A stretch of DNA of 64,000 nucleotides, taken from NCBI RefSeq assembly GCF_009936045.1, contig NZ_QWEQ01000020.1, positions 1 through 64,000 of the forward strand, read 5' to 3'. The translations under genes and the position numbers were made by a program. Every line of letters starts with the position of its first letter. The first letter of the stretch is position 1. The notes beneath the pieces were generated by a model. That model did no database searches and had not been told where the DNA came from. It saw only the letters and a program-made list of their open reading frames with translations. Source of the DNA: Emergencia sp. 1XD21-10 (GTDB taxonomy: Bacteria > Bacillota > Clostridia > Peptostreptococcales > Anaerovoracaceae). This document shows, one piece after another, positions 1-64,000 of the stretch.

Positions 1-103
1 AAAGTGGCTTTCTCCTAAAGATACTTTATTTAATTTTTTGCATGACGGTGTAACATATGTTTGACAAACCTTCAAATGTAAAAAAAGATTTTTAATTTTA
101 GAC

Positions 104-132
104 TTGCCTATCGCCGCCAAAAATAGTATAAT
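104..132 (+). promoter_or_regulatory. Sigma-A promoter of rpsU-yqeY
   Basis: TTGCCT (104-109), a 17-base spacer and a perfect TATAAT (127-132) lie 70 bases before the rpsU start. Bases 1-103 are AT-rich and I see no gene in them. Confidence 0.75.
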
Positions 133-201
133 AGTTCCGTTATAGGCAAAAGACTGTTCACAGCTAATTATTTTCAAGTTAGTCAGGAGGTGAATTGGAA
201 T

Positions 202-381
202 ATGGCACAGGTAATCGTTAGAGAAAACGAGAGTTTGGAAAGCGCTCTGAAGAGATTCAAGAGATCATGCGCAAGAGACGGCGTTATGAGCGAACTCAGA
301 AAGAGAGAGCATTACGAAAAACCAAGCGTAAAGAGAAAGAAAAAGTCTGAAGCTGCTAGAAAAAAGGCTAAGAAATACTAG
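202..381 (+). CDS. rpsU: 30S ribosomal protein S21
   Basis: Small basic protein of the 30S subunit, 59 residues, the normal length for bS21. The N-terminus ([20 protein letters not shown]) is the family signature, and the C-terminus is the usual Lys/Arg-rich tail. The ATG at 202 is preferred over the in-frame GTG at 190 because the AGGAGGTG ribosome binding site (184-191) overlaps that GTG and is spaced about 10 bases from the ATG. It is followed after 25 bases by yqeY, the usual partner in Bacillota, and shares the promoter at 104-132. Confidence 0.97.
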
Positions 382-406
382 TCATTTAGGATCGAGGTGA
401 TAGTAA

Positions 407-853
407 ATGACTTTAAAAGAACAATTAATGGCTGATTTTAAAGAGGCAATGAAAGCCCATGATGAAACAGCTAAGAGTACAATCAGTTTAGCTCGTGCTG
501 CCATTAAGCAGTATGAGGTGGATAACAGAGAAGAACTGGACGACGCAGGCATTATTGCAATTTTATCCAAGCAGGTAAAAATGCGTAAGGATGCCCTCGC
601 TGATTTTGAAAGAGCTGGAAGAGCAGATCTGGCAGAAGCATATAACGCGGAGATAGAAATTCTGAACAGATACTTACCGGAACAATTATCCAAGGAAAAA
701 GTCATGGAGATTGTCAAGGAAACTGCAGACGCACTGGGAATTGAAGGCGGCAAGCAGAACATGGGTAAGCTGATGGGGCCTGTTATGGGCAAGGTCAAGG
801 GTCTTGCGGACGGCTCCTTGGTAAAAGAAGTTGTGATGGAATTTCTGTCATAA
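407..853 (+). CDS. yqeY: GatB/YqeY domain protein
   Basis: 148-residue helical protein of the YqeY family, which resembles the C-terminal tail domain of GatB and the tRNA-recruiting appended domains of amidotransferases. Family features visible are the N-terminal LKEQLMADFKEAMKAHD segment, the central KQVKMRKDALADFERAGRADLA helix pair, and the C-terminal GKLMGPVMGKVKGLADG motif. The exact role in Bacillota is not settled; a function in tRNA-dependent amidation or translation is inferred from homology. It lies in an rpsU-yqeY operon and ends just before a strong terminator. Confidence 0.92.
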   Translation: MTLKEQLMADFKEAMKAHDETAKSTISLARAAIKQYEVDNREELDDAGIIAILSKQVKMRKDALADFERAGRADLAEAYNAEIEILNRYLPEQLSKEKVMEIVKETADALGIEGGKQNMGKLMGPVMGKVKGLADGSLVKEVVMEFLS

Positions 854-874
854 AGCACAAAATACGAAAACAGG

Positions 875-905
875 ACAACCTGACAAAATGTCAGGTTGTT
901 TTTTC
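875..905 (+). terminator. Rho-independent terminator of rpsU-yqeY
   Basis: Perfect 11-bp stem (875-885 with 889-899), a 3-base AAA loop and a T-run directly after it, 22 bases past the yqeY stop. Confidence 0.92.
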
Positions 906-963
906 TATTTAGAAGAGATAAATTTTTGCAACTTTAGCCGTTGGAAGCTTCTTAAAGAGATAC

Positions 964-992
964 TTGTCCACAAGGCTGCGATATTGTAAAAT
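964..992 (+). promoter_or_regulatory. Sigma-A promoter of the glycerophosphodiesterase gene
   Basis: TTGTCC (964-969), 17-base spacer, TAAAAT (987-992). It is followed by a GGAGGAG ribosome binding site before the ATG at 1024. Confidence 0.6.
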
Positions 993-1023
993 AGAAATCA
1001 ATTGACAAAGGAGGAGACGGAAC

Positions 1024-2862
1024 ATGAGGAAAGTGTTAAAGAAAGTGATTCAATTTGAGATTCTATACAAACTGTTTATCATTTGTCTGGCAAACCCGCT
1101 GATGAATGAGATTTATCAGACTTATGTAGCCTCCAGAGGTCTTAACTTTAACAAGGATATTATTGCAACTTTTTCCAGCGTAAATGGATTCCTCATCTTT
1201 ACAGCATTATTTTTATGTGCTGGTATATTGGTGTTTTACGAATATGCAGTAGTTATTCATATCGTAAAGTTATGCAGGGATGGTGAGGAATTTAAACTGT
1301 CACAGGTTCTCAAAGGCTCTGTTTGGAATTTTAATTCGCTGAAAGGTTGGAACCTGATTCTGTCAGCTTTTGTTTTTGTTTTAGTAATTCCTTTTACTAA
1401 TATACTTTGGACCAGCACTATGGTGCCTGTGGTTGAGATTCCGTGGTTTATTCAGGGAGAAATGATTCGAAGTTTTATTGGTATTGTCGGCCTACTGGCA
1501 ATCTATGCTGCGCATTTTATTCTGTATTTGTTGACCATGTTTGTTCCGATTTATATGGTGATGGGACAGCAAACATTGCTTACAGCCGTAAGCAGTAATT
1601 TGAAGTTTTTGAAAAAGATGGCGTGGAAGTATAAGGTGACAGCAACAGGAGGGGCGATTTTTTACTTCTTTGCAACGCCGTATGTTACGTGGATTACCAG
1701 TAGGAAACGATTGGAATATAAGGACTTCGATCTGGATTTTGCCAAGTATTTGGTACATACCCAGGGATTTTGGCTGGATTTTCTCATTTGGCTTGCTTTT
1801 ACATCGGTCTCCGTCATAGTTTTGGCAGGCAGTGTTTATCTGCTTGTTGTTGTTTGGGAGAATTATGAGGGTAGAGAGAGGAACCATTATCCGGTGTGGG
1901 AAAGTGATTGGGCTGTTGTATTGCAGATTTTGGGTCGCCACGGCAGAGCCTTTAGCGTAAAGATGAAAAAGAAACGGAATATGGTTTTGGCAGCTACAGT
2001 GGTTTTTGGCGTTGCAGTTTATGTTGCAGCAGGTGCATTATCACCTGTTACAGATGTTCACAGACCTTGGATTATCGGACATCGGGGAAGCAGTGCAGGC
2101 ATTGAAAACACGATGGAAGCGGTAAAGGGTGCTTCGGATTTGAACTGCGCATTCGCAGAGGTGGATGTGCAGTTAACAAAAGACGGTGTTCCGGTGCTGA
2201 TTCATGACACTAATCTTTGGCGTCTTTCCGGGGAGCGGATTAATGTGGCAGATTTGACTTTGAAAGAATTGCAGGCACGAAAGATTCGAGATAGAAATCA
2301 TCCGGGGGAGGAAGGACGGATTCCGACTTTGGAGGAAGCCATCCGGTTTACAAAGAATGCAAAAAGTGGTATGGGTCTTCTCATTGAACTGAAACCGTCG
2401 GGCGGTAATGAGAAGGAACTAGCGGCGGCTGTTATTAAATTAGTGGAAAAATTTGATTTTGGTGATCGGACGATGTTTATGTCCTTATACTATGACTGCA
2501 TTTATCCTATTACTACAGCACATCCTGAATGGTGGGTGGGATATTGTATCTTTGGCACTTCTGGAGATATTGATGACTCCATTTGGAAGTATGATATAGA
2601 TTTTCTTGCACCGGAAGAAAATCAAATCAGTTATTCGCTGGTGTATCAGGCGAGAACCCACGGACTGCCTGTATATGTCTGGACGGTATATGACTTTGAG
2701 AAAGCAAGACAGTATCTGCAGATGGGCGTTAGCGGGATTATTACCGACTATCCGGAACTGATGAGACCTGAAATGGAAAAATTTCTGAGAGGTAGCAGTG
2801 AAAAACAGTACCAATGGAGAGGGGAAGGTTATCCGAAATCGGGGGTATTACTGCAGAGATAA
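1024..2862 (+). CDS. Membrane glycerophosphodiester phosphodiesterase
   Basis: 612-residue two-part protein. The first ~330 residues contain about seven to eight hydrophobic segments (a GPDPase membrane domain). The C-terminal ~260 residues are a GDPD TIM-barrel with the catalytic signature HRGSSAGIENT near residue 356 and the metal-binding EVDVQLTKDGVPVLIHD segment about 25 residues later. Family enzymes hydrolyse glycerophosphodiesters to glycerol 3-phosphate and an alcohol. Here the barrel follows the last membrane segment, so the catalytic side is inferred to be extracytoplasmic. It has its own promoter and is upstream of the sporulation gene yqfC. Confidence 0.9.
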   Translation: MRKVLKKVIQFEILYKLFIICLANPLMNEIYQTYVASRGLNFNKDIIATFSSVNGFLIFTALFLCAGILVFYEYAVVIHIVKLCRDGEEFKLSQVLKGSVWNFNSLKGWNLILSAFVFVLVIPFTNILWTSTMVPVVEIPWFIQGEMIRSFIGIVGLLAIYAAHFILYLLTMFVPIYMVMGQQTLLTAVSSNLKFLKKMAWKYKVTATGGAIFYFFATPYVTWITSRKRLEYKDFDLDFAKYLVHTQGFWLDFLIWLAFTSVSVIVLAGSVYLLVVVWENYEGRERNHYPVWESDWAVVLQILGRHGRAFSVKMKKKRNMVLAATVVFGVAVYVAAGALSPVTDVHRPWIIGHRGSSAGIENTMEAVKGASDLNCAFAEVDVQLTKDGVPVLIHDTNLWRLSGERINVADLTLKELQARKIRDRNHPGEEGRIPTLEEAIRFTKNAKSGMGLLIELKPSGGNEKELAAAVIKLVEKFDFGDRTMFMSLYYDCIYPITTAHPEWWVGYCIFGTSGDIDDSIWKYDIDFLAPEENQISYSLVYQARTHGLPVYVWTVYDFEKARQYLQMGVSGIITDYPELMRPEMEKFLRGSSEKQYQWRGEGYPKSGVLLQR

Positions 2863-2939
2863 AAATGGGAGCCTCTTCCCTTTTCCTTTATTCCCAAATC
2901 TTTGTCATATGTGAGCTGTTGACATCATATGCTTTTTTT

Positions 2940-3197
2940 ATGAAACTGCTAAATGAGATTACATATGATTTTGATATAAGAGGACCGAAGATTACAGCTT
3001 CTGCGAAAACTGCCATCATCGAAAATGTGAAACAGGTGGTGCTAATAAGCGACACGCAGGTGACGGTGGATACGGGGCGTTTCTATGTAACGGTGACGGG
3101 CGACCGTTTTATCATCAGTGAAATTTGGGAAGGGCGAATGGAACTTGAGGGCGAAATCACAGGAATCGAATTTTATAAAACATCGGGTAAACGTTAA
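2940..3197 (+). CDS. yqfC: Sporulation protein YqfC
   Basis: 85-residue YabP/YqfC-family protein of unknown biochemical role, known from mother-cell sporulation regulons. The match rests on length, on the pattern GPKITASAKTAIIENVKQVV followed by a beta-rich core (ITVTGDRF, LEGEIT) and above all on the adjacent yqfD and phoH genes. The start is uncertain: the ATG at 2940 has no good ribosome binding site, and the frame stays open upstream into the end of the preceding gene. Its 3' end overlaps the beginning of yqfD by up to 80 bases. Confidence 0.75.
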   Translation: MKLLNEITYDFDIRGPKITASAKTAIIENVKQVVLISDTQVTVDTGRFYVTVTGDRFIISEIWEGRMELEGEITGIEFYKTSGKR

Positions 3198-4176
3198 GCT
3201 AGAGGGATTCAAGCCGGAGAGGATTCTCTCACAGGCGGCAGCAAGGGGCATTCTGCTGCGTCAAGTCCGCTATAAAGACGAAACTGAAGTTTATTTTACA
3301 GTCAGCAAGGAAGGTCTGCGCACTTTAAAAAAACTGGCAGGGAGCAAATACAAATTCACTCAGATTGGTGAAGGCGGTACAGTCTGCCTTTTCAAAAAAT
3401 TGAAGGCAGGAAAGATGATGATTGCAGGAATCTGCGTGTTTCTGTTATTTTTCTTTGCACAGACACTCTTTGTACGGGAAATTAATATTATTGGGTGTAA
3501 AACCATTACAGAAACCAGTATCAGGGAACTGATTGCAGAGGAGGGGCTTTACGAGGGAGCACTGCGTCGTTTTGACTGTGATGATATAGAGAAAAAACTA
3601 TTTCAAAACTTTGACACTATCGTCTGGAGCAGGGTGGCTTACGAAGGTGGCTATGTAGAAGTACAGATTTCGGAAAGTAAACAGGCACCGGCTGCCGCTG
3701 CAAATAGTAAAAAGCCCTGCGATATTGTCAGCGATCAAGACTGCTATATCGAGCGAATTTACACCTATAAAGGAAGGGCGCTCGTTGCCGAAAACGATTT
3801 TGTGAAAAAAGGAGATATTCTTATCGCAGGTACCGTGCCGATAGAGCATCCGTCCTATCCGGTGGAGGAGGACGCAAAACTGGAGCACTATACTCATGCA
3901 GACGGCAAAATTGTGGCAAGAGTACCGTACTATTTTTCCTTCTATATGGATGCCGGGGAGTCAAAAAAGCGGGCGGAAGCCCTTTTACGGGATTGGATAA
4001 AAGAAAATACACCTAAAAACGCTGAAATTTTAAATAAAGACTTTTACTTTGACGAAAAAAAAGGTAAAATTAGAGTGTATGGAACTGTAGAAACTCGCCA
4101 GAGAGTTGGCGTAGAAAAGGAGATTGTAATTGACAAAGGCAAGCGAGGAACTAAAGAGAATTCAGATAGAGGATGA
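3118..4176 (+). CDS. yqfD: Sporulation protein YqfD
   Basis: Up to 352 residues. An N-terminal cytoplasmic region (VNVKLEGFKPERILSQAAARGI) is followed by a single membrane segment near residue 100 (MMIAGICVFLLFFFAQTLF) and a large extracytoplasmic beta-rich region, the layout of the YqfD family needed for normal sporulation. The longest frame starts at GTG 3118 with no ribosome binding site. A TTG at 3145 has GGGAAGGG (3127-3134) about 10 bases upstream and is the better candidate. The end overlaps the phoH start by 47 bases, which suggests translational coupling. Confidence 0.9.
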   Translation: MKFGKGEWNLRAKSQESNFIKHRVNVKLEGFKPERILSQAAARGILLRQVRYKDETEVYFTVSKEGLRTLKKLAGSKYKFTQIGEGGTVCLFKKLKAGKMMIAGICVFLLFFFAQTLFVREINIIGCKTITETSIRELIAEEGLYEGALRRFDCDDIEKKLFQNFDTIVWSRVAYEGGYVEVQISESKQAPAAAANSKKPCDIVSDQDCYIERIYTYKGRALVAENDFVKKGDILIAGTVPIEHPSYPVEEDAKLEHYTHADGKIVARVPYYFSFYMDAGESKKRAEALLRDWIKENTPKNAEILNKDFYFDEKKGKIRVYGTVETRQRVGVEKEIVIDKGKRGTKENSDRG

Positions 4177-5113
4177 TATAGATCGGATTGAGCTTTTTGG
4201 CAACATGGATGCCAATTTGAATTTGATTCAGGATAACACAGGCGTTGAGATTTTCCAAAGAGATGACTGTCTTCTTCTTCGAGGAGAGGAAATCGGGCTG
4301 GCGGAGAATATCCTAAAGGAACTGATGGCGGTACAAAGAAGCGGAGAACACCTGGATGTTCAGAAAGTAAACTATATCATAGGTCTTGAGAAACAGGGAC
4401 TTTCTTATAGAGAAAATAATGTCAGCAAGGATATTATCTGCTTTACTAGCAAGGGAAAACCTCTGCGTCCAAAGACCATCGGACAGAAAGAGTATGTAAA
4501 CAGCATTCGCAAGAAGGATATTGTGTTTGGAATTGGTCCTGCGGGAACGGGAAAGACTTATATTGCAGTTGCTATGGCGGTAAGTGCTTTTAAAAATAAG
4601 GAAGTTCAGAAAATCATTCTGGCAAGACCGGCAGTAGAGGCAGGAGAACGTCTAGGATTTTTGCCGGGAGATTTACAGGAAAAAGTGGATCCGTATTTAA
4701 GACCGCTTTACGATGCCCTTTATGATGTATTGGGCAGAGAAAATGCACTGAGGCTCAAGGAAAAAGAAGCAATCGAAGTGGTGCCCCTGGCCTATATGAG
4801 AGGCAGAACTTTGGACAACGCTTTCATTATTTTGGACGAGGCGCAGAACACCACAAGGGAGCAGATGAAAATGTTTCTGACCAGAATGGGCTTTGGCTCT
4901 AAGGTCGTTGTGACTGGTGACGTGACCCAGATAGACTTGCCAAGAGGCAGGAAAAGCGGTCTGGTGGAAGCTGAACGGGTGCTAAAGCATGTAAAGGACA
5001 TCGACTTTTGTTATCTGAAAGATGTCGATGTAGTGCGTCACGAGTTAGTAAAGAAAATTATTAACGCTTATGATATCTATTATAAAAAACACCCGGAAGA
5101 AATACAGGAATAA
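4130..5113 (+). CDS. phoH: PhoH-family ATPase
   Basis: 327 residues, the standard length for PhoH/YbeZ. Walker A GPAGTGKT is at residues 136-143, and a Walker B-like FIILDEAQN lies near residue 230 followed by the conserved VVTGDVTQIDLP. A KH-like N-terminal region precedes the ATPase. PhoH proteins are predicted RNA-linked NTPases or helicases and usually sit beside ybeY, as here. The TTG start at 4130 is well supported by AAAGGAGA at 4116-4123, inside yqfD. ybeY follows after 14 bases. Confidence 0.95.
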   Translation: MTKASEELKRIQIEDDIDRIELFGNMDANLNLIQDNTGVEIFQRDDCLLLRGEEIGLAENILKELMAVQRSGEHLDVQKVNYIIGLEKQGLSYRENNVSKDIICFTSKGKPLRPKTIGQKEYVNSIRKKDIVFGIGPAGTGKTYIAVAMAVSAFKNKEVQKIILARPAVEAGERLGFLPGDLQEKVDPYLRPLYDALYDVLGRENALRLKEKEAIEVVPLAYMRGRTLDNAFIILDEAQNTTREQMKMFLTRMGFGSKVVVTGDVTQIDLPRGRKSGLVEAERVLKHVKDIDFCYLKDVDVVRHELVKKIINAYDIYYKKHPEEIQE

Positions 5114-5127
5114 TTGAGGTTTACCAG

Positions 5128-5580
5128 ATGAAAATATTTTTTGAAGAAGAACAACAGGTCGGCACAGAGATTTTAGAGACTATGGAAAAGGCGTTCGGAC
5201 GCTGTCTTACCCTTTTAGGTATCGATGAAGATCGCAGCGAAATCAGTGTTACCTTTGTAGGTGAAGAGGAGATTCGCTGCCTGAACAGGGATTACAGAAA
5301 GACGGACAAGGTTACTGACGTGCTCTCGTTCCCACAGTTTGATGACCTCGATGAGCTTCCGGAAGTTGGAGAAATTTGTCTGGGTGATGTGGTAATTTGT
5401 AAAGAACAGGCACAGCGTCAGGCAGAGGAATTTGGACATGCCTTTGAACGGGAAATCATTTATCTGTTTACACACAGTGTGCTGCATCTTCTGGGTTATG
5501 ACCATATGAAGGAGGCAGACAAGAATGAAATGCGGGAGAAAGAAGAGCAGGTAATGGCGTATCTGGGAATCGGAAGATAA
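5128..5580 (+). CDS. ybeY: Endoribonuclease YbeY, 16S rRNA maturation
   Basis: 150-residue UPF0054 metalloprotein. The zinc-binding H-x3-H-x5-H motif is intact as HSVLHLLGYDH near residues 116-126, and the conserved R-x-TDKVTDVLSFP segment is present around residue 57. YbeY processes the 3' end of 16S rRNA and acts in ribosome quality control. Directly between phoH and cdd, as is usual in Bacillota. Confidence 0.96.
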   Translation: MKIFFEEEQQVGTEILETMEKAFGRCLTLLGIDEDRSEISVTFVGEEEIRCLNRDYRKTDKVTDVLSFPQFDDLDELPEVGEICLGDVVICKEQAQRQAEEFGHAFEREIIYLFTHSVLHLLGYDHMKEADKNEMREKEEQVMAYLGIGR

Positions 5581-5606
5581 ATTACCTTAGAAAAAAGGAG
5601 ATGAAC

Positions 5607-5984
5607 ATGGAAGATAGGGAGTTATTTCAAAAAGCACAATCAGTCCTAAAAAACGCCTATGTGCCTTTTTCGGGATTTCGGGTTGGTGCGGCGCTTTTAA
5701 CGGCAGAGGGGAAAGTGTTTACCGGTGTCAATGTGGAAAATTCATCTTACGGCGGCACTATTTGTGCAGAGCGGACAGCCTGCGTGAAAGCGATTTCTGA
5801 AGGTGCTGCAGATTTTGTGACCATTGCCATCGCAGCAGAACAGGGATGTGCGTTTCCCTGCGGTATTTGCAGACAGTTTCTCTATGAGTTTGCACCGGCA
5901 CTTCGCGTGATTGTAGGAGAAGACGAGGAACATTTGAAAGAATATACATTGCAGGAATTATTGCCGGAAGGATTTAGAATATGA
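5607..5984 (+). CDS. cdd: Cytidine deaminase
   Basis: Deaminates cytidine and deoxycytidine to uridine forms in pyrimidine salvage. About 125 residues, the short homotetrameric type. Catalytic zinc motifs are intact: CAE (TICAERTA, near residue 51) and PCGICRQ near residue 86. The ATG at 5607 is chosen over 5601 because the AAAGGAG site (5594-5600) touches 5601 and leaves no spacer. The stop codon overlaps the first ATG of era. Confidence 0.96.
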   Translation: MEDRELFQKAQSVLKNAYVPFSGFRVGAALLTAEGKVFTGVNVENSSYGGTICAERTACVKAISEGAADFVTIAIAAEQGCAFPCGICRQFLYEFAPALRVIVGEDEEHLKEYTLQELLPEGFRI

Positions 5985-6889
5985 TGAAATCAGGATTTAT
6001 CGGTATTATCGGCCGTCCCAATGTGGGAAAATCGACACTTTTAAACAGCATATTAGGAGAGAAGGTTGCAATTACAACGGACAAGCCTCAGACGACCAGA
6101 AACAGCATTCGTGGTATTTATACCAGATTTGATGATGAGGCAGTGACCGGTACAGACGGTGTGCAGATGGTGTTCATCGATACGCCGGGCATACACAAGG
6201 CGAGAAACAAGCTGGGTGAGGCTATGACGGAAATGGCGGTCAACACTTATAAAGAAGTAGATGTGGTTCTATTCCTTGTTGACGGCAGCATGAAAAAAGG
6301 TCCGGGAGACAAGTATATTCTGGATATGATCAGAGATTTGGATACGCCCAAAATTCTGGTTATCAACAAAATTGATAAAATGGAACCGGAAGAATACAAA
6401 GAAATTTTTGACGAGTACGAAGAGACCGGTGTCTTTGACGCAATCTACGGTACTTCTGCCCTTGAGGGCAAAAATGTACCGCAGCTGCTTGCAAAGATTG
6501 AAACCTATTTGGAAGAGGGGCCGATGTTTTTCCCCGAAGACATGGTAACAGACCATCCGGAACGGTTTATTGTCAGCGAAATCATCAGAGAGAAGGTGCT
6601 CAATTACCTGGAAGAGGAAGTGCCGCACGGTGTTGCCATCGAAATCGAGTCCTATAAAGAGGAGCCAAACATTACTAGAATCGGTGCGGTGATTTACTGC
6701 GAAAGAAAGTCCCATAAGGGTATTATCATCGGCAAGCAGGGCAAGAAACTGAAGGGTATCGGCAAAAGTGCCCGTCTTGAAATGGAAGCACTTCTTGGAA
6801 CTAAAGTGTTTTTGCAGCTGTGGGTCAAGGTAAAAGAAAACTGGCGCGACAGCGACTTTGCACTGTCTAATTTTGGTTATAAGGAATAA
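5981..6889 (+). CDS. era: GTPase Era
   Basis: 302 residues, typical for Era, which binds the 3' end of 16S rRNA during 30S assembly. G1 GRPNVGKST is near residues 11-19, G3 DTPG near 68 and G4 NKID near 125. A C-terminal KH domain carries GAVIYCERKSHKGIIIGKQG. Two ATGs (5981 and 5984) are possible; GGAAGGA at 5966-5972 fits the first. Overlap with cdd and a 3-base gap to recO indicate one operon. Confidence 0.97.
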   Translation: MMKSGFIGIIGRPNVGKSTLLNSILGEKVAITTDKPQTTRNSIRGIYTRFDDEAVTGTDGVQMVFIDTPGIHKARNKLGEAMTEMAVNTYKEVDVVLFLVDGSMKKGPGDKYILDMIRDLDTPKILVINKIDKMEPEEYKEIFDEYEETGVFDAIYGTSALEGKNVPQLLAKIETYLEEGPMFFPEDMVTDHPERFIVSEIIREKVLNYLEEEVPHGVAIEIESYKEEPNITRIGAVIYCERKSHKGIIIGKQGKKLKGIGKSARLEMEALLGTKVFLQLWVKVKENWRDSDFALSNFGYKE

Positions 6890-6892
6890 GAG

Positions 6893-7639
6893 ATGTACAC
6901 GAGCACGGAGGGGATCGTCTTTCGGCAGATAAAAGCTGCTGGCGGCAGGCGAATGATTCTTTTATTTACAAAAAAATATGGAAAAATCAGTGCGGGCAGC
7001 AGTCTAAGCGAGAAAGGCAGGAATAAAGCTGCTCTGGCGCTGCGCCCGTTTACTTATGGAAATTACGAGTTATATAAGGGAAGAGAGTACTATAATCTTA
7101 ACAGTGGAGAGGTAAGGCGCAGCTATTTTAGAATCGGCGAAGATGTAGATAAATATATGGAATCCGCGTTTGTGCTGGAACTTACGGAAAAGATGATGCC
7201 GGAGGATTTGCCGCAGCCAAAACTTTTCAATCTTCTCGTGGAATTTCTAACTGCCATGGAGAAGCGGGAGAAGAAGCATCGGACACTGGTTTTGGCCTAT
7301 GAAGTCAAGGCGATGGGCATTTTAGGCGTCTTTCCTGTTTTGGACTGCTGTGCCTGCTGCGGAGAGAAAGAGCAGTTGCAGTACTTTAGTGTTCGGGACG
7401 GCGGTATGGTTTGCGGAAAATGCAGAAATAACAGCAATGATACATTGATTTATGCGCCGAAATTTGATATAGTTAATATATTAAAGTTTTTTTCAAAAAC
7501 GCCTATGAGCGGCTTTGAAAAAATTGCGCTTGCAGACAGTGTAGGCGAGCTGCTGCAGAGCATTTTACGCGAATATATGTCATATTATTTAGAGATTGGC
7601 ACGTTAAACAGCGAGAATATGTTTAGAGGAGAATTTTAG
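6893..7639 (+). CDS. recO: DNA repair protein RecO
   Basis: 248 residues with the N-terminal OB-fold start (TEGIVFRQIKAAGGRRMILLFT), a helical middle and a C4 zinc finger (CCACCGEKEQ then CGKCR about 20 residues later). RecO works with RecR and RecF to load RecA on SSB-coated single-stranded DNA. Located immediately after era, the standard Bacillota order. Confidence 0.95.
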   Translation: MYTSTEGIVFRQIKAAGGRRMILLFTKKYGKISAGSSLSEKGRNKAALALRPFTYGNYELYKGREYYNLNSGEVRRSYFRIGEDVDKYMESAFVLELTEKMMPEDLPQPKLFNLLVEFLTAMEKREKKHRTLVLAYEVKAMGILGVFPVLDCCACCGEKEQLQYFSVRDGGMVCGKCRNNSNDTLIYAPKFDIVNILKFFSKTPMSGFEKIALADSVGELLQSILREYMSYYLEIGTLNSENMFRGEF

Positions 7640-7650
7640 GAGGTATCAAC

Positions 7651-8355
7651 ATGGAAATCACATTAGAAAAGATTGAACTGGTGAAAGACAGAACCGGCGT
7701 GACCTATAAGGAAGCCAAGGAAGCTCTTGAAGCCGCAGAGGGGAATGTGGTAGACGCGATTATTGCAATAGAGGAAACCATTGACCAGAAGCCGGCGGCA
7801 AAACTGGGAGAACAGAAGGAAGCATTGATTGCCAAGATGAAAGAGGCGGTGAAGAAAGGAAATATTTCTAAGATTTTAGTTACTCGTGACGGAGATACAC
7901 TGGTGAATATTCCTCTGACTGTTGGGGTTTTAGGGACTGTTGTTGCACCATGGGGGATGATTGCAGGTATCGTTGCAGCATTTGGCTTCAAATGCAAGAT
8001 TGAATTTGTAAAAGATGACGGCTCTGTTATTGATATTACAGAAAAGGCTGAAGACCTTTACGAAGATGCCAAAGAAAAAGGTTCCGATATCTATGGAGAT
8101 ATTAAAGAAAAGGCGCCTGGCGTTTATGAAGATATCAAAGAAAAAAGCGGCATTGCCTTTGCAAAGGCAAAGGATGCAGCGATGGAAGCAAAAGATAAGC
8201 TGAAAAAAGACAAAGGCTATGATGATGAAGATGATTTTGACTGCTGCGTCAACATTTGCGATAAGGAATGCGAGGTTTGTGTAGAGCCTTGTGAAGAAAG
8301 ATGTGATGACTGTCAGTATGATGAAATTCACGAAGAATTTCAGAAAGAAGACTAA
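7651..8355 (+). CDS. DUF4342 protein with 11-mer repeats and Cys tail
   Basis: 234 residues in four parts. Residues 1-45 form a UBA/TS-N-like fold ([20 protein letters not shown]). Residues ~55-130 match the DUF4342 pattern, with a hydrophobic stretch ([19 protein letters not shown]) near 89-107. Residues 137-180 are four 11-residue repeats with Y/F at 137, 148, 159 and 170 and mostly ExxKEK cores, predicting a long amphipathic helix. Residues 191-234 are acidic and contain eight cysteines between 198 and 221. Function is unknown. Position between recO and glyQS is common for DUF4342 genes in Clostridia. A GGAGG site precedes the ATG. Confidence 0.85.
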
Positions 8356-8390
8356 AATATATAGTGAGAAAGGTCAGGAATTTAATACTA

Positions 8391-9794
8391 ATGAGCAAAG
8401 AAGTTACTATGGAAAAAATCGTTGCACTGGCGAAAAACAGAGGTTTTGTGTTTCCGGGATCGGAGATTTATGGAGGACTTGCAAATACTTGGGATTACGG
8501 TCCTTTAGGTGTGGAATTTAAAAATAACGTCAAGAAAGCCTGGTGGAAAAAGTTTGTACAGGAATCGAAATACAATGTGGGCCTTGATGCTGCTATTTTG
8601 ATGAATCCGAGAACGTGGGAAGCATCCGGTCATGTAGGCGGCTTTGCGGACCCGCTAATCGACTGTAAGGAATGTAAATCCAGATTCAGGGCTGACAAGT
8701 TGATTGAAGAGTACATGCAGGAAAACGGCATGGAAGTTCTTCCTGTTGACGGCTGGTCCAATGAAAAACTGGAAGGATATATTGCCGAAAAAGGGATTAA
8801 ATGCCCAGATTGTGGAAAGAGTAATTTTACAGGCATCAGACAGTTTAACCTGATGTTTAAGACTTTTCAGGGAGTGACAGAGGATTCCAAGGCGGAGATT
8901 TACCTGAGGCCTGAAACTGCGCAGGGTATTTTCGTAAACTTTAAGAATGTACAGAGAACGGCAAGAAAGAAAATTCCGTTTGGTATCGCCCAGATTGGTA
9001 AATCCTTCCGTAACGAGATTACGCCGGGTAACTTTACATTCAGGACCAGAGAGTTTGAGCAGATGGAACTGGAATTCTTCTGTAAGCCGGGAACCGATTT
9101 GGAGTGGTTTGACTATTGGAAGCAATACTGCATTAACTTCCTCAAATCTCTGAATATGAATATGGAAAATATCAGAACCAGAGATCACGAGAAAGAAGAA
9201 CTTTCTCACTACAGCAATGCAACCACTGACCTGGAATACTTATTCCCGTTTGGCTGGGGTGAACTTTGGGGGATTGCAGACAGAACTGACTTTGACCTGA
9301 GACAGCACAGTGAGTTCTCCGGACAGGAAATGAACTATGTAGATTCAGAAACGGGCGAAAAGTATATTCCGTACTGTATTGAGCCGTCTCTGGGTGCAGA
9401 CAGAGTTGCACTGGCATTCCTCGTTGACGCATACTGTGAAGAAACTTTGACTGATGGAAACGGAAAGGAAGACACCAGAGTTGTGATGAAATTCCATCCG
9501 GCGCTTGCGCCATTTAAGGCTGCGGTACTTCCTCTTGCAAAGAAGCTGGCGCCGGTTGCCGAACCTGTTTATGAAGAACTTGCGAAGTATTTCAGCGTGG
9601 ACTACGATGCAGCTGGATCTATCGGAAAGAGATACAGAAGAGAAGATGAAATTGGTACACCGTTCTGCATCTGTGTAGATTTTGATACGGAAACTGACGG
9701 ATGTGTGACCATTCGTGACAGAGATACAATGGAGCAGGTTAGACTGCCGATTGGGGAAGTAAAGGGATACATCGAAGAAAAGCTAATCTTTTAA
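8391..9794 (+). CDS. glyQS: Glycyl-tRNA synthetase, dimeric type
   Basis: Class II aminoacyl-tRNA synthetase charging tRNA-Gly, 467 residues from ATG 8391. The opening [20 protein letters not shown], class II motif 2 region ([21 protein letters not shown]) and motif 3 (EPSLGADR) are all present, followed by the anticodon-binding domain. Two CxxC pairs (CKECKSRF and CPDCGKSN) flank the insertion. The frame is open back to GTG 8364, but that start has no ribosome binding site. ATG 8409 is another possible start. Confidence 0.96.
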
Positions 9795-9818
9795 TCGGTG
9801 GAAGAAGGAGATTAGAGC

Positions 9819-11867
9819 ATGAGCAAATTTGTATATGCGTTTAACGAAGGCTCAAAGGACCTCGTAGGGCTTCTCGGCGTAAAGGGGGCAAATCTGGCTG
9901 AAATGACCAGAATTGGACTGCCGGTACCTTTTGGATTTACTGTGACAACGCAGGCGTGCAATCAATATGTTGAACAGGATTGCACGATTGGCGAGGATAT
10001 CGTTGCTGAAATATTTGTGAAGCTTGAGGAACTGGAAGAAGTCACCGGAAAAAGATTTGCTGATAAAGAGAATCCTTTGTTGGTGGCGGTTCGCCCTAGT
10101 GCAGCGTGTGCTGATGTTCAGACGCCGGATACTATCTTGAATCTTGGATTAAACGATGATATAGCAGAATGTTTGAGTCAGCAGACTGCAAATTCCGGAT
10201 TTGCTTATGACTGTTACAGAAGACTGCAGCAGATGTATGAAGCGACAGTGGGATGCGGAAGTTTTCCGCAAAATCCAAAGGAGCAGCTCCTTGCTGCAAT
10301 TGCCGCTATATTTTCTGCATGGCATAGCACAGATACACAGGGTGCAGGTATTGCAGTCTGCGTGCAGGCTATGGTGTTTGGAAATCTGGGAGAGGATTCC
10401 TGCACCGGAATTGCCCATTCCAGAAACCCAGAAAATGGTGAGAACTTGCTCTTAGGAGAATTCTTGCAAAACGCGCAGGGAAAACTGAAGGCGACAGAGT
10501 CGGGGCGCTGCGCAGTAAAATCTTTGAAAGAAATGCCAATGATTTTCCCTGCTGCTTATGAAGAACTTATGCGGATTTCTGCGGTATTGGAAAAGTATTT
10601 TTTGGACATGCAGGACATGGAATTTGTCGTTGAGCGCGGTAAGCTGTGTATGGTGCAGACCGGTGCTGCGAAGCGAACTGCGGAAGCGGCAGTAAAAGCG
10701 GCGGCAGATATGGCTAGCGAAGGACTGATTACCAAGGAAACGGCGGTTTTGAGAATTGATCCAAGCAGGACCTCCTGCTTAAACGGTGGCTGTGCTGAAG
10801 AATTGGAAAAAATTCTGTCTTGGGCTGACGAAATTAGGACACTGAAAATCAGAGCCAATGTGGACAGACTGGAGGAACTGCAAACAGCAGCAGACTTTGG
10901 TGCAGAAGGAATTGGACTTTGCCGAACGGAACAGGTTCTTCTTAAAAGAGAAAATTTGCCAATAATCTGTCAGGCGATGATGGCAGATAGTCAGCAGCAA
11001 AGAGCCCATGCTCTGGAAAAACTGTTTCAGTATCAAAAAGAGTGTTTTAAGACAATCTATGAAGTGATGGAGGATAGACCTGTCGCCATTCGGCTGCTGG
11101 ATGCGCCTCTTTCTACGTACCTGCCTCATACAGAGGAGGATATTAGATGGGTTTCAGCATGTACAGGTATTTCCTGTACGCAGATTGAAAAAACATATAA
11201 GCGGCTTCAGGAAATGAATCCTATGTTGGGTCACAGAGGTTGCAGACTAGCTGTTACTTATCCGGAAATGGCGGAAATGCAGACTCGTGCTATTATAGAA
11301 GCCGCTATCGAGGTGCAGCAGCAAAAAGGTATTGAAATTTCACCAGAGATTATGGTGCCGCTCATTGGAATTGATAAAGAGATGGAATTTGTCAAGGACA
11401 TCGTAGTTAGAACGGCACAGCAGTGTAGCGAAAAGAGTGGCTGTGAAGTACGCTTTTATGTGGGCACTATGATTGAAGTACCCAGAGCAGCACTGATTGC
11501 GGATAAAGTAGCGAAAGAGGTGGATTTTTTCTCCTTTGGTGCCAGCGATTTGACGCAAATGACCTTTGGATTTTCTAGAAACGACACGGAACTAATGATT
11601 GCAGAATATATCCGAAAAGGAATTTTAACGGAGGACCCGTTTCAGACCATCGACAGAGACGGAATTGGAAGCCTGATGGATACAGCTGTTAAGGCAGGCA
11701 GACAGGTGAAGCCAACCTTAAAAATCGGGCTTTGCGGTGAACACGGGGGAGATCCTGCCAGCATTGCGTTCTGTCACCAGCTTGGACTGAACTATGTGTC
11801 CTGCAGACCGCAGCTTTTATCTGCTGCAAGAATTGCGGCAGCGCAGGCGGTGCTAAACGATAAGTAA
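9819..11867 (+). CDS. Pyruvate phosphate dikinase-like protein lacking the phosphohistidine domain
   Basis: 682 residues against about 875 for true PPDK. Residues 1-310 resemble the ATP-grasp domain (VKGANLAEM, DTILNLGLND, FGNLGEDSCTG, DMQDMEF). Residues 330-682 resemble the PEP/pyruvate TIM barrel (WADEIRTLKIRAN, GLCRTE, LGHRGCRL, MIEVPRAAL, CGEHGGDP). The swivel domain that carries the catalytic His (TxGGMTSHAA in PPDK) is absent: sequence passes from one domain to the other at residues 315-333. A second gap after residue 144 removes about 55 residues. QTR is QTG at 280-282 and TND is ASD at 575-577. Full PPDK activity is therefore unlikely; a partial reaction, binding or regulatory role is possible. 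It occupies the place behind glyQS where ppdK is often found. Confidence 0.85.
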   Translation: MSKFVYAFNEGSKDLVGLLGVKGANLAEMTRIGLPVPFGFTVTTQACNQYVEQDCTIGEDIVAEIFVKLEELEEVTGKRFADKENPLLVAVRPSAACADVQTPDTILNLGLNDDIAECLSQQTANSGFAYDCYRRLQQMYEATVGCGSFPQNPKEQLLAAIAAIFSAWHSTDTQGAGIAVCVQAMVFGNLGEDSCTGIAHSRNPENGENLLLGEFLQNAQGKLKATESGRCAVKSLKEMPMIFPAAYEELMRISAVLEKYFLDMQDMEFVVERGKLCMVQTGAAKRTAEAAVKAAADMASEGLITKETAVLRIDPSRTSCLNGGCAEELEKILSWADEIRTLKIRANVDRLEELQTAADFGAEGIGLCRTEQVLLKRENLPIICQAMMADSQQQRAHALEKLFQYQKECFKTIYEVMEDRPVAIRLLDAPLSTYLPHTEEDIRWVSACTGISCTQIEKTYKRLQEMNPMLGHRGCRLAVTYPEMAEMQTRAIIEAAIEVQQQKGIEISPEIMVPLIGIDKEMEFVKDIVVRTAQQCSEKSGCEVRFYVGTMIEVPRAALIADKVAKEVDFFSFGASDLTQMTFGFSRNDTELMIAEYIRKGILTEDPFQTIDRDGIGSLMDTAVKAGRQVKPTLKIGLCGEHGGDPASIAFCHQLGLNYVSCRPQLLSAARIAAAQAVLNDK

Positions 11868-11883
11868 TAGCAAGATAATAGGC

Positions 11884-11919
11884 GGACCTCCTGTGGATTT
11901 TGCAGCGAGGTCTGTTTTG
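11884..11919 (+). terminator. Probable terminator after the PPDK-like gene
   Basis: Stem GACCTC (11885-11890) with GAGGTC (11907-11912), an inner CTG/CAG pairing, and a TGTTTTG tail. Moderate strength. Confidence 0.55.
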
Positions 11920-11930
11920 TAAAAGGTAGC

Positions 11931-11966
11931 TTCAGAAATTGACAAAATTTTGTCAAAAATTCTGAA
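11931..11966. promoter_or_regulatory. Nested palindrome upstream of the exporter promoter
   Basis: The perfect 18-bp palindrome TTGACAAAATTTTGTCAA (11939-11956) sits inside outer arms TTCAGAA (11931-11937) and TTCTGAA (11960-11966). It ends 6 bases before the -35 box of the promoter at 11973, so it is a candidate operator; no T-run follows it. Confidence 0.45.
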
Positions 11967-11972
11967 AGAGTA

Positions 11973-12001
11973 TTTACATTGGCGCAAAAATATTATATAA
12001 T
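11973..12001 (+). promoter_or_regulatory. Sigma-A promoter of the exporter-nfeD-SPFH genes
   Basis: TTTACA (11973-11978), 17-base spacer, perfect TATAAT (11996-12001). Confidence 0.75.
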
Positions 12002-12030
12002 TTAATAAAGTAGGAGTAATTGAGATTTAA

Positions 12031-12507
12031 ATGATGAGTTTTTGGGGAACACATACTGGCAATTTAATGATGACAATGCTGATTTCCATGGTTCCCGTTC
12101 TCGAACTGCGAGGAGCAATCCCCGCAGGTGTAGCAGCGGGACTTTCTGTAAAAGAAGCGCTTGTCGTTTCGATTATAGGTAATCTGCTGCCAGTACCGAT
12201 TATTATTCTCTTTGTCAGAAAAGTTTTTGACTGGATGAGAAAAAAAAGCGAGAGACTGGATTTTCTTGTGTGCCGCTTTGAAGAGAAAGCGAAGAAACAG
12301 TCTGTCATGATTGATAAATACGAATGGTTTGGTCTAGTGCTTTTAGTAGCAGTGCCACTTCCAGGCACCGGCGCTTGGACCGGCGCACTGGTAGCAGCTA
12401 TGTTGAATATGCGACTGAAGAGAGCACTGCCGGCTGTCTTTATCGGCGTAGTAATTGCCGGAATTGTTGTCTCTTATATCACATACGGGGCAAGTATGCT
12501 GATTTAA
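12031..12507 (+). CDS. Small multi-drug export family membrane protein (COG2426)
   Basis: 158 residues with four to five hydrophobic segments and the family hallmarks VPVLELRGAIPAG near residue 18 and PLPGTGAWTGALVA near residue 110. The family is annotated as putative small multi-drug export protein; substrate and energetics are not established. A candidate operator and a strong promoter lie directly upstream. The next gene starts 53 bases downstream on the same strand. Confidence 0.85.
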   Translation: MMSFWGTHTGNLMMTMLISMVPVLELRGAIPAGVAAGLSVKEALVVSIIGNLLPVPIIILFVRKVFDWMRKKSERLDFLVCRFEEKAKKQSVMIDKYEWFGLVLLVAVPLPGTGAWTGALVAAMLNMRLKRALPAVFIGVVIAGIVVSYITYGASMLI

Positions 12508-12560
12508 GAATATAGAAAGTAAGCCTTTGATTAAGAAAGAAACGCAAGGAGGAGGTAAGA

Positions 12561-13019
12561 TTGTTGACGATTTTAGGACTGACAGTTAGCATGTCGGTAT
12601 TCTGGCTTGTTGCGACGATTGTCTTTGTCGTAGTAGAGGGCTTGACTATGGGACTGACCACCATCTGGTTTGCAGGCGGCGCAGTGATTGCACTTGCGGC
12701 TTCGCTTTTAGGTGCAGGCATTGCTGTGCAGGTAGTACTTTTCTTTGTTGTATCCGTTGTTCTGCTGGTTTCAACGAGGAAACTCTTCGTCAAGAAGCTG
12801 CAAACCGGTGTAGAGAAGACCAATGTTGATGCACTGATTGGAAAAGAAGCCGTTGTTATTTCAGCGATTAAACCTTTTGAACCGGGTATCATCAAGCTTT
12901 CTGGTCAGGATTGGACTGCAGTCAGCCAGAACAGCGAGGATTCTCTGGATGAAGGAAGCAAGGTTAAAGTGATTAGGATAGAAGGGGTCAAAGCAGTTGT
13001 AGCCCCTTGGATTCAGTAA
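12561..13019 (+). CDS. NfeD-like membrane protein
   Basis: 152 residues. Three hydrophobic segments occupy the first ~75 residues and a C-terminal OB-fold follows (DALIGKEAVVISAIKPFEPGIIKLSGQDWTAVS), the architecture of short NfeD proteins. These form pairs with SPFH/stomatin proteins, as with the next gene. The TTG at 12561 is the start because AAGGAGGAGGT (12546-12556) lies just upstream. Likely acts in membrane microdomain organisation or quality control (inferred from the family). Confidence 0.9.
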   Translation: MLTILGLTVSMSVFWLVATIVFVVVEGLTMGLTTIWFAGGAVIALAASLLGAGIAVQVVLFFVVSVVLLVSTRKLFVKKLQTGVEKTNVDALIGKEAVVISAIKPFEPGIIKLSGQDWTAVSQNSEDSLDEGSKVKVIRIEGVKAVVAPWIQ

Positions 13020-13029
13020 GGAGATTAAT

Positions 13030-13965
13030 ATGGAAGCTATTATTAATGTAATTATTATCGCAATCGTGATTGTTATTCTGATTTCTCTGGTTGTAACCAA
13101 TATCAGAATCGTGCCGCAGGCAAGAGCCTATGTCATCGAAAGGCTGGGTGCATATAAAGGAACCTGGCAGGTGGGTCTCCACTTCAAAATTCCTCTCATC
13201 GATAAAATTTCAAGAAAAGTATCTTTGAAGGAAAAAGTCATCGATTTTCCGCCTCAGCCGGTAATCACCAAGGATAACGTAACCATGGAAATTGATACAG
13301 TTGTATATTTCCAGATTACTGATCCGAAGCTCTATACTTACGGTGTAGAAAGCCCGATGGACGCTATCGAAAATCTGACAGCAACAACCCTTCGAAATAT
13401 CATCGGTGAGCTGGAGCTGGACGAATCCCTGACAAGCCGTGAGCACATCAACACTAAAATTAGAATGGTGCTGGATGAGGCGACTGACCCATGGGGTATA
13501 AAAATCAACCGTGTAGAAGTAAAGAACATTACACCGCCGAGAGATATTCAGATGGCTATGGAAAAACAGATGCGTGCGGAACGTGAAAGAAGAGAGGCAA
13601 TCCTCAGAGCTGAAGGTGAAAAGAAATCCGCAGTGCTGATTGCAGAGGGTAATAAAGAGGCTATGATTCTGGAAGCACAGGCAAGCAAAGAGTCTAAAAT
13701 TTTGGAAGCTGAGGCCAGAAAGGAAGCTGCAATCAGAGAAGCAGAAGGTGAAGCAGAAGCCATCAGAATGGTACAGCAGGCGACCGCTGACGGTATTAGG
13801 ATGTTGGTAGAATCTCAGCCGAATAAAGAGGTTATTGCACTGCAGAGTCTGAACTCCTTTGAGAAGGCAGCAGACGGGAAGGCGACCAAGATTATCATTC
13901 CGTCCGAAATTTCTGGTCTTGCAGGCCTTGCAACTTCTCTGAAGGAATTGGTAAAAGAAGACTAA
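13030..13965 (+). CDS. SPFH/stomatin-like (slipin) protein
   Basis: 311 residues: one N-terminal membrane segment, an SPFH domain starting with VPQARAYVIERLGAYKGTWQVGLHFKIP, then a long charged coiled-coil rich in Ala/Glu/Lys (roughly residues 170-250), and a short hydrophobic C-terminal tail. Stomatin-type proteins oligomerise on the membrane. It is placed 10 bases after nfeD, the classic operon pair, and is closed by a strong terminator. Confidence 0.93.
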   Translation: MEAIINVIIIAIVIVILISLVVTNIRIVPQARAYVIERLGAYKGTWQVGLHFKIPLIDKISRKVSLKEKVIDFPPQPVITKDNVTMEIDTVVYFQITDPKLYTYGVESPMDAIENLTATTLRNIIGELELDESLTSREHINTKIRMVLDEATDPWGIKINRVEVKNITPPRDIQMAMEKQMRAERERREAILRAEGEKKSAVLIAEGNKEAMILEAQASKESKILEAEARKEAAIREAEGEAEAIRMVQQATADGIRMLVESQPNKEVIALQSLNSFEKAADGKATKIIIPSEISGLAGLATSLKELVKED

Positions 13966-13996
13966 TCGGATCTGACTAATTGATAAGTAAATAATG

Positions 13997-14035
13997 TAAC
14001 GCAGGAATTTTAGATAGTTCCTGCGTTATTTTTTC
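13997..14035 (+). terminator. Rho-independent terminator after the SPFH gene
   Basis: 11-bp stem TAACGCAGGAA (13997-14007) with TTCCTGCGTTA (14018-14028), followed by TTTTTTC. Confidence 0.92.
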
Positions 14036-14105
14036 TGAGAAAGGTATGCGCCTAAAGATTATACCAATTTTTCTGTCAGTCGTGCGTGCAGCGATTCAGC
14101 TGATG

Positions 14106-14114
14106 TGTTACAAT
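14106..14114 (+). promoter_or_regulatory. Possible extended -10 promoter of the HyuA-type gene
   Basis: TGTTACAAT, i.e. TGn plus TACAAT, 32 bases before the ATG; no clear -35 box. Confidence 0.35.
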
Positions 14115-14146
14115 AAAGGCAATATGAAAGAAAGAAGGAACTCGCC

Positions 14147-16153
14147 ATGATCGGAATTGGAATTGATACTGGGGGAACCTGCACCGATGCAGTGGTATTC
14201 GATACCAGGAGCCATCAGGTGCTTTCTCAGAGTAAGACACTGACAACGAAGCGGGATTTAAAGGCTGGTATTCTAACGGCGCTGAAAGGACTGGAGAAAG
14301 AAGCTGTTTCCAGGGCACAGTATATTTCTTTGTCTACGACTTTGGCGACCAATGCCTGTGTAGAGCATAAGGGAGGCAGAGCTAAGCTGGTGTTGATCGG
14401 TGTAAATCCTGTGCAGATTGAAAAGACCAGGGAGGCTTATGGATTGCCGTCTCTTTCTGAGATCTATTTTATGACAGGGGATGCGAAGAAGGATGACAGT
14501 CCGGAAAACACACCGGACTGGGGAAAACTAAAAGCGGATTTACAAAGTCAGTTTGCAGAGTATGACAGCGCAGCTATTGTGCAGGTCAATCCCAAATACG
14601 ATGATGGAGCCTACGAGATAGAAGCGGCGCGTATCATCGGCGAAAGTCTGGGAATCCCCTGTGTGAGAGGATATGAGCTTTATCAGGAACTGAACGTGCT
14701 TCGCAGAGGTGCGACAGCTTTGCTCAATGCAAGATTGCTTCCGGTAATGGAGGAATTTTTCGCTTCCATCGATGCATCGCTGGCAGAGATGAATTTGCAT
14801 CTGCCTATCGTCATCGTCAGGAGTGACGGTACCATTATGAGCAAGGAGTTTGCTGCACAGAGGCCGGTAGAAACCTTGCTTTGCGGTCTAGCTGCCAGTA
14901 TTATCGGTGCTATGGAGCTTTCCAGCTATGAGGACGCATTGATTGTAGACATCGGCGGAACTACCAGCGATGTAGCATTTGTCAAAAATGGTGTGCCCGT
15001 TTCTACAGAGGGAGGCATTACGATTGGCGAGTGGAAAACAATGGTAAAGGGCGTTTCTATTGATACTTTCGCGCTTGGCGGCGACAGTGCGGTCAAGTAT
15101 AAGGGACGGAATCTTTACCTGGAAAAACGCCGCTATATTCCGCTCTGTATGCTGGCAAGTCAGTATCCGGAAGTGATAAAAAAGCTGAAAACGCTGGTAC
15201 ATATGGATCAGCCTTTCAGCTATCCGGCTCATGAGTTTTTCGTGTTGATGGGAATGCCGGAGAATCTAGCTAGATATACGATCGCAGAACAGCGTTTTAT
15301 TAAGGCGCTGGCTTTAGGACCGTTGATTTTTAAGGACGCTGCAGATGCGGCAAGAATCAGTCCGCATGTTTTGCATATGAAGCGTCTTGAGGACGAAGGG
15401 ATTGTTATGCGTGCGGGGATGACACCCACTGATGCAATGCACGTGTTTGGCGACTATACGGAGTTTGACTGCGAAGCCAGCAGGCTGGGTGCGGCATACC
15501 TTTCTAGCGTAACAAAGCTACCTGCTGAGGAGGTTTGCAAGGAGATTTACAATCTGACAAAGTCCAGATTATACAGTAATCTGGTGCGGATTCTGATGAA
15601 ATATAAGACGGGAAAAGATCTTACGGAAGAGGAAACAGAGCAGTTGGAAAAGCTGACGACAATGATTTTTTCAGATCAAGTTTCTGGAAGTGGATCCTGC
15701 CTGATTCCATCATTTGTGACACCGTCCAGGCTCATTGGAATCGGTGCCCCGACAAAGATTTTTATGGAAGATGTGGCAAGGCTTCTTGGCACTGAGGCAG
15801 ATTTCCCGGAAGCAGGCAAGGTTGCAAACGCTATCGGTGCGGCTATGGGGAATATCAGCACAGAAAGTACGATTATCATCGAACCGTACAAAGGCATCAA
15901 GAGTTCCTATTTGACCTACGTGATTACCGGCGGTGAGAAAACTTTCTCTATTCCTGAATATAGCGAAGCAGTAGAGGCAGCAAAGCGACTGGCAAAACAG
16001 GCGGCAGAGAAGCGCGCAAGGCAGCAGGGAGCCTTAGGAGCCATTGAAGTGGAGCTCACGGTTAAAGAAAATACTTATCAGAGAAATAAATATGCACATC
16101 CGGAACTTTTGGATACGAAGGTTACCGCCAAAGCTCTTTGGGAGCGGGAATAA
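14147..16153 (+). CDS. HyuA-type hydantoinase/oxoprolinase family protein
   Basis: 668 residues. The N-terminus GIGIDTGGTCTDAVVFD is the actin-like ATPase phosphate-binding signature of the HyuA/5-oxoprolinase family, and a second one (DALIVDIGGTTSDVAFVKNG) occurs near residue 265. Family members use ATP to open cyclic amides such as hydantoins or 5-oxoproline, or carboxylate ketones. No HyuB subunit is adjacent, so the substrate cannot be assigned. A hydantoin-racemase-like gene and a DUF917 gene, families that often co-occur with HyuA, lie far downstream at 41.7-43.5 kb. The ATG has AAGGAA upstream. Confidence 0.88.
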   Translation: MIGIGIDTGGTCTDAVVFDTRSHQVLSQSKTLTTKRDLKAGILTALKGLEKEAVSRAQYISLSTTLATNACVEHKGGRAKLVLIGVNPVQIEKTREAYGLPSLSEIYFMTGDAKKDDSPENTPDWGKLKADLQSQFAEYDSAAIVQVNPKYDDGAYEIEAARIIGESLGIPCVRGYELYQELNVLRRGATALLNARLLPVMEEFFASIDASLAEMNLHLPIVIVRSDGTIMSKEFAAQRPVETLLCGLAASIIGAMELSSYEDALIVDIGGTTSDVAFVKNGVPVSTEGGITIGEWKTMVKGVSIDTFALGGDSAVKYKGRNLYLEKRRYIPLCMLASQYPEVIKKLKTLVHMDQPFSYPAHEFFVLMGMPENLARYTIAEQRFIKALALGPLIFKDAADAARISPHVLHMKRLEDEGIVMRAGMTPTDAMHVFGDYTEFDCEASRLGAAYLSSVTKLPAEEVCKEIYNLTKSRLYSNLVRILMKYKTGKDLTEEETEQLEKLTTMIFSDQVSGSGSCLIPSFVTPSRLIGIGAPTKIFMEDVARLLGTEADFPEAGKVANAIGAAMGNISTESTIIIEPYKGIKSSYLTYVITGGEKTFSIPEYSEAVEAAKRLAKQAAEKRARQQGALGAIEVELTVKENTYQRNKYAHPELLDTKVTAKALWERE

Positions 16154-16167
16154 ATAAAAACTGCGAG

Positions 16168-16201
16168 AAAAACGCTGTGGCCTGTGGGCTACAGCGTTTT
16201 T
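16168..16201. terminator. Bidirectional terminator between hyuA-type gene and trmO
   Basis: AAAAACGCTGT (16168-16178) pairs with ACAGCGTTTTT (16191-16201). It serves both converging genes, and the trmO stop lies inside it. Confidence 0.88.
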
Positions 16202-16878
16202 ACTTCTATTATAGTCAGCGTATCATCTGCTACTTGAAACCGCACATCAAAACCTGCGAAATGGATTCCGTAAATCCGCTGCGTGTCGCTTTGGTATGCG
16301 GGGCGTGGATCCTGTGAGAGCACTTCTAAAAGTCCTTTTTGCAGTTTCTCTGGAATCGCAGAACGCAGCGGTGCGGGAAAATTCACCTTTAGCTGATAAT
16401 TTCTGGTTTCTTCCTGAAAGCCACAGACGGCATCCGAATGGCAGTCCGTTGTGATATACGGTTTTATGTCATAAATCGGTGTGCGATCCATTAAATCTGC
16501 GCCGGAAACGAAAATCACTGGACCCAGTTTCGGATCCTGCTTGATTTCTTCTATGCGAACTGATGAGAGAGCAAGACCGTTGGGTCTGAAGGAAGAGCGG
16601 GTTGCAAAGACCCCAACTCGTTTGTTTCCTCCAAGGCGCGGCGGGCGCACCGTAGGCGACCAGTTTTTTTCGGTAATCTGAGGGTTTTCTGAAAATCCCC
16701 AGATAAGCCAGATGTGTGAAAAGCCTTCCAGACCTCGAAGAGAATCCATGCTGCGGTAGGGCTTTTCAAAGATAATCCTGGATTCTATGCCCTGGGCAAG
16801 ACCGCTCTGACGGGGAATCCCGAATTTATCAGGAAATACGCTCTCCATGTGAGCGATAGGCGAAATCAGCAGATTCAT
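16189..16878 (-). CDS. trmO: tRNA (N6-threonylcarbamoyladenosine37-N6)-methyltransferase
   Basis: 229 residues, TrmO/TsaA family, which adds a methyl group to t6A37 in tRNA-Thr using S-adenosylmethionine. Signature parts are IAHMESVFPDKFGIPRQSG at the N-terminus, GLEGFSHIWLIWGF, and the RVGVFATRSSFRPNGLALSS core. The C-terminal half (PAYQSDTQRIYGIHFAGFDV) is the usual small domain. The ATG begins at the base following the malic enzyme stop, so the two are transcribed together. Confidence 0.92.
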   Translation of the reverse strand: MNLLISPIAHMESVFPDKFGIPRQSGLAQGIESRIIFEKPYRSMDSLRGLEGFSHIWLIWGFSENPQITEKNWSPTVRPPRLGGNKRVGVFATRSSFRPNGLALSSVRIEEIKQDPKLGPVIFVSGADLMDRTPIYDIKPYITTDCHSDAVCGFQEETRNYQLKVNFPAPLRSAIPEKLQKGLLEVLSQDPRPAYQSDTQRIYGIHFAGFDVRFQVADDTLTIIEVKTL

Positions 16879-18033
16879 TTATCTGTCTTCCCAGGCTTTT
16901 TTTACAGCGGCAGCGAGAGCATTGGCAGCATCTTTGTTAAATACGGTCGGCAGAATATTTTCTGGGCAAAGTTCGTCTGCAGGAATGCTGTCAGCCAGTG
17001 CATAAACTGCAGCGATGAGCATGTCCTCGGTGATGGTTGTAGCCTTTGCATCGAGAGCGCCGCGGAACAGCGAAGGGAATACCAATACATTGTTAATCTG
17101 GTTTGGATAGTCGGAACGACCTGTACCGACTACTGCAGCACCAGCAGCCTTTGCATCATCCGGGAAAATTTCTGGAACAGGATTTGCCATAGCGAAGATG
17201 ATTGGATTTTTTGCCATGGTTTTTACCATATCAGAAGAGAGGACGCCTGGTGCGGAAACACCGATGAATACATCAGCATCAACAACAGCTTCTTTTAGAC
17301 TGCCCTCTATATTGTCAGGATTGGTGAAGTCAAGAAGTTCTTTCTTGGCGCTGCTCAGCTGTCTGTGAGCGGAAACAATGCCTTTGCTGTCGCAAATTAA
17401 GATATCTCGGCACCCTAGATTATATGCCATTTGAGCGATTGCGCTGCCTGCTGCACCAGCGCCATTAATGACAATTTTGCAGTTCTCCATGGCGCGACCT
17501 GTGATACGCAGCGCATTGATCAGAGCAGCACAGGTAACGATGGCGGTACCGTGCTGATCATCGTGAAATACCGGGATATTCAGTTCCTTTTTCAGTCGTC
17601 TTTCTACCTCGAAGCAGGCAGGAGCAGCGATATCTTCCAGATTGATACCGCCAAAGCCAGGGGCAATATTCTTGACAGTTGCAATAATTTCTTCAGGATC
17701 TTGTGATGCCAGGCAAATTGGGAAGGCATCTATACCTGCAAAATGTTTAAAGAGAATTGCTTTTCCCTCCATAACCGGCATGCCGGCAAGGGCACCGATA
17801 TTGCCAAGTCCCAAAATGGCAGAACCGTCAGTTACGATGGCAACCAGCCTATCTCTCGATGTGTATTTTGAAGCAGCTTCTGGGTCATCTTTAATAGCAA
17901 GACAAGGCGTTGCAACTCCAGGCGTATAGTAGACCGCTAGATCTTCTGCGTCTTTCAGTTCTACTCGAGAGGTAATTTCAATTTTGCCGCCAGCCTTTTC
18001 ATGACGTTCCAGTGCTAATTTTCCGTAATCCAT
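16879..18033 (-). CDS. Malic enzyme, NAD-type malate dehydrogenase (decarboxylating)
   Basis: Converts malate to pyruvate and CO2 with reduction of NAD(P). 384 residues, the short bacterial form without a phosphotransacetylase domain. Recognised by VYYTPGVATPC, VTDGSAILGLGNIGALAGMPVMEGKA, NLEDIAAPACFEVE and FHDDQHGTAIV (catalytic Asp region) plus a Rossmann motif NGAGAAGSA. The frame is open 40 codons further upstream; ATG 18033 is chosen because AAAGGA precedes it and it begins the family's normal N-terminus. Confidence 0.95.
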   Translation of the reverse strand: MDYGKLALERHEKAGGKIEITSRVELKDAEDLAVYYTPGVATPCLAIKDDPEAASKYTSRDRLVAIVTDGSAILGLGNIGALAGMPVMEGKAILFKHFAGIDAFPICLASQDPEEIIATVKNIAPGFGGINLEDIAAPACFEVERRLKKELNIPVFHDDQHGTAIVTCAALINALRITGRAMENCKIVINGAGAAGSAIAQMAYNLGCRDILICDSKGIVSAHRQLSSAKKELLDFTNPDNIEGSLKEAVVDADVFIGVSAPGVLSSDMVKTMAKNPIIFAMANPVPEIFPDDAKAAGAAVVGTGRSDYPNQINNVLVFPSLFRGALDAKATTITEDMLIAAVYALADSIPADELCPENILPTVFNKDAANALAAAVKKAWEDR

Positions 18034-18124
18034 GTGAATCAGTCCTTTCCTTATATGTAGCTTATAAAATGGGGATGTAAAACCATTATTATTAAATCTT
18101 CTGTCCAAATACTTTGGCGTTACC

Positions 18125-18153
18125 AGTATACAATAAATAGCATGGAAAATCAA
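18125..18153 (-). promoter_or_regulatory. Sigma-A promoter of malic enzyme-trmO
   Basis: On the minus strand, TTGATT (18153-18148), 17-base spacer, TATACT (18130-18125). The rest of 18034-18334 holds this promoter and the divergent one at 18256; I see no gene there. Confidence 0.65.
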
Positions 18154-18255
18154 ATCTCATAGAGTTTTTTTTATATTTTCTTCCAGCAGGTAGTTTTACC
18201 GTTTAATCCTTAATGCTGTGATTAAAAGTTTACACTTTCCTTTTTATGGAAGATT

Positions 18256-18264
18256 TGGTATACT
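18256..18264 (+). promoter_or_regulatory. Extended -10 promoter of the EamA gene
   Basis: TGGTATACT (TGn plus TATACT) about 70 bases before the start; the -35 position reads TTTCCT and is weak. Confidence 0.5.
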
Positions 18265-18334
18265 ATTTATAAATTGCGGATATGCTATGTGATTTATAAA
18301 GATAATAAAAATGGAAGGGATGTTATAATAAGAA

Positions 18335-19237
18335 ATGACAAGAGAATATGCCTATGCAGGAATCACAATTTTTTTGTGGGGCTCATCTTTTGCAGTCATA
18401 GGACTGATGGTAAAAGAAGTACATCCTATGGTTATGCTCTTTTTCAATAGTCTGGTCGCTTTTTTGTTTTTATTTGCCTTAAATACTGCTCAGGGAAAGC
18501 TAAAAAAAGGACGCAGCGGAATTAAAAAGAAGGAACTGCACGTTCTAGTGTTGCTGGGACTGATGACCTTTTTCTATAATGCGATGATTAACAGCAGTCT
18601 CGGATACTTAAAAGCGCAGCAGTCCAGTGTCATTAATTATTTATGGCCGTTTTTTCTGGTGATTTTTTCCTCTATCTTTTTAAAGGAGAAAATGACTGTT
18701 TGGAAAGCGCTGGCACTTTTAATTTCTTTCCTTGGTGTAGCTATCGTAGTGACAGAAGGAAATCTTGATAATTTGAGTGGTATCAGTCTTCCCGGGGTAT
18801 GCCTTGCTGGTGGAGCAGCAGTATGTTATGGTCTGTTCTGCGTAATAAATAAAGGCGTTTCCGCCGATAATTTTGTAGGAATGATGTTGTATTATTTGAT
18901 TTCTACCGTTGCATCGCTGATTGCATTACTGACACAGCAAATCGAAATTCCGGTGCTAACACTGCCGCAGTGGGGCGGTGTCTTATGGACAGGGGTGTTG
19001 GTTTACGGACTGAGCTATGCCCTTTGGGCAAAAGCCTTACAGACCGGAAACATAGCGATTATTTCCAATTTGGCGTATATTACTCCGGTGGCTTCCCTTG
19101 TTTGGATTTACTTCCTCATGGGAGAGAAAATCGAACTGTTTGCAATCGCAGGATTGTTGTTTATTTTAATTGGTATCGCAGTGCAAATCTTCGGGGAGTA
19201 TAAAAAACTTCCGGGCAAAGTGCGTGCGACTGAATGA
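18335..19237 (+). CDS. EamA/DMT-superfamily transporter
   Basis: 300 residues with ten hydrophobic segments in two EamA repeats; conserved pieces are FLWGSSFAVIGLMVKE at the start, QQSSVINYLWPFFLVIFS, and the second-repeat ITPVASLVWIYFLMGE. Drug/metabolite transporters of this class export amino acids or other metabolites; the substrate here is unknown. It is a single gene between the malic enzyme promoter and the repeat region at 19241. Confidence 0.9.
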   Translation: MTREYAYAGITIFLWGSSFAVIGLMVKEVHPMVMLFFNSLVAFLFLFALNTAQGKLKKGRSGIKKKELHVLVLLGLMTFFYNAMINSSLGYLKAQQSSVINYLWPFFLVIFSSIFLKEKMTVWKALALLISFLGVAIVVTEGNLDNLSGISLPGVCLAGGAAVCYGLFCVINKGVSADNFVGMMLYYLISTVASLIALLTQQIEIPVLTLPQWGGVLWTGVLVYGLSYALWAKALQTGNIAIISNLAYITPVASLVWIYFLMGEKIELFAIAGLLFILIGIAVQIFGEYKKLPGKVRATE

Positions 19238-19240
19238 CTT

Positions 19241-19337
19241 GCACCATTTTCCTTATAAATAGCTTGTATGGTGCGCTTTTCAGCAGGTTACTGCTGCCAC
19301 CTGCACCATTTTTCGAAAAAACACAGTCAATGGTGCG
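19241..19337. repeat. Composite palindromic repeat, copy A
   Basis: Two hairpins with GCACCAT/ATGGTGC arms (19241-19247 with 19268-19274; 19303-19310 with 19329-19336), joined by a TTCAGCAGGT-containing linker. The same arrangement with near-identical left hairpin recurs at 24689-24785. Neither hairpin is followed by a T-run. Lies 3' of two converging genes. Confidence 0.7.
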
Positions 19338-19386
19338 AAATTTTTTGTACACTACTTAAATTTATGTATTTTAAGGAACCCAAAGG

Positions 19387-19418
19387 AAAAAGCTGGAAAT
19401 TTTATTTTCCAGCTTTTT
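19387..19418. terminator. Bidirectional terminator between EamA gene and trpB2
   Basis: 13-bp perfect stem (19387-19399 with 19406-19418) with A-run and T-run flanks, so it works for either converging gene. Confidence 0.9.
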
Positions 19419-19434
19419 CTAATTTATAGCCTTT

Positions 19435-19492
19435 GCACTATTTTACTTGCCTAGTTTTGCATCATTGTCCTCACATTTGGATTTAATGGTGC
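19435..19492. repeat. Degenerate hairpin of the same repeat family
   Basis: GCACTATT (19435-19442) can pair with AATGGTGC (19485-19492) with one mismatch, directly before the trpB2 stop. Confidence 0.35.
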
Positions 19493-19499
19493 AGGAAAC

Positions 19500-20879
19500 T
19501 TACCATTCTACCGAAGGCAGACTGTCGAATCCGATTTGCAAATCTTCATCGGTCGGTACGTAGTCATTCATGGTACCGTCATTGAACTGTTCGTATGCTT
19601 TCAGGTCAAAGTAGCCGGTTCCGGTCAGACCGAAGAGAATGGTCTTTTCTTCACCTGTTTCCTTGCAGTGGAGCGCTTCGTCGATAGCAGCTTTGATAGC
19701 GTGGCTGCTTTCCGGTGCAGGCAGAATGCCTTCCACTCTGGCAAAATCGCTTGCAGCTTTGAAGACTTCGGTTTGTTCGTAGCTTCTTGCTTCCATCATG
19801 CCCTGATCATAAAGTTCAGAAAGAATTGGACTCATGCCGTGGTATCTGAGACCGCCTGCATGGTTTGGAGAAGGAATAAAGCCACTGCCCAGAGTATACA
19901 TTTTAGCCATCGGCGTTACTTTTCCAGTGTCGCAGAAGTCATAAGCGTATTTACCTCTGGTCAGACTCGGGCAGGAGGCAGGCTCTACTGCGATGAATCT
20001 GTAGTCTTTTTCTCCGCGGAGCTTTTCACCCATGAATGGGGAAATCAGTCCGCCCAGATTGGAGCCGCCGCCGGCGCAGCCGATGATAATATCAGGGGAA
20101 ATTCCATATTTGTCCATGGCAGCCTTTGCTTCCAGACCGATGACACTCTGATGAAGGACAACCTGAGAAAGTACGCTTCCCAGCACATATCTGTATCCAT
20201 CTTTCGATAAAGCTGCTTCAACAGCTTCAGAAATAGCGCAGCCCAGACTTCCTGTAGTTCCCGGATGCTCTGCAAGGATTTTCTTGCCGATTTCAGTTGT
20301 ATTGGAAGGGGAGGCAGTTACGTTAGCGCCGTAGGTTCTCATCACTTCTCGTCTGAACGGTTTCTGTTCGTAGGATACCTTTACCATGTATACGTTACAG
20401 TCAAGACCGAGATAAGCGCATGCCATGGAAAGGGCAGTACCCCATTGACCGGCACCGGTTTCTGTGGTGACGCCTTTTAGACCTTGTTTCTTCGCATAGT
20501 ATGCCTGAGTGATTGCGGAGTTCAGCTTGTGACTGCCGCTGGTATTGTTTCCCTCGAATTTATAATAAATCTTTGCCGGAGTCTGCAGCTTTTCTTCGAG
20601 GCAGTAAGCGCGAACCAGCGGGGAAGGACGATACATCTTGTAGAAGTCCTGAATTTCCTGCGGGATATCGAAGTAAGGGGTATCGTTGTCCAGCTCCTGC
20701 TTTACAAGCTCTTCGCAGAATACCGGCGTCAGGTCAGCTTCGGTTACAGGCTGCAGCGTTGCAGGATTCAGCATTGGCGCAGGCTTTTTCTTCATATCTG
20801 CCCGAACGTTGTAATACTGCGTTGGCATCTCGTTTTCTTCCAGATAAATTTTGTAAGGGATTTTCTTTTCGTTGTTCAT
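19500..20879 (-). CDS. trpB2: TrpB2-type tryptophan synthase beta chain
   Basis: 459 residues, PLP enzyme of the TrpB2 subgroup that condenses indole with serine and does not pair tightly with TrpA. The lysine-bearing motif is EGNNTSGSHKLNSA near residue 115, ETGAGQWGTALS follows, and the phosphate-binding glycine loop is GCAGGGSNLGG near 270. The extended N-terminus (YYNVRADMKKKPAPMLNP) is diagnostic of TrpB2. No trpA or other trp gene is adjacent. Expression is governed by a tryptophan T-box leader just upstream. Confidence 0.93.
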   Translation of the reverse strand: MNNEKKIPYKIYLEENEMPTQYYNVRADMKKKPAPMLNPATLQPVTEADLTPVFCEELVKQELDNDTPYFDIPQEIQDFYKMYRPSPLVRAYCLEEKLQTPAKIYYKFEGNNTSGSHKLNSAITQAYYAKKQGLKGVTTETGAGQWGTALSMACAYLGLDCNVYMVKVSYEQKPFRREVMRTYGANVTASPSNTTEIGKKILAEHPGTTGSLGCAISEAVEAALSKDGYRYVLGSVLSQVVLHQSVIGLEAKAAMDKYGISPDIIIGCAGGGSNLGGLISPFMGEKLRGEKDYRFIAVEPASCPSLTRGKYAYDFCDTGKVTPMAKMYTLGSGFIPSPNHAGGLRYHGMSPILSELYDQGMMEARSYEQTEVFKAASDFARVEGILPAPESSHAIKAAIDEALHCKETGEEKTILFGLTGTGYFDLKAYEQFNDGTMNDYVPTDEDLQIGFDSLPSVEW

Positions 20880-20940
20880 GTCTTCTTTCTCCTTTCAATT
20901 GTGCGCGGGAGAGGGGTGTATTTTAGCTCAAAAAGCAGAA

Positions 20941-21247
20941 AACTCCTGTCCCAGACGATATCTGCTGGGACAAGAGTATAAATTTCTCTTGCGGTGCCAC
21001 CCGGCTTGACGATAGGTTTACCCTGTCATCCACTCTGCGCATACTATCATATGCCGACTTTGGTTACGAAGTGTCCTTCTCCGTCGCCCCTACTGCGGTA
21101 TCGTGAAAAAGATAGCCGGTTCGGTTTGCCCTCAGGAGTCCATTCGGTTCTGTCTTTGCCTGCTGTAATCTCACCATCTACAGCTCTCTCAAAGGTAAGT
21201 CTCAAAACTTACTACTCTCCATCAAAGGTTTAGCTCATATTTAATTC
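20941..21247 (-). promoter_or_regulatory. Tryptophan-specific T-box leader
   Basis: The minus strand carries a T-box leader ahead of trpB2. The conserved GGGTGGCACCGC (21002-20991) holds the UGGC that pairs with the tRNA 3' end; its C matches discriminator G73 of bacterial tRNA-Trp. The specifier-loop region GAATGGACTCC places the Trp codon TGG at 21142-21140. A terminator hairpin follows: TTGTCCCAG with CTGGGACAG, then T-rich TTTTCTGCTTTTT. Uncharged tRNA-Trp should favour the antiterminator and switch trpB2 on. Confidence 0.93.
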
Positions 21248-21253
21248 TTCCCT

Positions 21254-21282
21254 ATCATAACACCGGAATTGGTAGTTGTCAA
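21254..21282 (-). promoter_or_regulatory. Sigma-A promoter of the T-box/trpB2 transcript
   Basis: Minus-strand TTGACA (21282-21277), 17-base spacer, TATGAT (21259-21254); predicted start near 21247. Confidence 0.85.
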
Positions 21283-21404
21283 TAAGTTTTTGTAAAAAAC
21301 ACAAAAATATTTTGTGAAATGTGTGGAAGTTATACAAATCCATGAGACTGATACATGTATTCTGAAATAATATAAATCAAATATAAAATAAAATAAAATA
21401 ATTG

Positions 21405-21433
21405 TTGACTTCAAGTTACGAATGTAGTAATAT
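21405..21433 (+). promoter_or_regulatory. Probable promoter of the subtilase gene
   Basis: TTGACT (21405-21410), 17-base spacer, TAATAT (21428-21433), preceded by an AT-rich run of AAAAT units (21371-21400) that could act as an UP element. Confidence 0.55.
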
Positions 21434-21491
21434 CGAATAAACAGTAAATTGTTTTAAGGAAATGGAAATAGGATTTAAAAGGATGTTAACC

Positions 21492-23126
21492 ATGTATAAA
21501 GGATTTGAAAAGAAATCAAACAGGATGGTAACATGTATTTGTATCGCTACATTGGTGATACTGCAATTAGGACTATGTTTTGACCGGAACACAGTTTATG
21601 CAGAGGAAGAGAAGGAGGCATATATTGTTATCACAAAGGATGGTGACAGTATTGAGAAGCTGAAAGAAGAATACAATGTGATAGCTGAAAATGGAGATGC
21701 ATTAACTGTCGAAATTTCCGATTCTGAAGCTGCTCGTATAGAAACAGATAAAGATATTATTTGTGTAGAAAAGGATTTTACCATAGACACTGAAGTTGAA
21801 GCTGGTGAGGATATGGTTAAACCACTTAGTGAAATCTGGAATCAAGATGCGCTGAATATGGAAGCCTCATATTCCAATCAAATTGTAAAAGTAGCAGTGA
21901 TTGATTCTGGTATTGATGTAACAGATAATATCACAGTGAAGGAAAGGAGAAACTTCATAAAAGATACTCCAGTAACAACACCTTTGTATGAGGATTTTAC
22001 AGGACACGGGACCAGTGTTGCGAGCATGATTGCGGGCAGCGGAACAGGTAGTGATGTAATAGGTACAGGCGGTAATATTGAATTGTATTCTGCGAGGGTT
22101 TTAGATGAAAATAGGCAAGCACCTATCAGTAGCGTAGTTGAAGCAATCTATTGGGCAATAGAGAAGGATGTAAAGGTTATCAACATCAGTTTTGGTACGC
22201 AGATTTATTCAGAGGCACTAAAGACTGCGATTGATACAGCAACAGACAAGGGGATTCTTGTTGTAGCAGCTGCAGGAAATCGTGGAACACAGGGGGTTGA
22301 CTATCCGGCAGCTTTCGAAAATGTACTGGCTGTGGGATCTGTAAATGCAGCAGGAAATGTCAGTGATTTTAGTGCAAAGGGTGAAGAAGTTGATGTCATG
22401 GCTCCTGGAGAGGCTGTATTGGCACAGGCAAACTTTGGAGAAGATTTAGTTCTATCCGGGACTAGTCTTGCAGCACCGCAAGTTGCAGGTATTGCAGCAC
22501 GACTTTGGAGCAAAGATGTGACAAAACCAGCAACTTTTATTAAGACTTTAATCAAGCTTAGTGCAAAAAAAATTGAATTCTCAGGCAGTGGATATGGACT
22601 GGTGGATTATGGATATGCTTTAGAGATTTATGATGAGGTCAGCGTCCAGTTCAATACGCTGTTAGAAGAAAATACAACAGTTTCTGCTGACGAGAACTCT
22701 GTGCTAGTAGAGGAAGAGCAAGATGAAGTATCCATTGGGCAGAATATTGACACAGAAGAAGAACCAACAATTAATGATACATTGAGTCATGCTGATGCAA
22801 TAGAGTTTACGCTTGAGGATGTTTCGGAATCGAAAGTAGCAGTTTCTGAACAAAGCAAGCTAATTTTCAAAGACATAAATAGCATCGAACTAGAAAAAGA
22901 GGCTATTCGTGAAATTAAGGTTAATTCAAATACTGATTCTATTGTTGACTATAGTGTGCATATAGTCACAGGTAGTTGGCATAAGGAGGTCCATCAGGCA
23001 TATGTAAATAATGCAGAAATGAAGGTTGGGGCAATTTATGCGGATCATCATGATGATTTAAAAGGAATTGGGGCAAATCCAGAATTTCATGGGTTGCTTG
23101 GCATAATGATGCCGGCGGTGATTTAG
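21492..23126 (+). CDS. Secreted S8 (subtilisin) peptidase, C-terminus frame-displaced
   Basis: Signal peptide (basic start, hydrophobic ICIATLVILQLGLCF, cleavage near VYAEE), a propeptide-like segment, then an S8 catalytic domain with Asp in VAVIDSGID (~138), His in GHGTSVASMIAG (~172), oxyanion Asn in AAAGN (~263) and Ser in GTSLAAPQVAG (~325). The acidic region after residue 420 is a linker. The last residues before the stop (PEFHGLLG...) lose sense, while the -1 frame continues with a sensible sequence into the next reading frame. ATG 21492 has AAAGGA eight bases upstream; the frame is open to 21462. Confidence 0.82.
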   Translation: MYKGFEKKSNRMVTCICIATLVILQLGLCFDRNTVYAEEEKEAYIVITKDGDSIEKLKEEYNVIAENGDALTVEISDSEAARIETDKDIICVEKDFTIDTEVEAGEDMVKPLSEIWNQDALNMEASYSNQIVKVAVIDSGIDVTDNITVKERRNFIKDTPVTTPLYEDFTGHGTSVASMIAGSGTGSDVIGTGGNIELYSARVLDENRQAPISSVVEAIYWAIEKDVKVINISFGTQIYSEALKTAIDTATDKGILVVAAAGNRGTQGVDYPAAFENVLAVGSVNAAGNVSDFSAKGEEVDVMAPGEAVLAQANFGEDLVLSGTSLAAPQVAGIAARLWSKDVTKPATFIKTLIKLSAKKIEFSGSGYGLVDYGYALEIYDEVSVQFNTLLEENTTVSADENSVLVEEEQDEVSIGQNIDTEEEPTINDTLSHADAIEFTLEDVSESKVAVSEQSKLIFKDINSIELEKEAIREIKVNSNTDSIVDYSVHIVTGSWHKEVHQAYVNNAEMKVGAIYADHHDDLKGIGANPEFHGLLGIMMPAVI

Positions 23127-23146
23127 GTACAGGAGACTGTAACTTT

Positions 23147-23737
23147 ATGGCTAATTATAGATTTTTAATTAAAGTCGCAGAAGCTTATGGTAGAGGTGAT
23201 GGATATACTGCTGTAAATCGTACGGATATTAGTGGGTTAAGTGTTACTTGTTATAATCAAATGATAGATGGCTTTAAAGCAATTAAGGAACATGACTTAA
23301 ATGGTGCCACTTCTTGCTCATGGTGTAATAAGTCAGTCAACATTTGGAATAAAGGTAATGATTCATCACAAAAAGCTTTTGTGATGGGTTTAGCTATGCA
23401 TATCGCAACAGATACATTTGCTCATTCTGCATTTTCACAAATGCAATCAGGCTCTTATTCTTGGAGAAGAATAACACATACTAATGACGCGGCAGATGAT
23501 CCGACACATATTCCTAGGCGTGTTCAGATGGCCTACGCCGTTGAAAGAAATGTAGTTAGTAGATATAATGGGAATAGAGGGAGTTATCATACATGTAATG
23601 ATTTTTATGATTCGTCTTCAGGTGCATATGATGTTTTAACATTCCGTATAACGAAAATGAGAACTTTTGCTGAAGCAGCAGGATATACTACTGAATCAGT
23701 GCTTAGCAAATTTGGTAAATTACAAACGGCATACTAA
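23147..23737 (+). CDS. Phospholipase C-like metal-binding domain, probably part of the preceding subtilase
   Basis: 196 residues from ATG 23147, but the frame is open and protein-like upstream of it: from 23090 it reads VAWHNDAGGDLGTGDCNFMANYRF. The core GLAMHIATDTFAHSAFSQ carries an HxxxDxxxH pattern and later His/Asp/Glu residues, resembling zinc-dependent phospholipase C or DUF6765-type proteins. No signal peptide of its own, which supports it being the C-terminal domain of the secreted subtilase and separated by a frame change. AGGAG at 23131-23135 could allow independent translation, but then export would be unexplained. Confidence 0.6.
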   Translation: MANYRFLIKVAEAYGRGDGYTAVNRTDISGLSVTCYNQMIDGFKAIKEHDLNGATSCSWCNKSVNIWNKGNDSSQKAFVMGLAMHIATDTFAHSAFSQMQSGSYSWRRITHTNDAADDPTHIPRRVQMAYAVERNVVSRYNGNRGSYHTCNDFYDSSSGAYDVLTFRITKMRTFAEAAGYTTESVLSKFGKLQTAY

Positions 23738-23771
23738 AGTATTGGTATTTATATCATTTGAGGAGATTGTA

Positions 23772-24665
23772 ATGATGTATGATAGAAAGAATACTTCAAA
23801 AAAAAACATCATAATTGTAACAGTAAGCATAGTCGGTTTATTGGCTATACTTTGTTACGCCAGTCTTTTCTCGCAAGCCAATAAGCCTGAGGTTATTTCA
23901 GATTGTCCGCAATTGATTCCTGACGAGAGTCCGCTTATACTTCCCAATGAGCGAAGTGACTTTTCAGTTAAGGAACTGGATTTTAAAGAGAAAGAGCGAA
24001 TTAGTTATGGGAAATATGGATTCAGGTATAAGCTTGATATCAAAGAGACGGCTGTTTTGATGTTAGATGTGTGGGAAGATTCAACATTAAAAAATATTTC
24101 TTATGGTGTTTATCGAAGTCCTGAACTGGGAAAACCTGTTGCAGAGGTTCATATAGAAGAAGTTCTAAAGATGGATGTTGACAATGAGTTAGGGAATCCG
24201 ACTGAAATACAGCCGAAGCACCAGCCGGGAGAAGGAATTGTACTGAATCCGGGAGTTTACTATATAGCCGTTTATAGTACAAATTCCAATGAAGATGCTA
24301 TTGCAAAGTATGAAAGTCTATTGGCTGTTGTTAATATCGAGCTGTCACTGCAAGAGGGAGAGTGGGGATTCTTTTTTTCGACAGGAAGAGAACAGAAAAC
24401 GTATTTTGAAGTCAATGTTCCTAGCTCTGGACTGCTTTATGTTGAGAGAGATTTTTGGAGAGTTACTTATGATATTCAGCTCTGTGACGCTGAAAAAAAT
24501 CCGATTCAAAAGCCTATCTTAGAGCCGTCGGGTCAGGAAAAAGGTCATCAAAAAGCTAAGTTTACTATTTCTGAGCCGGGAAGATACTATTTGCAAGTTG
24601 TTTCTGGTGATCCCAAGCCTTCATGCTGGGCTAATGAAGTCAGGTATAGATTTATGCCGGAATAG
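23772..24665 (+). CDS. Membrane-anchored extracytoplasmic protein of unknown function
   Basis: About 297 residues from ATG 23772, which is preceded by AGGAG (23761-23765). One hydrophobic segment (IIIVTVSIVGLLAILCYASLF) near residue 13 serves as signal anchor. The rest is beta-rich, with two stretches that look like pre-peptidase C-terminal type sandwich domains (GVYYIAVYSTN near residue 160 and GRYYLQVVSGD near 275). I do not recognise a family. It follows the subtilase by 34 bases and shares its AT-rich composition, so a joint secreted function is possible. Confidence 0.75.
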   Translation: MMYDRKNTSKKNIIIVTVSIVGLLAILCYASLFSQANKPEVISDCPQLIPDESPLILPNERSDFSVKELDFKEKERISYGKYGFRYKLDIKETAVLMLDVWEDSTLKNISYGVYRSPELGKPVAEVHIEEVLKMDVDNELGNPTEIQPKHQPGEGIVLNPGVYYIAVYSTNSNEDAIAKYESLLAVVNIELSLQEGEWGFFFSTGREQKTYFEVNVPSSGLLYVERDFWRVTYDIQLCDAEKNPIQKPILEPSGQEKGHQKAKFTISEPGRYYLQVVSGDPKPSCWANEVRYRFMPE

Positions 24666-24688
24666 TCGACTTTCTTTTTGGGGAATCT

Positions 24689-25028
24689 GCACCATTTTCC
24701 TCTAAATATGAATAAATGGTGCGTGTTCTTCAGCCGGTGAATCTTGATTCCGCACCAAATTATGTCAAATAAGAGGCAATGGTGCAGGTATGGGGCAGTA
24801 AATGCCGGGAAATTAAAGATTATCCTTTCTTTCTGGAAATTATATACATCAGCAGGAAAGCGGCTTTACCATTATCTTCCACAGTTTTCCGAAAAGCACA
24901 TTAGATTCAATACTATCACAGAATAATCCGCACCATGCCATCGCATTTCAGCGAAAATGGTGCGGATTATTGGTTTTGCATGTTGAAGTGCTGCACCATT
25001 TAGTTCATATCAACACAAAATGGTGCAG
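24689..25028. repeat. Composite palindromic repeat, copy B plus two further hairpins
   Basis: Fills the gap between converging genes; no gene seen in 24666-25036. Copy B: GCACCATTT/AAATGGTGC (24689-24697 with 24714-24722) and GCACCA..TGGTGC (24752-24757 with 24780-24785). Further hairpins: a perfect 15-bp stem at 24922-24936 with 24957-24971, and CTGCACCATT (24991-25000) with AATGGTGCAG (25019-25028). Stem sequence matches copy A at 19241. Confidence 0.75.
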
Positions 25029-25036
25029 AATCCTCA

Positions 25037-25828
25037 TTACCCCAAACTCACATCCAAAATCATCATAATCAGAAACCCCGCAATAAAGCCCAGGGTGGCG
25101 GTTTTGTCGCCTTCACACATCTGGGCTTCCGGCAGCAGTTCCTGAACGACAACATAAATCATCGTGCCAGCCGCAAAAGCTAGAAGCAGCGGCATCAGCG
25201 GCGTAATGAGGGTTGCAACAACTGCTGCCAGTACGCCGAAAATCGGCTCTACAATGGCAGACATACTGCCGATGAAAAAGGCTTTTTTCTTGCTCATTCC
25301 GTCTTTAATCAGAGGAAGGGCAACAGCAGTGCCTTCTGGATAATTTTGAATACCGATACCAAGGGCAAGCGCAGCTGCACCGGAGAAAAGGGCGGGATCA
25401 GCATCGCCTGCAAAGGCGAGAGAAAATGCGAGACCTACCGCCATACCTTCCGGAATATTGTGGATGGTGATGGCAAGCACCAGCATCAACGTGCTTTGTT
25501 TCAGACTGACCAGTTTTCCGCTGGAGAGTCTGCGCATGTAAGTGCGCTTCATATAAGCGTCAGCAATCAGAAGAACCATGACGCCAAGCAGGAAGCCGCC
25601 GGTGATAATCAGCCAGCTGATTTGTCCGTTTTCCTCCGCTCTGTCTATGCCTGGAAGGAGCAGCGACCAGACGGAAGCTGCCACCATAACACCACCTGCA
25701 AAGCCGAGGAAGACGCACTGTACACTGCTGCTGACCTCTTTCTTAACCCAAAAAACATTAAGGGCACCCAGCGAAGTTACCGAGAAGGTGAACAGGGTGC
25801 CCAGTAAAGCCCATATGATTCCGTTCAT
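25037..25828 (-). CDS. ZIP-family divalent metal transporter
   Basis: 263 residues, eight hydrophobic segments, GufA/ZupT-like. The metal-binding helix motifs are intact: HNIPEGMAVGLAFS near residue 122 and QNYPEGTAVALPL near residue 160. ZIP carriers import zinc, iron or manganese into the cytoplasm; the metal is not predictable here. It is 88 bases downstream of proA on the same strand, so it may be read from that operon, and its stop is 9 bases from a repeat hairpin. Confidence 0.92.
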   Translation of the reverse strand: MNGIIWALLGTLFTFSVTSLGALNVFWVKKEVSSSVQCVFLGFAGGVMVAASVWSLLLPGIDRAEENGQISWLIITGGFLLGVMVLLIADAYMKRTYMRRLSSGKLVSLKQSTLMLVLAITIHNIPEGMAVGLAFSLAFAGDADPALFSGAAALALGIGIQNYPEGTAVALPLIKDGMSKKKAFFIGSMSAIVEPIFGVLAAVVATLITPLMPLLLAFAAGTMIYVVVQELLPEAQMCEGDKTATLGFIAGFLIMMILDVSLG

Positions 25829-25915
25829 ATCATTCTATCACTCCAAACTCATAAAAATATTTCCATTGCTATATGTTATTCTTATGAATCGGCAGCGGAT
25901 TTGGTACGTCGTCCA

Positions 25916-27169
25916 CTAACGAATTTGACCGTTTCCTGTGATGATGTATTTATAAGATACCAGTTGACCTACGCCCATAGGACCTCTGGCATGAAGTTTC
26001 TGGGTGGAAATGCCGATTTCCGCGCCCAGCCCCATTTCGCCGCCATCAGTAAAGCGGGTGGAAGCATTGTGATAAACAGCTGCAGAGTCGACAGAGATAA
26101 GAAATTTATCTGCTGCCTCTTGATCGCCGGTCACAATGCAGTCGCTGTGGTGGGTGGAGTACTGCTCGATGTGAGCAATGGCTTCTTCTATAGAGTCGAC
26201 CACCTTTATGCCGAGAATGAAATCGAGATATTCCTGCCCCCATTCTTCAGAAGCGGCAGGGGTTGCGGACGGCAGGATTGCAAGAGCTGCACTGTCTCCG
26301 TGAAGGGCAACATTTTTTTCGGAAAGGCGCTCAGCCATGGCAGGCAGAAAACGCTCTGCGATATCTTTGTGCACCAGCACCTTTTCAGCAGCGTTACAGA
26401 CGGAAGGTCGGGAAGTTTTCGCATTGAAGACGATGTCCAGAGCCATATTGATATCAGCAGCTTTATCTACATAAATGTGGCAGTTGCCGGCGCCGGTTTC
26501 TATTACAGGCACTTTTGCGTTATCTACGACGGAACGAATCAGTCCAGCGCCACCTCTGGGAATCAGCACATCCAGGTATTCGGTCAGGGTCATCATTTCG
26601 GAAGCCGACTGTCTGGAAGTATCGGAAACCAGCTGTACGCAGTTGATATCCAGGGCTGATGCAGAAAGGGCGCTTCGCATAATTTCGGTAATCGCCTGAT
26701 TGGAATGAAATGCTTCTTTTCCACCGCGGAGAATACAAGCGTTACCTGCTTTGATACAGAGGGCTGCGCAGTCGCTGGTGACGTTAGGGCGAGCTTCAAA
26801 GATAATACCACAAACGCCGAGAGGCACTGCAGTTTTTTGAATATGTAAGCCGTTTGGCAAATCTCTTTCTTCTAAAATTTCTCCCACAGGGTCTTTCCAT
26901 TTGGAAACTGCGATAACCGCATCAGCCATGGAAGCGATACGCTCTGCAGTCAAAGTCAGCCTGTCTATCATAGAAGGAGAAAGAACACCGCGGGCAGCCT
27001 GAAGGTCTTTTTCGTTGGCTGCCAGGATATCTTCTGTGTGATTGACAAGGGCGTCAGCAATCAGCTCAAGCGCTTCGGTCTTGTCTTTCTCTTGGGCAGT
27101 GCGAAGTGCGCGTTCAGCCTGCTTGGCGCGCTGACCCATGGTTTCTAAAGTAGTCAAGCAGTGTTCCAT
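25916..27169 (-). CDS. proA: Glutamate-5-semialdehyde dehydrogenase
   Basis: 417 residues, gamma-glutamyl phosphate reductase, second step of proline synthesis. Landmarks: PLGVCGIIFEARPNVTSDCAALCIKAGNACILRGGKEA, PVIETGAGNCHIYVDKAAD and the active-site Cys in SRPSVCNAAEKVLVH near residue 257. Ends with the usual GPMGVGQLVSYKYIITGNGQ. Starts 3 bases after the proB stop. Confidence 0.97.
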   Translation of the reverse strand: MEHCLTTLETMGQRAKQAERALRTAQEKDKTEALELIADALVNHTEDILAANEKDLQAARGVLSPSMIDRLTLTAERIASMADAVIAVSKWKDPVGEILEERDLPNGLHIQKTAVPLGVCGIIFEARPNVTSDCAALCIKAGNACILRGGKEAFHSNQAITEIMRSALSASALDINCVQLVSDTSRQSASEMMTLTEYLDVLIPRGGAGLIRSVVDNAKVPVIETGAGNCHIYVDKAADINMALDIVFNAKTSRPSVCNAAEKVLVHKDIAERFLPAMAERLSEKNVALHGDSAALAILPSATPAASEEWGQEYLDFILGIKVVDSIEEAIAHIEQYSTHHSDCIVTGDQEAADKFLISVDSAAVYHNASTRFTDGGEMGLGAEIGISTQKLHARGPMGVGQLVSYKYIITGNGQIR

Positions 27170-27172
27170 AAT

Positions 27173-27979
27173 TTAGTCCTCCAAATTTCCAAAAATCGTT
27201 CCAATGTCTTTTCCGTCAAATAAGTCGTACAGATTTTCCGGACGGTCACCAGCAATGACGCAACACGGGATTTTCGCGCCTGTAGAAATCTGTGCCGCAC
27301 TGACTTTTGTTGCCATACCGCCGGTACCAAATTTGGAACCGGCGCCGCCTGCGAGGGTGGTGATTGCATCATCGATGACAGGTACGTGGGAGATGCGTTT
27401 TGCGTCGGGGTACTTTCTCGGATCTTTGTCGTAAAGTCCATCAATATCGGTTAAGATGACCAGAAGGTCAGCGTCCGTCAATGTAGCAACGATGGCAGAC
27501 AGGGTGTCATTGTCGCCGATACTGAGTCCCTCTAGTTCGTCAGTGGCAACGGTGTCGTTTTCGTTGACGATAGGAATAATACCGAGGGCAATCAGTTCAG
27601 AAAAGGTATTCTGAACGTTTTCTCGGCTTCGGTCGTTGTCTACGATATCTGCGGTGAGCAGAATCTGGGCTACAGTCTGACTGAACTCACCGAAAAATTT
27701 ATCGTACATAAACATCAACTCGCACTGTCCAATGGCAGCCAGCGCCTGTTTTTTGCTGGTTTCTTCGGGCCGAGTTGAAAGTCCCAGCTTGCCGATGCCG
27801 ACACCGATAGCGCCGGAGGAAACTAGAATGATTTCTTTTCCGGCATTCTGCAGATCGCATAGGACTTTGCAGAGGTTTTCGATGTGGCGCAGGTGCATTT
27901 TGCCGCCAGCGTGAGTCAGAGTAGAGGTGCCTACTTTGACGACGACTCTTCGACTATTTGTAATTTTATCTTTATTCAT
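27173..27979 (-). CDS. proB: Glutamate 5-kinase, PUA-less form
   Basis: 268 residues: an amino-acid kinase domain only, without the C-terminal PUA domain of the ~370-residue form. Visible motifs are VVKVGTSTLTH at the N-terminus, SSGAIGVGIGKLG, NENDTVATDEL and FGTGGMATKVSAA. Phosphorylates glutamate as the first proline step and is normally inhibited by proline. Its start overlaps the hydF end by 8 bases, placing proBA in the hydrogenase-maturation operon. Confidence 0.96.
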   Translation of the reverse strand: MNKDKITNSRRVVVKVGTSTLTHAGGKMHLRHIENLCKVLCDLQNAGKEIILVSSGAIGVGIGKLGLSTRPEETSKKQALAAIGQCELMFMYDKFFGEFSQTVAQILLTADIVDNDRSRENVQNTFSELIALGIIPIVNENDTVATDELEGLSIGDNDTLSAIVATLTDADLLVILTDIDGLYDKDPRKYPDAKRISHVPVIDDAITTLAGGAGSKFGTGGMATKVSAAQISTGAKIPCCVIAGDRPENLYDLFDGKDIGTIFGNLED

Positions 27980-29195
27980 GAAAAATCTCCAAGCTTCTAT
28001 CTAAAATCCCATTGATATGGGCGATGAGTGTACCGTAATTGGTAAAGGGAACGCCAGCTTCCTTGGCAAGTTCCATGCGAGAAAGCATTTCCCGCTCGTT
28101 TAGCATGCAGCCGCCGCAGTGGACGACCAGGGCGTAGGGGGATAAATCCTGCGGAAACTGCCCACCACTGGTGAAGTGAAAATCCAGCTTTTTTCCCGTA
28201 AACTTCTCAATCCAGCCGGGCAGTTTTACGGTGCCGATGTCTTCGCACTGCCTGTGGTGTGTACAGCCTTCTGAAATGAGTACCCGGTCGCCGTCAGAAA
28301 GCGTTGGCAGATGATGGGCGCCTTTTGACGCCGTTTCCAGAATACCTTTGAATCTCGCCATCAAAATGGAAAAGGAAGTCAAAGGTACGCTGCAGGGAAC
28401 GATTTCCTTCACCTGATGAAATGCTTGACTATCAGTAACTACCAGAGCAGGGGGGGCTTTCAGCGCGGAAAGACAGGCGGAAAGTTCCGGTACCTGAGTT
28501 ACCATAGAAATAGCGTGGGTGTCCAGAATATCGCGAAGGGTCTGCACCTGAGGCAGAATTAGTCTGCCCTTTGGGGCGGATTCGTCGATTGGCGTAACTA
28601 AAATCACCACATCATTTTTACTTAGCTTATCTCCGATGAGTTGCTTGACAGGTGCAGTAGATTTTCCCAGCTGTGCTAGTTTTTCTTTTAATTCTGTAAT
28701 GCCGCTGCCGGCTTTTGCACTGACTGCAAGGAACGGAAAATCAAAATCCTTTGTGCCGGGGACAGCTGCAAGGAGGTCAGTTTTGTTCAGTACGATGATG
28801 TAAGGAATCTGTTTTTTCTTCAGTAGTTCCATCAGAGAAAAATCGTCTGAGGATGGTTTTTCTGCAGCGTCGATGACCAGCACTGCAACATCGGTCTTTG
28901 CCAGTATCTGATAGGTTTTTTCTATCCGCTTTTCACCGAGGATGCCTTCATCATCAAGGCCTGGCGTATCGATAATTACTACAGGTCCCAGAGGCAGCAG
29001 CTCCATGGCTTTGCTGACCGGGTCGGTGGTGGTGCCTTTTACGTCAGATACGATGGAAAGGGACTGATCGGTCACTGCATTGACCAGACTGGACTTTCCG
29101 GCGTTGCGCCTGCCGAAAAAGCTGATATGCACTCTGTTTGCGCTGGGGGTCTGGGAAAGACCTGCCAAATTAGAATCTGAAGTCTCTCTTGCCAT
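27972..29195 (-). CDS. hydF: [FeFe]-hydrogenase maturation GTPase HydF
   Basis: About 407 residues. Era-like GTPase N-terminus (GRRNAGKSS, DTPGLDDEG, LNKTD), a dimerisation middle and a C-terminal cluster-binding domain with CTHHRQCEDIG and HCGGCMLNERE, the HydF [4Fe-4S] ligand region. HydF is the scaffold that carries the 2Fe precursor of the H-cluster to HydA. ATG 29195 is chosen on the AAGGAGAT site upstream; it lies within the end of hydG (26-base overlap). Confidence 0.95.
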   Translation of the reverse strand: MARETSDSNLAGLSQTPSANRVHISFFGRRNAGKSSLVNAVTDQSLSIVSDVKGTTTDPVSKAMELLPLGPVVIIDTPGLDDEGILGEKRIEKTYQILAKTDVAVLVIDAAEKPSSDDFSLMELLKKKQIPYIIVLNKTDLLAAVPGTKDFDFPFLAVSAKAGSGITELKEKLAQLGKSTAPVKQLIGDKLSKNDVVILVTPIDESAPKGRLILPQVQTLRDILDTHAISMVTQVPELSACLSALKAPPALVVTDSQAFHQVKEIVPCSVPLTSFSILMARFKGILETASKGAHHLPTLSDGDRVLISEGCTHHRQCEDIGTVKLPGWIEKFTGKKLDFHFTSGGQFPQDLSPYALVVHCGGCMLNEREMLSRMELAKEAGVPFTNYGTLIAHINGILDRSLEIFHE

Positions 29196-30600
29196 GTTCA
29201 ATCTCCTTGATATAGTCTTCTGCAATCTGACGAACTTTTTCCTTTGGAATGTTATCCAGTTCCTTATGAATCAGCGCTTCGCCAACTTCGCGGGTGGCGT
29301 CTTTCGCATAGTCCACCAGATATTCTTTCAGGGTCATCAGCGCGTTTGGATGGCAACAGTTTAGAATTTGTCCGTTTTTGCAGAGGGTCATGAAGCGGTC
29401 TCCAGTTCTGCCTTCTCTGTAGCAAGCGGTACAAAAACTTGGAATATAGTCCATATCCATGAGCCATTTTACTACTTCGTCCAGCGTTCTTTTGTCGTCG
29501 GTTTCAAACTGTGCGGAGTTTTCTTCTTCCGGCTCTTCTTCGTCGTAGCCGCCGACGCTGGTTCTGGAAGCACCGCTGATCTGGGAAATGCCCAGGTGCA
29601 GCGCGCGGGCGCGCATTTCCTGACTTTCTCTGGTAGACATGATCATGCCGGTATACGGAACAGCGATTCTGATGATGGCGATAATTTTTGCGAAGAGGTC
29701 GTCGGTAATACCGCCGTCTACGCCACCGTCAAAGTCGGAAGGGTCTACATCGTCTGCAGGTCTGATCCTCGGCACGCTGATGGTGTGCGGCCCGACGCCG
29801 TGTACTGCTTCCAGATGTTCTGCATGCATCAGAAGTCCGGCAAGTTCATAGCGATACAGGTCAAGACCGAAGAGTACGCCAAGACCGACATCGTCGATGC
29901 CAGCTTCCATGGCTCTGTCCATAGCTTCTGTATGCCAGTTGTAGTTGTGCTTCGGTCCGGTCGGATGCAGCTGTTCGTAGCTTTCTTTGTGGTAGGTTTC
30001 CTGGAACAGAATATAGGTACCGATGCCAGCATCTTTGAGCATTTTGTACTCTTCTACAGTAGTTGCGGCAATGTTCACATTGACACGGCGGATATCGCCG
30101 TTTTTATGGTGAATGGAATATACGGTTTTAATACATTCCAAAATGTATTCGATTGGGTTGTTGACAGGGTCCTCTCCGGCTTCCAGGGCAAGACGTTTGT
30201 GTCCCATATCCTGCAGGGCGATGACCTCTTTTTTGATTTCTTCCTGGGTCAGTTTTTTTCTTGCGATATGCTTGTTCTGATGGTGGTACGGACAGTAGAC
30301 ACAGCCGTTGACGCAGTAATTGGAAAGATACAGCGGCGCGAACATGACGATACGATTGCCGTAAAAGTCTTTCTTAATCTGTTCTGCCAGTGCGTACATT
30401 TCCTCGGTAATCTCTGGGTCTTCGCAGGAAAGCAGAACGGAGGCTTCTCTATGGCTTAAGCCTTTGCGAAGGGCAGCCTTATCTAAAATGGAGCGAACCA
30501 GTTTTTTGTTGTCCTTATTTGCGTCGGCATAAGCGAGGGTGTCTAAAATTTCCTCGTGACTGATAAATTCTTCTGCGTGTAATGATTTTGGATTGTACAT
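29170..30600 (-). CDS. hydG: [FeFe]-hydrogenase maturase HydG (radical SAM)
   Basis: 476 residues. Radical SAM cluster motif C-x3-C-x2-C in NYCVNGCVYCPY near residue 93 and the C-terminal auxiliary cluster CTACYREGRTGDRFM...CC characteristic of HydG. Splits tyrosine to give the CO and CN ligands of the H-cluster. Sits between hydE and hydF with the hydF start inside its end. Confidence 0.97.
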   Translation of the reverse strand: MYNPKSLHAEEFISHEEILDTLAYADANKDNKKLVRSILDKAALRKGLSHREASVLLSCEDPEITEEMYALAEQIKKDFYGNRIVMFAPLYLSNYCVNGCVYCPYHHQNKHIARKKLTQEEIKKEVIALQDMGHKRLALEAGEDPVNNPIEYILECIKTVYSIHHKNGDIRRVNVNIAATTVEEYKMLKDAGIGTYILFQETYHKESYEQLHPTGPKHNYNWHTEAMDRAMEAGIDDVGLGVLFGLDLYRYELAGLLMHAEHLEAVHGVGPHTISVPRIRPADDVDPSDFDGGVDGGITDDLFAKIIAIIRIAVPYTGMIMSTRESQEMRARALHLGISQISGASRTSVGGYDEEEPEEENSAQFETDDKRTLDEVVKWLMDMDYIPSFCTACYREGRTGDRFMTLCKNGQILNCCHPNALMTLKEYLVDYAKDATREVGEALIHKELDNIPKEKVRQIAEDYIKEIEHGKRDFRF

Positions 30601-30655
30601 GATATTTTTACTTCCTTTCTTTCGGGTCAGAATCTCTTTCCCGTTAGGTTTTAGT

Positions 30656-31717
30656 TCATTTTATGTCAGGATAGTCGCCGCGTGCGGTCACTATCTCATA
30701 ACCAATTCTTTCAACTTGTTTCTTTAATTGTAAAATACCCTCAGCACTTTCTGCGCCGGTGGCGATTTTATTGTCGTAGAGCCGATAGTTTTTCCGGACA
30801 GAAGCCGGAGAAAGGTTGGGCATGATGACGTTGGCGCCTGCACAGATGCCGCGAAGCCTGCCGTCTTCCGATGCCGTTCCGAGGGCTGTGGTTGCTGGGA
30901 GCAACGCTTTTGGCAAAAGGAGCCTAATGATGGAAAGAAGCTTTACGGTCAGGTCAGCAGAGCCGGCATACTCCTTTTCAAAGGGCGTGCCTGCAGCCGG
31001 AATGAAAGGTCCGATTCCAATCATATGAGGCTGAAATTCTACTAGAAACCGCAGGTCTTTCAGGATATGTTCTATGGTCTGACCTGGAGAGCCGACCATA
31101 AAGCCGCAGCCTACCTGATAGCCGATTTGTTTTAGGTGCTGCAGGCATTCCATGCGGTTTTCAAAGGAAAGGTCCTGCGGGTGCAGTTTTTGATAATGTG
31201 CTTTGTCTGCGGTCTCGTGGCGCAGAAGATATCTGTCTGCACCGGCATCAAAAAGTTTCTGATAGCTTTCCCAGGACCGTTCACCTGCAGACAAGGTGAT
31301 AGCACAGTCTGGGTGGGCAGCGCGAATTGCTTCGACCAGTGACGCCAGTCTGTCATCGTTCCAGTAAGGGTCTTCACCGCCCTGCAGAACAAAGGTGCGA
31401 AAGCCCAGTTCGTAGCCGTTTTTGCAGCACTGCAGAATTTCTTCCGGTGTTAGCCGGTAACGAGTCACGGACTTGCAGCCTTTGCGGATACCGCAATAAT
31501 AGCAGTCATTTTTGCAGTAGTTGGTAAATTCGATGAGACCTCTGATATAGACATGGTTTCCGAAGGTTTGTCTACGCAGGATATCTGCTCTTTCCTGCAG
31601 GTATTGGTTTTTCTCAAGGGAATCACAGGCAAGCAGTGCAAGGAGTGCGTCATCTTCCGGTACAGTACCTTTCGCCAAGGCGTCGATGGTATGCGTTACT
31701 GGATTATTCGTTGGCAT
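30656..31717 (-). CDS. hydE: [FeFe]-hydrogenase maturase HydE (radical SAM)
   Basis: About 353 residues; C-x3-C-x2-C motif in FTNYCKNDCYYCGIRKG near residue 62, then the barrel landmarks FRTFVLQGGEDPYW and CGFMVGSPGQT. HydE processes the iron-cysteine synthon in assembly of the H-cluster bridging ligand. Start set at ATG 31717, where the family N-terminus begins; the longer frame has no support. It overlaps the upstream regulator gene by 14 bases. Confidence 0.95.
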   Translation of the reverse strand: MPTNNPVTHTIDALAKGTVPEDDALLALLACDSLEKNQYLQERADILRRQTFGNHVYIRGLIEFTNYCKNDCYYCGIRKGCKSVTRYRLTPEEILQCCKNGYELGFRTFVLQGGEDPYWNDDRLASLVEAIRAAHPDCAITLSAGERSWESYQKLFDAGADRYLLRHETADKAHYQKLHPQDLSFENRMECLQHLKQIGYQVGCGFMVGSPGQTIEHILKDLRFLVEFQPHMIGIGPFIPAAGTPFEKEYAGSADLTVKLLSIIRLLLPKALLPATTALGTASEDGRLRGICAGANVIMPNLSPASVRKNYRLYDNKIATGAESAEGILQLKKQVERIGYEIVTARGDYPDIK

Positions 31718-31949
31718 AGGCGACCTTGCTGCTGATACCCGGCAGCTTTCCAATCTTACCGGACAGCGCGTTGATGCTATCTGACGGCGCATCAATGGCT
31801 ACGCTGATAATATGCATTTCTTTTTCCCTGTAGGGCAGTCCCATTCTGCCGATAATGTAACTGCTGTACTGATGCAGCATATCGTTAAGCTCTTCTACGA
31901 CATTTAAGTCTTTTACAATAATTGAAACTAATGCAACTCTGTTTTCCAT
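31704..31949 (-). CDS. TM1266-type iron-only hydrogenase system regulator
   Basis: 81-residue ACT-like protein (RVALVSIIVKDLNVVEELNDMLHQY, then REKEMHIISVAIDAPSDSINALSGKIGKLPGI). This family is annotated as putative regulator of the iron-only hydrogenase system and commonly heads hydEGF operons, as it does here. Start at ATG 31949 follows a strong AAGGAGG. No DNA-binding domain is visible, so how it would regulate is unclear. Confidence 0.85.
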   Translation of the reverse strand: MENRVALVSIIVKDLNVVEELNDMLHQYSSYIIGRMGLPYREKEMHIISVAIDAPSDSINALSGKIGKLPGISSKVAYANE

Positions 31950-32006
31950 TATAAACCTCCTTGTCATTATTTCTATGATAACATAAAAGTTGTAATATTT
32001 ATACAC

Positions 32007-32029
32007 AAAGTTTGATAAAATCAAACTTT
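32007..32029. promoter_or_regulatory. Palindrome upstream of the hydrogenase-maturation operon
   Basis: AAAGTTTGAT (32007-32016), AAA, ATCAAACTTT (32020-32029): perfect 10-bp arms. Half-sites TTGAT/ATCAA resemble Fnr-type sites but with a 3-base instead of 4-base centre. It has no T-run, so an operator is likelier than a terminator. Confidence 0.4.
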
Positions 32030-32089
32030 TCGTGTGAAAAAGAGCCGTGCTTACAAAGGAATGTAATGACGACTCTTTTTCTGAAAGAT

Positions 32090-32770
32090 TTATGAAATAT
32101 GGTTACTTGCTTTTTTCATCCACAGCGCCAGAAGCAGCAGGATTACAGCGCAAATCCAGACGGCTTTTTGGGAAAGCCAGAGACAAAACAAGGTGCCGGG
32201 AACTGCGCCTAAAGCAAAAGAAAAGGTCAGTGCCCCGAAGGTGCAGACGGTTTTTAAGGATTCTGCATCTTTTACTGTGAGAAATTTATATAATTTCTGA
32301 CCGACGTTTCTGATGTTGCCGGTGCAGATGGTTGTATTATGAGCAGTTCCCATACAGGTGCGGAAAAGGCATAGCTGAAATCCCATAAAAAAGGAAATAA
32401 ATAGGGTCACTGCCATGCTGGCGGTATCTTTGGGAACCAGACCTGCCAGAAACAGGGCGGCACTCTCAAGGAGGAGCGCTGTTTTTCGCCAGTCGCTTCG
32501 CATGTGCTTTCTGCCCAGCCATGCTTTGAGGAATTCACTGAAGGCGGCGCCGAGAATACAGGAAACAATGGGAAGAAAATAAGTCAGCGCGATATACCAG
32601 TTTCCCAGCGCCAGATTGATGCCAAGGTGTGACATGTTGGCTGTGTGCATATTGGCGAGAATCCCGTCTCTGGTCATGTAAGTATATGCGTTCATGTATC
32701 CGCCCACCAAGGTGATGATGATTAAAAACAGCGGGCGCTCCCAAGGGGGAAATGTGTTTTTCTTTTCCAT
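32090..32770 (-). CDS. DUF1275 (YoaK-family) membrane protein
   Basis: 226 residues, six hydrophobic segments, with the family pieces TLVGGYMNAYTYMTRDGILANMHTANMSHLG at the start and FFMGFQLCLFRTCMGTAHNTTICTGNIRNVG in the second half. Function unknown. ATG 32770 overlaps the stop of the YfcC gene by one base, so it is translationally coupled as third gene of the ggt-yfcC-DUF1275 operon. Confidence 0.88.
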   Translation of the reverse strand: MEKKNTFPPWERPLFLIIITLVGGYMNAYTYMTRDGILANMHTANMSHLGINLALGNWYIALTYFLPIVSCILGAAFSEFLKAWLGRKHMRSDWRKTALLLESAALFLAGLVPKDTASMAVTLFISFFMGFQLCLFRTCMGTAHNTTICTGNIRNVGQKLYKFLTVKDAESLKTVCTFGALTFSFALGAVPGTLFCLWLSQKAVWICAVILLLLALWMKKASNHIS

Positions 32771-34161
32771 TAGAACGGCCCCAGATTCATCAGTGTTGCG
32801 ATGGAAACCGACAGGAATCCGATGAAAATCCAAATGCCGCAGAGAGGCAGTACCCATTTTAAATATTTTTCAAAAGGCACCTTCGATACAACGATACAAG
32901 CCATCAGCGAGCCCAAAGTCGGACAGATTAGATTGGTAAAGCCGTCGCCATAGTGATAGGCTAAAACAGCAACCTGTCTGGTAATGCCGATGGTATCTGC
33001 CAGCGGCGCCATGATTGGAATCGTTGCAGCGGCCTGTCCTGAACCTGATGGAATGAGGAAATTCAGGAAGCACTGGAAGATATACATGCCGTTAGCTGCA
33101 ACAATCTTTGGCAGTCCGTCAAGAAGGTTGGAGGCATAGAACAGGATAGAATCGATTATAACACCGTCTTGCAAAGTCAAGAGAATGGCTTTTGCAATAC
33201 CGACGACCAGTGCAGCGAAGGTCATATCAGCAGCGCCGTTTACGAAGGATTTTGCCATAGCGTTGGGACTGATTTTTCCTGTAATTCCGATGATCAGGCT
33301 AAAGATTAAAAATAGGGTTGCAATTTCCAGCATGAACCATCCATATTGAAATACGCCGTAGAGCATGATTAGGATGAGGGAAACGAATTCGACCAGAATG
33401 ATATTCTGTCTTGTTGTGATCGGCATAAACTCTGTCGGAACCTCGTCTTCATCGGCTTCTTCCTCATACATAATACTTAACGTCGGGTCTTTTTGGATTT
33501 TATTCGCATACCGCAGCACGTACCATACGGTAACAACCAGGATTACGGCATACCAAATCAGTCTGTAACCAAGTCCTGAATACATCGGCAGGTCAGCAAG
33601 ACCCTGTGCCACACCGACGGTAAAGGGATTCATAAGGCCAGATACGAATCCGATTCTGGAACCAATCATGACAACCGCCAAGGCAACCATGTTGTCCAGT
33701 TTGAATTGTTTGCATAATGTAATTAGAATTGGAATATAGACGATGGCGTCTTCTGCCATACCAATAGTTCCGCCTAGGATTGAGAAAAGGAACATAAAGA
33801 TAACCAGTACTAAATTCTTTTTTTTGTCTAGTTTCTTTGCCAGATTATGTACGCCTGCATCCAGTGCGCCGGTATCCCGGATAATAGCAAGGGCGCCGCC
33901 GAAAATGAAGATAAAGAAGATGATGTCAGAGGCACTCTGCATGCCCAGCATAAACTCTTTCATGGTGTCGAAAAAGCTGAGACCGGCTTGTTCAACGTGG
34001 TGATAAGAGCCGGGAACAACAGCAATTCTTCCGGCTGCGTTTTCTGCTCGCTCAAAGGTTCCTGCAGGAACAATATGGGTTAAAATGGCACAAATCGCTA
34101 CCATAAAAAACAGGATTACGTTCGTATGAGGAATTTGAAATTTACGTTTTTTCTCTTTCAT
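32770..34161 (-). CDS. YfcC-family membrane transporter
   Basis: 463 residues with about twelve hydrophobic segments, YfcC/DcuC-like (COG1288). Landmarks are NVILFFMVAICAILTHIVPAGTF, IFGGALAIIRDTGALD, LGGTIGMAEDAIVYIPI and the second-half FLIPSGSGQAAATIPIMAPLAD. Annotated substrates in this family range from dicarboxylates to basic amino acids or peptides; none can be fixed here. It lies between a gamma-glutamyltransferase-family gene and DUF1275, suggesting uptake or release of the ggt substrate or product. Confidence 0.9.
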   Translation of the reverse strand: MKEKKRKFQIPHTNVILFFMVAICAILTHIVPAGTFERAENAAGRIAVVPGSYHHVEQAGLSFFDTMKEFMLGMQSASDIIFFIFIFGGALAIIRDTGALDAGVHNLAKKLDKKKNLVLVIFMFLFSILGGTIGMAEDAIVYIPILITLCKQFKLDNMVALAVVMIGSRIGFVSGLMNPFTVGVAQGLADLPMYSGLGYRLIWYAVILVVTVWYVLRYANKIQKDPTLSIMYEEEADEDEVPTEFMPITTRQNIILVEFVSLILIMLYGVFQYGWFMLEIATLFLIFSLIIGITGKISPNAMAKSFVNGAADMTFAALVVGIAKAILLTLQDGVIIDSILFYASNLLDGLPKIVAANGMYIFQCFLNFLIPSGSGQAAATIPIMAPLADTIGITRQVAVLAYHYGDGFTNLICPTLGSLMACIVVSKVPFEKYLKWVLPLCGIWIFIGFLSVSIATLMNLGPF

Positions 34162-34194
34162 TTTTTTCTCCTTACTGAAACTTCCGTGGAAGTT

Positions 34195-35811
34195 TTACCA
34201 TGCTGCAATGGTGCCGTCACAGCGGCATTCAGTACCGCCGACATAGACACCGTCTTTTGTCCGCCAGATAATGCCGCCTCTGCCCATGCCGATACTACTG
34301 TTTACGATTTCAATTTGATGACCGCGGTTTTCCAGATTTAGGGCAATGGATGAATTAACTTCTCGTTCCAGCTGGACCTTTTTTTCGCCAATCCACTGAA
34401 AGCGAGGGGCATTGAGACACTCCTGCGGGTTCATATGAAAATCGATGGTATTGACAATGACCTGCAGGTGACCTTGGGGTTGCATGAATCCACCCATGAC
34501 GCCAAAGGGACCGATTGCCTTACCGTCTTTCATGAGAAAGCCGGGGATGATGGTGTGATAAGCCTTTTTTCTGCCGGCAAGACAGTTATCACTGTCAGGA
34601 TCCAGTGAGAAATTAGCTGCTCTGTCCTGCAATGTGATTGCGGTGCCCGGAATGACGATACCGGAACCGAATCTGGCGTAATTGCTTTGGATAAAGGAAA
34701 CCATATTGCCGTCTTTATCAGCAGTACAGAAGTATACAGTGCCGCCGCAGCGCGGGTCGCCTGCCTTCGGCATAATGGCAGCTTCGCCGATTAGGCTGCG
34801 TCTTTTCTCTGCATATTCTTTGGAAAGCAGCTGAGATACTGTTACCTGCATGGATTTCGGGTCGGCGACATATTTCTTGGTATCTACAAATGCAAGTTTG
34901 ATCGCTTCAATCATTTTGTGATAGTTTGCCGCAGTTTCCCGGCAGTCATCTAGCTTCATGTCCTGCAGAATGTTCAGTGCCATCAGCGCGGTGATGCCGT
35001 GACCGTTTGGCGGGATTTCACAGACATCGTAGCCTTTGTAATGGGAGCTGATGGGATTGATCCACTCTGCCTCATAGCTTTGGAAATCTTCTTCTGTGAA
35101 AAGACCTCCAGTTTTTTCTGAGAAGCTGACAATCTGTTTCATGATATCGCCGCGGTAAAAGCTTTCACAGTTTGTTTCTGCCAGCGCGCGAAGCGTTTTT
35201 GCGAAGTCAGGATTCTTAAACATTTCTCCGGCTGCATAAGGCTTGCCTTCTTTTGTGAAATAGTCAAGCCAGGGCTTGAACACGGCAGGGTTTTCTGCGG
35301 CAAGAGGGCTGAATCTTTCAAATTCTTCTGCCCACTGGACGGCGACGGTTTCTGGAATCGGAAAGCCTTCTTCTGCGTAGGAAATGGCAGGTGCCATTAA
35401 GTCTGTCATGGACATTGTGCCAAAGCGACAGCGCATTTTCTCCCAAGCGGAAGGAGCGCCGGGCACCATGGTGGAAAGCCAGCCTTCTTCCGGCATTTCA
35501 GTAAAGCCCGCGCTTTTTACGACTTCTGGCGTCAGCGCTTTTGGCGTAATCCCGCTACCGTTGATGCCGTAAAGTTTGTCGTCATACCAGATTAGGGCAA
35601 AGCAGTCGGAACCCAGCCCATTGCCAGTAGGTTCCAAAAGGGGAAGGGCAGCTGCCATGGAAATTGCGGCATCGATTGCATTACCGCCCTTTTTTATGGT
35701 GTCTATGCCAATTTGCGCGGCAAGGGGCACGGAACTATGCACCATGCCGTTTTTGGCATAGACAATTTGTCTTTTGGAAGGATAGGAATAATTGTTGTTG
35801 ATGAAATCCAT
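34195..35811 (-). CDS. Gamma-glutamyltransferase-family Ntn hydrolase
   Basis: 538 residues. N-terminal GGNAIDAAISMAAALPLLEPTGNGLGSDCFALIW is the family signature. The expected autoprocessing site and catalytic Thr lie in CGGTVYFCTADKDGNMVSFIQS near residue 360, followed by the substrate-binding FGVMGGFMQPQGHLQ. No signal peptide, unlike periplasmic GGT, so a cytosolic enzyme such as an oxamate-amidohydrolase (HpxW)-like or gamma-glutamyl-cleaving hydrolase is likelier. ATG 35811 has a strong AAGGAGGTG; the upstream extension is dismissed. Confidence 0.9.
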   Translation of the reverse strand: MDFINNNYSYPSKRQIVYAKNGMVHSSVPLAAQIGIDTIKKGGNAIDAAISMAAALPLLEPTGNGLGSDCFALIWYDDKLYGINGSGITPKALTPEVVKSAGFTEMPEEGWLSTMVPGAPSAWEKMRCRFGTMSMTDLMAPAISYAEEGFPIPETVAVQWAEEFERFSPLAAENPAVFKPWLDYFTKEGKPYAAGEMFKNPDFAKTLRALAETNCESFYRGDIMKQIVSFSEKTGGLFTEEDFQSYEAEWINPISSHYKGYDVCEIPPNGHGITALMALNILQDMKLDDCRETAANYHKMIEAIKLAFVDTKKYVADPKSMQVTVSQLLSKEYAEKRRSLIGEAAIMPKAGDPRCGGTVYFCTADKDGNMVSFIQSNYARFGSGIVIPGTAITLQDRAANFSLDPDSDNCLAGRKKAYHTIIPGFLMKDGKAIGPFGVMGGFMQPQGHLQVIVNTIDFHMNPQECLNAPRFQWIGEKKVQLEREVNSSIALNLENRGHQIEIVNSSIGMGRGGIIWRTKDGVYVGGTECRCDGTIAAW

Positions 35812-35839
35812 AAATTCACCTCCTTGTGAAGTTGATAAC

Positions 35840-35909
35840 AGTATAATCGTAATTTTCAGACTATGCTGTAGCAAATGTTACACGCGATAAATATTTTTTG
35901 TGGTATGAT
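35840..35909. promoter_or_regulatory. Divergent ggt/regulator promoters with one Crp/Fnr-family operator
   Basis: The palindrome TGTAGCAAATGTTACA (35867-35882, TGTARCA half-sites) is centred at 35874.5. The + strand -10 is TGGTATGAT (TATGAT 35904-35909) and the minus-strand -10 is TATACT (35845-35840). With starts 7 bases beyond each -10, the palindrome is at -41.5 for both promoters, the class II activator position. Confidence 0.65.
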
Positions 35910-35944
35910 AAAAATGGGGAAGTTGATTCATAAGGAGAACTGTT

Positions 35945-36646
35945 ATGATAGATTTAGAAAAATATGAAAAAATGGCGCCGATATTGTTTTATGAGATGTC
36001 TTTATGGGGTAAGGCAATTGAGAACTATCCTGTGCAAAATTTTAAGGCAGGCATACAGATTCGAATACAGGGAGTAGATGAAGGCGATATGCTGATTGTT
36101 AAAAGCGGGTTTGCACTGATTACAGTGGTCTTGGATGATGGTACAGAGACGATTTCTCATATCGGGGGAGTGGGCTGTGCGTTTGGTTATATCAGCGCAA
36201 TAAGCAGGAAACCTTATCAGACCTCGATTTGCGCTTATACGGACTGCAGCTGCTATGTGATTTCAGGAAGAGATGTACGTTTATTAGTGGAAGATAATGC
36301 TTCATTTGTAAAGAACGCGCTGCGCATTTCTGACATGCAGGGTGATTTATATTTCAACAGGATTACATTGCTTGCGATTCCGCAGTCACAAAGCAGACTG
36401 CTGACGCTGCTTCTTGGATTTGCGGCGGTATGCGGCAGAAGGAGGGCAGATGATACTGTGACTATTGAACTGGATTTAACCCATCAGATACTCAGCGAAA
36501 TTCTTCATTTAAATCGAGTTACTGTTTCCAGGTTGATGAGTAATTTTGCCAATGCAGGGGCAGTGGAGAAAATAGGAAGATACTATGTGCTGAATCTTTC
36601 GGTAGTTGAGATATTATTGGATGGAGGGACAAACTGCACGGAATGA
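35945..36646 (+). CDS. Crp/Fnr-family transcriptional regulator
   Basis: 233 residues: a cyclic-nucleotide-binding-like beta barrel (GIQIRIQGVDEGDMLIVKSGFALITVVLDDGTETISHIGGVGCAFG) and a C-terminal winged helix with the recognition segment EILHLNRVTVSRLMSNFANAGAVEKIG. No N-terminal cysteine cluster of the Fnr type is seen, so the signal is not oxygen through Fe-S in the usual way. Divergent from ggt-yfcC-DUF1275, which it probably controls through the palindrome at 35867-35882. Confidence 0.9.
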   Translation: MIDLEKYEKMAPILFYEMSLWGKAIENYPVQNFKAGIQIRIQGVDEGDMLIVKSGFALITVVLDDGTETISHIGGVGCAFGYISAISRKPYQTSICAYTDCSCYVISGRDVRLLVEDNASFVKNALRISDMQGDLYFNRITLLAIPQSQSRLLTLLLGFAAVCGRRRADDTVTIELDLTHQILSEILHLNRVTVSRLMSNFANAGAVEKIGRYYVLNLSVVEILLDGGTNCTE

Positions 36647-36658
36647 ATAAAATTTACA

Positions 36659-36692
36659 ATAAAAGGAAAAAATAAAAATATTTTCCTTTTAT
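36659..36692. terminator. AT-rich hairpin after the regulator gene
   Basis: 12-bp stem ATAAAAGGAAAA (36659-36670) with TTTTCCTTTTAT (36681-36692). Weak as a terminator because AT-rich; it abuts the next promoter. Confidence 0.5.
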
Positions 36693-36701
36693 GATATAGT
36701 G

Positions 36702-36710
36702 TGATATAAT
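36702..36710 (+). promoter_or_regulatory. Promoter of the small toxin-like mRNA
   Basis: Extended -10 TGATATAAT (TATAAT 36705-36710) with a poor -35. Predicted start near 36717, giving an mRNA of about 195 nt ending at the terminator at 36880-36909. Confidence 0.65.
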
Positions 36711-36750
36711 ACAGATGTTGTCATAACCAATCCGGCAACGGAAGGGAGGG

Positions 36751-36771
36751 ACACATTTGTTAACTACTTTT
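36751..36771 (+). repeat. Direct repeat DRa at the toxin ribosome-binding/start region
   Basis: Reads ACACATTT then GTTAACTACTTTT, covering the TTG start at 36757. An almost identical copy with a 3-base CGT insertion lies at 36917-36940, inside the antisense RNA. Confidence 0.8.
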
Positions 36772-36846
36772 GTTCTTTCTGTAATGGAAAGTATAATCGC
36801 CTACTATATTTGCAAATGGTTAGACAGAAAAGATGACAACAACTAG
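36757..36846 (+). CDS. Fst-like small membrane toxin candidate (29 residues)
   Basis: TTG start with GGGAGGG (36744-36750) six bases upstream. The peptide has a hydrophobic stretch (TTFVLSVMESIIAYYICKW) followed by a short charged tail (LDRKDDNN), the size and layout of Fst/Ldr-type type I toxins, whose tails also end in a Trp/Leu-Asp and charged residues. The call rests mainly on the locus: its own short mRNA, a convergent antisense RNA, one shared terminator and a pair of direct repeats. Such toxins insert in the membrane when translated; here toxicity is inferred, not shown. GTGTCTCC at 36853-36860 could pair with the ribosome binding site. Confidence 0.72.
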   Translation: MLTTFVLSVMESIIAYYICKWLDRKDDNN

Positions 36847-36879
36847 CCTCGAGTGTCTCCTGTCGAAAAAGGAGAAAAG

Positions 36880-36915
36880 AAAACCCGGCAGCTGCAACTG
36901 CCGGGTTTTCTTTTG
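36880..36915. terminator. Bidirectional terminator shared by toxin mRNA and antisense RNA
   Basis: 12-bp stem AAAACCCGGCAG (36880-36891) with CTGCCGGGTTTT (36898-36909), loop CTGCAA. T-rich CTTTTG follows on the + strand and CTTTTCTCC on the minus strand. Confidence 0.92.
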
Positions 36916-36916
36916 C

Positions 36917-36940
36917 ACACATTTCGTGTTAACTACTTTT
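36917..36940 (+). repeat. Direct repeat DRb within the antisense RNA gene
   Basis: ACACATTT, CGT, GTTAACTACTTTT: same as DRa except for the CGT insertion. Located between the shared terminator and the antisense promoter. Confidence 0.8.
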
Positions 36941-36951
36941 TGCCTACTGGC

Positions 36952-36981
36952 ATTATACATCATATCCGACACGAATGTCAA
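36952..36981 (-). promoter_or_regulatory. Strong promoter of the antisense RNA
   Basis: Minus-strand consensus TTGACA (36981-36976), 18-base spacer, consensus TATAAT (36957-36952). No coding frame follows it, only the ~74-nt RNA ending at the shared terminator. Confidence 0.85.
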
Positions 36982-37053
36982 CTATACATCGCGTTTTATT
37001 TTTATATAGAATTTCGCAGCCGACTTTCTTATAATCCACGAAAATGACGCGGA

Positions 37054-37082
37054 TTGATTTATTACGGGAGGGGAAGTATAAT
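37054..37082 (+). promoter_or_regulatory. Promoter of the hypothetical gene at 37125
   Basis: TTGATT (37054-37059), 17-base spacer, TATAAT (37077-37082). Confidence 0.7.
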
Positions 37083-37124
37083 AGGATTACAAGTATTAAC
37101 CTAAGTAAAAATATGGAGATAAAG

Positions 37125-37571
37125 ATGAAACGAATCATATGGCGGATTTGGAAATGGCTGCGGGGAGAAAATACAGGAAGACCTGCAGTTTATATCGGGG
37201 AAAAAGGCGACAGTATTAAGGGGGAAAAACAAATTGCACAGCTGTTGGCAGAATATAAGCTGCAGATTACACCGCACGAATATGACTATTCGCTTTATGA
37301 GAACTATTTAAAAGAGAATTTTGATTTAGAAGAAATTAGTTTGGAAGAAATGATGGAGCAAAATCAAATTCATTTTGAAATCTTTCAATTTAATTATAGC
37401 AATTGCATCTTTTTTGCAGAGAGTAAGTTCGATCCGATCTTTTTTCGGATTGTAAAGAATCAAAAGAGCGCATGGCTGTACGACCAAGAGGGAGGGGAAT
37501 ACAGAACCGACTCCGTGAAGTTGCTGAACCTGATTAGTCTCATGCGGTGGAACGAAATCATTGCAGAATAA
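37125..37571 (+). CDS. Hypothetical cytoplasmic protein
   Basis: About 148 residues from ATG 37125 (GGAG at 37115-37118); ATG 37113 and a longer open frame to 37044 are less likely because the promoter at 37054-37082 lies inside it. Begins with a basic, Trp-rich helix (MKRIIWRIWKWLRG), then an acidic middle (LKENFDLEEISLEEMMEQNQ) and aromatic beta-like segments (FEIFQFNYSNCIFFAESKFDPIFF). No signal peptide or known motif; I do not recognise a family. It has its own promoter and terminator, so it is a single-gene unit. Confidence 0.7.
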   Translation: MKRIIWRIWKWLRGENTGRPAVYIGEKGDSIKGEKQIAQLLAEYKLQITPHEYDYSLYENYLKENFDLEEISLEEMMEQNQIHFEIFQFNYSNCIFFAESKFDPIFFRIVKNQKSAWLYDQEGGEYRTDSVKLLNLISLMRWNEIIAE

Positions 37572-37604
37572 AGGCGGTATCGCATTGACCGCCTGGCTTT
37601 TTTG
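37572..37604 (+). terminator. Terminator after the hypothetical gene
   Basis: AGGCGGT (37572-37578) pairs with ACCGCCT (37588-37594), followed by GGCTTTTTT. Confidence 0.8.
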
Positions 37605-37647
37605 ATGTAAACTGGAATGCAGAAAGAAAAAAGGAGAAATATAAATC

Positions 37648-38184
37648 ATGGAAAAGAATAAAATTCTGCTGGTCATCGATATGCAGAAGGATTTCGTAAC
37701 AGGAGCTTTGGCAAATCAAGAGGCACAGCAGATTATTGAAAATATAAAGAAAAAAATCGAAAGCTATAAAGAGCGCGGCTTGCCGGTATTTTTTACAAGG
37801 GATACCCATGGCGAGGACTACCTGAATACCCAGGAGGGCAGGTTGCTGCCGGTCCCGCACTGCATCAAGGGCAGCGATGGATGGCAGATTATTGATGAAC
37901 TGGCGGATTACGTAGCCGAAGGAAACACGCTAGACAAACCGTCTTTCGGCTGTCTCGATTTACCAAAGTGGCTTTGCGATAAGCTGGCGGGAGCATCACC
38001 AGCGGAAATTGAACTTTGCGGCGTTTGCACAGATATCTGCGTGATTTCCAACGGAATGATTTTGAAGGCTGCTTATCCTGAGACGCCAATTACCGTGGAG
38101 GGTTCCTGCTGTGCCGGTGTAACGCCGGAGAGCCATAACAACGCCCTTGAAGCGATGAAAATGTGTCAGATTTTAGTGAGGTAG
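37648..38184 (+). CDS. Isochorismatase-family hydrolase, probably nicotinamidase
   Basis: 178 residues. The Asp-Lys-Cys triad is in place: LVIDMQKDF (Asp near 11), LDKPSFGCL (Lys near 94) and LCGVCTDICVIS (Cys near 131 region). The metal-site residues around FFTRDTHGEDYL also fit. Nicotinamidases deamidate nicotinamide to nicotinate for NAD salvage; the gene is 4 bases before nadE, which supports this choice over other cysteine hydrolases of the fold. Confidence 0.88.
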   Translation: MEKNKILLVIDMQKDFVTGALANQEAQQIIENIKKKIESYKERGLPVFFTRDTHGEDYLNTQEGRLLPVPHCIKGSDGWQIIDELADYVAEGNTLDKPSFGCLDLPKWLCDKLAGASPAEIELCGVCTDICVISNGMILKAAYPETPITVEGSCCAGVTPESHNNALEAMKMCQILVR

Positions 38185-38188
38185 AAAG

Positions 38189-38962
38189 ATGTATCAGTTT
38201 GATGTAGAAAAGGTAACGAGGGATGTGATTTCCTGGATTCAGGAATTTTTTGAAGTAAACGGAAAGGATTGCAAGGCAGTTGTTGCCATCAGCGGCGGAA
38301 AAGACAGTTCTGTGGTAGCTGCACTTTGCGTAGCCGCACTTGGAAAGGACAGAGTGTTCGGTGTGCTTCTGCCAAATGGCGAGCAGGCGGATATTGACGC
38401 GTCTAAGCTGCTGGTATCCCATCTTGGAATAGACCATACTATTATTAATATTAAAGCAGGATTTGACGGACTGCTCGGAGAAATTACAGATAAGCTACCT
38501 TGTGAGGTGACAAAGCAGACGAGGACCAACCTGCCGGCGAGACTTCGTATGGCGGCAACTTACGCTGTGGCGCAGTCCATGAACGGACGTGTTGCCAACA
38601 CCTGCAATTTGTCGGAAGACTGGGTAGGCTATTCTACCAGATATGGCGATGCGGCAGGAGATTTCAGCCCGCTGTCCCATCTTACTGTGCAGGAAGTCAA
38701 AGCCATCGGCGCTTACCTAGGCCTTCCTGAAAAGCTGGTGCAAAAGACTCCAATCGACGGACTTTCAGGGCTTTCCGATGAAGAAAATCTGGGATTCACT
38801 TATGCGGCTCTTGACACTTATATCAGAACCGGTGTTTGTGAAGATGAGGAAGTCAAAGCAAAGATTGACTATAAGCGCAAAACGAACAAATTCAAGCTGG
38901 AACTGATGCCCTCCTTTGCTTATGACGGACCAGTGATGGCTAAAGATGAGTCTTTGGCATAA
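38189..38962 (+). CDS. nadE: NAD+ synthetase, ammonia- or glutamine-channel dependent
   Basis: 257 residues, the N-type ATP pyrophosphatase domain alone, so the short NadE without a nitrilase glutaminase domain. P-loop SGGKDSSVVAALC near residue 34, RTNLPARLRMAATYAVAQSMNGRVANTCNLSEDWVGYSTRYGDAAGDFSPL binding the substrates, and PIDGLSGLSDEENLG near 190. Last step of NAD formation; paired with the nicotinamidase-like gene upstream. Confidence 0.96.
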   Translation: MYQFDVEKVTRDVISWIQEFFEVNGKDCKAVVAISGGKDSSVVAALCVAALGKDRVFGVLLPNGEQADIDASKLLVSHLGIDHTIINIKAGFDGLLGEITDKLPCEVTKQTRTNLPARLRMAATYAVAQSMNGRVANTCNLSEDWVGYSTRYGDAAGDFSPLSHLTVQEVKAIGAYLGLPEKLVQKTPIDGLSGLSDEENLGFTYAALDTYIRTGVCEDEEVKAKIDYKRKTNKFKLELMPSFAYDGPVMAKDESLA

Positions 38963-39031
38963 CTGCAGCCTCCTAGGAGGACCTGATGAGGACGGTCTCC
39001 GGGCTTTCTAAACAGCTGCCCCAAAAGCGGC

Positions 39032-40180
39032 TCAGCGCTGCTTCATATAGTGGATTTTTGAGATGATAGAGATTGTCTCCAGAAAGTCCATATCACTTTT
39101 TCCATAAGGAATCAGCTCTTTTAGCTTACTGATACGATAGCGGATGGTATTTTCGTGTACGAACATTGCCTCCGCTGTTTTTTTGTAGTCCATTTCATAT
39201 TCGGCAAAGATTCGCATGGTGTCAAAAAGACAGGTGTTGTTTTGTGCGTCAGACTTTTGAATCGGCAGCGTGATGTCATTGTAAAATTCTTCTAGCGCAG
39301 GGCTTCCCAAAAAATCCACAAGAATGCGGGCAACACCGAGTTCGCTGTAGTCAATTCGCCCTGCTGCATCAGGTTTGCCGGCAGTAATGCACAGCAGACT
39401 TTCTGAGATTGCTCTGCCCGCATCATCCAGTTTATGGGGATTGCTGACACCAATGCGTGCACCGGGAAAGGCAGTATGGATTTGGTCGGCAGTGTGCTGT
39501 ATGGTTTTAGCGGCAGTATCGTTTCTGCTGTCCGGGTAGGAAAGTAGAAACAGGATTCCACCGCGAAATTCTGCAGCAAAATTTCTAAGGTCGCGAATGA
39601 TGATAGAGATGAGATTGACAATATCGCTTGGCAGTACATCTGCTTCGGTCTGTGCGAATAGTGCCGTGATATTTTGCTGGAAGGAAGGGTTAAGTTCTCT
39701 CAGAAGATGGTGTTTTTCATCGGCGGAACTGTTGCGGCTTACAATGGTTTCCAGCTTTTCTTCCAGTGTATTTTTCTGCTCCATGGCGATTTTACATTCC
39801 ATAATGCTTGCAATAACCAGAGAATAGGGGGTGCGGCAATTGAGAAAAATGACGGGAAGACCTGCAGCGTCGCAAAGGGCAATTGCATCTTTTGGCAGCG
39901 TATTCATATATTCGTCAAAGACAATGAGTGCAGCGCCTTTTTGTGAAATCAGATAGTCCAGCGTATGCATGATGTAAGAAGTATCGTCTTTCCCATAGTA
40001 AAAGAAGGTCAGATAGACATCGCCGGGAAAAAGCTGAATATCTGTATCAATCTCACTGATGGGATTGTCGTAGATATTGATATAGTGAATTTCATTCAGG
40101 AGCCCGCTTTTGCCTGCAACCAGACGGTAGCCGCTGAAGATATCCAGGTTCAGGATGTCTGAAACGGTGATTTTTTTCAT
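39032..40180 (-). CDS. PucR-family transcriptional regulator
   Basis: 382 residues. N-terminal PucR/purine-catabolism sensor domain (ITVSDILNLDIFSGYRLVAGKSGLLNEIHYINIYDNP) and C-terminal helix-turn-helix (YKKTAEAMFVHENTIRYRISKLKELI). Family members activate nucleobase or amino-acid catabolic genes. It is divergent from an NCS1 permease-DUF917-racemase-M20 cluster and is the obvious candidate controller. Confidence 0.92.
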   Translation of the reverse strand: MKKITVSDILNLDIFSGYRLVAGKSGLLNEIHYINIYDNPISEIDTDIQLFPGDVYLTFFYYGKDDTSYIMHTLDYLISQKGAALIVFDEYMNTLPKDAIALCDAAGLPVIFLNCRTPYSLVIASIMECKIAMEQKNTLEEKLETIVSRNSSADEKHHLLRELNPSFQQNITALFAQTEADVLPSDIVNLISIIIRDLRNFAAEFRGGILFLLSYPDSRNDTAAKTIQHTADQIHTAFPGARIGVSNPHKLDDAGRAISESLLCITAGKPDAAGRIDYSELGVARILVDFLGSPALEEFYNDITLPIQKSDAQNNTCLFDTMRIFAEYEMDYKKTAEAMFVHENTIRYRISKLKELIPYGKSDMDFLETISIISKIHYMKQR

Positions 40181-40295
40181 TTTTTTCCTCTTTTCGACAG
40201 TGTTATATGTATAAATTATAAATGAATCCCGGGAAAAAGCAATAACGAATTGTGAAATTTACAAAAATAAGCTTTCTTTCTTAGGCTTTTCGATA

Positions 40296-40324
40296 ATGAC
40301 AAGTTATCAGAAAATTGATATGAT
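40296..40324 (+). promoter_or_regulatory. Promoter of the NCS1 permease cluster
   Basis: ATGACA (40296-40301), 17-base spacer, TATGAT (40319-40324). The -35 lies between inverted GATAA (40292-40296) and TTATC (40304-40308), a candidate PucR operator. Confidence 0.65.
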
Positions 40325-40354
40325 TGGTGCAATCAAAGAAAAGGAGTTTTTACT

Positions 40355-41635
40355 ATGCTAGAAGAAAACAAAAAGTCAATGGAAGACTTTGCTCTAGAGA
40401 GAGTAAAGCCTGAAGACCGAAAAGGGTGGGTTTCACTGGCTGCTGTGCAGACAGGACTGTTTATCTGCGTTCCGAGCCTTCTGCTGGGTGCAATTCTGTC
40501 GGCATCTATGCCGCTGTGGCAAGCCCTTGCAGCGGGAATTATCGGGTATCTGCTTACGATTCTCATCTCTTTCTTTCTGGGGATGCAGGGAGCAGATTTG
40601 GGGATTCCCAGTGCGGTGATTACCTGCTCAACTTTTGGAACGAAGGGAGCCAGAATTTTAATCAGTTCGCTGCTGGCAATTTCCATGATTGGCTGGTTCG
40701 GCATCAACTGCAACGTATGTGGCGATGCATTTTCTAACCTGATGAAAATTGCAACCGGCTTAGAAATTCCAGTAACCATATCCTCTATCATCTGGGGTGT
40801 GATTATGCTTCTGAGTGCTGTGTTCGGTATGAATGCGCTGAAAAAGCTGGATTCCGTTTCCATTCCGCTGCTGGTTATCATCATGGTGCTGGGTACTGTG
40901 ATGGCATTTAGAAAGTTTGGGTCTGGCGGGCTTTCTGTAGAGGTAGAACAGTCCATGACTATGATTCAGGGCATCGGTCTTTCCTTCAGCTTTACGGCAG
41001 TGGCTGCTGTCACTTGTTCTGATATTACCAGATTTCAGAAGAGCAGAAAGGAAACTATCAAATCCACTTTCTGGGGAATACTTCCAGCGGCTATTTTTAC
41101 GCTGGTTTTGGGAATTCTCATGACAAAGGTAGCAAACGATTACGACATTTCGTCTGTACTGGCAACAGTGGGACTGCCGTTTCTGGGCATTATTGTGCTG
41201 ATTCTGGCAACCTGGACCACGAATTCCCTCAATGCCTATTCTGCGGGACTGGATGTGGTGATGACCTTTAATCTGCCGGATAACAAGAGAAAGCTGGCGA
41301 CCTTGGTGACCGGTCTTGTAGGCATCGTCCTGGCAGTACTGGGCATTCTGGGACACATTGAATCGTTCCTGAGCCTGCTGTCCTATGTGTTCTCCGCCAT
41401 GGGCGGCGTCATGATGGCGGACTACTGGATTGTCGGAAAAGGGAAACCGGAAAGCTGGCACAGAGTGGAAGGCTTCAACTGGACTGGTATTATTTCGACG
41501 GTAATCGCTATTGCCATTGCAGCTTTTGTGGTGAAAGTTGACTACTCTGGTTTGCTCTGGGGACTCATCGTTTACCTGATTGTTGAAAAATTCATTCCGT
41601 CAAAGTCGAGAGAGCTGGACGGAACAGTGGAATAA
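40355..41635 (+). CDS. NCS1-family (CodB-like) nucleobase permease
   Basis: 426 residues with twelve hydrophobic segments. Family signatures include GWVSLAAVQTGLFICVPSLLLGAIL near residue 26, SQ-like GTKGARILISSLLAISMIGWFGINCNV and TCSDITRFQKSRKETIKSTF. NCS1 carriers import cytosine, purines, allantoin or hydantoins with Na+ or H+. Given the downstream racemase-like and DUF917 genes, a hydantoin- or purine-derived substrate is possible. Confidence 0.93.
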   Translation: MLEENKKSMEDFALERVKPEDRKGWVSLAAVQTGLFICVPSLLLGAILSASMPLWQALAAGIIGYLLTILISFFLGMQGADLGIPSAVITCSTFGTKGARILISSLLAISMIGWFGINCNVCGDAFSNLMKIATGLEIPVTISSIIWGVIMLLSAVFGMNALKKLDSVSIPLLVIIMVLGTVMAFRKFGSGGLSVEVEQSMTMIQGIGLSFSFTAVAAVTCSDITRFQKSRKETIKSTFWGILPAAIFTLVLGILMTKVANDYDISSVLATVGLPFLGIIVLILATWTTNSLNAYSAGLDVVMTFNLPDNKRKLATLVTGLVGIVLAVLGILGHIESFLSLLSYVFSAMGGVMMADYWIVGKGKPESWHRVEGFNWTGIISTVIAIAIAAFVVKVDYSGLLWGLIVYLIVEKFIPSKSRELDGTVE

Positions 41636-41666
41636 TTTAGAAGAATTTTGATTGGAGGATAGAATT

Positions 41667-42764
41667 ATGAGAAAGCTTGAAAAACAAGAAATTATTGATA
41701 TTCTTTATGGTTGCACCATTGTAGGCACTGGCGGAGGTGGAGACTTAGAACTGGGACTTCGCACCATGGAGGAAGATTTTGAACAGGGTAAAGATTTGTA
41801 CATAGCAAGTGTGGACGAAGTGCCAGATGACGCGTACATTGCAGTGCCGTATATGTGCGGCTCTCCTGCTTCGCTGGAAGGCGGCGGAGAGGAGTATGCC
41901 CACCTGCCGCTTCTGGACTATCCGGAATCGCTGCTGGCATTCCGCACCTTAGAGGATTACTTCGGTCAGAAGTTTTTTGGCGCGGTTTCTACAGAACTCG
42001 GTGGTGCAAACACTGCCTTTGCGCTTCACGCAGCCTGCCAGCTGGGTGTTCCTATTATCGACGCTGACCCGGCAGGGCGTTCTGTACCGGAGCTGCAGCA
42101 CAGCACTTTCTTTGTGAAAGACATTCCTATGGCGCCGATTGCATTGGCAACACAGTTTGGTGATGCTATGATTGTAAAAGATATTGTAGATGATATGCGT
42201 GCGGAGGATATTGTTAGAAGTGTGGCTGTTGCCAGCGGCAATAAAATCGGTGTAGCAGACCATGCTATTACCGGAAAACAGCTTCGCGGTGCAATCATCC
42301 CTGATGCCTTGTCTTACACGCTGAAGCTGGGGCAGGCCCTTCGAAAAGCAAAGGAAAATGGTGAAGATGTAGCCGAAAAAGTCTGCGAGGCAGGAAACGG
42401 CAAGGTACTGTTCCGTGGTATCGTAAAAGAATGGAAAGTAGAAGAAACTGGAGGCTTTATCTTTGGCGATACTGTACTGGAAGGTACTGGCGCATATGAA
42501 GGTCACGAGTATAAGTTCTGGTACAAGAACGAGCATCTAGTTTCCTATCTGGATGGTGAAGTGGACATTACAGTGCCAGATTTAATCTGTGTTGTGGACA
42601 AAGACGGCACACCGGTGACTAACCCTAATTACGAGAACGGCATGGAACTGACCGTATTCGTACTGCCGGCACCAGAAATTTGGAAAACGGAAAGAGGTCT
42701 TGAAGTATTTGGTCCAAGAAGTTTTGGCTTTGACTTTGATTACGTGCCTTTTAATGAAAGATAA
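41667..42764 (+). CDS. DUF917 family protein
   Basis: 365 residues from ATG 41667 (GGAGGA at 41654-41659). Opens with LEKQEIIDILYGCTIVGTGGGGDLELGLRTMEED, the DUF917 glycine-rich signature, and contains ELGGANTAFALHAACQLGVPIIDADPAGRSVPELQ near residue 115. Biochemical role unknown; DUF917 domains are repeatedly found fused or adjacent to HyuA-type hydantoinases. Second gene of the PucR-linked cluster. Confidence 0.92.
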   Translation: MRKLEKQEIIDILYGCTIVGTGGGGDLELGLRTMEEDFEQGKDLYIASVDEVPDDAYIAVPYMCGSPASLEGGGEEYAHLPLLDYPESLLAFRTLEDYFGQKFFGAVSTELGGANTAFALHAACQLGVPIIDADPAGRSVPELQHSTFFVKDIPMAPIALATQFGDAMIVKDIVDDMRAEDIVRSVAVASGNKIGVADHAITGKQLRGAIIPDALSYTLKLGQALRKAKENGEDVAEKVCEAGNGKVLFRGIVKEWKVEETGGFIFGDTVLEGTGAYEGHEYKFWYKNEHLVSYLDGEVDITVPDLICVVDKDGTPVTNPNYENGMELTVFVLPAPEIWKTERGLEVFGPRSFGFDFDYVPFNER

Positions 42765-42776
42765 GAGGCGCAGGTG

Positions 42777-43520
42777 ATGAAACTAAAATTTATCATCCCT
42801 GTGGTAGGAGATTTTTCTGCATACAGTGAAGAACTTGCCGCATATCTGAAACCTTATCTGACGGCGGAGACGGAACTGGAATTTTCCAGTCTGCAGTATG
42901 GGTTTGAAACGGTGGAGACAGAGCTTGCCGGCATGGTAAACGGCAGTCAGGTCGTCATGTCGGTGCGGGAAAATGCAGAGGACTTTGATGGCGTCTTTGT
43001 GGACTGTTTTGATGATCCGGGCGTGTATGCACTTCGAGAGATGGGGCTGATGCCGGCTGTAGGACCTTATGAAGCAGCGGTAACTACTGCGCTTTCTTTG
43101 GGAGAGAGAATCGGCATCATTACTACTGATCAGGTAGGTATTTTAAATGAAGAGAAGAAGGCAAGAGCCTTTGGAGTCTCAGAGCGTATCACCTCTATTC
43201 GAGCGCTGGACTTGATGGTGGAAAATATCAAAGAGGAAAAGGAGAGAGTGCTTGCATCTTTGGCAGATCTCTGTGCTGATATGGTGCAGAAAGACAGAGT
43301 CAGTGTCATATGTCTAGGCTGTACAGCAATGTACTATATCTACGACGACTTGCTCCAGATTCTTTCTGAAAGACGGATTCGTGTCAATGTCATTGAGCCG
43401 GTATTGAACGGCTGTGTGACGCTGGAATCTATGGTGCGTATGGGATTTAACAACTTTGTACCGGGTGAAGTTGCTTTTGATTCGCTGCACTGGTCTCAGA
43501 CTGAGGGTAGACGGAATTAA
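42777..43520 (+). CDS. Asp/Glu/hydantoin racemase-family protein
   Basis: 247 residues. Two catalytic-type cysteines sit in the expected motifs, FVDCFDDPGVYALRE near residue 82 and VICLGCTAMYYI near residue 181, as in hydantoin racemase and AroM-like proteins. Probably racemises a hydantoin or amino acid so that both enantiomers can be catabolised. ATG 42777 chosen over the GTG three bases earlier. Twelve bases after the DUF917 stop. Confidence 0.85.
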   Translation: MKLKFIIPVVGDFSAYSEELAAYLKPYLTAETELEFSSLQYGFETVETELAGMVNGSQVVMSVRENAEDFDGVFVDCFDDPGVYALREMGLMPAVGPYEAAVTTALSLGERIGIITTDQVGILNEEKKARAFGVSERITSIRALDLMVENIKEEKERVLASLADLCADMVQKDRVSVICLGCTAMYYIYDDLLQILSERRIRVNVIEPVLNGCVTLESMVRMGFNNFVPGEVAFDSLHWSQTEGRRN

Positions 43521-43583
43521 GGCTTTCGTGTATAATTGAGTGCATAGATGAATATTTTGCAAAATATCGGAGGATGATACAAA

Positions 43584-44801
43584 ATGATTAAAAACTTACA
43601 GAAATTGCTTGCAATTCCCAGCGTAACCGGAACGCCAGAAGTTTTCGATGCGCTTGCCTGCGCACTAGATATTTGTAAGGAACTGGGATTTCGTACGAAG
43701 AATGTAGACGGAAAACTGGGCTATGCAGAAATCGGTGAAGGTGAGGAATTGATGGGTATTCTTTGCCACTTGGATGTGGTGCCGGCAGGAGAGGGCTGGA
43801 CCTGCGAACCTTTTGCCGGAACGGTAAAGGAAGACCGCATTTATGGACGCGGAGTCATGGACGATAAAGGGCCTGCTATGGCAGCGATTTATGCTATGAA
43901 GGATGTGCTGGAATCGGGAAAAAAACTTAACAAGCGCGTTCGTATTATCTTTGGTGTGATGGAGGAATGCGGCGACTGGGAAGATATGGAGTATTACAAG
44001 TCCTGTGAGGAAATTCCATCCTTCGGATTCACACCAGACGCTGATTTTCCTGCGATTTATGGAGAAAAGGGCATTCTGATGGCAGTGCTTTCTATGGATG
44101 CAGCGAAAGCAGGATTTTTGGAGATTGCCGGCGGTGACGCGCCTAACATGGTGGCGGCATGGGCAAAGGGAAAGCTTTTGGACGGAAGTGTTTTTCAAGA
44201 GACAGGTAAAGCTGCTCATGGCAGTACGCCGGAGGATGGAGAAAATGCGATTACCAAACTGATGGAAAAGGCTGCTGCCAGAGATTGTCACTTTGCGAAG
44301 GTGTATATGGATAAAATCGGCTGGTGCCTGGACGGCTCTGGTTGTGGAATCGGTCTTTCTGATTCTGCCAGCGGTGGGCTTACCTTTAATGCCGGTAAGA
44401 TTTCTATGGACGATGGAAAAGTGAAGCTGGCAGTGGATATTCGCTATCCGGTCACTTATGCAGAAGAAGATGTGGTGTCAAAACTGTGTGATAATTTTGC
44501 TGATGCGGAGATTGCGGTAGAAATTGAAGCGGCGATGAAACCAGTTTATATGGCTCAGGACGGATTCGTCATCAGTAAGCTGATGGAGGCATACCGAGAG
44601 GTAACCGGTGATGATACACCGCCGCAGCTGATCGGCGGAGGTACTTACGCAAGAGCCATGGATAATATCGTGGCGTTCGGTCCGGCATTTCCAGGCAGGG
44701 AACTGACAGAACACCAGGCAAATGAATGGATTTTTACAGAGGATCTGGAAAAAGCTAGAGAAATCTACCGGCTTGCCATCGAAAAACTGGCATGTGAATA
44801 A
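43584..44801 (+). CDS. M20-family metallopeptidase (PepV/Sapep-like)
   Basis: 405 residues. Zinc ligands are in GILCHLDVVPAGEGW (His near 65), YGRGVMDDKGPAMAA (Asp) and VMEECGDWEDM (catalytic Glu), with the dimerisation lid in the middle and a C-terminal His in RELTEHQANEW. Cleaves dipeptides or related N-acyl amino acids. In this cluster it may act on the open-chain product of the racemase/hydrolase steps, which is inference. Confidence 0.92.
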   Translation: MIKNLQKLLAIPSVTGTPEVFDALACALDICKELGFRTKNVDGKLGYAEIGEGEELMGILCHLDVVPAGEGWTCEPFAGTVKEDRIYGRGVMDDKGPAMAAIYAMKDVLESGKKLNKRVRIIFGVMEECGDWEDMEYYKSCEEIPSFGFTPDADFPAIYGEKGILMAVLSMDAAKAGFLEIAGGDAPNMVAAWAKGKLLDGSVFQETGKAAHGSTPEDGENAITKLMEKAAARDCHFAKVYMDKIGWCLDGSGCGIGLSDSASGGLTFNAGKISMDDGKVKLAVDIRYPVTYAEEDVVSKLCDNFADAEIAVEIEAAMKPVYMAQDGFVISKLMEAYREVTGDDTPPQLIGGGTYARAMDNIVAFGPAFPGRELTEHQANEWIFTEDLEKAREIYRLAIEKLACE

Positions 44802-44813
44802 AAATACGACAGG

Positions 44814-44861
44814 CTGTCTGCAGAAAGAGAATTGCGTTCTTTCGTGCAGGCAGTTTGTTTT
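44814..44861 (+). terminator. Terminator of the PucR-linked cluster
   Basis: CTGTCTGC (44814-44821) with GCAGGCAG (44846-44853), an inner GAAAGA/TCTTTC pairing, then TTTGTTTT. Confidence 0.75.
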
Positions 44862-44967
44862 CATGGGTTTGCTGTGGAGAAACTGGAATATCCCGTTGTT
44901 ATTTTTTCATAATGATGGTAAAATATAGACCATATGGGAACCATAAAATCCAGGAGGGTATGAAACT

Positions 44968-46392
44968 ATGTTTTTATCAGAATTATTTTCGGGTCAACCC
45001 GATATTGAAATAAAAGGTCTTTGCATTGATTCCAGAAAAGCCGTAGCAGGGGATATGTTTTTCTGTTTAAAGGGACTGGAAGCGGACGGGCATCGCTTTG
45101 CAAAGATGGCATGTGAAAAGGGCGCAGTCTGCGTGGTTCACAGCGATGAGGTTGAAAAGCTCGCAGGGGTTACCTATGTGAAAGTCAGCGACACTAACAA
45201 AGAACTGAATCGCATTTGTGATTTGTTTTTTGGACAGCCAAGCTGTAAGATGACAGTCTTTGGTGTCACCGGAACCAACGGGAAGACCACTACAACCAGC
45301 ATTATCAGTGATGTATATGAAAAGCCCTGCGGCTATATGGGAACGATTGCAGTTCGCTACGGTGATGTGAGCAGAATTCCTAGTCTGACGACGCCGGATG
45401 CACTGGAGATTCACGGGAATTTAAAGGAAATGGCGGATTATGGCATGGAAGCGGTCGCTATGGAAGTCAGCTCTCACGGTCTTGCTATGGGACGTACAGA
45501 TGCAGTGGATTTTGATGTGGCTATTTTCACGAATCTGACTTACGATCATTTGGATTATCACAAGACCATGGAGCAGTATTTTGAGGCGAAGAAGCTGCTC
45601 TTTACGCAGATGAAAGAAAGCGGAGTGGCAGTGCTTAACGCAGATGAGGGGAGTTTTGAGGAGTTAGCAGCATGTACAGCTTGCAGATATGTGACCTACG
45701 GAATCGACAGAGATGCGGATTATAGGGCTGAAGATGTATGCCTTTATGTCAGCGGTTCGGAGTTCACGCTGGTACATGATGGAAAGCGGTATCCGGTAAA
45801 AACGAACCTTTCTGCCAAATATAATTTATATAATTTATTGGGCGCAATCGCCGGTATGCATCAGGCGGGTATGGCTATTGAGGATATGCTTCCAAAACTT
45901 TCGCACATTTCGCAGGTGGACGGCAGAATGGAAATTATTGATAAAGGGCAGGATTTTACGGTTATTGTAGATTATGCCCACACGCCGGACGGATTTGAAA
46001 AGGTCTTTCAGTATGCCAAAGAAATTGTCAAGGGCGGAAGAATTTTTTCCGTATTTGGCTGTGCCGGCAAGCGGGACAAGGTAAAGCGAAAGGTGCTGGG
46101 GCAAATTTCCGGCAAATATTGCGATACTGTCTATGTGACCGAAGAAGATCCGAGAGACGAAAGTGTCGCACAAATCAGCGAGATGATTTTGTCTGGCATG
46201 GAACACGAAAACGGTGTTGTGATAGAGGATCGCTATAAGGCTATTGAGGCAGCCATTACCGGTGCGAAGACCGGGGACTGCGTGCTGATTCTCGGCAAAG
46301 GGGACGAGACCTATATGTATCATAAAGATGGCAGAGTGCCTTGGATGGGTGATCACGAAGCAGCGAAAAAAGTGCTGAATGAGATGAAATAA
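44968..46392 (+). CDS. murE: UDP-MurNAc-tripeptide synthetase
   Basis: 474 residues. Adds the third amino acid to UDP-MurNAc-L-Ala-D-Glu. N-terminal substrate-binding part (LCIDSRKAVAGDMFFCLKG), ATP loop FGVTGTNGKTTTTSII near residue 95, NLTYDHLDYHKTMEQY, and C-terminal GCAGKRDKVKR. The specificity motif reads EEDPRDE: Arg of the diaminopimelate-type DNPR is kept but Asn is replaced by Asp, so m-DAP versus another diamino acid is open. It is isolated from other mur genes, in a single-gene unit. Confidence 0.93.
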   Translation: MFLSELFSGQPDIEIKGLCIDSRKAVAGDMFFCLKGLEADGHRFAKMACEKGAVCVVHSDEVEKLAGVTYVKVSDTNKELNRICDLFFGQPSCKMTVFGVTGTNGKTTTTSIISDVYEKPCGYMGTIAVRYGDVSRIPSLTTPDALEIHGNLKEMADYGMEAVAMEVSSHGLAMGRTDAVDFDVAIFTNLTYDHLDYHKTMEQYFEAKKLLFTQMKESGVAVLNADEGSFEELAACTACRYVTYGIDRDADYRAEDVCLYVSGSEFTLVHDGKRYPVKTNLSAKYNLYNLLGAIAGMHQAGMAIEDMLPKLSHISQVDGRMEIIDKGQDFTVIVDYAHTPDGFEKVFQYAKEIVKGGRIFSVFGCAGKRDKVKRKVLGQISGKYCDTVYVTEEDPRDESVAQISEMILSGMEHENGVVIEDRYKAIEAAITGAKTGDCVLILGKGDETYMYHKDGRVPWMGDHEAAKKVLNEMK

Positions 46393-46500
46393 GAAGAACG
46401 ACAGGGTATATTGGAAAAAAGCAGCGGTGCAGATATTATATGATGGCTATTACAAAAAATACTAGAATCGTAAAGATATGATTCAGGAAGGAGCATTTTC

Positions 46501-47547
46501 TTGGAAAAGTTTAGAATCAAAAACAGATTGTGGATTTCTATTCTGCTTATTCTATCGATATGTATGATGTCAATTCATGTGTACGGCGGTGAGAAAAGAG
46601 AGTGGGCAAAAGTTAGTGACTGGACAGAAGTTATAGTAGCAGGAGACTCGGAAAGCGATCAAGTTAAGGTCGGAGCGGAGGGAAAGCTGCGCATTCAGTG
46701 TTGGGAAACAGAAGAATCTCCCGATTATGATGAAATGCAAACTGCACCATATCAATTAAAAGTTTCTTTAATTACCGGAGACCGCAATTACAATCAGACT
46801 TTTACAGTCAATACCTCTGAACGTGCAGACCGGGCTTATTACAAAGAATTTAATTTTACAGACTTGCCTGAGGGAACTTATGAGATCACAGTGATACCAG
46901 AGGCGGACGTATGTATTTGCTTTAGGTCGTATACCTATGAGACCGTATTTGTAGAACCAACTTATAAAGAATTATCCAGACTTGCAAAGTCGCTTGCGAC
47001 AAAGAACATTGTTTATAAAAACATAGATGTCGGCGAACATGCCAGACTATATGGCAAAACTATTTCATCAGACGCAAAATTCAGTTATGAAACCATGTAC
47101 ATTTTGGGTGGTTCCTGTCAACCATATATAGATATAAAAAAGAAGGGAAAGACTGCAACCTTGAGACTTGCAGTAAGAGGGCGCGTTGCGCTTGTTTCTC
47201 CTATCGGCTATTATAATCTCAATCTGGAAAAGATTCGGTTTTATACAAGTAATCGAAGAGTTACCATGGAATTAGGAGATGAAACCGAATGGAGCAGGTA
47301 CAACTACAAAAATGGAATGTATTCATCCTGTTCAGATTGGTGGGTGACACTGTCTAGCAATAGTAAAGACCGAGAAGAACAGTTGAACAAAATCATTAAG
47401 ATTTTCGAACAAAAGAAGGTTCGCGTTCGTGTTTATGGTGATGATGGCGCGTCAGTTGTTTTGAAATTAAAGGAATCCCAACGAAAAAATTGGCTTGGGG
47501 TATTTAAAAAATATAAAAAATTACTAAAAGAATATTGGTACGAGTAA
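46501..47547 (+). CDS. Secreted protein of unknown function
   Basis: 348 residues from TTG 46501 with AGGAAGGAG upstream. Signal peptide (KNRLWISILLILSICMMSIHVYG, cleavage near GG). The first ~130 residues are a beta-sandwich-like domain (LRIQCWETEE, LKVSLITGDRNYNQTF, LPEGTYEITVIPEAD). Residues ~160-348 form a second domain (IVYKNIDVGEHARLYGKTI ... VRVYGDDGASVVLKLKES) ending in a Lys/Tyr-rich helix. No known motif recognised. Stands alone before the Rpn gene, with a shared terminator. Confidence 0.75.
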   Translation: MEKFRIKNRLWISILLILSICMMSIHVYGGEKREWAKVSDWTEVIVAGDSESDQVKVGAEGKLRIQCWETEESPDYDEMQTAPYQLKVSLITGDRNYNQTFTVNTSERADRAYYKEFNFTDLPEGTYEITVIPEADVCICFRSYTYETVFVEPTYKELSRLAKSLATKNIVYKNIDVGEHARLYGKTISSDAKFSYETMYILGGSCQPYIDIKKKGKTATLRLAVRGRVALVSPIGYYNLNLEKIRFYTSNRRVTMELGDETEWSRYNYKNGMYSSCSDWWVTLSSNSKDREEQLNKIIKIFEQKKVRVRVYGDDGASVVLKLKESQRKNWLGVFKKYKKLLKEYWYE

Positions 47548-47580
47548 GTAAGGAATATCAGTGATATATAAATCAAAAGA

Positions 47581-47604
47581 GTGCGAACGGTTTTCCGTTC
47601 GCAC
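47581..47604. terminator. Bidirectional terminator between secreted protein and rpn
   Basis: Perfect 10-bp stem GTGCGAACGG (47581-47590) with CCGTTCGCAC (47595-47604), TTTT loop, T-rich CTTTCAC after it; lies 2 bases from the rpn stop. Confidence 0.8.
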
Positions 47605-47606
47605 TT

Positions 47607-47831
47607 TCACTGTTTTAGATATTCTAATGCTTTTTCCTCTGTCAGATGGAAGAGGTTTATCAGTTTGGTGAAGATTCTATCGTCGGGTATGCCTTCCGTG
47701 CGATTATCCAAGATAAAGATTTTAATGCCTTGTTCGATGCCTTGTTCGATGCCCTGCGCAAGTCCCTGCTCGGCGGCTTCCTTTGCAATTAAATTTCTGT
47801 ATTCTTCCATCGTGAATTCATAAAACTTCAT
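47607..47831 (-). CDS. Possible intragenic RpnS-like small protein
   Basis: In-frame ATG at 47831-47829 within rpn, preceded 11 bases upstream by GGGGAGG (47849-47843), a stronger ribosome binding site than expected inside a gene. It would give a 74-residue protein: MKFYEFTMEEYRNLIAKEAA, the QGIEQGIEQG repeats and the C-terminal helical domain, without the nuclease. Small in-frame C-terminal products of this kind inhibit Rpn toxins in E. coli. Existence here is inferred from the site only. Confidence 0.5.
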   Translation of the reverse strand: MKFYEFTMEEYRNLIAKEAAEQGLAQGIEQGIEQGIKIFILDNRTEGIPDDRIFTKLINLFHLTEEKALEYLKQ

Positions 47832-48494
47832 TTTCTCGATTTCCTCCCCATGTTTTTTTAAAAAGTCTACGATATGGCCTTCCTCAATACAACGCTGGAC
47901 TGCTAATCTGATAGAATTTTCGAGAGATGCGCCACTGCTTAAATTGTTTTTTACATAAGTAACCAGCTTGCTGTAGCCCAGCAAGGTTTTGCTGCGATTT
48001 AAAATTTCGTTATCTTTATTGTATCGCAAATTGATGAGCTTGACTACTAAATTTAACGAGTTTTCGGGAGGCGCTTCGATAAAACTGTCAGCAAGGCTTA
48101 GGCTTTTGACGTTCCAAGGTTCATTTCCTGTATAGAATACATAAAAGACAGGCGTTGGCAGTTTGATTTGGGTGCTGCTGTAAAGCCTGTCTGTATCGAT
48201 AAGTTTTGTATATGTATCTGTTGAATAACCCAGTAATCGCAATGGAATATTGGGATTGATCGTGCTTTGATGTTCTGCCATAACGATAATTCTGTCCTCG
48301 ATAGTGAAGCTTAGATCGTTGTATTTTTCTAAGAATAGCACATTATTTAGTGTTGTAATTCTGATTTTTGTTTCAGGTCCATAGCTTGTTCCGCTCAGTG
48401 CATTGTAAAGTTCCAAAGCGGTTTCTTCATTGGAAAACAGTTTTGAGAAGACACTATCCTGGTAATTTCTGTTTGAATGAATCGTTTTATCCAT
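47607..48494 (-). CDS. Rpn-family PD-(D/E)XK nuclease/putative transposase
   Basis: 295 residues. N-terminal DSVFSKLFSNEETALELYNALSGTSY and the nuclease core LEKYNDLSFTIEDRIIVMAEHQSTIN (D and ExQ of the PD-(D/E)XK fold near residues 58-74), then PTPVFYVFYTGNEP. The C-terminus holds repeats QGLAQGIEQGIEQGI and a small helical domain (DDRIFTKLINLFHLTEEKALEYL). Rpn nucleases promote recombination and, in E. coli, act in phage defence. Start at ATG 48494 with AGGAGG upstream. Its leader contains a terminator-like hairpin and its 3' part an internal start. Confidence 0.88.
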   Translation of the reverse strand: MDKTIHSNRNYQDSVFSKLFSNEETALELYNALSGTSYGPETKIRITTLNNVLFLEKYNDLSFTIEDRIIVMAEHQSTINPNIPLRLLGYSTDTYTKLIDTDRLYSSTQIKLPTPVFYVFYTGNEPWNVKSLSLADSFIEAPPENSLNLVVKLINLRYNKDNEILNRSKTLLGYSKLVTYVKNNLSSGASLENSIRLAVQRCIEEGHIVDFLKKHGEEIEKMKFYEFTMEEYRNLIAKEAAEQGLAQGIEQGIEQGIKIFILDNRTEGIPDDRIFTKLINLFHLTEEKALEYLKQ

Positions 48495-48572
48495 ATTTTT
48501 CCTCCTTGTGTGGTTCTGTGGTGTTAAGTTTAAATTAGGTTTGAATTGACCTTATCAATCCGCACGCAAAAA

Positions 48573-48595
48573 GAGCAACCCAATTGGATTGCTCT
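48573..48595 (-). terminator. Terminator-like hairpin in the rpn leader
   Basis: Minus strand: GAGCAA-TCC-AATT-GGG-TTGCTC followed by TTTTTGCG. It lies between the rpn promoter (48639-48666) and start, with no other minus-strand gene upstream, so it would attenuate rpn. Confidence 0.65.
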
Positions 48596-48638
48596 CGTTA
48601 AAAAATTACTGAAATTTCCTTTTATACCTATAACTGTA

Positions 48639-48666
48639 TTATAACTTGACTTCTCCCCAAATGCAA
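48639..48666 (-). promoter_or_regulatory. Probable rpn promoter
   Basis: Minus-strand TTGCAT (48666-48661), 16-base spacer, TATAAT (48644-48639); predicted start near 48632, leaving a ~138-nt leader. Confidence 0.55.
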
Positions 48667-48727
48667 GTCTTTTTTGCATAAGTGTTGCTGAACGTGTGAA
48701 TACTAAGTCAAAAAGGAGAATGAAATC

Positions 48728-49159
48728 ATGAACGAAGATAGTATTAGACTTTTACGGGAAGTTAACGCGGGCTGCAAAAATGCAACCAATAGTTTTGATC
48801 AGGTTATTGAGTTTGTTAAAGAGCAGGATTTGAAAGACTTGATTGAAGAATACAGAAAGGAACATCAGCTTGTTGGAGATATTGCCCACCAGCTTTTGAA
48901 CAACGATGGTGAAGATGAAAAGGATCCGCCGACAATGGCAAAAGCTATGATGTGGTTTACTACAGAAGTAAAGATGATGATGTCTGATGATGATAGCCGT
49001 GTTGTGGAGCTTTTGATTGACGGATGTCATATGGGGGTGAAGTCCTTGGGAAAGTATTTACGTCAGTATGAAAATGCCGACCAGAAGGAACGTGCCCTGG
49101 CCGGCAGATTGATGAATATTGAAATGGAACTGTACAAAAAATTAATGGTCTTTCTTTAA
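48728..49159 (+). CDS. DUF2383-like helical-bundle protein
   Basis: 143 residues, all predicted helix, no signal peptide. The spacing of acidic and His residues (EYRKEHQLVGDIAHQLL; LLIDGCHMGVKSLGKYLRQY) fits a ferritin-like four-helix protein of the DUF2383 type; stress-linked in some bacteria but of unknown function. ATG has AAGGAG upstream. Converges on deoD with a 4-base gap. Confidence 0.65.
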   Translation: MNEDSIRLLREVNAGCKNATNSFDQVIEFVKEQDLKDLIEEYRKEHQLVGDIAHQLLNNDGEDEKDPPTMAKAMMWFTTEVKMMMSDDDSRVVELLIDGCHMGVKSLGKYLRQYENADQKERALAGRLMNIEMELYKKLMVFL

Positions 49160-49163
49160 AAGA

Positions 49164-49868
49164 CTATTTGATTGCTGCTTCCAGCGCCAGCTTCATCATA
49201 TCAGTAAACTGGTTTTGACGCTGCTCGACAGTAGCTTTATCACCGGTGATAAAGTGGTCGCTTACAGTCATCATAGCCAGTGCATTGCGGCTATGATATG
49301 CGGCGTTCATATAAAGAGCTGCGGCTTCCATTTCTACAGCTAGGACGTCCATAGACGACCATTCTTTCCACCATTTGGTTCCCAGCTCATAAAATACGTC
49401 ACAGGATACGGTGTTTCCGGCTTTAAAGGAAATGCCGTTTTCTTTTCCAGCGTCCATGACTTTTGTTAAAAGTTCAAAGCTGGCGCTAGGGGAGTACTGC
49501 CCCGGTACATGAAATGCATGCTGATAATTGGAGTCAGTGGAGGCCGCCAGGCAAACCAAGATATCACCTACGGAAAGTTTTTCGTGGAAAGCGCCGGCAG
49601 TGCCGATTCTGATGATGTTTTCTACATTGTATTCTGTAAAGAGTTCCCAGGAATAAATTCCCATGGACGGCATGCCCATACCACTGCCCTGCACAGAGAC
49701 GGGAACCCCTTTGTAGGTTCCGGTATAACCGTACATATTGCGGATCTCTGAGTATCTGACTGCGTTTTCCAAGAAGTTTTCTGCAATGAACTGGGCTCTC
49801 AGCGGGTCGCCCGGCATGAGAACGGTCTTTGCGATTTTGCCTTTTTCGGCGCCGATATGTAGTGACAT
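49164..49868 (-). CDS. deoD: Purine-nucleoside phosphorylase
   Basis: 234 residues, hexameric DeoD type. Markers: TVLMPGDPLRAQFIAENFLENA near residue 15, QGSGMGMPSMGIYSWELF, RIGTAGAF near 87, and DVLAVEMEAAALYMNA near 170 (MEME purine-site region), with TVSDHFITGD containing the catalytic Asp. Reversibly phosphorolyses purine (deoxy)nucleosides for salvage. Its transcript begins after the rpsT terminator. Confidence 0.96.
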   Translation of the reverse strand: MSLHIGAEKGKIAKTVLMPGDPLRAQFIAENFLENAVRYSEIRNMYGYTGTYKGVPVSVQGSGMGMPSMGIYSWELFTEYNVENIIRIGTAGAFHEKLSVGDILVCLAASTDSNYQHAFHVPGQYSPSASFELLTKVMDAGKENGISFKAGNTVSCDVFYELGTKWWKEWSSMDVLAVEMEAAALYMNAAYHSRNALAMMTVSDHFITGDKATVEQRQNQFTDMMKLALEAAIK

Positions 49869-49900
49869 AATAATCAGTCCTTTCTATTTTGGGTAAAAGT

Positions 49901-49931
49901 AAAACCGATGGGAGACACATCCATCGGTTTT
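49901..49931 (-). terminator. Terminator of rpsT
   Basis: 11-bp stem AAAACCGATGG (49901-49911) with CCATCGGTTTT (49921-49931); reads toward deoD on the minus strand with a T-containing tail. Confidence 0.8.
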
Positions 49932-49982
49932 GTTGCTCTCGCATGTGCATTTAACTTATGCACTGGTGGGGACGGGTGAGAC

Positions 49983-50255
49983 TTATTTTGCTGCTTTTGC
50001 AGCGTTGAATCTTTTAGCTAATCTGGAAACTTTTCTGGAAGCAGCTTTCTTGTTAAGAGTACCTTTTGCTGCAGCCTGCATTAATTTCTTTTCAACTACT
50101 ACAAATTTCTCTGCAGCAGCTTCCATGTTGCCTTCTTCTAAAGCAGCATCGAAATTCTTAAGAGCAGTCTTTACATGGTCCTTAACTCTTCTGTTTCTAG
50201 CCGTTTTCTTGTCGATTACTCTGATTCTTTTTTTTGCGGATTTAATGTTTGCCAT
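49983..50255 (-). CDS. rpsT: 30S ribosomal protein S20
   Basis: 90 residues, helical and very basic; starts ANIKSAKKRIRVIDKKTARNR and ends with the usual Ala/Lys-rich segment (VSRLAKRFNAAKAAK). Primary binder of 16S rRNA. Single-gene transcript, divergent from gpr, the conserved Bacillota arrangement. Confidence 0.97.
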   Translation of the reverse strand: MANIKSAKKRIRVIDKKTARNRRVKDHVKTALKNFDAALEEGNMEAAAEKFVVVEKKLMQAAAKGTLNKKAASRKVSRLAKRFNAAKAAK

Positions 50256-50311
50256 AATTATTCACCCCACTATTTAAATTTTTAGCTTTGTTACGCTAAA
50301 TTCGCACATTA

Positions 50312-50340
50312 AGTATAGCCTAAACAGTGGGAATTTGCAA
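50312..50340 (-). promoter_or_regulatory. Sigma-A promoter of rpsT
   Basis: Minus-strand TTGCAA (50340-50335), 17-base spacer, TATACT (50317-50312). Confidence 0.75.
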
Positions 50341-50422
50341 GGCTTTTTTAGCAAGTTACATATTTACCGCCTTTGCGGGCATACTTTTTAAAGAAAAACT
50401 ACACATCACGGAGGTGATTTTT

Positions 50423-51310
50423 TTGAAATACAGAACAGACCTTGCAGTGGAAGGCGTTGAAAATTTGGAACAGTCTGGTGTTCGTCCGGGAGAAAAGGAC
50501 GGCATCGTGATGGACAAGGAAAAGATTGATGAAGACATCAAAGTAACGACCATTGACATAGTCAATCTAAAGGGTGAAGCCATGCTGGGAAAGCCTTGCG
50601 GCAGGTATGTCACCATGGAGGTCAAGGGGATTATCGATGAAAAAGAGGGGATTTCGGAAAGAGCGGCAAAGGCTCTTGCAAGGCAGCTCTCCAAGCTGGT
50701 GAAACATCGGTACGACCTAAAAGTACTGGTTGTAGGGCTTGGCAACGAGAAGGTTACACCGGACAGTCTGGGGCCGCATACCGTTTCTAAGATTAAGATA
50801 ACCAGTCATCTTTTCAAAATTTTCGGCTGTGACGGCGATGAAGAAATGTCCAATGTCAGCGGATTGGCACCGGGGGTAACTGCAACCACTGGCATGGAGA
50901 CGGCAGAACTTATCGAAAAGGCAGTAGAGATGACAAAGCCCGATGTAGTTATCGCCATCGATGCGCTGGCTGCAAGAAATATCGATAGAGTCAGTACTAC
51001 CATTCAAATCAGCGATACAGGCATATCACCTGGTGCTGGTATGGGGAATGTGCGAAAGCAACTGAATGAAGCCTCCCTGGGTACAAAAGTCATCGCTATC
51101 GGTGTGCCTACGGTGATTGATTCAAAGACTGTTATTTTGGAGGCGTTAGAGGAGATGAAAATTCCAGAAGAAAAAGCATATCACTATATGGACAGCAGAG
51201 AATTTGACATGGTAGTCACTTCAACGGACATTGACCTTGTCATCAAATCTTTTTCGGACATCATTGCAAAAGCTGTTAATATTACCCTGCACCCCGGCAT
51301 ATACTCTTAG
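50423..51310 (+). CDS. gpr: Germination protease GPR
   Basis: 295 residues from TTG 50423, set by GGAGGTG at 50410-50416; the frame is open to 50327 without a start signal. The N-terminus KYRTDLAVEGVE is the GPR signature. The core GLGNEKVTPDSLGPHTVSKI near residue 105 and the residues around VIAIDALAARNIDRVSTTIQISDTGISPGAGMGN are conserved. GPR degrades small acid-soluble spore proteins during germination. Followed by spoIIP. Confidence 0.95.
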   Translation: MKYRTDLAVEGVENLEQSGVRPGEKDGIVMDKEKIDEDIKVTTIDIVNLKGEAMLGKPCGRYVTMEVKGIIDEKEGISERAAKALARQLSKLVKHRYDLKVLVVGLGNEKVTPDSLGPHTVSKIKITSHLFKIFGCDGDEEMSNVSGLAPGVTATTGMETAELIEKAVEMTKPDVVIAIDALAARNIDRVSTTIQISDTGISPGAGMGNVRKQLNEASLGTKVIAIGVPTVIDSKTVILEALEEMKIPEEKAYHYMDSREFDMVVTSTDIDLVIKSFSDIIAKAVNITLHPGIYS

Positions 51311-51343
51311 AGTACCTTAGATAAGCAAGGAGAGAGGAAGGCA

Positions 51344-52201
51344 ATGAGACAAAAACAGACGATACTTTTTTTTGCACTGCTTTATGTGGTGTCAGTGGCA
51401 GGCTTTTTTTTCAAAATGACAGGAGAAGCGGTCAGTGGACAACAGCTGACGGCCATGTGTATCGAAAGCAGCTTGCCGTGTATGGAGCTCATTGCAGACA
51501 ATGATACTGAACCCGGTGACGAAAACATCACAGCGGCAGTGCAGACCGAGACAGAGAAAAGCAAGGAAGATGAAAAAATAAAGCCCAAAAAGGTGAAGAA
51601 GAATAACGGCGCACCGAAGGTGCTTATTTATCATACCCATGCCACAGAAAGCTATCTTCCGGCTTCTTCCGGCAATTATCATACGACAAAAGAGGAAAAC
51701 ACGGTACGTGATGCGGGTGATGTGCTGACTGATGTGCTGGAAGAGCGGGGGATTGGTGTGGTTCATGACAAAACGCTTCACGACAATCCTTCGTATAACG
51801 AATCCTACTCCAGAAGTTTTGAAACTGTTAAGGCACTGCTAAAAAAATATCCATCCATAGAATGTATCATCGATTTGCACAGAGATGCAACGGCGGCAGA
51901 AGTCGCAGGTCCAGTACAGACTGTCGGCGGAAAAACCTGCGCCGTATATTCCTATGTGCTCAGCAACACGACGGAAACCTATGAGGAGAACAGCGCTTTT
52001 CTTGGGAAGCTGAATACTATTGCGGACAGCAAGTATGGCGGCTATACGGGAGAAATTCTGGAACGGCCTTACTGGTATAACCAGGAACTTTCTGGAAAAT
52101 CCATCTTAATTGAAATGGGGAATAATCGAAACAATATTGAAGATGTCAGAAGATGTGCAGAGGTGTTCGGAGAAATTCTGGCAGATGCACTGGAGGAATG
52201 A
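51344..52201 (+). CDS. spoIIP: Stage II sporulation protein P
   Basis: 285 residues: N-terminal membrane segment (TILFFALLYVVSVAGFFF), a low-complexity charged linker (residues ~60-85), and an amidase_3-like domain with KVLIYHTHATESYLP and CIIDLHRDA. SpoIIP is the cell-wall amidase/endopeptidase of the engulfment machinery with SpoIID and SpoIIM. Immediately after gpr, as in other Clostridia. Confidence 0.94.
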   Translation: MRQKQTILFFALLYVVSVAGFFFKMTGEAVSGQQLTAMCIESSLPCMELIADNDTEPGDENITAAVQTETEKSKEDEKIKPKKVKKNNGAPKVLIYHTHATESYLPASSGNYHTTKEENTVRDAGDVLTDVLEERGIGVVHDKTLHDNPSYNESYSRSFETVKALLKKYPSIECIIDLHRDATAAEVAGPVQTVGGKTCAVYSYVLSNTTETYEENSAFLGKLNTIADSKYGGYTGEILERPYWYNQELSGKSILIEMGNNRNNIEDVRRCAEVFGEILADALEE

Positions 52202-52203
52202 TT

Positions 52204-52362
52204 TTGAAAACTTTTAGAAATGCAGTGATTTTGTTCATGCTGTTTATGGTAGGCACCATGGCAGTAGTTCATGTGGACAGGCAGTGTGCCATGATGGAAA
52301 GAAATACTGATTCTTTTGCAGAAAGTCTTACAGAAAAACTAGAAAATTACATTGAAAAATAA
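52204..52362 (+). CDS. Small single-span membrane protein of unknown function
   Basis: 52 residues from TTG 52204, with GGAGG (52192-52196) seven bases upstream. One hydrophobic segment (AVILFMLFMVGTMAVVHV) and then a charged helix (RNTDSFAESLTEKLENYIEK). Located between spoIIP and lepA with no gap. No family recognised; the strong start site and exact fit favour a real gene. Confidence 0.6.
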   Translation: MKTFRNAVILFMLFMVGTMAVVHVDRQCAMMERNTDSFAESLTEKLENYIEK

Positions 52363-52416
52363 GCCATCTTGCTATAAAATATATCTTGAAGAAGTACGTG
52401 CAAAGCGAGGAAATTT

Positions 52417-54225
52417 ATGGATTATCAGAAATTTATCAGGAATTTTAGTATTATCGCTCATATTGACCACGGCAAATCGACCCTTGCCGATAGAATTATT
52501 GAGAATACCGGGCTGGTTGCCCATCGAGATATGAAAGAACAGTTTTTGGACAACATGGATTTGGAGCGGGAGCGCGGCATTACCATCAAGCTTCAGACCA
52601 CTCGTCTTGTGTACAAGGCCAAGGACGGCAATGAGTATATTTTCAATCTCATCGATACGCCGGGTCATGTGGACTTTACATATGAGGTATCCCGAAGTTT
52701 GGCAGCCTGCGAAGGTGCGGTTCTTGTCGTTGACTCCACCCAGGGAGTAGAAGCGCAGACGATGGCGAATGTGTATCTGGCATTGGAAGAGGATCTTGAG
52801 ATTCTGCCTTGCCTGAACAAGATCGACCTGGCAAGTTCCCGACCAGAGGAGACCAAGGAAGAAATCGAAGAGATGATCGGTATTGATGCATCAGAGGCGC
52901 CGCTTGTATCTGCAAAGGAAGGCGTCGGTATTACAGACCTTTTGGAGGCGGTAGTACAGACTGTGCCTGCGCCGACAGGCGATGTGAACGGCAAACTGAA
53001 AGCGCTGATTTTCGACTCTGTTTACGATAATTACAAAGGCGTAGTGATTTACACCCGTATCTTTGACGGTGCTGTTAAAGTGGGTGATACCATTCGTCTG
53101 ATGAATACAAATAAGAAGTATGAGGTCACCGAGGTAGGCGTTATGGCGCCGGGTCATGTGCCGACTAAATCTCTGCGGGCAGGAGAGGTTGGCTACATCT
53201 GTGCCAGCATTAAGCAGGTTCGTGATGCAAGAGTAGGCGACACAATCACGCTGGATAAGGAACCGACAGAAGAACCCCTGCCGGGCTACAAGAAAGTGCA
53301 GTCTATGGTTTACTGCGGCATTTACCCTGCAGAGGGTGAAAAGTACGAGGGTGTCAAAGATGCACTTGAGAAGCTGCAGGTCAACGATGCGGCATTTCTC
53401 TTTGAACCGGAAACTTCTACAGCGCTGGGATTTGGATTCCGCTGTGGATTTCTGGGACTTTTACACATGGAAATTATCGTGGAGCGTCTGGAGCGGGAGT
53501 TTGGACTGGCGGTTATCACCACATCGCCGAGTGTAGTATATCGGGTTGTGCTGCAGGATGGCAGTGTGGAGATGATTCAGAATCCGACCAACCTGCCGGA
53601 TCAGACAGAAATCAGCCATATCGAAGAGCCAATTGTAAAAGCGGACATCATGATTCCAAAAGAATACGTAGGCTCTATCATGGAGCTTTGTCAGGATCGA
53701 CGCGGCAAAATGCTTCACATGGAATACATCACCGAAAACAGAGTACAGCTCCACTATGAGCTTCCCCTCAACGAGGTTATTTATGATTTCTTTGACGCGC
53801 TGAAATCGAAGACTCGCGGCTACGGCTCTTTAGACTACGAGTTTATCCGCTACGAGAAATCTCAGCTTGTCAAGTTGGACGTGCTGCTCAACAAAGATTT
53901 GGTGGACGCATTCTCCATGATTGTTCACGAGTCAAAGGCGTACAACAGGGGACGCTTTGTCTGTGAGAAGCTGAAGGAGATTATCCCTATGCACCAGTTC
54001 GAGGTGCCGATTCAGGCGGCGGTTGGGCAGAAGGTTATCGCTCGTGAGACGGTCAAGGCATATAGAAAAGACGTTATCGCCAAGTGCTACGGCGGCGACA
54101 TTTCCCGGAAAAAGAAGCTCCTTGAGAAGCAGAAAGAGGGAAAGAAAAGAATGCGTCAGTTCGGAAAGGTGGAAGTGCCACAGGAGGCTTTCACAGCGGT
54201 GCTGAAATATGACGACAACAAATAA
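52417..54225 (+). CDS. lepA: Elongation factor 4
   Basis: 602 residues, typical length. G1 AHIDHGKST near residue 13, DTPGHVDF near 77, NKIDL near 131, EF-G-like domains and the LepA C-terminal domain ending [13 protein letters not shown]. Ribosome-associated GTPase that back-translocates or aids 30S biogenesis. Starts after GAGGA; its end overlaps hemW. Confidence 0.98.
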
Positions 54226-55333
54226 AGAAAGACAGAAACTGGGAATCTACATTCACATTCCCTTTTGCCTGCAAAAGTGCCTGTACTGCGGATTTTATTC
54301 CAGCGGCGGCAGCAGTCACGCTCAACAGGAGGCATATATAGAAGAACTTCTCGAAGACATCAAGGCCTATGGGGAGGTTTACGGACAGAAGTATCTTGTG
54401 GATACGGTTTTTTTCGGTGGAGGCACGCCTTCGATTCTGCCGGCTTCTCTAATCGGAAAAGTTATGGATCAGCTGCGCCAGTGTTTTTTCCTTGATAAAG
54501 AGGTGGAAATTACCATAGAGTCAAATCCGAAGACTTTAACTAAAGAAAAACTGCTGGCTTACAGATCTTTTGGCATCAATCGGCTTTCTATAGGCATTCA
54601 GTCCTTTGATGATGGAATTTTAAAGAGTCTAGGCAGGGCTCACGACAGCAGTGATGCGGTCTTAAGTTTTCAGATGGCAAGGCAGTGTGGCTTTGATAAT
54701 ATCAATCTGGATCTGATGTTTGCAGTGCCGGGGCATACTATGGAGATTTGGGAGAAGACACTTAAGCAGGCAGTCGATCTGCAGCCTGCGCATATTTCTT
54801 TTTACAGTCTGCAGATTGAAGAGGACACGCCCTATTATGAAATGTTTCAGCGAGGAGAGATTAAAGAGATTTCCGATGAAGAGGATCGGCGCATGTATCA
54901 TCGCGCTATAGAGGTGCTCAAAGAAGCTGGTTATGATCATTACGAGATTTCTAATACGGCAAAGGCGGGGAAACAGTGCAGGCATAATTTGAAATACTGG
55001 TCGCTTGCAGATTATCTGGGGATAGGCAGCGGCGCCAGTTCATATGTAGAGGGGGTTCGCTTTACTGAAGCACCTTTTCCGGAATTTCACAAGAACACAA
55101 GAGAAGACGATATGTGCGAGTTTGTCTTTACAGGTCTTCGCAAAACCTGCGGTATTGATCTTACGGAATTTGAAAGACGATTCGCTGTAGCGTTTTGGGA
55201 AGTATATGCTGATAGAAGAAAAGAACTTACGGCATTTTTGGAAAGCGGCAGCCTTTTAGAAGACCATGGAAGGCTCAGGCTTTCTGAAGCAGGCATTGAT
55301 ATATCCAATCAGATTATGGCAGTATTTGTATAG
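54209..55333 (+). CDS. hemW: Radical SAM heme chaperone HemW
   Basis: 374 residues, coproporphyrinogen-oxidase-like. Radical SAM motif C-x3-C-x2-C in [18 protein letters not shown] near residue 19, then [10 protein letters not shown] and [13 protein letters not shown]. HemW homologues bind heme rather than oxidise coproporphyrinogen. The ATG lies within lepA (17-base overlap), the usual lepA-hemW coupling. Confidence 0.95.
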
Positions 55334-55347
55334 CCAGAGATTATTAG

Positions 55348-56847
<1,500 letters not shown>

Positions 56848-56879
56848 ATTGAAATAACAAATGAAGGAGAAATTTACCA

Positions 56880-57992
56880 ATGGGAGAAGTAAAACAGAGA
56901 GATTATGTCTTTGATGCGCTCCGCGGTCTGTGTATGTGGTCTATTCCGATTTCACATTTTACCAGAATGGCGGGACATTTTAGTCAAGGCTCCTTAAGCG
57001 GAATTGTATACATAACTATTAATGTATTTGTCATGCAGGCTTTTATGTTTCTGTCAGGCTATTTTTCAAAGAAGCCAGACCGTAGTAGAGAAACCGCCTT
57101 TAAAGTGTTTCTGTGGCCGTACATTTTGAGTATTTTCTTTTTCTACGGCGTGCGGCTTTTGTTTTGGGGCAATGCAAATCTTTATTTCGACAGAGCGCCT
57201 TTTGCCATGTGGTTTATGGTGACGTTGTTTCTGTACAAAGTATTTCAGAAAAACTACATTAAAATTCCGTATTTCTTTGCCATGACCTTTGTGCTGTATC
57301 TCATAGCAGGTTGTCTGCCGTTTCTGACAGATTATCTGTCCCTCGGCAGAATTGTATCCTACTTCCCGTTCTTTTTCTTAGGATATTACTGCACACCGGA
57401 GCACATCGCAAAGATTAAGTGTCTGAAAAAATGGCAGTGTGCAGTGCTTGGCGTATTTTTAATCGGCGTATCGTGTCTTCTTGCATTCGGCGTGCCGCAG
57501 GTACCGGTAGGCTGGTATCTGATGAAAGACCCGGGCTCCTTTACAGGCGTATGCTGGTGGCTGGATATTCTGATGAGAGCAGTGCTCTTTATCATCGGCG
57601 CACTTTGGATTATTCTGATGTTCAACATTCTGCCGAGTAAGGATACATATCTTGCTTATGTGGGCAGAAATACTATGCCAGTATATATTTTGCATTTGGT
57701 AGTGCGCCAGTGGATGAAGAAGCATGGCGGCATCAGTTTAGGGATTTTTCCAATGCCGGAAGCAAGCAGCCTTTTGTATTATGTGATGGTATTCGGCTTT
57801 GCCTCTTTGTGCGTGGTAGTCTTTGCTTCAAAACCGGTATCAAAGGGCTATGACTGGGTTGTTGATACGACTTACGCTATCTTTATGTGGGTGGTAAATC
57901 ACATCATTCTGCCGCCGTTTGCGTTCCTGGAAAAGGGACTAAAATCCTGGGGTATCAGTACGGCAGATTGGATTGAAAAACAGAAAAAGTAG
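56880..57992 (+). CDS. Acyltransferase 3-family membrane protein
   Basis: 370 residues with about ten hydrophobic segments; opens YVFDALRGLCMWSIPISHFTRM, the acyltransferase-3 start with the conserved DALRG and His. LPFLTDYLSLGRIVSYFPFFFLGYY is the characteristic mid-protein block. Such proteins acylate cell-envelope sugars or polymers; the acceptor is unknown. 32 bases after glpK. Confidence 0.88.
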   Translation: MGEVKQRDYVFDALRGLCMWSIPISHFTRMAGHFSQGSLSGIVYITINVFVMQAFMFLSGYFSKKPDRSRETAFKVFLWPYILSIFFFYGVRLLFWGNANLYFDRAPFAMWFMVTLFLYKVFQKNYIKIPYFFAMTFVLYLIAGCLPFLTDYLSLGRIVSYFPFFFLGYYCTPEHIAKIKCLKKWQCAVLGVFLIGVSCLLAFGVPQVPVGWYLMKDPGSFTGVCWWLDILMRAVLFIIGALWIILMFNILPSKDTYLAYVGRNTMPVYILHLVVRQWMKKHGGISLGIFPMPEASSLLYYVMVFGFASLCVVVFASKPVSKGYDWVVDTTYAIFMWVVNHIILPPFAFLEKGLKSWGISTADWIEKQKK

Positions 57993-58001
57993 GAGTAGAA
58001 T

Positions 58002-58382
58002 ATGGATAATTTTAGAGAAGAAAATAAATGTGAAGAAACGCAAGTGAAAGAGGAAAAAAGCGGCGGAGCAACTATCGTCGATTTTAACTATGAAAAATAT
58101 GCGGAAGTAGAGCGAAAGGCGACACACACTGATGCGACAGCGGCGCTTGTTATGGGAATTCTTTCCATGATAATGGCATTATTTGCTGCGGTGATTGCGG
58201 TTGTTCTAGGGGTAATCGGTATTGTTTTTGGAATCAAGGGAAGAAACGATGCGGAGCGCCAGGGTATGGCAACGGCGGGGCTGGTACTGTCAATCCTAGG
58301 CACGATTTTATCGGTTTTGCGGATTATCGCCACCATATTCTTTATTACGTTTTATGCGGTGGATTTGTTGAATTACTTTTAA
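58002..58382 (+). CDS. DUF4190 domain membrane protein
   Basis: 126 residues; acidic N-terminal half, then two hydrophobic segments separated by FGIKGRNDAERQGMATAGLVLSILG, the DUF4190 core. Function unknown. Nine bases after the acyltransferase gene, so likely co-transcribed. Confidence 0.8.
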   Translation: MDNFREENKCEETQVKEEKSGGATIVDFNYEKYAEVERKATHTDATAALVMGILSMIMALFAAVIAVVLGVIGIVFGIKGRNDAERQGMATAGLVLSILGTILSVLRIIATIFFITFYAVDLLNYF

Positions 58383-58467
58383 AGTAAATTTCCATCTGCT
58401 TGGTCTAAAAGGAATTTTAGATCGTAAATTAGTAACATTATATTTATAAAATTTGAGGAGAACAAGA

Positions 58468-59433
58468 TTGATTTATTTAGAGTATCTTGCAGCAGCAGTT
58501 ATCGTTGTTGTTTTATCAATTAAAGCATCGGATTACATCGACCTTTTGGATAAGAATACGAAGCTTTCCGGCGCATTTTTGGGTGGGATTATGCTTTCGG
58601 CGGTGACATCGTTGCCGGAACTTTTCACCAGTATTTCAGCGACAGTTCTGCTGGAAAGACCCGGACTTTGCATGGGTAATATTTTGGGAAGCGACCTTTT
58701 TAATCTGGGTGCTCTGGCATTTTTTATCCTGCTGTTTTCAAAGAACTTTGCGAAAGGAAAGGTGTCAAAGAGTTATCGCCATGTGACGGTGGTCGTGCTT
58801 GTGATTTATATTCTGATTACCCTCAATTTTGCCGGGATTTTACAGTTCAGGATTCTTCATCTGTCCATCACGTCGGTTTTGATTGCACTGATTTACGGAC
58901 TGGGAGCCAAGTACCTTGCGGTGGCTGACGATGTAACCTCTGATGAGGCTGTACTGGATTATCACTCGGAGTCCAGCACCTCTCTTTCGGTAAAACAAAT
59001 CGGTGTGAGGTTCTTCTTCGCGGCAGTGGGAATCATTGCTTTTAGTATTATTCTGACCTATTTGAGTGATGAAATTTCCGTCAAATTGAATTTGGGGCAG
59101 GGTCTTGCGGGGGCGATTTTCCTCGGTGTAGCCACATCGTTACCGGAAGTGACTTCCACAATTGCCCTGTTTAAGATGAAGAACTTTAATATCGCTGTAG
59201 GAAATATCATTGGCAGCAATCTCTTCAACTTCATCATTTTAGTTGTGGCAGATGTGCTGTCCATGGGCAGCGGCGTTTACGCAACTTTTGATCACCAGAT
59301 TGAAAACCTGCTGATTTTTGGAGGCACAGCAACAATCCTATTCTGGGTGATGCTGCGCTTTAAAAAAGCTACAATCCAGACTGTTTGTGCCCTGGGCATG
59401 GTAGCAAGCTATCTGGGATTCTTGCTGATATAA
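58468..59433 (+). CDS. Sodium/calcium exchanger family protein
   Basis: 321 residues, eleven-span CaCA antiporter with two alpha repeats: GIMLSAVTSLPELFTS and LGVATSLPEVTSTIA, each followed by NxxGSDLFN / GNIIGSNLFNF. Exchanges Ca2+ or other divalent cation for Na+ or H+. TTG 58468 is chosen on GAGGAG at 58455-58460. Confidence 0.9.
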   Translation: MIYLEYLAAAVIVVVLSIKASDYIDLLDKNTKLSGAFLGGIMLSAVTSLPELFTSISATVLLERPGLCMGNILGSDLFNLGALAFFILLFSKNFAKGKVSKSYRHVTVVVLVIYILITLNFAGILQFRILHLSITSVLIALIYGLGAKYLAVADDVTSDEAVLDYHSESSTSLSVKQIGVRFFFAAVGIIAFSIILTYLSDEISVKLNLGQGLAGAIFLGVATSLPEVTSTIALFKMKNFNIAVGNIIGSNLFNFIILVVADVLSMGSGVYATFDHQIENLLIFGGTATILFWVMLRFKKATIQTVCALGMVASYLGFLLI

Positions 59434-59482
59434 ATTACAGATGTAAATTGTAGATGTAAATTGCGGAAAGGAGAACGCACTT

Positions 59483-60460
59483 ATGGAAGGATATTGTAAG
59501 CTGTGCCCGCAGTGTAACGGCAGGGCATGTAAGAACCAAATTCCTGGTCCCGGAGCAAAGGGAATCGGCGATACGGCGATTAGAAATTACGACAAGTGGA
59601 AAGAAATCCGTATCAACATGGATACGTTGACCGAAAAAAGAGAAGTCAGCACAGCCTTTTCTCTCTTTGGAAAAACTTTTGCTGCGCCATTTTTTGCAGG
59701 TCCTGTCGGGGCAGTGAATATGCACTACGGCGACAAGTACAACGACTTGGAGTATAACAACATTCTGGTTCCTGCCTGTAAGGAAAGCGGCATTGCTGCT
59801 TTTACAGGAGACGGTATGGACCCGGAGGTGATGAAGGCTGCCAGCATTGCTATTAAAGAAGCAGGCGGTCTGGGTGTGCCGACAGTAAAGCCTTGGAACA
59901 AAGCCATGATTGCAGAAAAGATGGGGTTGGTGAAAGAATCTGGGGCCTTTGCGGTGGCTATGGATATTGATGCAGCAGGGCTTCCATTTCTAAAAAATTT
60001 CCAGCCTCCCGCAGGGAGCAAGTCTGTGGAAGAGATGAGAGAGATTATAGAGGAGGCGGGAATTCCTTTTATCGTCAAGGGCATTATGACGGTGAAAGCG
60101 GCGCGCAAGGCAAAGGAAGCAGGCGCTTCTGCCATCATCGTTTCCAATCACGGCGGCAGAGTGCTGGATCAGTGCCCGGCTACGGCGGAAGTGCTGGAAG
60201 CAATCGCAGATGAAGTAGGCGGCTCCATGAAAGTGCTGGTAGATGGCGGAATCCGAGACGGTGTAGATGTGTTTAAGGCGCTGGCCCTTGGCGCAGATGC
60301 AGTGCTTTTGGCAAGACCCTTTGTCAATGCGGTTTATGGCGGAGAAGGACAAGCCGTAAAGGACTACGTTGCAAAGGTGCAGGCGGAACTCGCCGACACC
60401 ATGGCGATGTGCGGGGCGTATGCCTTGGATGAGATTTGTAAAGATATGATTTGGAGATAA
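59483..60460 (+). CDS. FMN-dependent alpha-hydroxy-acid dehydrogenase with N-terminal Cys cluster
   Basis: 325 residues, LldD/glycolate-oxidase TIM-barrel. FMN- and substrate-site segments are FAGPVGAVNMHYGD, VKGIMTVKAARKAKEAGASAIIVSNHGG (catalytic His in NHGG near 225) and VDGGIRDGVDVFKALALGADAVLLARPF. Unusually short and headed by C-x2-C-x2-C-x4-C (residues 5-16), which could bind an Fe-S cluster or zinc. Oxidises L-lactate-type acids or a related substrate; acceptor unknown. It converges on a D-2-hydroxyacid dehydrogenase. Confidence 0.88.
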   Translation: MEGYCKLCPQCNGRACKNQIPGPGAKGIGDTAIRNYDKWKEIRINMDTLTEKREVSTAFSLFGKTFAAPFFAGPVGAVNMHYGDKYNDLEYNNILVPACKESGIAAFTGDGMDPEVMKAASIAIKEAGGLGVPTVKPWNKAMIAEKMGLVKESGAFAVAMDIDAAGLPFLKNFQPPAGSKSVEEMREIIEEAGIPFIVKGIMTVKAARKAKEAGASAIIVSNHGGRVLDQCPATAEVLEAIADEVGGSMKVLVDGGIRDGVDVFKALALGADAVLLARPFVNAVYGGEGQAVKDYVAKVQAELADTMAMCGAYALDEICKDMIWR

Positions 60461-60466
60461 GATAGT

Positions 60467-60502
60467 AAAAAGCGCTGGCGTTATAAAGCTACCAGCGCTT
60501 TT
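60467..60502. terminator. Bidirectional terminator
   Basis: AAAAGCGCTGG (60468-60478) with CCAGCGCTTTT (60492-60502), shared by the converging hydroxyacid dehydrogenase genes. Confidence 0.88.
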
Positions 60503-60518
60503 AAAGTTTTCGATATAA

Positions 60519-61430
60519 TTATACAATTCTGTTCAGTCTGCCGCCATCTAAGTAACTCTTCAAGTTGGCAGCACAGATGTCGATGACTTTCTGTCTGGTC
60601 TCCTTTGGCATCCAGGCGATGTGTGGGGTTAGAATACAGTTAGGCAGCCCAATGAGTGGGTGCGGCTCTTTCGGCGGCTCGCCGTCTATCACGTCTATGG
60701 CTGCCGCGGACAGTTTGCCAGAACGAAGTGCCGCCGCTAAATCTTCTTCGTTGATTAGTGCGCCGCGGGCGGTGTTAATCAGTACTGCGCCATCTTTCAT
60801 TTCGGCAATCATTTTACTATTGACAAATCCTTTATTTTCAGCGGTCAAAGGACAGTGTAAAGTAACAAAATCAGATTTAAGAGCAGCCTCCTTGTCACGG
60901 CTGTAGACGTTGACAGTCATGCCAAAAGCTTCCGCAATGTGGGCAACCCGCTTTCCGATATTTCCGTAGCCGATGATACCAAGTGATTTGCCGTCTAAAA
61001 GAGTCAGCGGTTCTTTGATAAAGGTAAAATCGGGACTTTTGTACCACTGACCGGCTTGTACGGAACTGTCGTAGCTGCCGACTCTGTTGGTCAGCTCCAA
61101 AATCAGCGCAAAGGTATGCTGTGCAACGGCATCTGTAGAATACGCAGGTACATGACATACAGCTATGCCAAGTTCTTTTGCGGCTTTGATATCGACATTG
61201 TCGTAGCCCGTTGCGGTGACTCCGATAAATTTTAGCTTCGGACAGCTTTCCATAACTTCTCTGGTAATGAGACATTTGCTGACGAAGAAACCGTCGCAGT
61301 CGCTGATGCGATTTACAATTTCTTCCGGAAAACTTCTGTCATAAGTGCAAAAAGTACCCAGCGCTTCGATTGGTGCCCAGGATAAATCTCCTGGATTTAT
61401 AGAATATGCGTCTAAAATTGTTAATTTCAT
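60519..61430 (-). CDS. D-2-hydroxyacid dehydrogenase
   Basis: 303 residues, NAD-dependent. Nucleotide loop SLGIIGYGNIGKRVAHIAEAFG near residue 150; catalytic Arg in NTARGALINE, Glu in DVIDGEPP and His in LTPHIAW (near 275). Reduces a 2-oxo acid such as hydroxypyruvate, glyoxylate or pyruvate; specificity cannot be told. Confidence 0.93.
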   Translation of the reverse strand: MKLTILDAYSINPGDLSWAPIEALGTFCTYDRSFPEEIVNRISDCDGFFVSKCLITREVMESCPKLKFIGVTATGYDNVDIKAAKELGIAVCHVPAYSTDAVAQHTFALILELTNRVGSYDSSVQAGQWYKSPDFTFIKEPLTLLDGKSLGIIGYGNIGKRVAHIAEAFGMTVNVYSRDKEAALKSDFVTLHCPLTAENKGFVNSKMIAEMKDGAVLINTARGALINEEDLAAALRSGKLSAAAIDVIDGEPPKEPHPLIGLPNCILTPHIAWMPKETRQKVIDICAANLKSYLDGGRLNRIV

Positions 61431-61458
61431 CGTATTGAAAACTCCTTGTTACATATTA

Positions 61459-61480
61459 TAATTACAGATAGCTGTAATTA
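61459..61480. promoter_or_regulatory. Palindrome between D-2-hydroxyacid dehydrogenase gene and mntP
   Basis: TAATTACAG, ATAG, CTGTAATTA: perfect 9-bp arms. Overlaps the presumed promoter of the minus-strand gene (TATAAT on the minus strand at its edge), so a repressor site is plausible. Confidence 0.45.
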
Positions 61481-61497
61481 GTATACCACATCAGGGC

Positions 61498-61526
61498 TTG
61501 CGGGAAAACCCATAAAATGGTATACT
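61498..61526 (+). promoter_or_regulatory. Promoter of mntP-rph-rdgB
   Basis: TTGCGG (61498-61503), 17-base spacer, TGG-TATACT (TATACT 61521-61526). The leader is only ~25 nt, too short for a yybP-ykoY riboswitch. Confidence 0.65.
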
Positions 61527-61556
61527 ATAAGGCAAAATTGGAAATTTGGAGAGAGT

Positions 61557-62105
61557 ATGGGACTGATTGAGATTACTTTGATTGGCGTAGGTCTTGCCAT
61601 GGACGCAGTGGCAGTATCTATATCTAACGCTATGATTTTTAAACCCCTTAGAAAAACTGATTACATAGCCATGATTTTGGCATTTGGCATCTTTCAGGGG
61701 ATTATGCCGCTGCTTGGGTACTATGCGGGATCTGTCTTTGCCAGATGGATTACCAAATATAGCGGAATCGTGATTTTTCTCATCTTAGGCGCCATTGGCG
61801 GCAATATGATTCGGGAAAGTTTTCGGAGCGAGCCGTCCAAAGTGTATGATGAAAAAAGACTGACTGCAGGAATTTTGTTTTTTCAGGCAGTGGCGACCAG
61901 CATTGACGCCTTTGCAGTAGGAGTAGGTTTTTGCGCAGCCAGTGTAGCAATTTTGCCAACGGTAAGCCTTATTGCATCTATTACGGGTGTGCTGGTCTTT
62001 GGAGCAATCTTAGTAGGGAAGAAATTTGGAAATATTTTTGAGAGTAAGGCGGGTCTTTTAGGCGGTGTGATTCTGGTAATCATCGGAATTAAGGGCTTAT
62101 TATAA
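61557..62105 (+). CDS. mntP: Manganese efflux pump MntP
   Basis: 182 residues, six hydrophobic segments. Family signature VGLAMDAVAVSISNAM near residue 11, GIFQGIMPLLGYYAG near 44, and the repeat VATSIDAFAVGVGF near 120 with the key Asp residues. Exports Mn2+. ATG follows GGAGAG; rph begins 12 bases later. Confidence 0.93.
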   Translation: MGLIEITLIGVGLAMDAVAVSISNAMIFKPLRKTDYIAMILAFGIFQGIMPLLGYYAGSVFARWITKYSGIVIFLILGAIGGNMIRESFRSEPSKVYDEKRLTAGILFFQAVATSIDAFAVGVGFCAASVAILPTVSLIASITGVLVFGAILVGKKFGNIFESKAGLLGGVILVIIGIKGLL

Positions 62106-62117
62106 AGGAGAAAAAGT

Positions 62118-62825
62118 ATGAGAACAGATAGAGCATTTGATGTGACAAGAGAAGTAAAAGTAACTGACCATTATCTGATGAGTCCACAGGGTTCAGTTTT
62201 GATAGAGATGGGAAATACCAAGGTGATTTGTACTGCCAGTGTCGAGGAATCGACGGCAAAACACCTTGTGGGAACAGGAAAAGGTTGGGTGACAGCGGAG
62301 TACGCCATGCTGCCTGGCTCGACCGGAACAAGAAAAAAGAGAGAAAAGGGAAAGGCGGACGGCAGATCTGTGGAGATTCAACGTTTAATCGGAAGGTCTC
62401 TTCGCTCTGTTGTGGATATGGAAAAGCTGGGAGAGAGAACCATTTGGATTGACTGCGATGTCATTCAGGCAGACGGCGGCACCAGAACAGCGTCCATTAC
62501 AGGAGGCTATATTGCAATGGTACAAGCTATGCAGTGGATGAAGGAGCAGGGGTTGATTGAGGAAATTCCTGTCAGCGCTGCAGTTTCTGCCATCAGCGTG
62601 GGTATTGTGGATGGTGAGTGTATTTTAGACCTTTGCTATGAGGAGGATTCTCATGCTCAGGTGGATATGAACGTGATTATGACCGACAAGGGCGAGTTCA
62701 TCGAAGTGCAGGGAACCGGCGAAGATGCGCCATTTACGAAAGTGCAGCTTCTTGAACTTCTTGATTTGGCAACTAAGGGCTGTAGCCAGCTACACCAGAT
62801 ACAAAAAGAAATCTTAAACAGATAA
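62118..62825 (+). CDS. rph: Ribonuclease PH
   Basis: 235 residues. Phosphorolytic 3'-5' exoribonuclease that trims tRNA precursors. Signature segments: [20 protein letters not shown] near residue 20, [50 protein letters not shown] and the phosphate site GGTR. C-terminus is normal; not truncated. Confidence 0.97.
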
Positions 62826-62872
62826 GCTTCCAGGAAGCGAAACATGCGTAAATTAAAAGAAAGGACAAAATC

Positions 62873-63475
62873 ATGGAAACCATTATTGCTGCTTCCAGAA
62901 ATCAGCACAAAATCACGGAAATTGAAGCAATTACTAAGAAATTTGGTATGAACATCGTTTCGAGAGATGAGGCGGGCATTCCCAAATTTGAAATTGAAGA
63001 GGATGGAGAGACCTTTGAGGAAAACTCCTTTAAAAAAGCAAATGAAATTATGAAAGTTTGCGGTAAAATTACCATTGCAGATGATTCAGGACTGATGGTG
63101 GATTATCTTGGCGGTGCACCGGGTGTCTATTCTGCTAGATTTGCAGGTGAGGATGGAAACGACACTAAGAATAATGAGAAACTGCTGATGCTTTTAGAGG
63201 GTGTTTCCTATAAGGAAAGAAGGGCGAAGTTTGTATCGGTTATTACGATGGTCTATCCAGATGGCACACAACTGGCAGCTCGCGGTGAGTGCGAAGGTCA
63301 CATCATTGATGCGCCAGTAGGTGAAAACGGATTTGGCTATGATCCCCTCTTTGTTCCTGACGGATATCAGAGAACTTTTGCGCAGCTTTCAGCGGAGGAA
63401 AAAAATCAAATCAGTCACAGAGCGAAGGCGCTTAAGCAGCTTGAAAAGCTGCTTGAAGAAAGGGAGAATATATAG
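62873..63475 (+). CDS. rdgB: XTP/dITP diphosphatase
   Basis: 200 residues, Ham1/RdgB family. Removes non-canonical purine nucleotides. IIAASRNQHKITEI at the start, FEENSFKKA near 57, the general ADDSGLMVDYLGGAPGVYSARFAG block near 70 and GFGYDPLFVPDG near 152. rph-rdgB is a standard pair in Bacillota. The following gene starts at the next base. Confidence 0.96.
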   Translation: METIIAASRNQHKITEIEAITKKFGMNIVSRDEAGIPKFEIEEDGETFEENSFKKANEIMKVCGKITIADDSGLMVDYLGGAPGVYSARFAGEDGNDTKNNEKLLMLLEGVSYKERRAKFVSVITMVYPDGTQLAARGECEGHIIDAPVGENGFGYDPLFVPDGYQRTFAQLSAEEKNQISHRAKALKQLEKLLEERENI

Positions 63476-64000
63476 TTGTTAAAAAATAGATGGATCAAGA
63501 TGATTCTTCTTGGAATCAAGCAGTTTAGCGATCCTTATTATCAGGGCTTTGCAGCACAGATGTCTTTTTATATTATGCTGTCTTTGGTGCCGACCATTAT
63601 CGTTTTGTCGCAGCTTCTCGGTATTTTGGACATTTCACTGGATTTTCTGGATGAATGGATAGGAGAATACGTTGCGCCGGGTATGGGTGACACTTTGCGG
63701 GGGCTGCTAAATTATAAACCTGCGACTACAGCTAATATTGTGCTGGTGATTATGGCTTTGTGGGCATCTTCCAGGGCTCAGTTTTCCATGATGAGAATTA
63801 CCAATTATACCTATTCAGACGGTAGAACAACTGGGAGTTTTTGGGGCGAGAGGTTTCGTGCAGTGAAAACTATGGCGCTGACGGTATTTACTCTTGCTTT
63901 TGTCGCCATTATTCTGGTATATGGGAAACTGATTTTACAGCTGTTCCTCGGAAAACTTGTTGAAGGAACCATAATTGATACCTTATGGACCTGGCTTAGA
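63476..64000 (+). CDS. YihY/BrkB-family membrane protein, cut by the window edge
   Basis: TTG at 63476, the base after the rdgB stop, with GGGAG (63462-63466) upstream. 175 residues are in the window, and the frame is still open at 64000. The N-terminus QFSDPYYQGFAAQMSFYIMLSLVPTIIVLSQLLG and the WASSRAQFSMMRITNYTY segment match the YihY/BrkB family (formerly annotated ribonuclease BN); three or more hydrophobic segments seen. Function of the family is unclear. Confidence 0.85.
   Translation, partial: MLKNRWIKMILLGIKQFSDPYYQGFAAQMSFYIMLSLVPTIIVLSQLLGILDISLDFLDEWIGEYVAPGMGDTLRGLLNYKPATTANIVLVIMALWASSRAQFSMMRITNYTYSDGRTTGSFWGERFRAVKTMALTVFTLAFVAIILVYGKLILQLFLGKLVEGTIIDTLWTWLR

Follow-up and report, generated by a model that had tools for sequence, protein, structure and literature searches.

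The gene that follows glyS in the stretch of Emergencia sp. 1XD21-10 DNA analysed here (64,000 nucleotides, hereafter the window) encodes a homologue of pyruvate phosphate dikinase (PPDK) from which the phosphohistidine swivel domain has been removed in frame, and the protein that is left is clearly under purifying selection, relaxed relative to the full enzyme. PPDK is a three-domain machine, and homologues without the swivel have arisen more than once at this same chromosomal site. Taking the evidence together, we read the window protein as one case of a recurrent PPDK pseudoenzyme that is maintained by selection and most likely acts as a dimeric regulator or scaffold binding PEP/pyruvate, and we give this reading as a whole a probability of about one half.

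The coordinates of the gene and its parts are collected in Table 1. Only 24 nt separate the stop codon of glyS from the PPDK gene, and because of this short gap and the good ribosome-binding site the two genes are likely co-transcribed. Further upstream, between recO and glyS, sits a gene for a DUF4342 protein with a Cys-rich tail (window positions 7651-8355), and a homologue of it is found at the same place in 12 of the 13 glyS-bearing loci checked, the contig of the thirteenth ending before it.

Table 1. Features of the swivel-less PPDK gene and its upstream neighbour, in window positions.
Feature	Position	Strand	Remarks
glyS (glycyl-tRNA synthetase), 467 aa	8391..9794	+	start codon picked by relatives' length
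Likely ribosome-binding site AAGGAG	9805..9810	+	precedes ATG of the PPDK gene
Swivel-less PPDK homologue, 682 aa	9819..11867	+	ATG start, one open frame of 682 codons
ATP-grasp (PPDK_N) half, degraded	9819..10760	+	
Codons 94-105, former loop	10098..10133	+	GSVFSMPGMMDT in full-length copy, SAACADVQTPDT in window gene
Second in-frame deletion point, codons 144/145	10248..10253	+	about 46 residues short of full-length PPDK (alignment)
Third in-frame gap, codons 172/173	10332..10337	+	about 10 residues short of full-length PPDK (alignment)
R337G, codon 282	10662..10664	+	
Junction, codons 315-333	10761..10817	+	ATP-grasp/linker half, then short linker, then barrel; swivel plus linkers (about 137 residues) missing
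PEP/pyruvate barrel, PF02896, residues 328-677	10800..11849	+	
T767A and N768S in barrel, codons 575-576	11541..11546	+	

Both outer domains are recognised by Pfam, the ATP-grasp domain (PF01326) with 99.1 bits in three stretches against a cut-off of 27, and the PEP-utilizers_C barrel (PF02896) with 258.7 bits against a cut-off of 22.8. The swivel with its catalytic His455 (PF00391) is absent from the protein at E<=1. When the protein is compared by phmmer with the C. symbiosum enzyme (1dik), residues 1-316 match within chain residues 1-371 and residues 323-682 match 515-874, with nothing aligned between the halves, and by alignment the deletion amounts to about 137 residues, in frame. The whole-protein model TIGR01828 scores 807.9 bits, under its cut-off of 843.45. 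An earlier note, made from the sequence alone, had placed the junction at residues 315-333, had put the missing swivel at about 135 residues, had denied a frameshift and had proposed alignment with PPDK families; its coordinates are confirmed, and the alignment returns both outer domains without the swivel, at close to the size it gave. A frameshift concealing the swivel is rejected, since a tblastn search with the genome's own swivel found no such sequence in any of the six frames of the 64-kb window (E<=1e-3), while the same query recovers the full PPDK. The note was mistaken in calling the gene otherwise intact, because the second and third gaps remove further residues and positions that are invariant in the family have been altered. 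The third gap is occupied, by a different sequence, in the orthologue from Emergencia sp. SUG182. The window protein was modelled with AlphaFold2 from 16 sequences, at a mean pLDDT of 86.6, and the model matches solved PPDKs across both halves with Z 43-51. Folding is thus predicted for both halves, whereas the linker is modelled less surely (the blocks within residues 311-330 stand at pLDDT 83 and 71), and 20 residues lie below 50.

Within the genus, the gene was compared across one genome per species. The genome of SUG182 (G008; locus L034, JALEOD010000005.1) carries the same swivel-less form, a protein of 690 aa that is 73% identical to the window protein, lacks the swivel at the matching point and lies in matching gene order. 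At the glyS site of the other genus mates examined (G001, G005, G006, G007 and G009-G012, eight of eleven) there is instead a full-length PPDK of 862-878 aa. We take the window gene for a paralogue that occupies the ancestral, glyS-linked position of ppdK. Horizontal arrival was considered and is unsupported, as the flanks are syntenic and the window PPDK is nested in its genus in the tree.

Beyond Emergencia, a swivel-less PPDK at the glyS-linked site was found in at least seven genomes of four genera (the source genome G000, G008, G111, G141, G143, G146 and G326). Two family-wide searches of 349 genomes each, in which a genome was flagged when its PPDK match ran straight through the swivel gap, together gave six of these, and a search within one genus added G143; given the thresholds used, seven is a minimum. 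Of the six genomes in the genus of G141, three (G141, G143, G146) have the swivel-less form and three (G142, G144, G145) the full-length one; in the genus of G326, all four mates examined, out of five, have a full-length gene at the glyS site. G111 stands alone among the 47 genomes of its genus in having a one-piece match through the gap, three of the 47 giving no match and several a partial one. In wider samples the form was seen in 3 of 393 genomes of the order, all three within the same family, and in none of 391 of the class or 393 of the phylum, the last two being weak negatives since their limit of 1e-165 is too strict even for the form in G000. In a set of 45 loci from named genomes, both outer domains are present in 36, and the SUG182 locus is the single one of these without a swivel; a plasmid search at E<=1e-100 returned five records, each of which covers less than 80% of the query. 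The copy in G143 (L134, 7296-9402) has a frame break that yields frames of 481 and 249 aa, between which some 30 residues of homology are lacking, the result of either decay or an assembly error; some copies of the swivel-less form may therefore be decaying. In Pelagibacterium lentulum (L072, 7605-9044) we observed a PPDK swivel and barrel with the ATP-grasp half absent from the 17-kb locus (tblastn, E<=1e-3), which may be a broken or split gene.

How many times the swivel was lost was judged from trees of PPDK and of glyS. A quick PPDK tree was made after three partial proteins had been excluded, and for a careful tree, computed with the swivel columns removed, nine further rows were omitted (the broken G143 copy, three outgroups, the diverged second PPDK on contig C12 of G330 and four close relatives of retained rows). 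The careful tree requires three state changes, all forced by starred branches, and placing the six intact swivel-less proteins in a single clade is rejected (p-AU 0.0004). It joins G326 to the swivel-less G141 and G146 (97/98), which speaks for either one shared loss or long-branch attraction; constraining G326 to its own genus is not rejected (p-AU 0.052). In the glyS tree, G326, G111 and the G000-G008 pair each fall within their own genus, the genus of G141 is unresolved, and at least four changes are forced. There is thus good support for three independent losses, and a fourth is likely, with the long branches of the swivel-less proteins calling for caution. The sequence out_L051, swivel-less by the motif test in the quick tree, is not counted as such, its protein of 852 aa being full in length. 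In the quick tree the G330 C12 protein (L139, 6964-9591) falls among the outgroups, and it may have arrived horizontally.

With the swivel and part of the ATP site lost, the protein would carry out no dikinase reaction and would be a PPDK pseudoenzyme. That reaction is excluded for the window polypeptide because, by the established PPDK mechanism, the two sites cannot exchange phosphate without the carrier histidine, just as the earlier note had argued. The gene would then be kept for a function in which phosphate need not move between the sites, and it is from selection that we infer a non-catalytic one. The likeliest candidate would be a regulator or scaffold, dimeric and binding PEP/pyruvate, for which the barrel provides the core while the ATP-grasp half stays folded as an accessory or serves as a partial nucleotide-binding module. 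We favour this role because PPDK dimerises through its barrel and because constraint is strongest in the C-terminal part of the barrel, dN/dS between the G000 and G008 orthologues being 0.13-0.27 over residues 1-335, 0.13-0.17 over residues 336-500 and 0.047 over residues 501-682. PPDK is described as a dimer joined through its barrels and as active only in that state (PMC5556012), and the same facts would suit a short protein that pairs through the barrel with the full PPDK of its cell and tunes it, as the dead subunit of a mixed dimer. Both genes are indeed present in G000 and G008, and the second, full ppdK that the earlier note had proposed to look for in the source genome exists there as an 875-aa PPDK on contig C8, with all listed sites intact. 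However, no other PPDK was found in G141, G143, G146 or G326, which are 92-98% complete, so a mixed dimer cannot be the general reason for retention and we regard it as unlikely. Nor was a second PPDK found in G111 (77% complete). Second PPDKs recur in Emergencia: full-length copies away from glyS form one clade in G000, G008 and G007 (L080, which is the C8 gene at 6331-8958, with L082 and L089), and G010 and G001 carry another separate pair (L083, L085).

Residues of both active sites have changed. Numbering and catalytic-site lists follow C. symbiosum PPDK. At positions where 30 full-length PPDKs of the family do not vary, the window protein has G101Q, M103P, E279K, D280A, R337G, P621A, T767A and N768S. 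Five of the eight listed ATP-site residues are kept (K22, R92, D321, E323 and Q335, with G101, M103 and R337 replaced), as are five of the six listed for the PEP site (R561, R617, E745, D769 and C831, with N768 replaced). According to the titles of PDB entries, K22A, R337A and T453A mutants of PPDK have been made. Outside the swivel, 241 positions are invariant in full-length PPDKs; 168 of them are kept in both swivel-less Emergencia species, 34 carry an identical new residue in both, 34 differ between the two or are changed in one, and five are deleted. Across all seven swivel-less forms R561, E745, D769 and C831 are kept, and R617 is kept in all six in which it aligns; N768 is retained in five of the seven and is Ser in the source species and G008.

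This retention, and the fact that the barrel superfamily includes pyruvate-enolate enzymes of decarboxylase and aldolase types, could be taken to mean that the protein is a new enzyme of the barrel only, carrying out pyruvate-enolate chemistry (as a decarboxylase or aldolase, for example) with no phosphoryl transfer. However, each form keeps five or all six of the core PEP-site residues against a background of 70-94% in the barrel, so special protection of the PEP site is not seen. Since its retention is not clearly above that of other invariant barrel residues, ligand binding is not specifically supported either. The source species has moreover altered the site itself through N768S and T767A, and ten scanned nearby genes indicate no substrate, though a malic enzyme is encoded at window positions 16882-18153. 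We accordingly doubt that a barrel-only enzyme is the explanation.

That the gene is selected at all was assessed from the two Emergencia orthologues, for which dN/dS is 0.147 (bootstrap 0.106-0.185) at dS 1.17 and dN 0.172. In the same species pair, eight neighbouring genes give 0.009-0.075 and the full PPDK 0.017. Neither species has a stop in the gene, whereas in 200 runs of a neutral simulation 23 stops arose on average (minimum 14) with 0.6 substitutions per site, and 16 (minimum 5) with 0.3. Elsewhere, the swivel-less pair G141 and G146 gives 0.11 at dS 2.7, near saturation, and G326 against G330 gives 0.13 at dS 2.1, compared with 0.05 for full-length pairs; for G111 against its nearest full-length relative dS is saturated. 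A slowly decaying pseudogene, open by chance, would account for the raised dN relative to the full enzyme, for the further deletions in the ATP-grasp half and for the broken copy in G143. It would not account for a dN/dS far under 1 at dS above 1 with no stops in two species, for the low ratio of the G141-G146 pair, or for the 34 shared new residues that have been retained, and decay by itself is unlikely, indeed improbable. The earlier note's proposal of selection for a different role has held as regards selection; the role itself we put forward as inferred. A homologous fold, here predicted, the loss of the catalytic apparatus and purifying selection together place the window protein among pseudoenzymes.

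The missing swivel might conceivably come in trans, either from the full PPDK or from a separate swivel protein, since the cell does have one intact swivel, inside the full PPDK, and two-component dikinases with split domains, such as HpeHI, are described (PMC12167813). The stand-alone swivel protein that the earlier note had suggested seeking did not come to light, as no stand-alone PF00391 was found in G000 or G008 at E<=0.1, the sole match in G000 being the one within the C8 PPDK, and no match over the cut-off was found in G143, G146 or G326. The only PF00391 over the cut-off in G141, a strong match, belongs to a 483-aa frame on contig C19 (about 18317-19453) that also has a barrel match and is probably PTS enzyme I. 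Together with the changes at R337, D280 and M103 in the window protein itself, these searches make a swivel in trans very improbable. Weakest of all is an assembly artefact or a very recent deletion, which could appeal only to the source genome being a draft (3.39 Mb in 116 contigs, 98.7% complete) and whose chance is close to nil, having been refuted by the separately assembled SUG182 orthologue with its matching flanks. The earlier note had held that a full-length gene in close relatives would imply just such a deletion or artefact; eight Emergencia species do have one, but the nearest relative shares the deletion, at the glyS-linked site, and because of this the swivel loss is lineage-specific and neither recent nor artefactual.

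The repeated loss of just the swivel, with the rest of the protein under selection, suggests that the outer domains are useful by themselves. The movement of the PPDK swivel is described as among the largest domain movements known (PMC8100219). We can suggest, tentatively, that the glyS-linked PPDK has a second function without phosphoryl transfer, and that three or four lineages in which the dikinase was unneeded have independently dropped the swivel; if that were true, the swivel-less protein would be a natural separation-of-function mutant of PPDK. The pair of full and swivel-less proteins in one cell, plus relatives with the swivel-less form only, makes such a hidden function directly testable. 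There is a practical side as well, since homology-based annotation may assign to genomes of the latter kind a PEP/pyruvate reaction of which the one PPDK detected in them is incapable. Among the matches listed, open-access titles and the openings of abstracts do not describe a swivel-less PPDK.

Among known systems, HpeHI, CreHI and PpsAB are described as dikinases whose domains are spread over polypeptides, with the swivel on one partner (PMC12167813). Unlike in these, a swivel-bearing partner polypeptide was not found for the window protein in G000 (PF00391, E<=0.1). The C-terminal domain of PTS enzyme I is a PEP-binding barrel homologous to that of the window protein (Z about 28-30); enzyme I carries a His domain of its own and lacks the ATP-grasp half. 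PPDK itself (TIGR01828; C. symbiosum, PDB 1KBL, 1DIK and 2R82) is homologous in both outer domains and has them in the same order, and the full ppdK of the genus mates occupies the same glyS-linked site; the window protein differs in having no swivel or catalytic His and in the changes to the loop at 94-105, R337, D280 and N768. The mycobacterial VadK (Rv1127c) is described as a barrel-less PPDK that regulates the methylcitrate cycle as a histidine kinase, and its authors consider that it may have originated several times or been acquired horizontally (PMC13400623). It resembles the window protein as a PPDK that lacks one domain and has turned regulatory, a role that the window protein may share. 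The window protein is not of the VadK type, and because its swivel is lost the histidine-kinase chemistry of VadK is unavailable to it: VadK, as described, keeps the ATP-grasp and phosphohistidine domains without the barrel, whereas the window protein keeps the ATP-grasp half and the barrel without the phosphohistidine domain.
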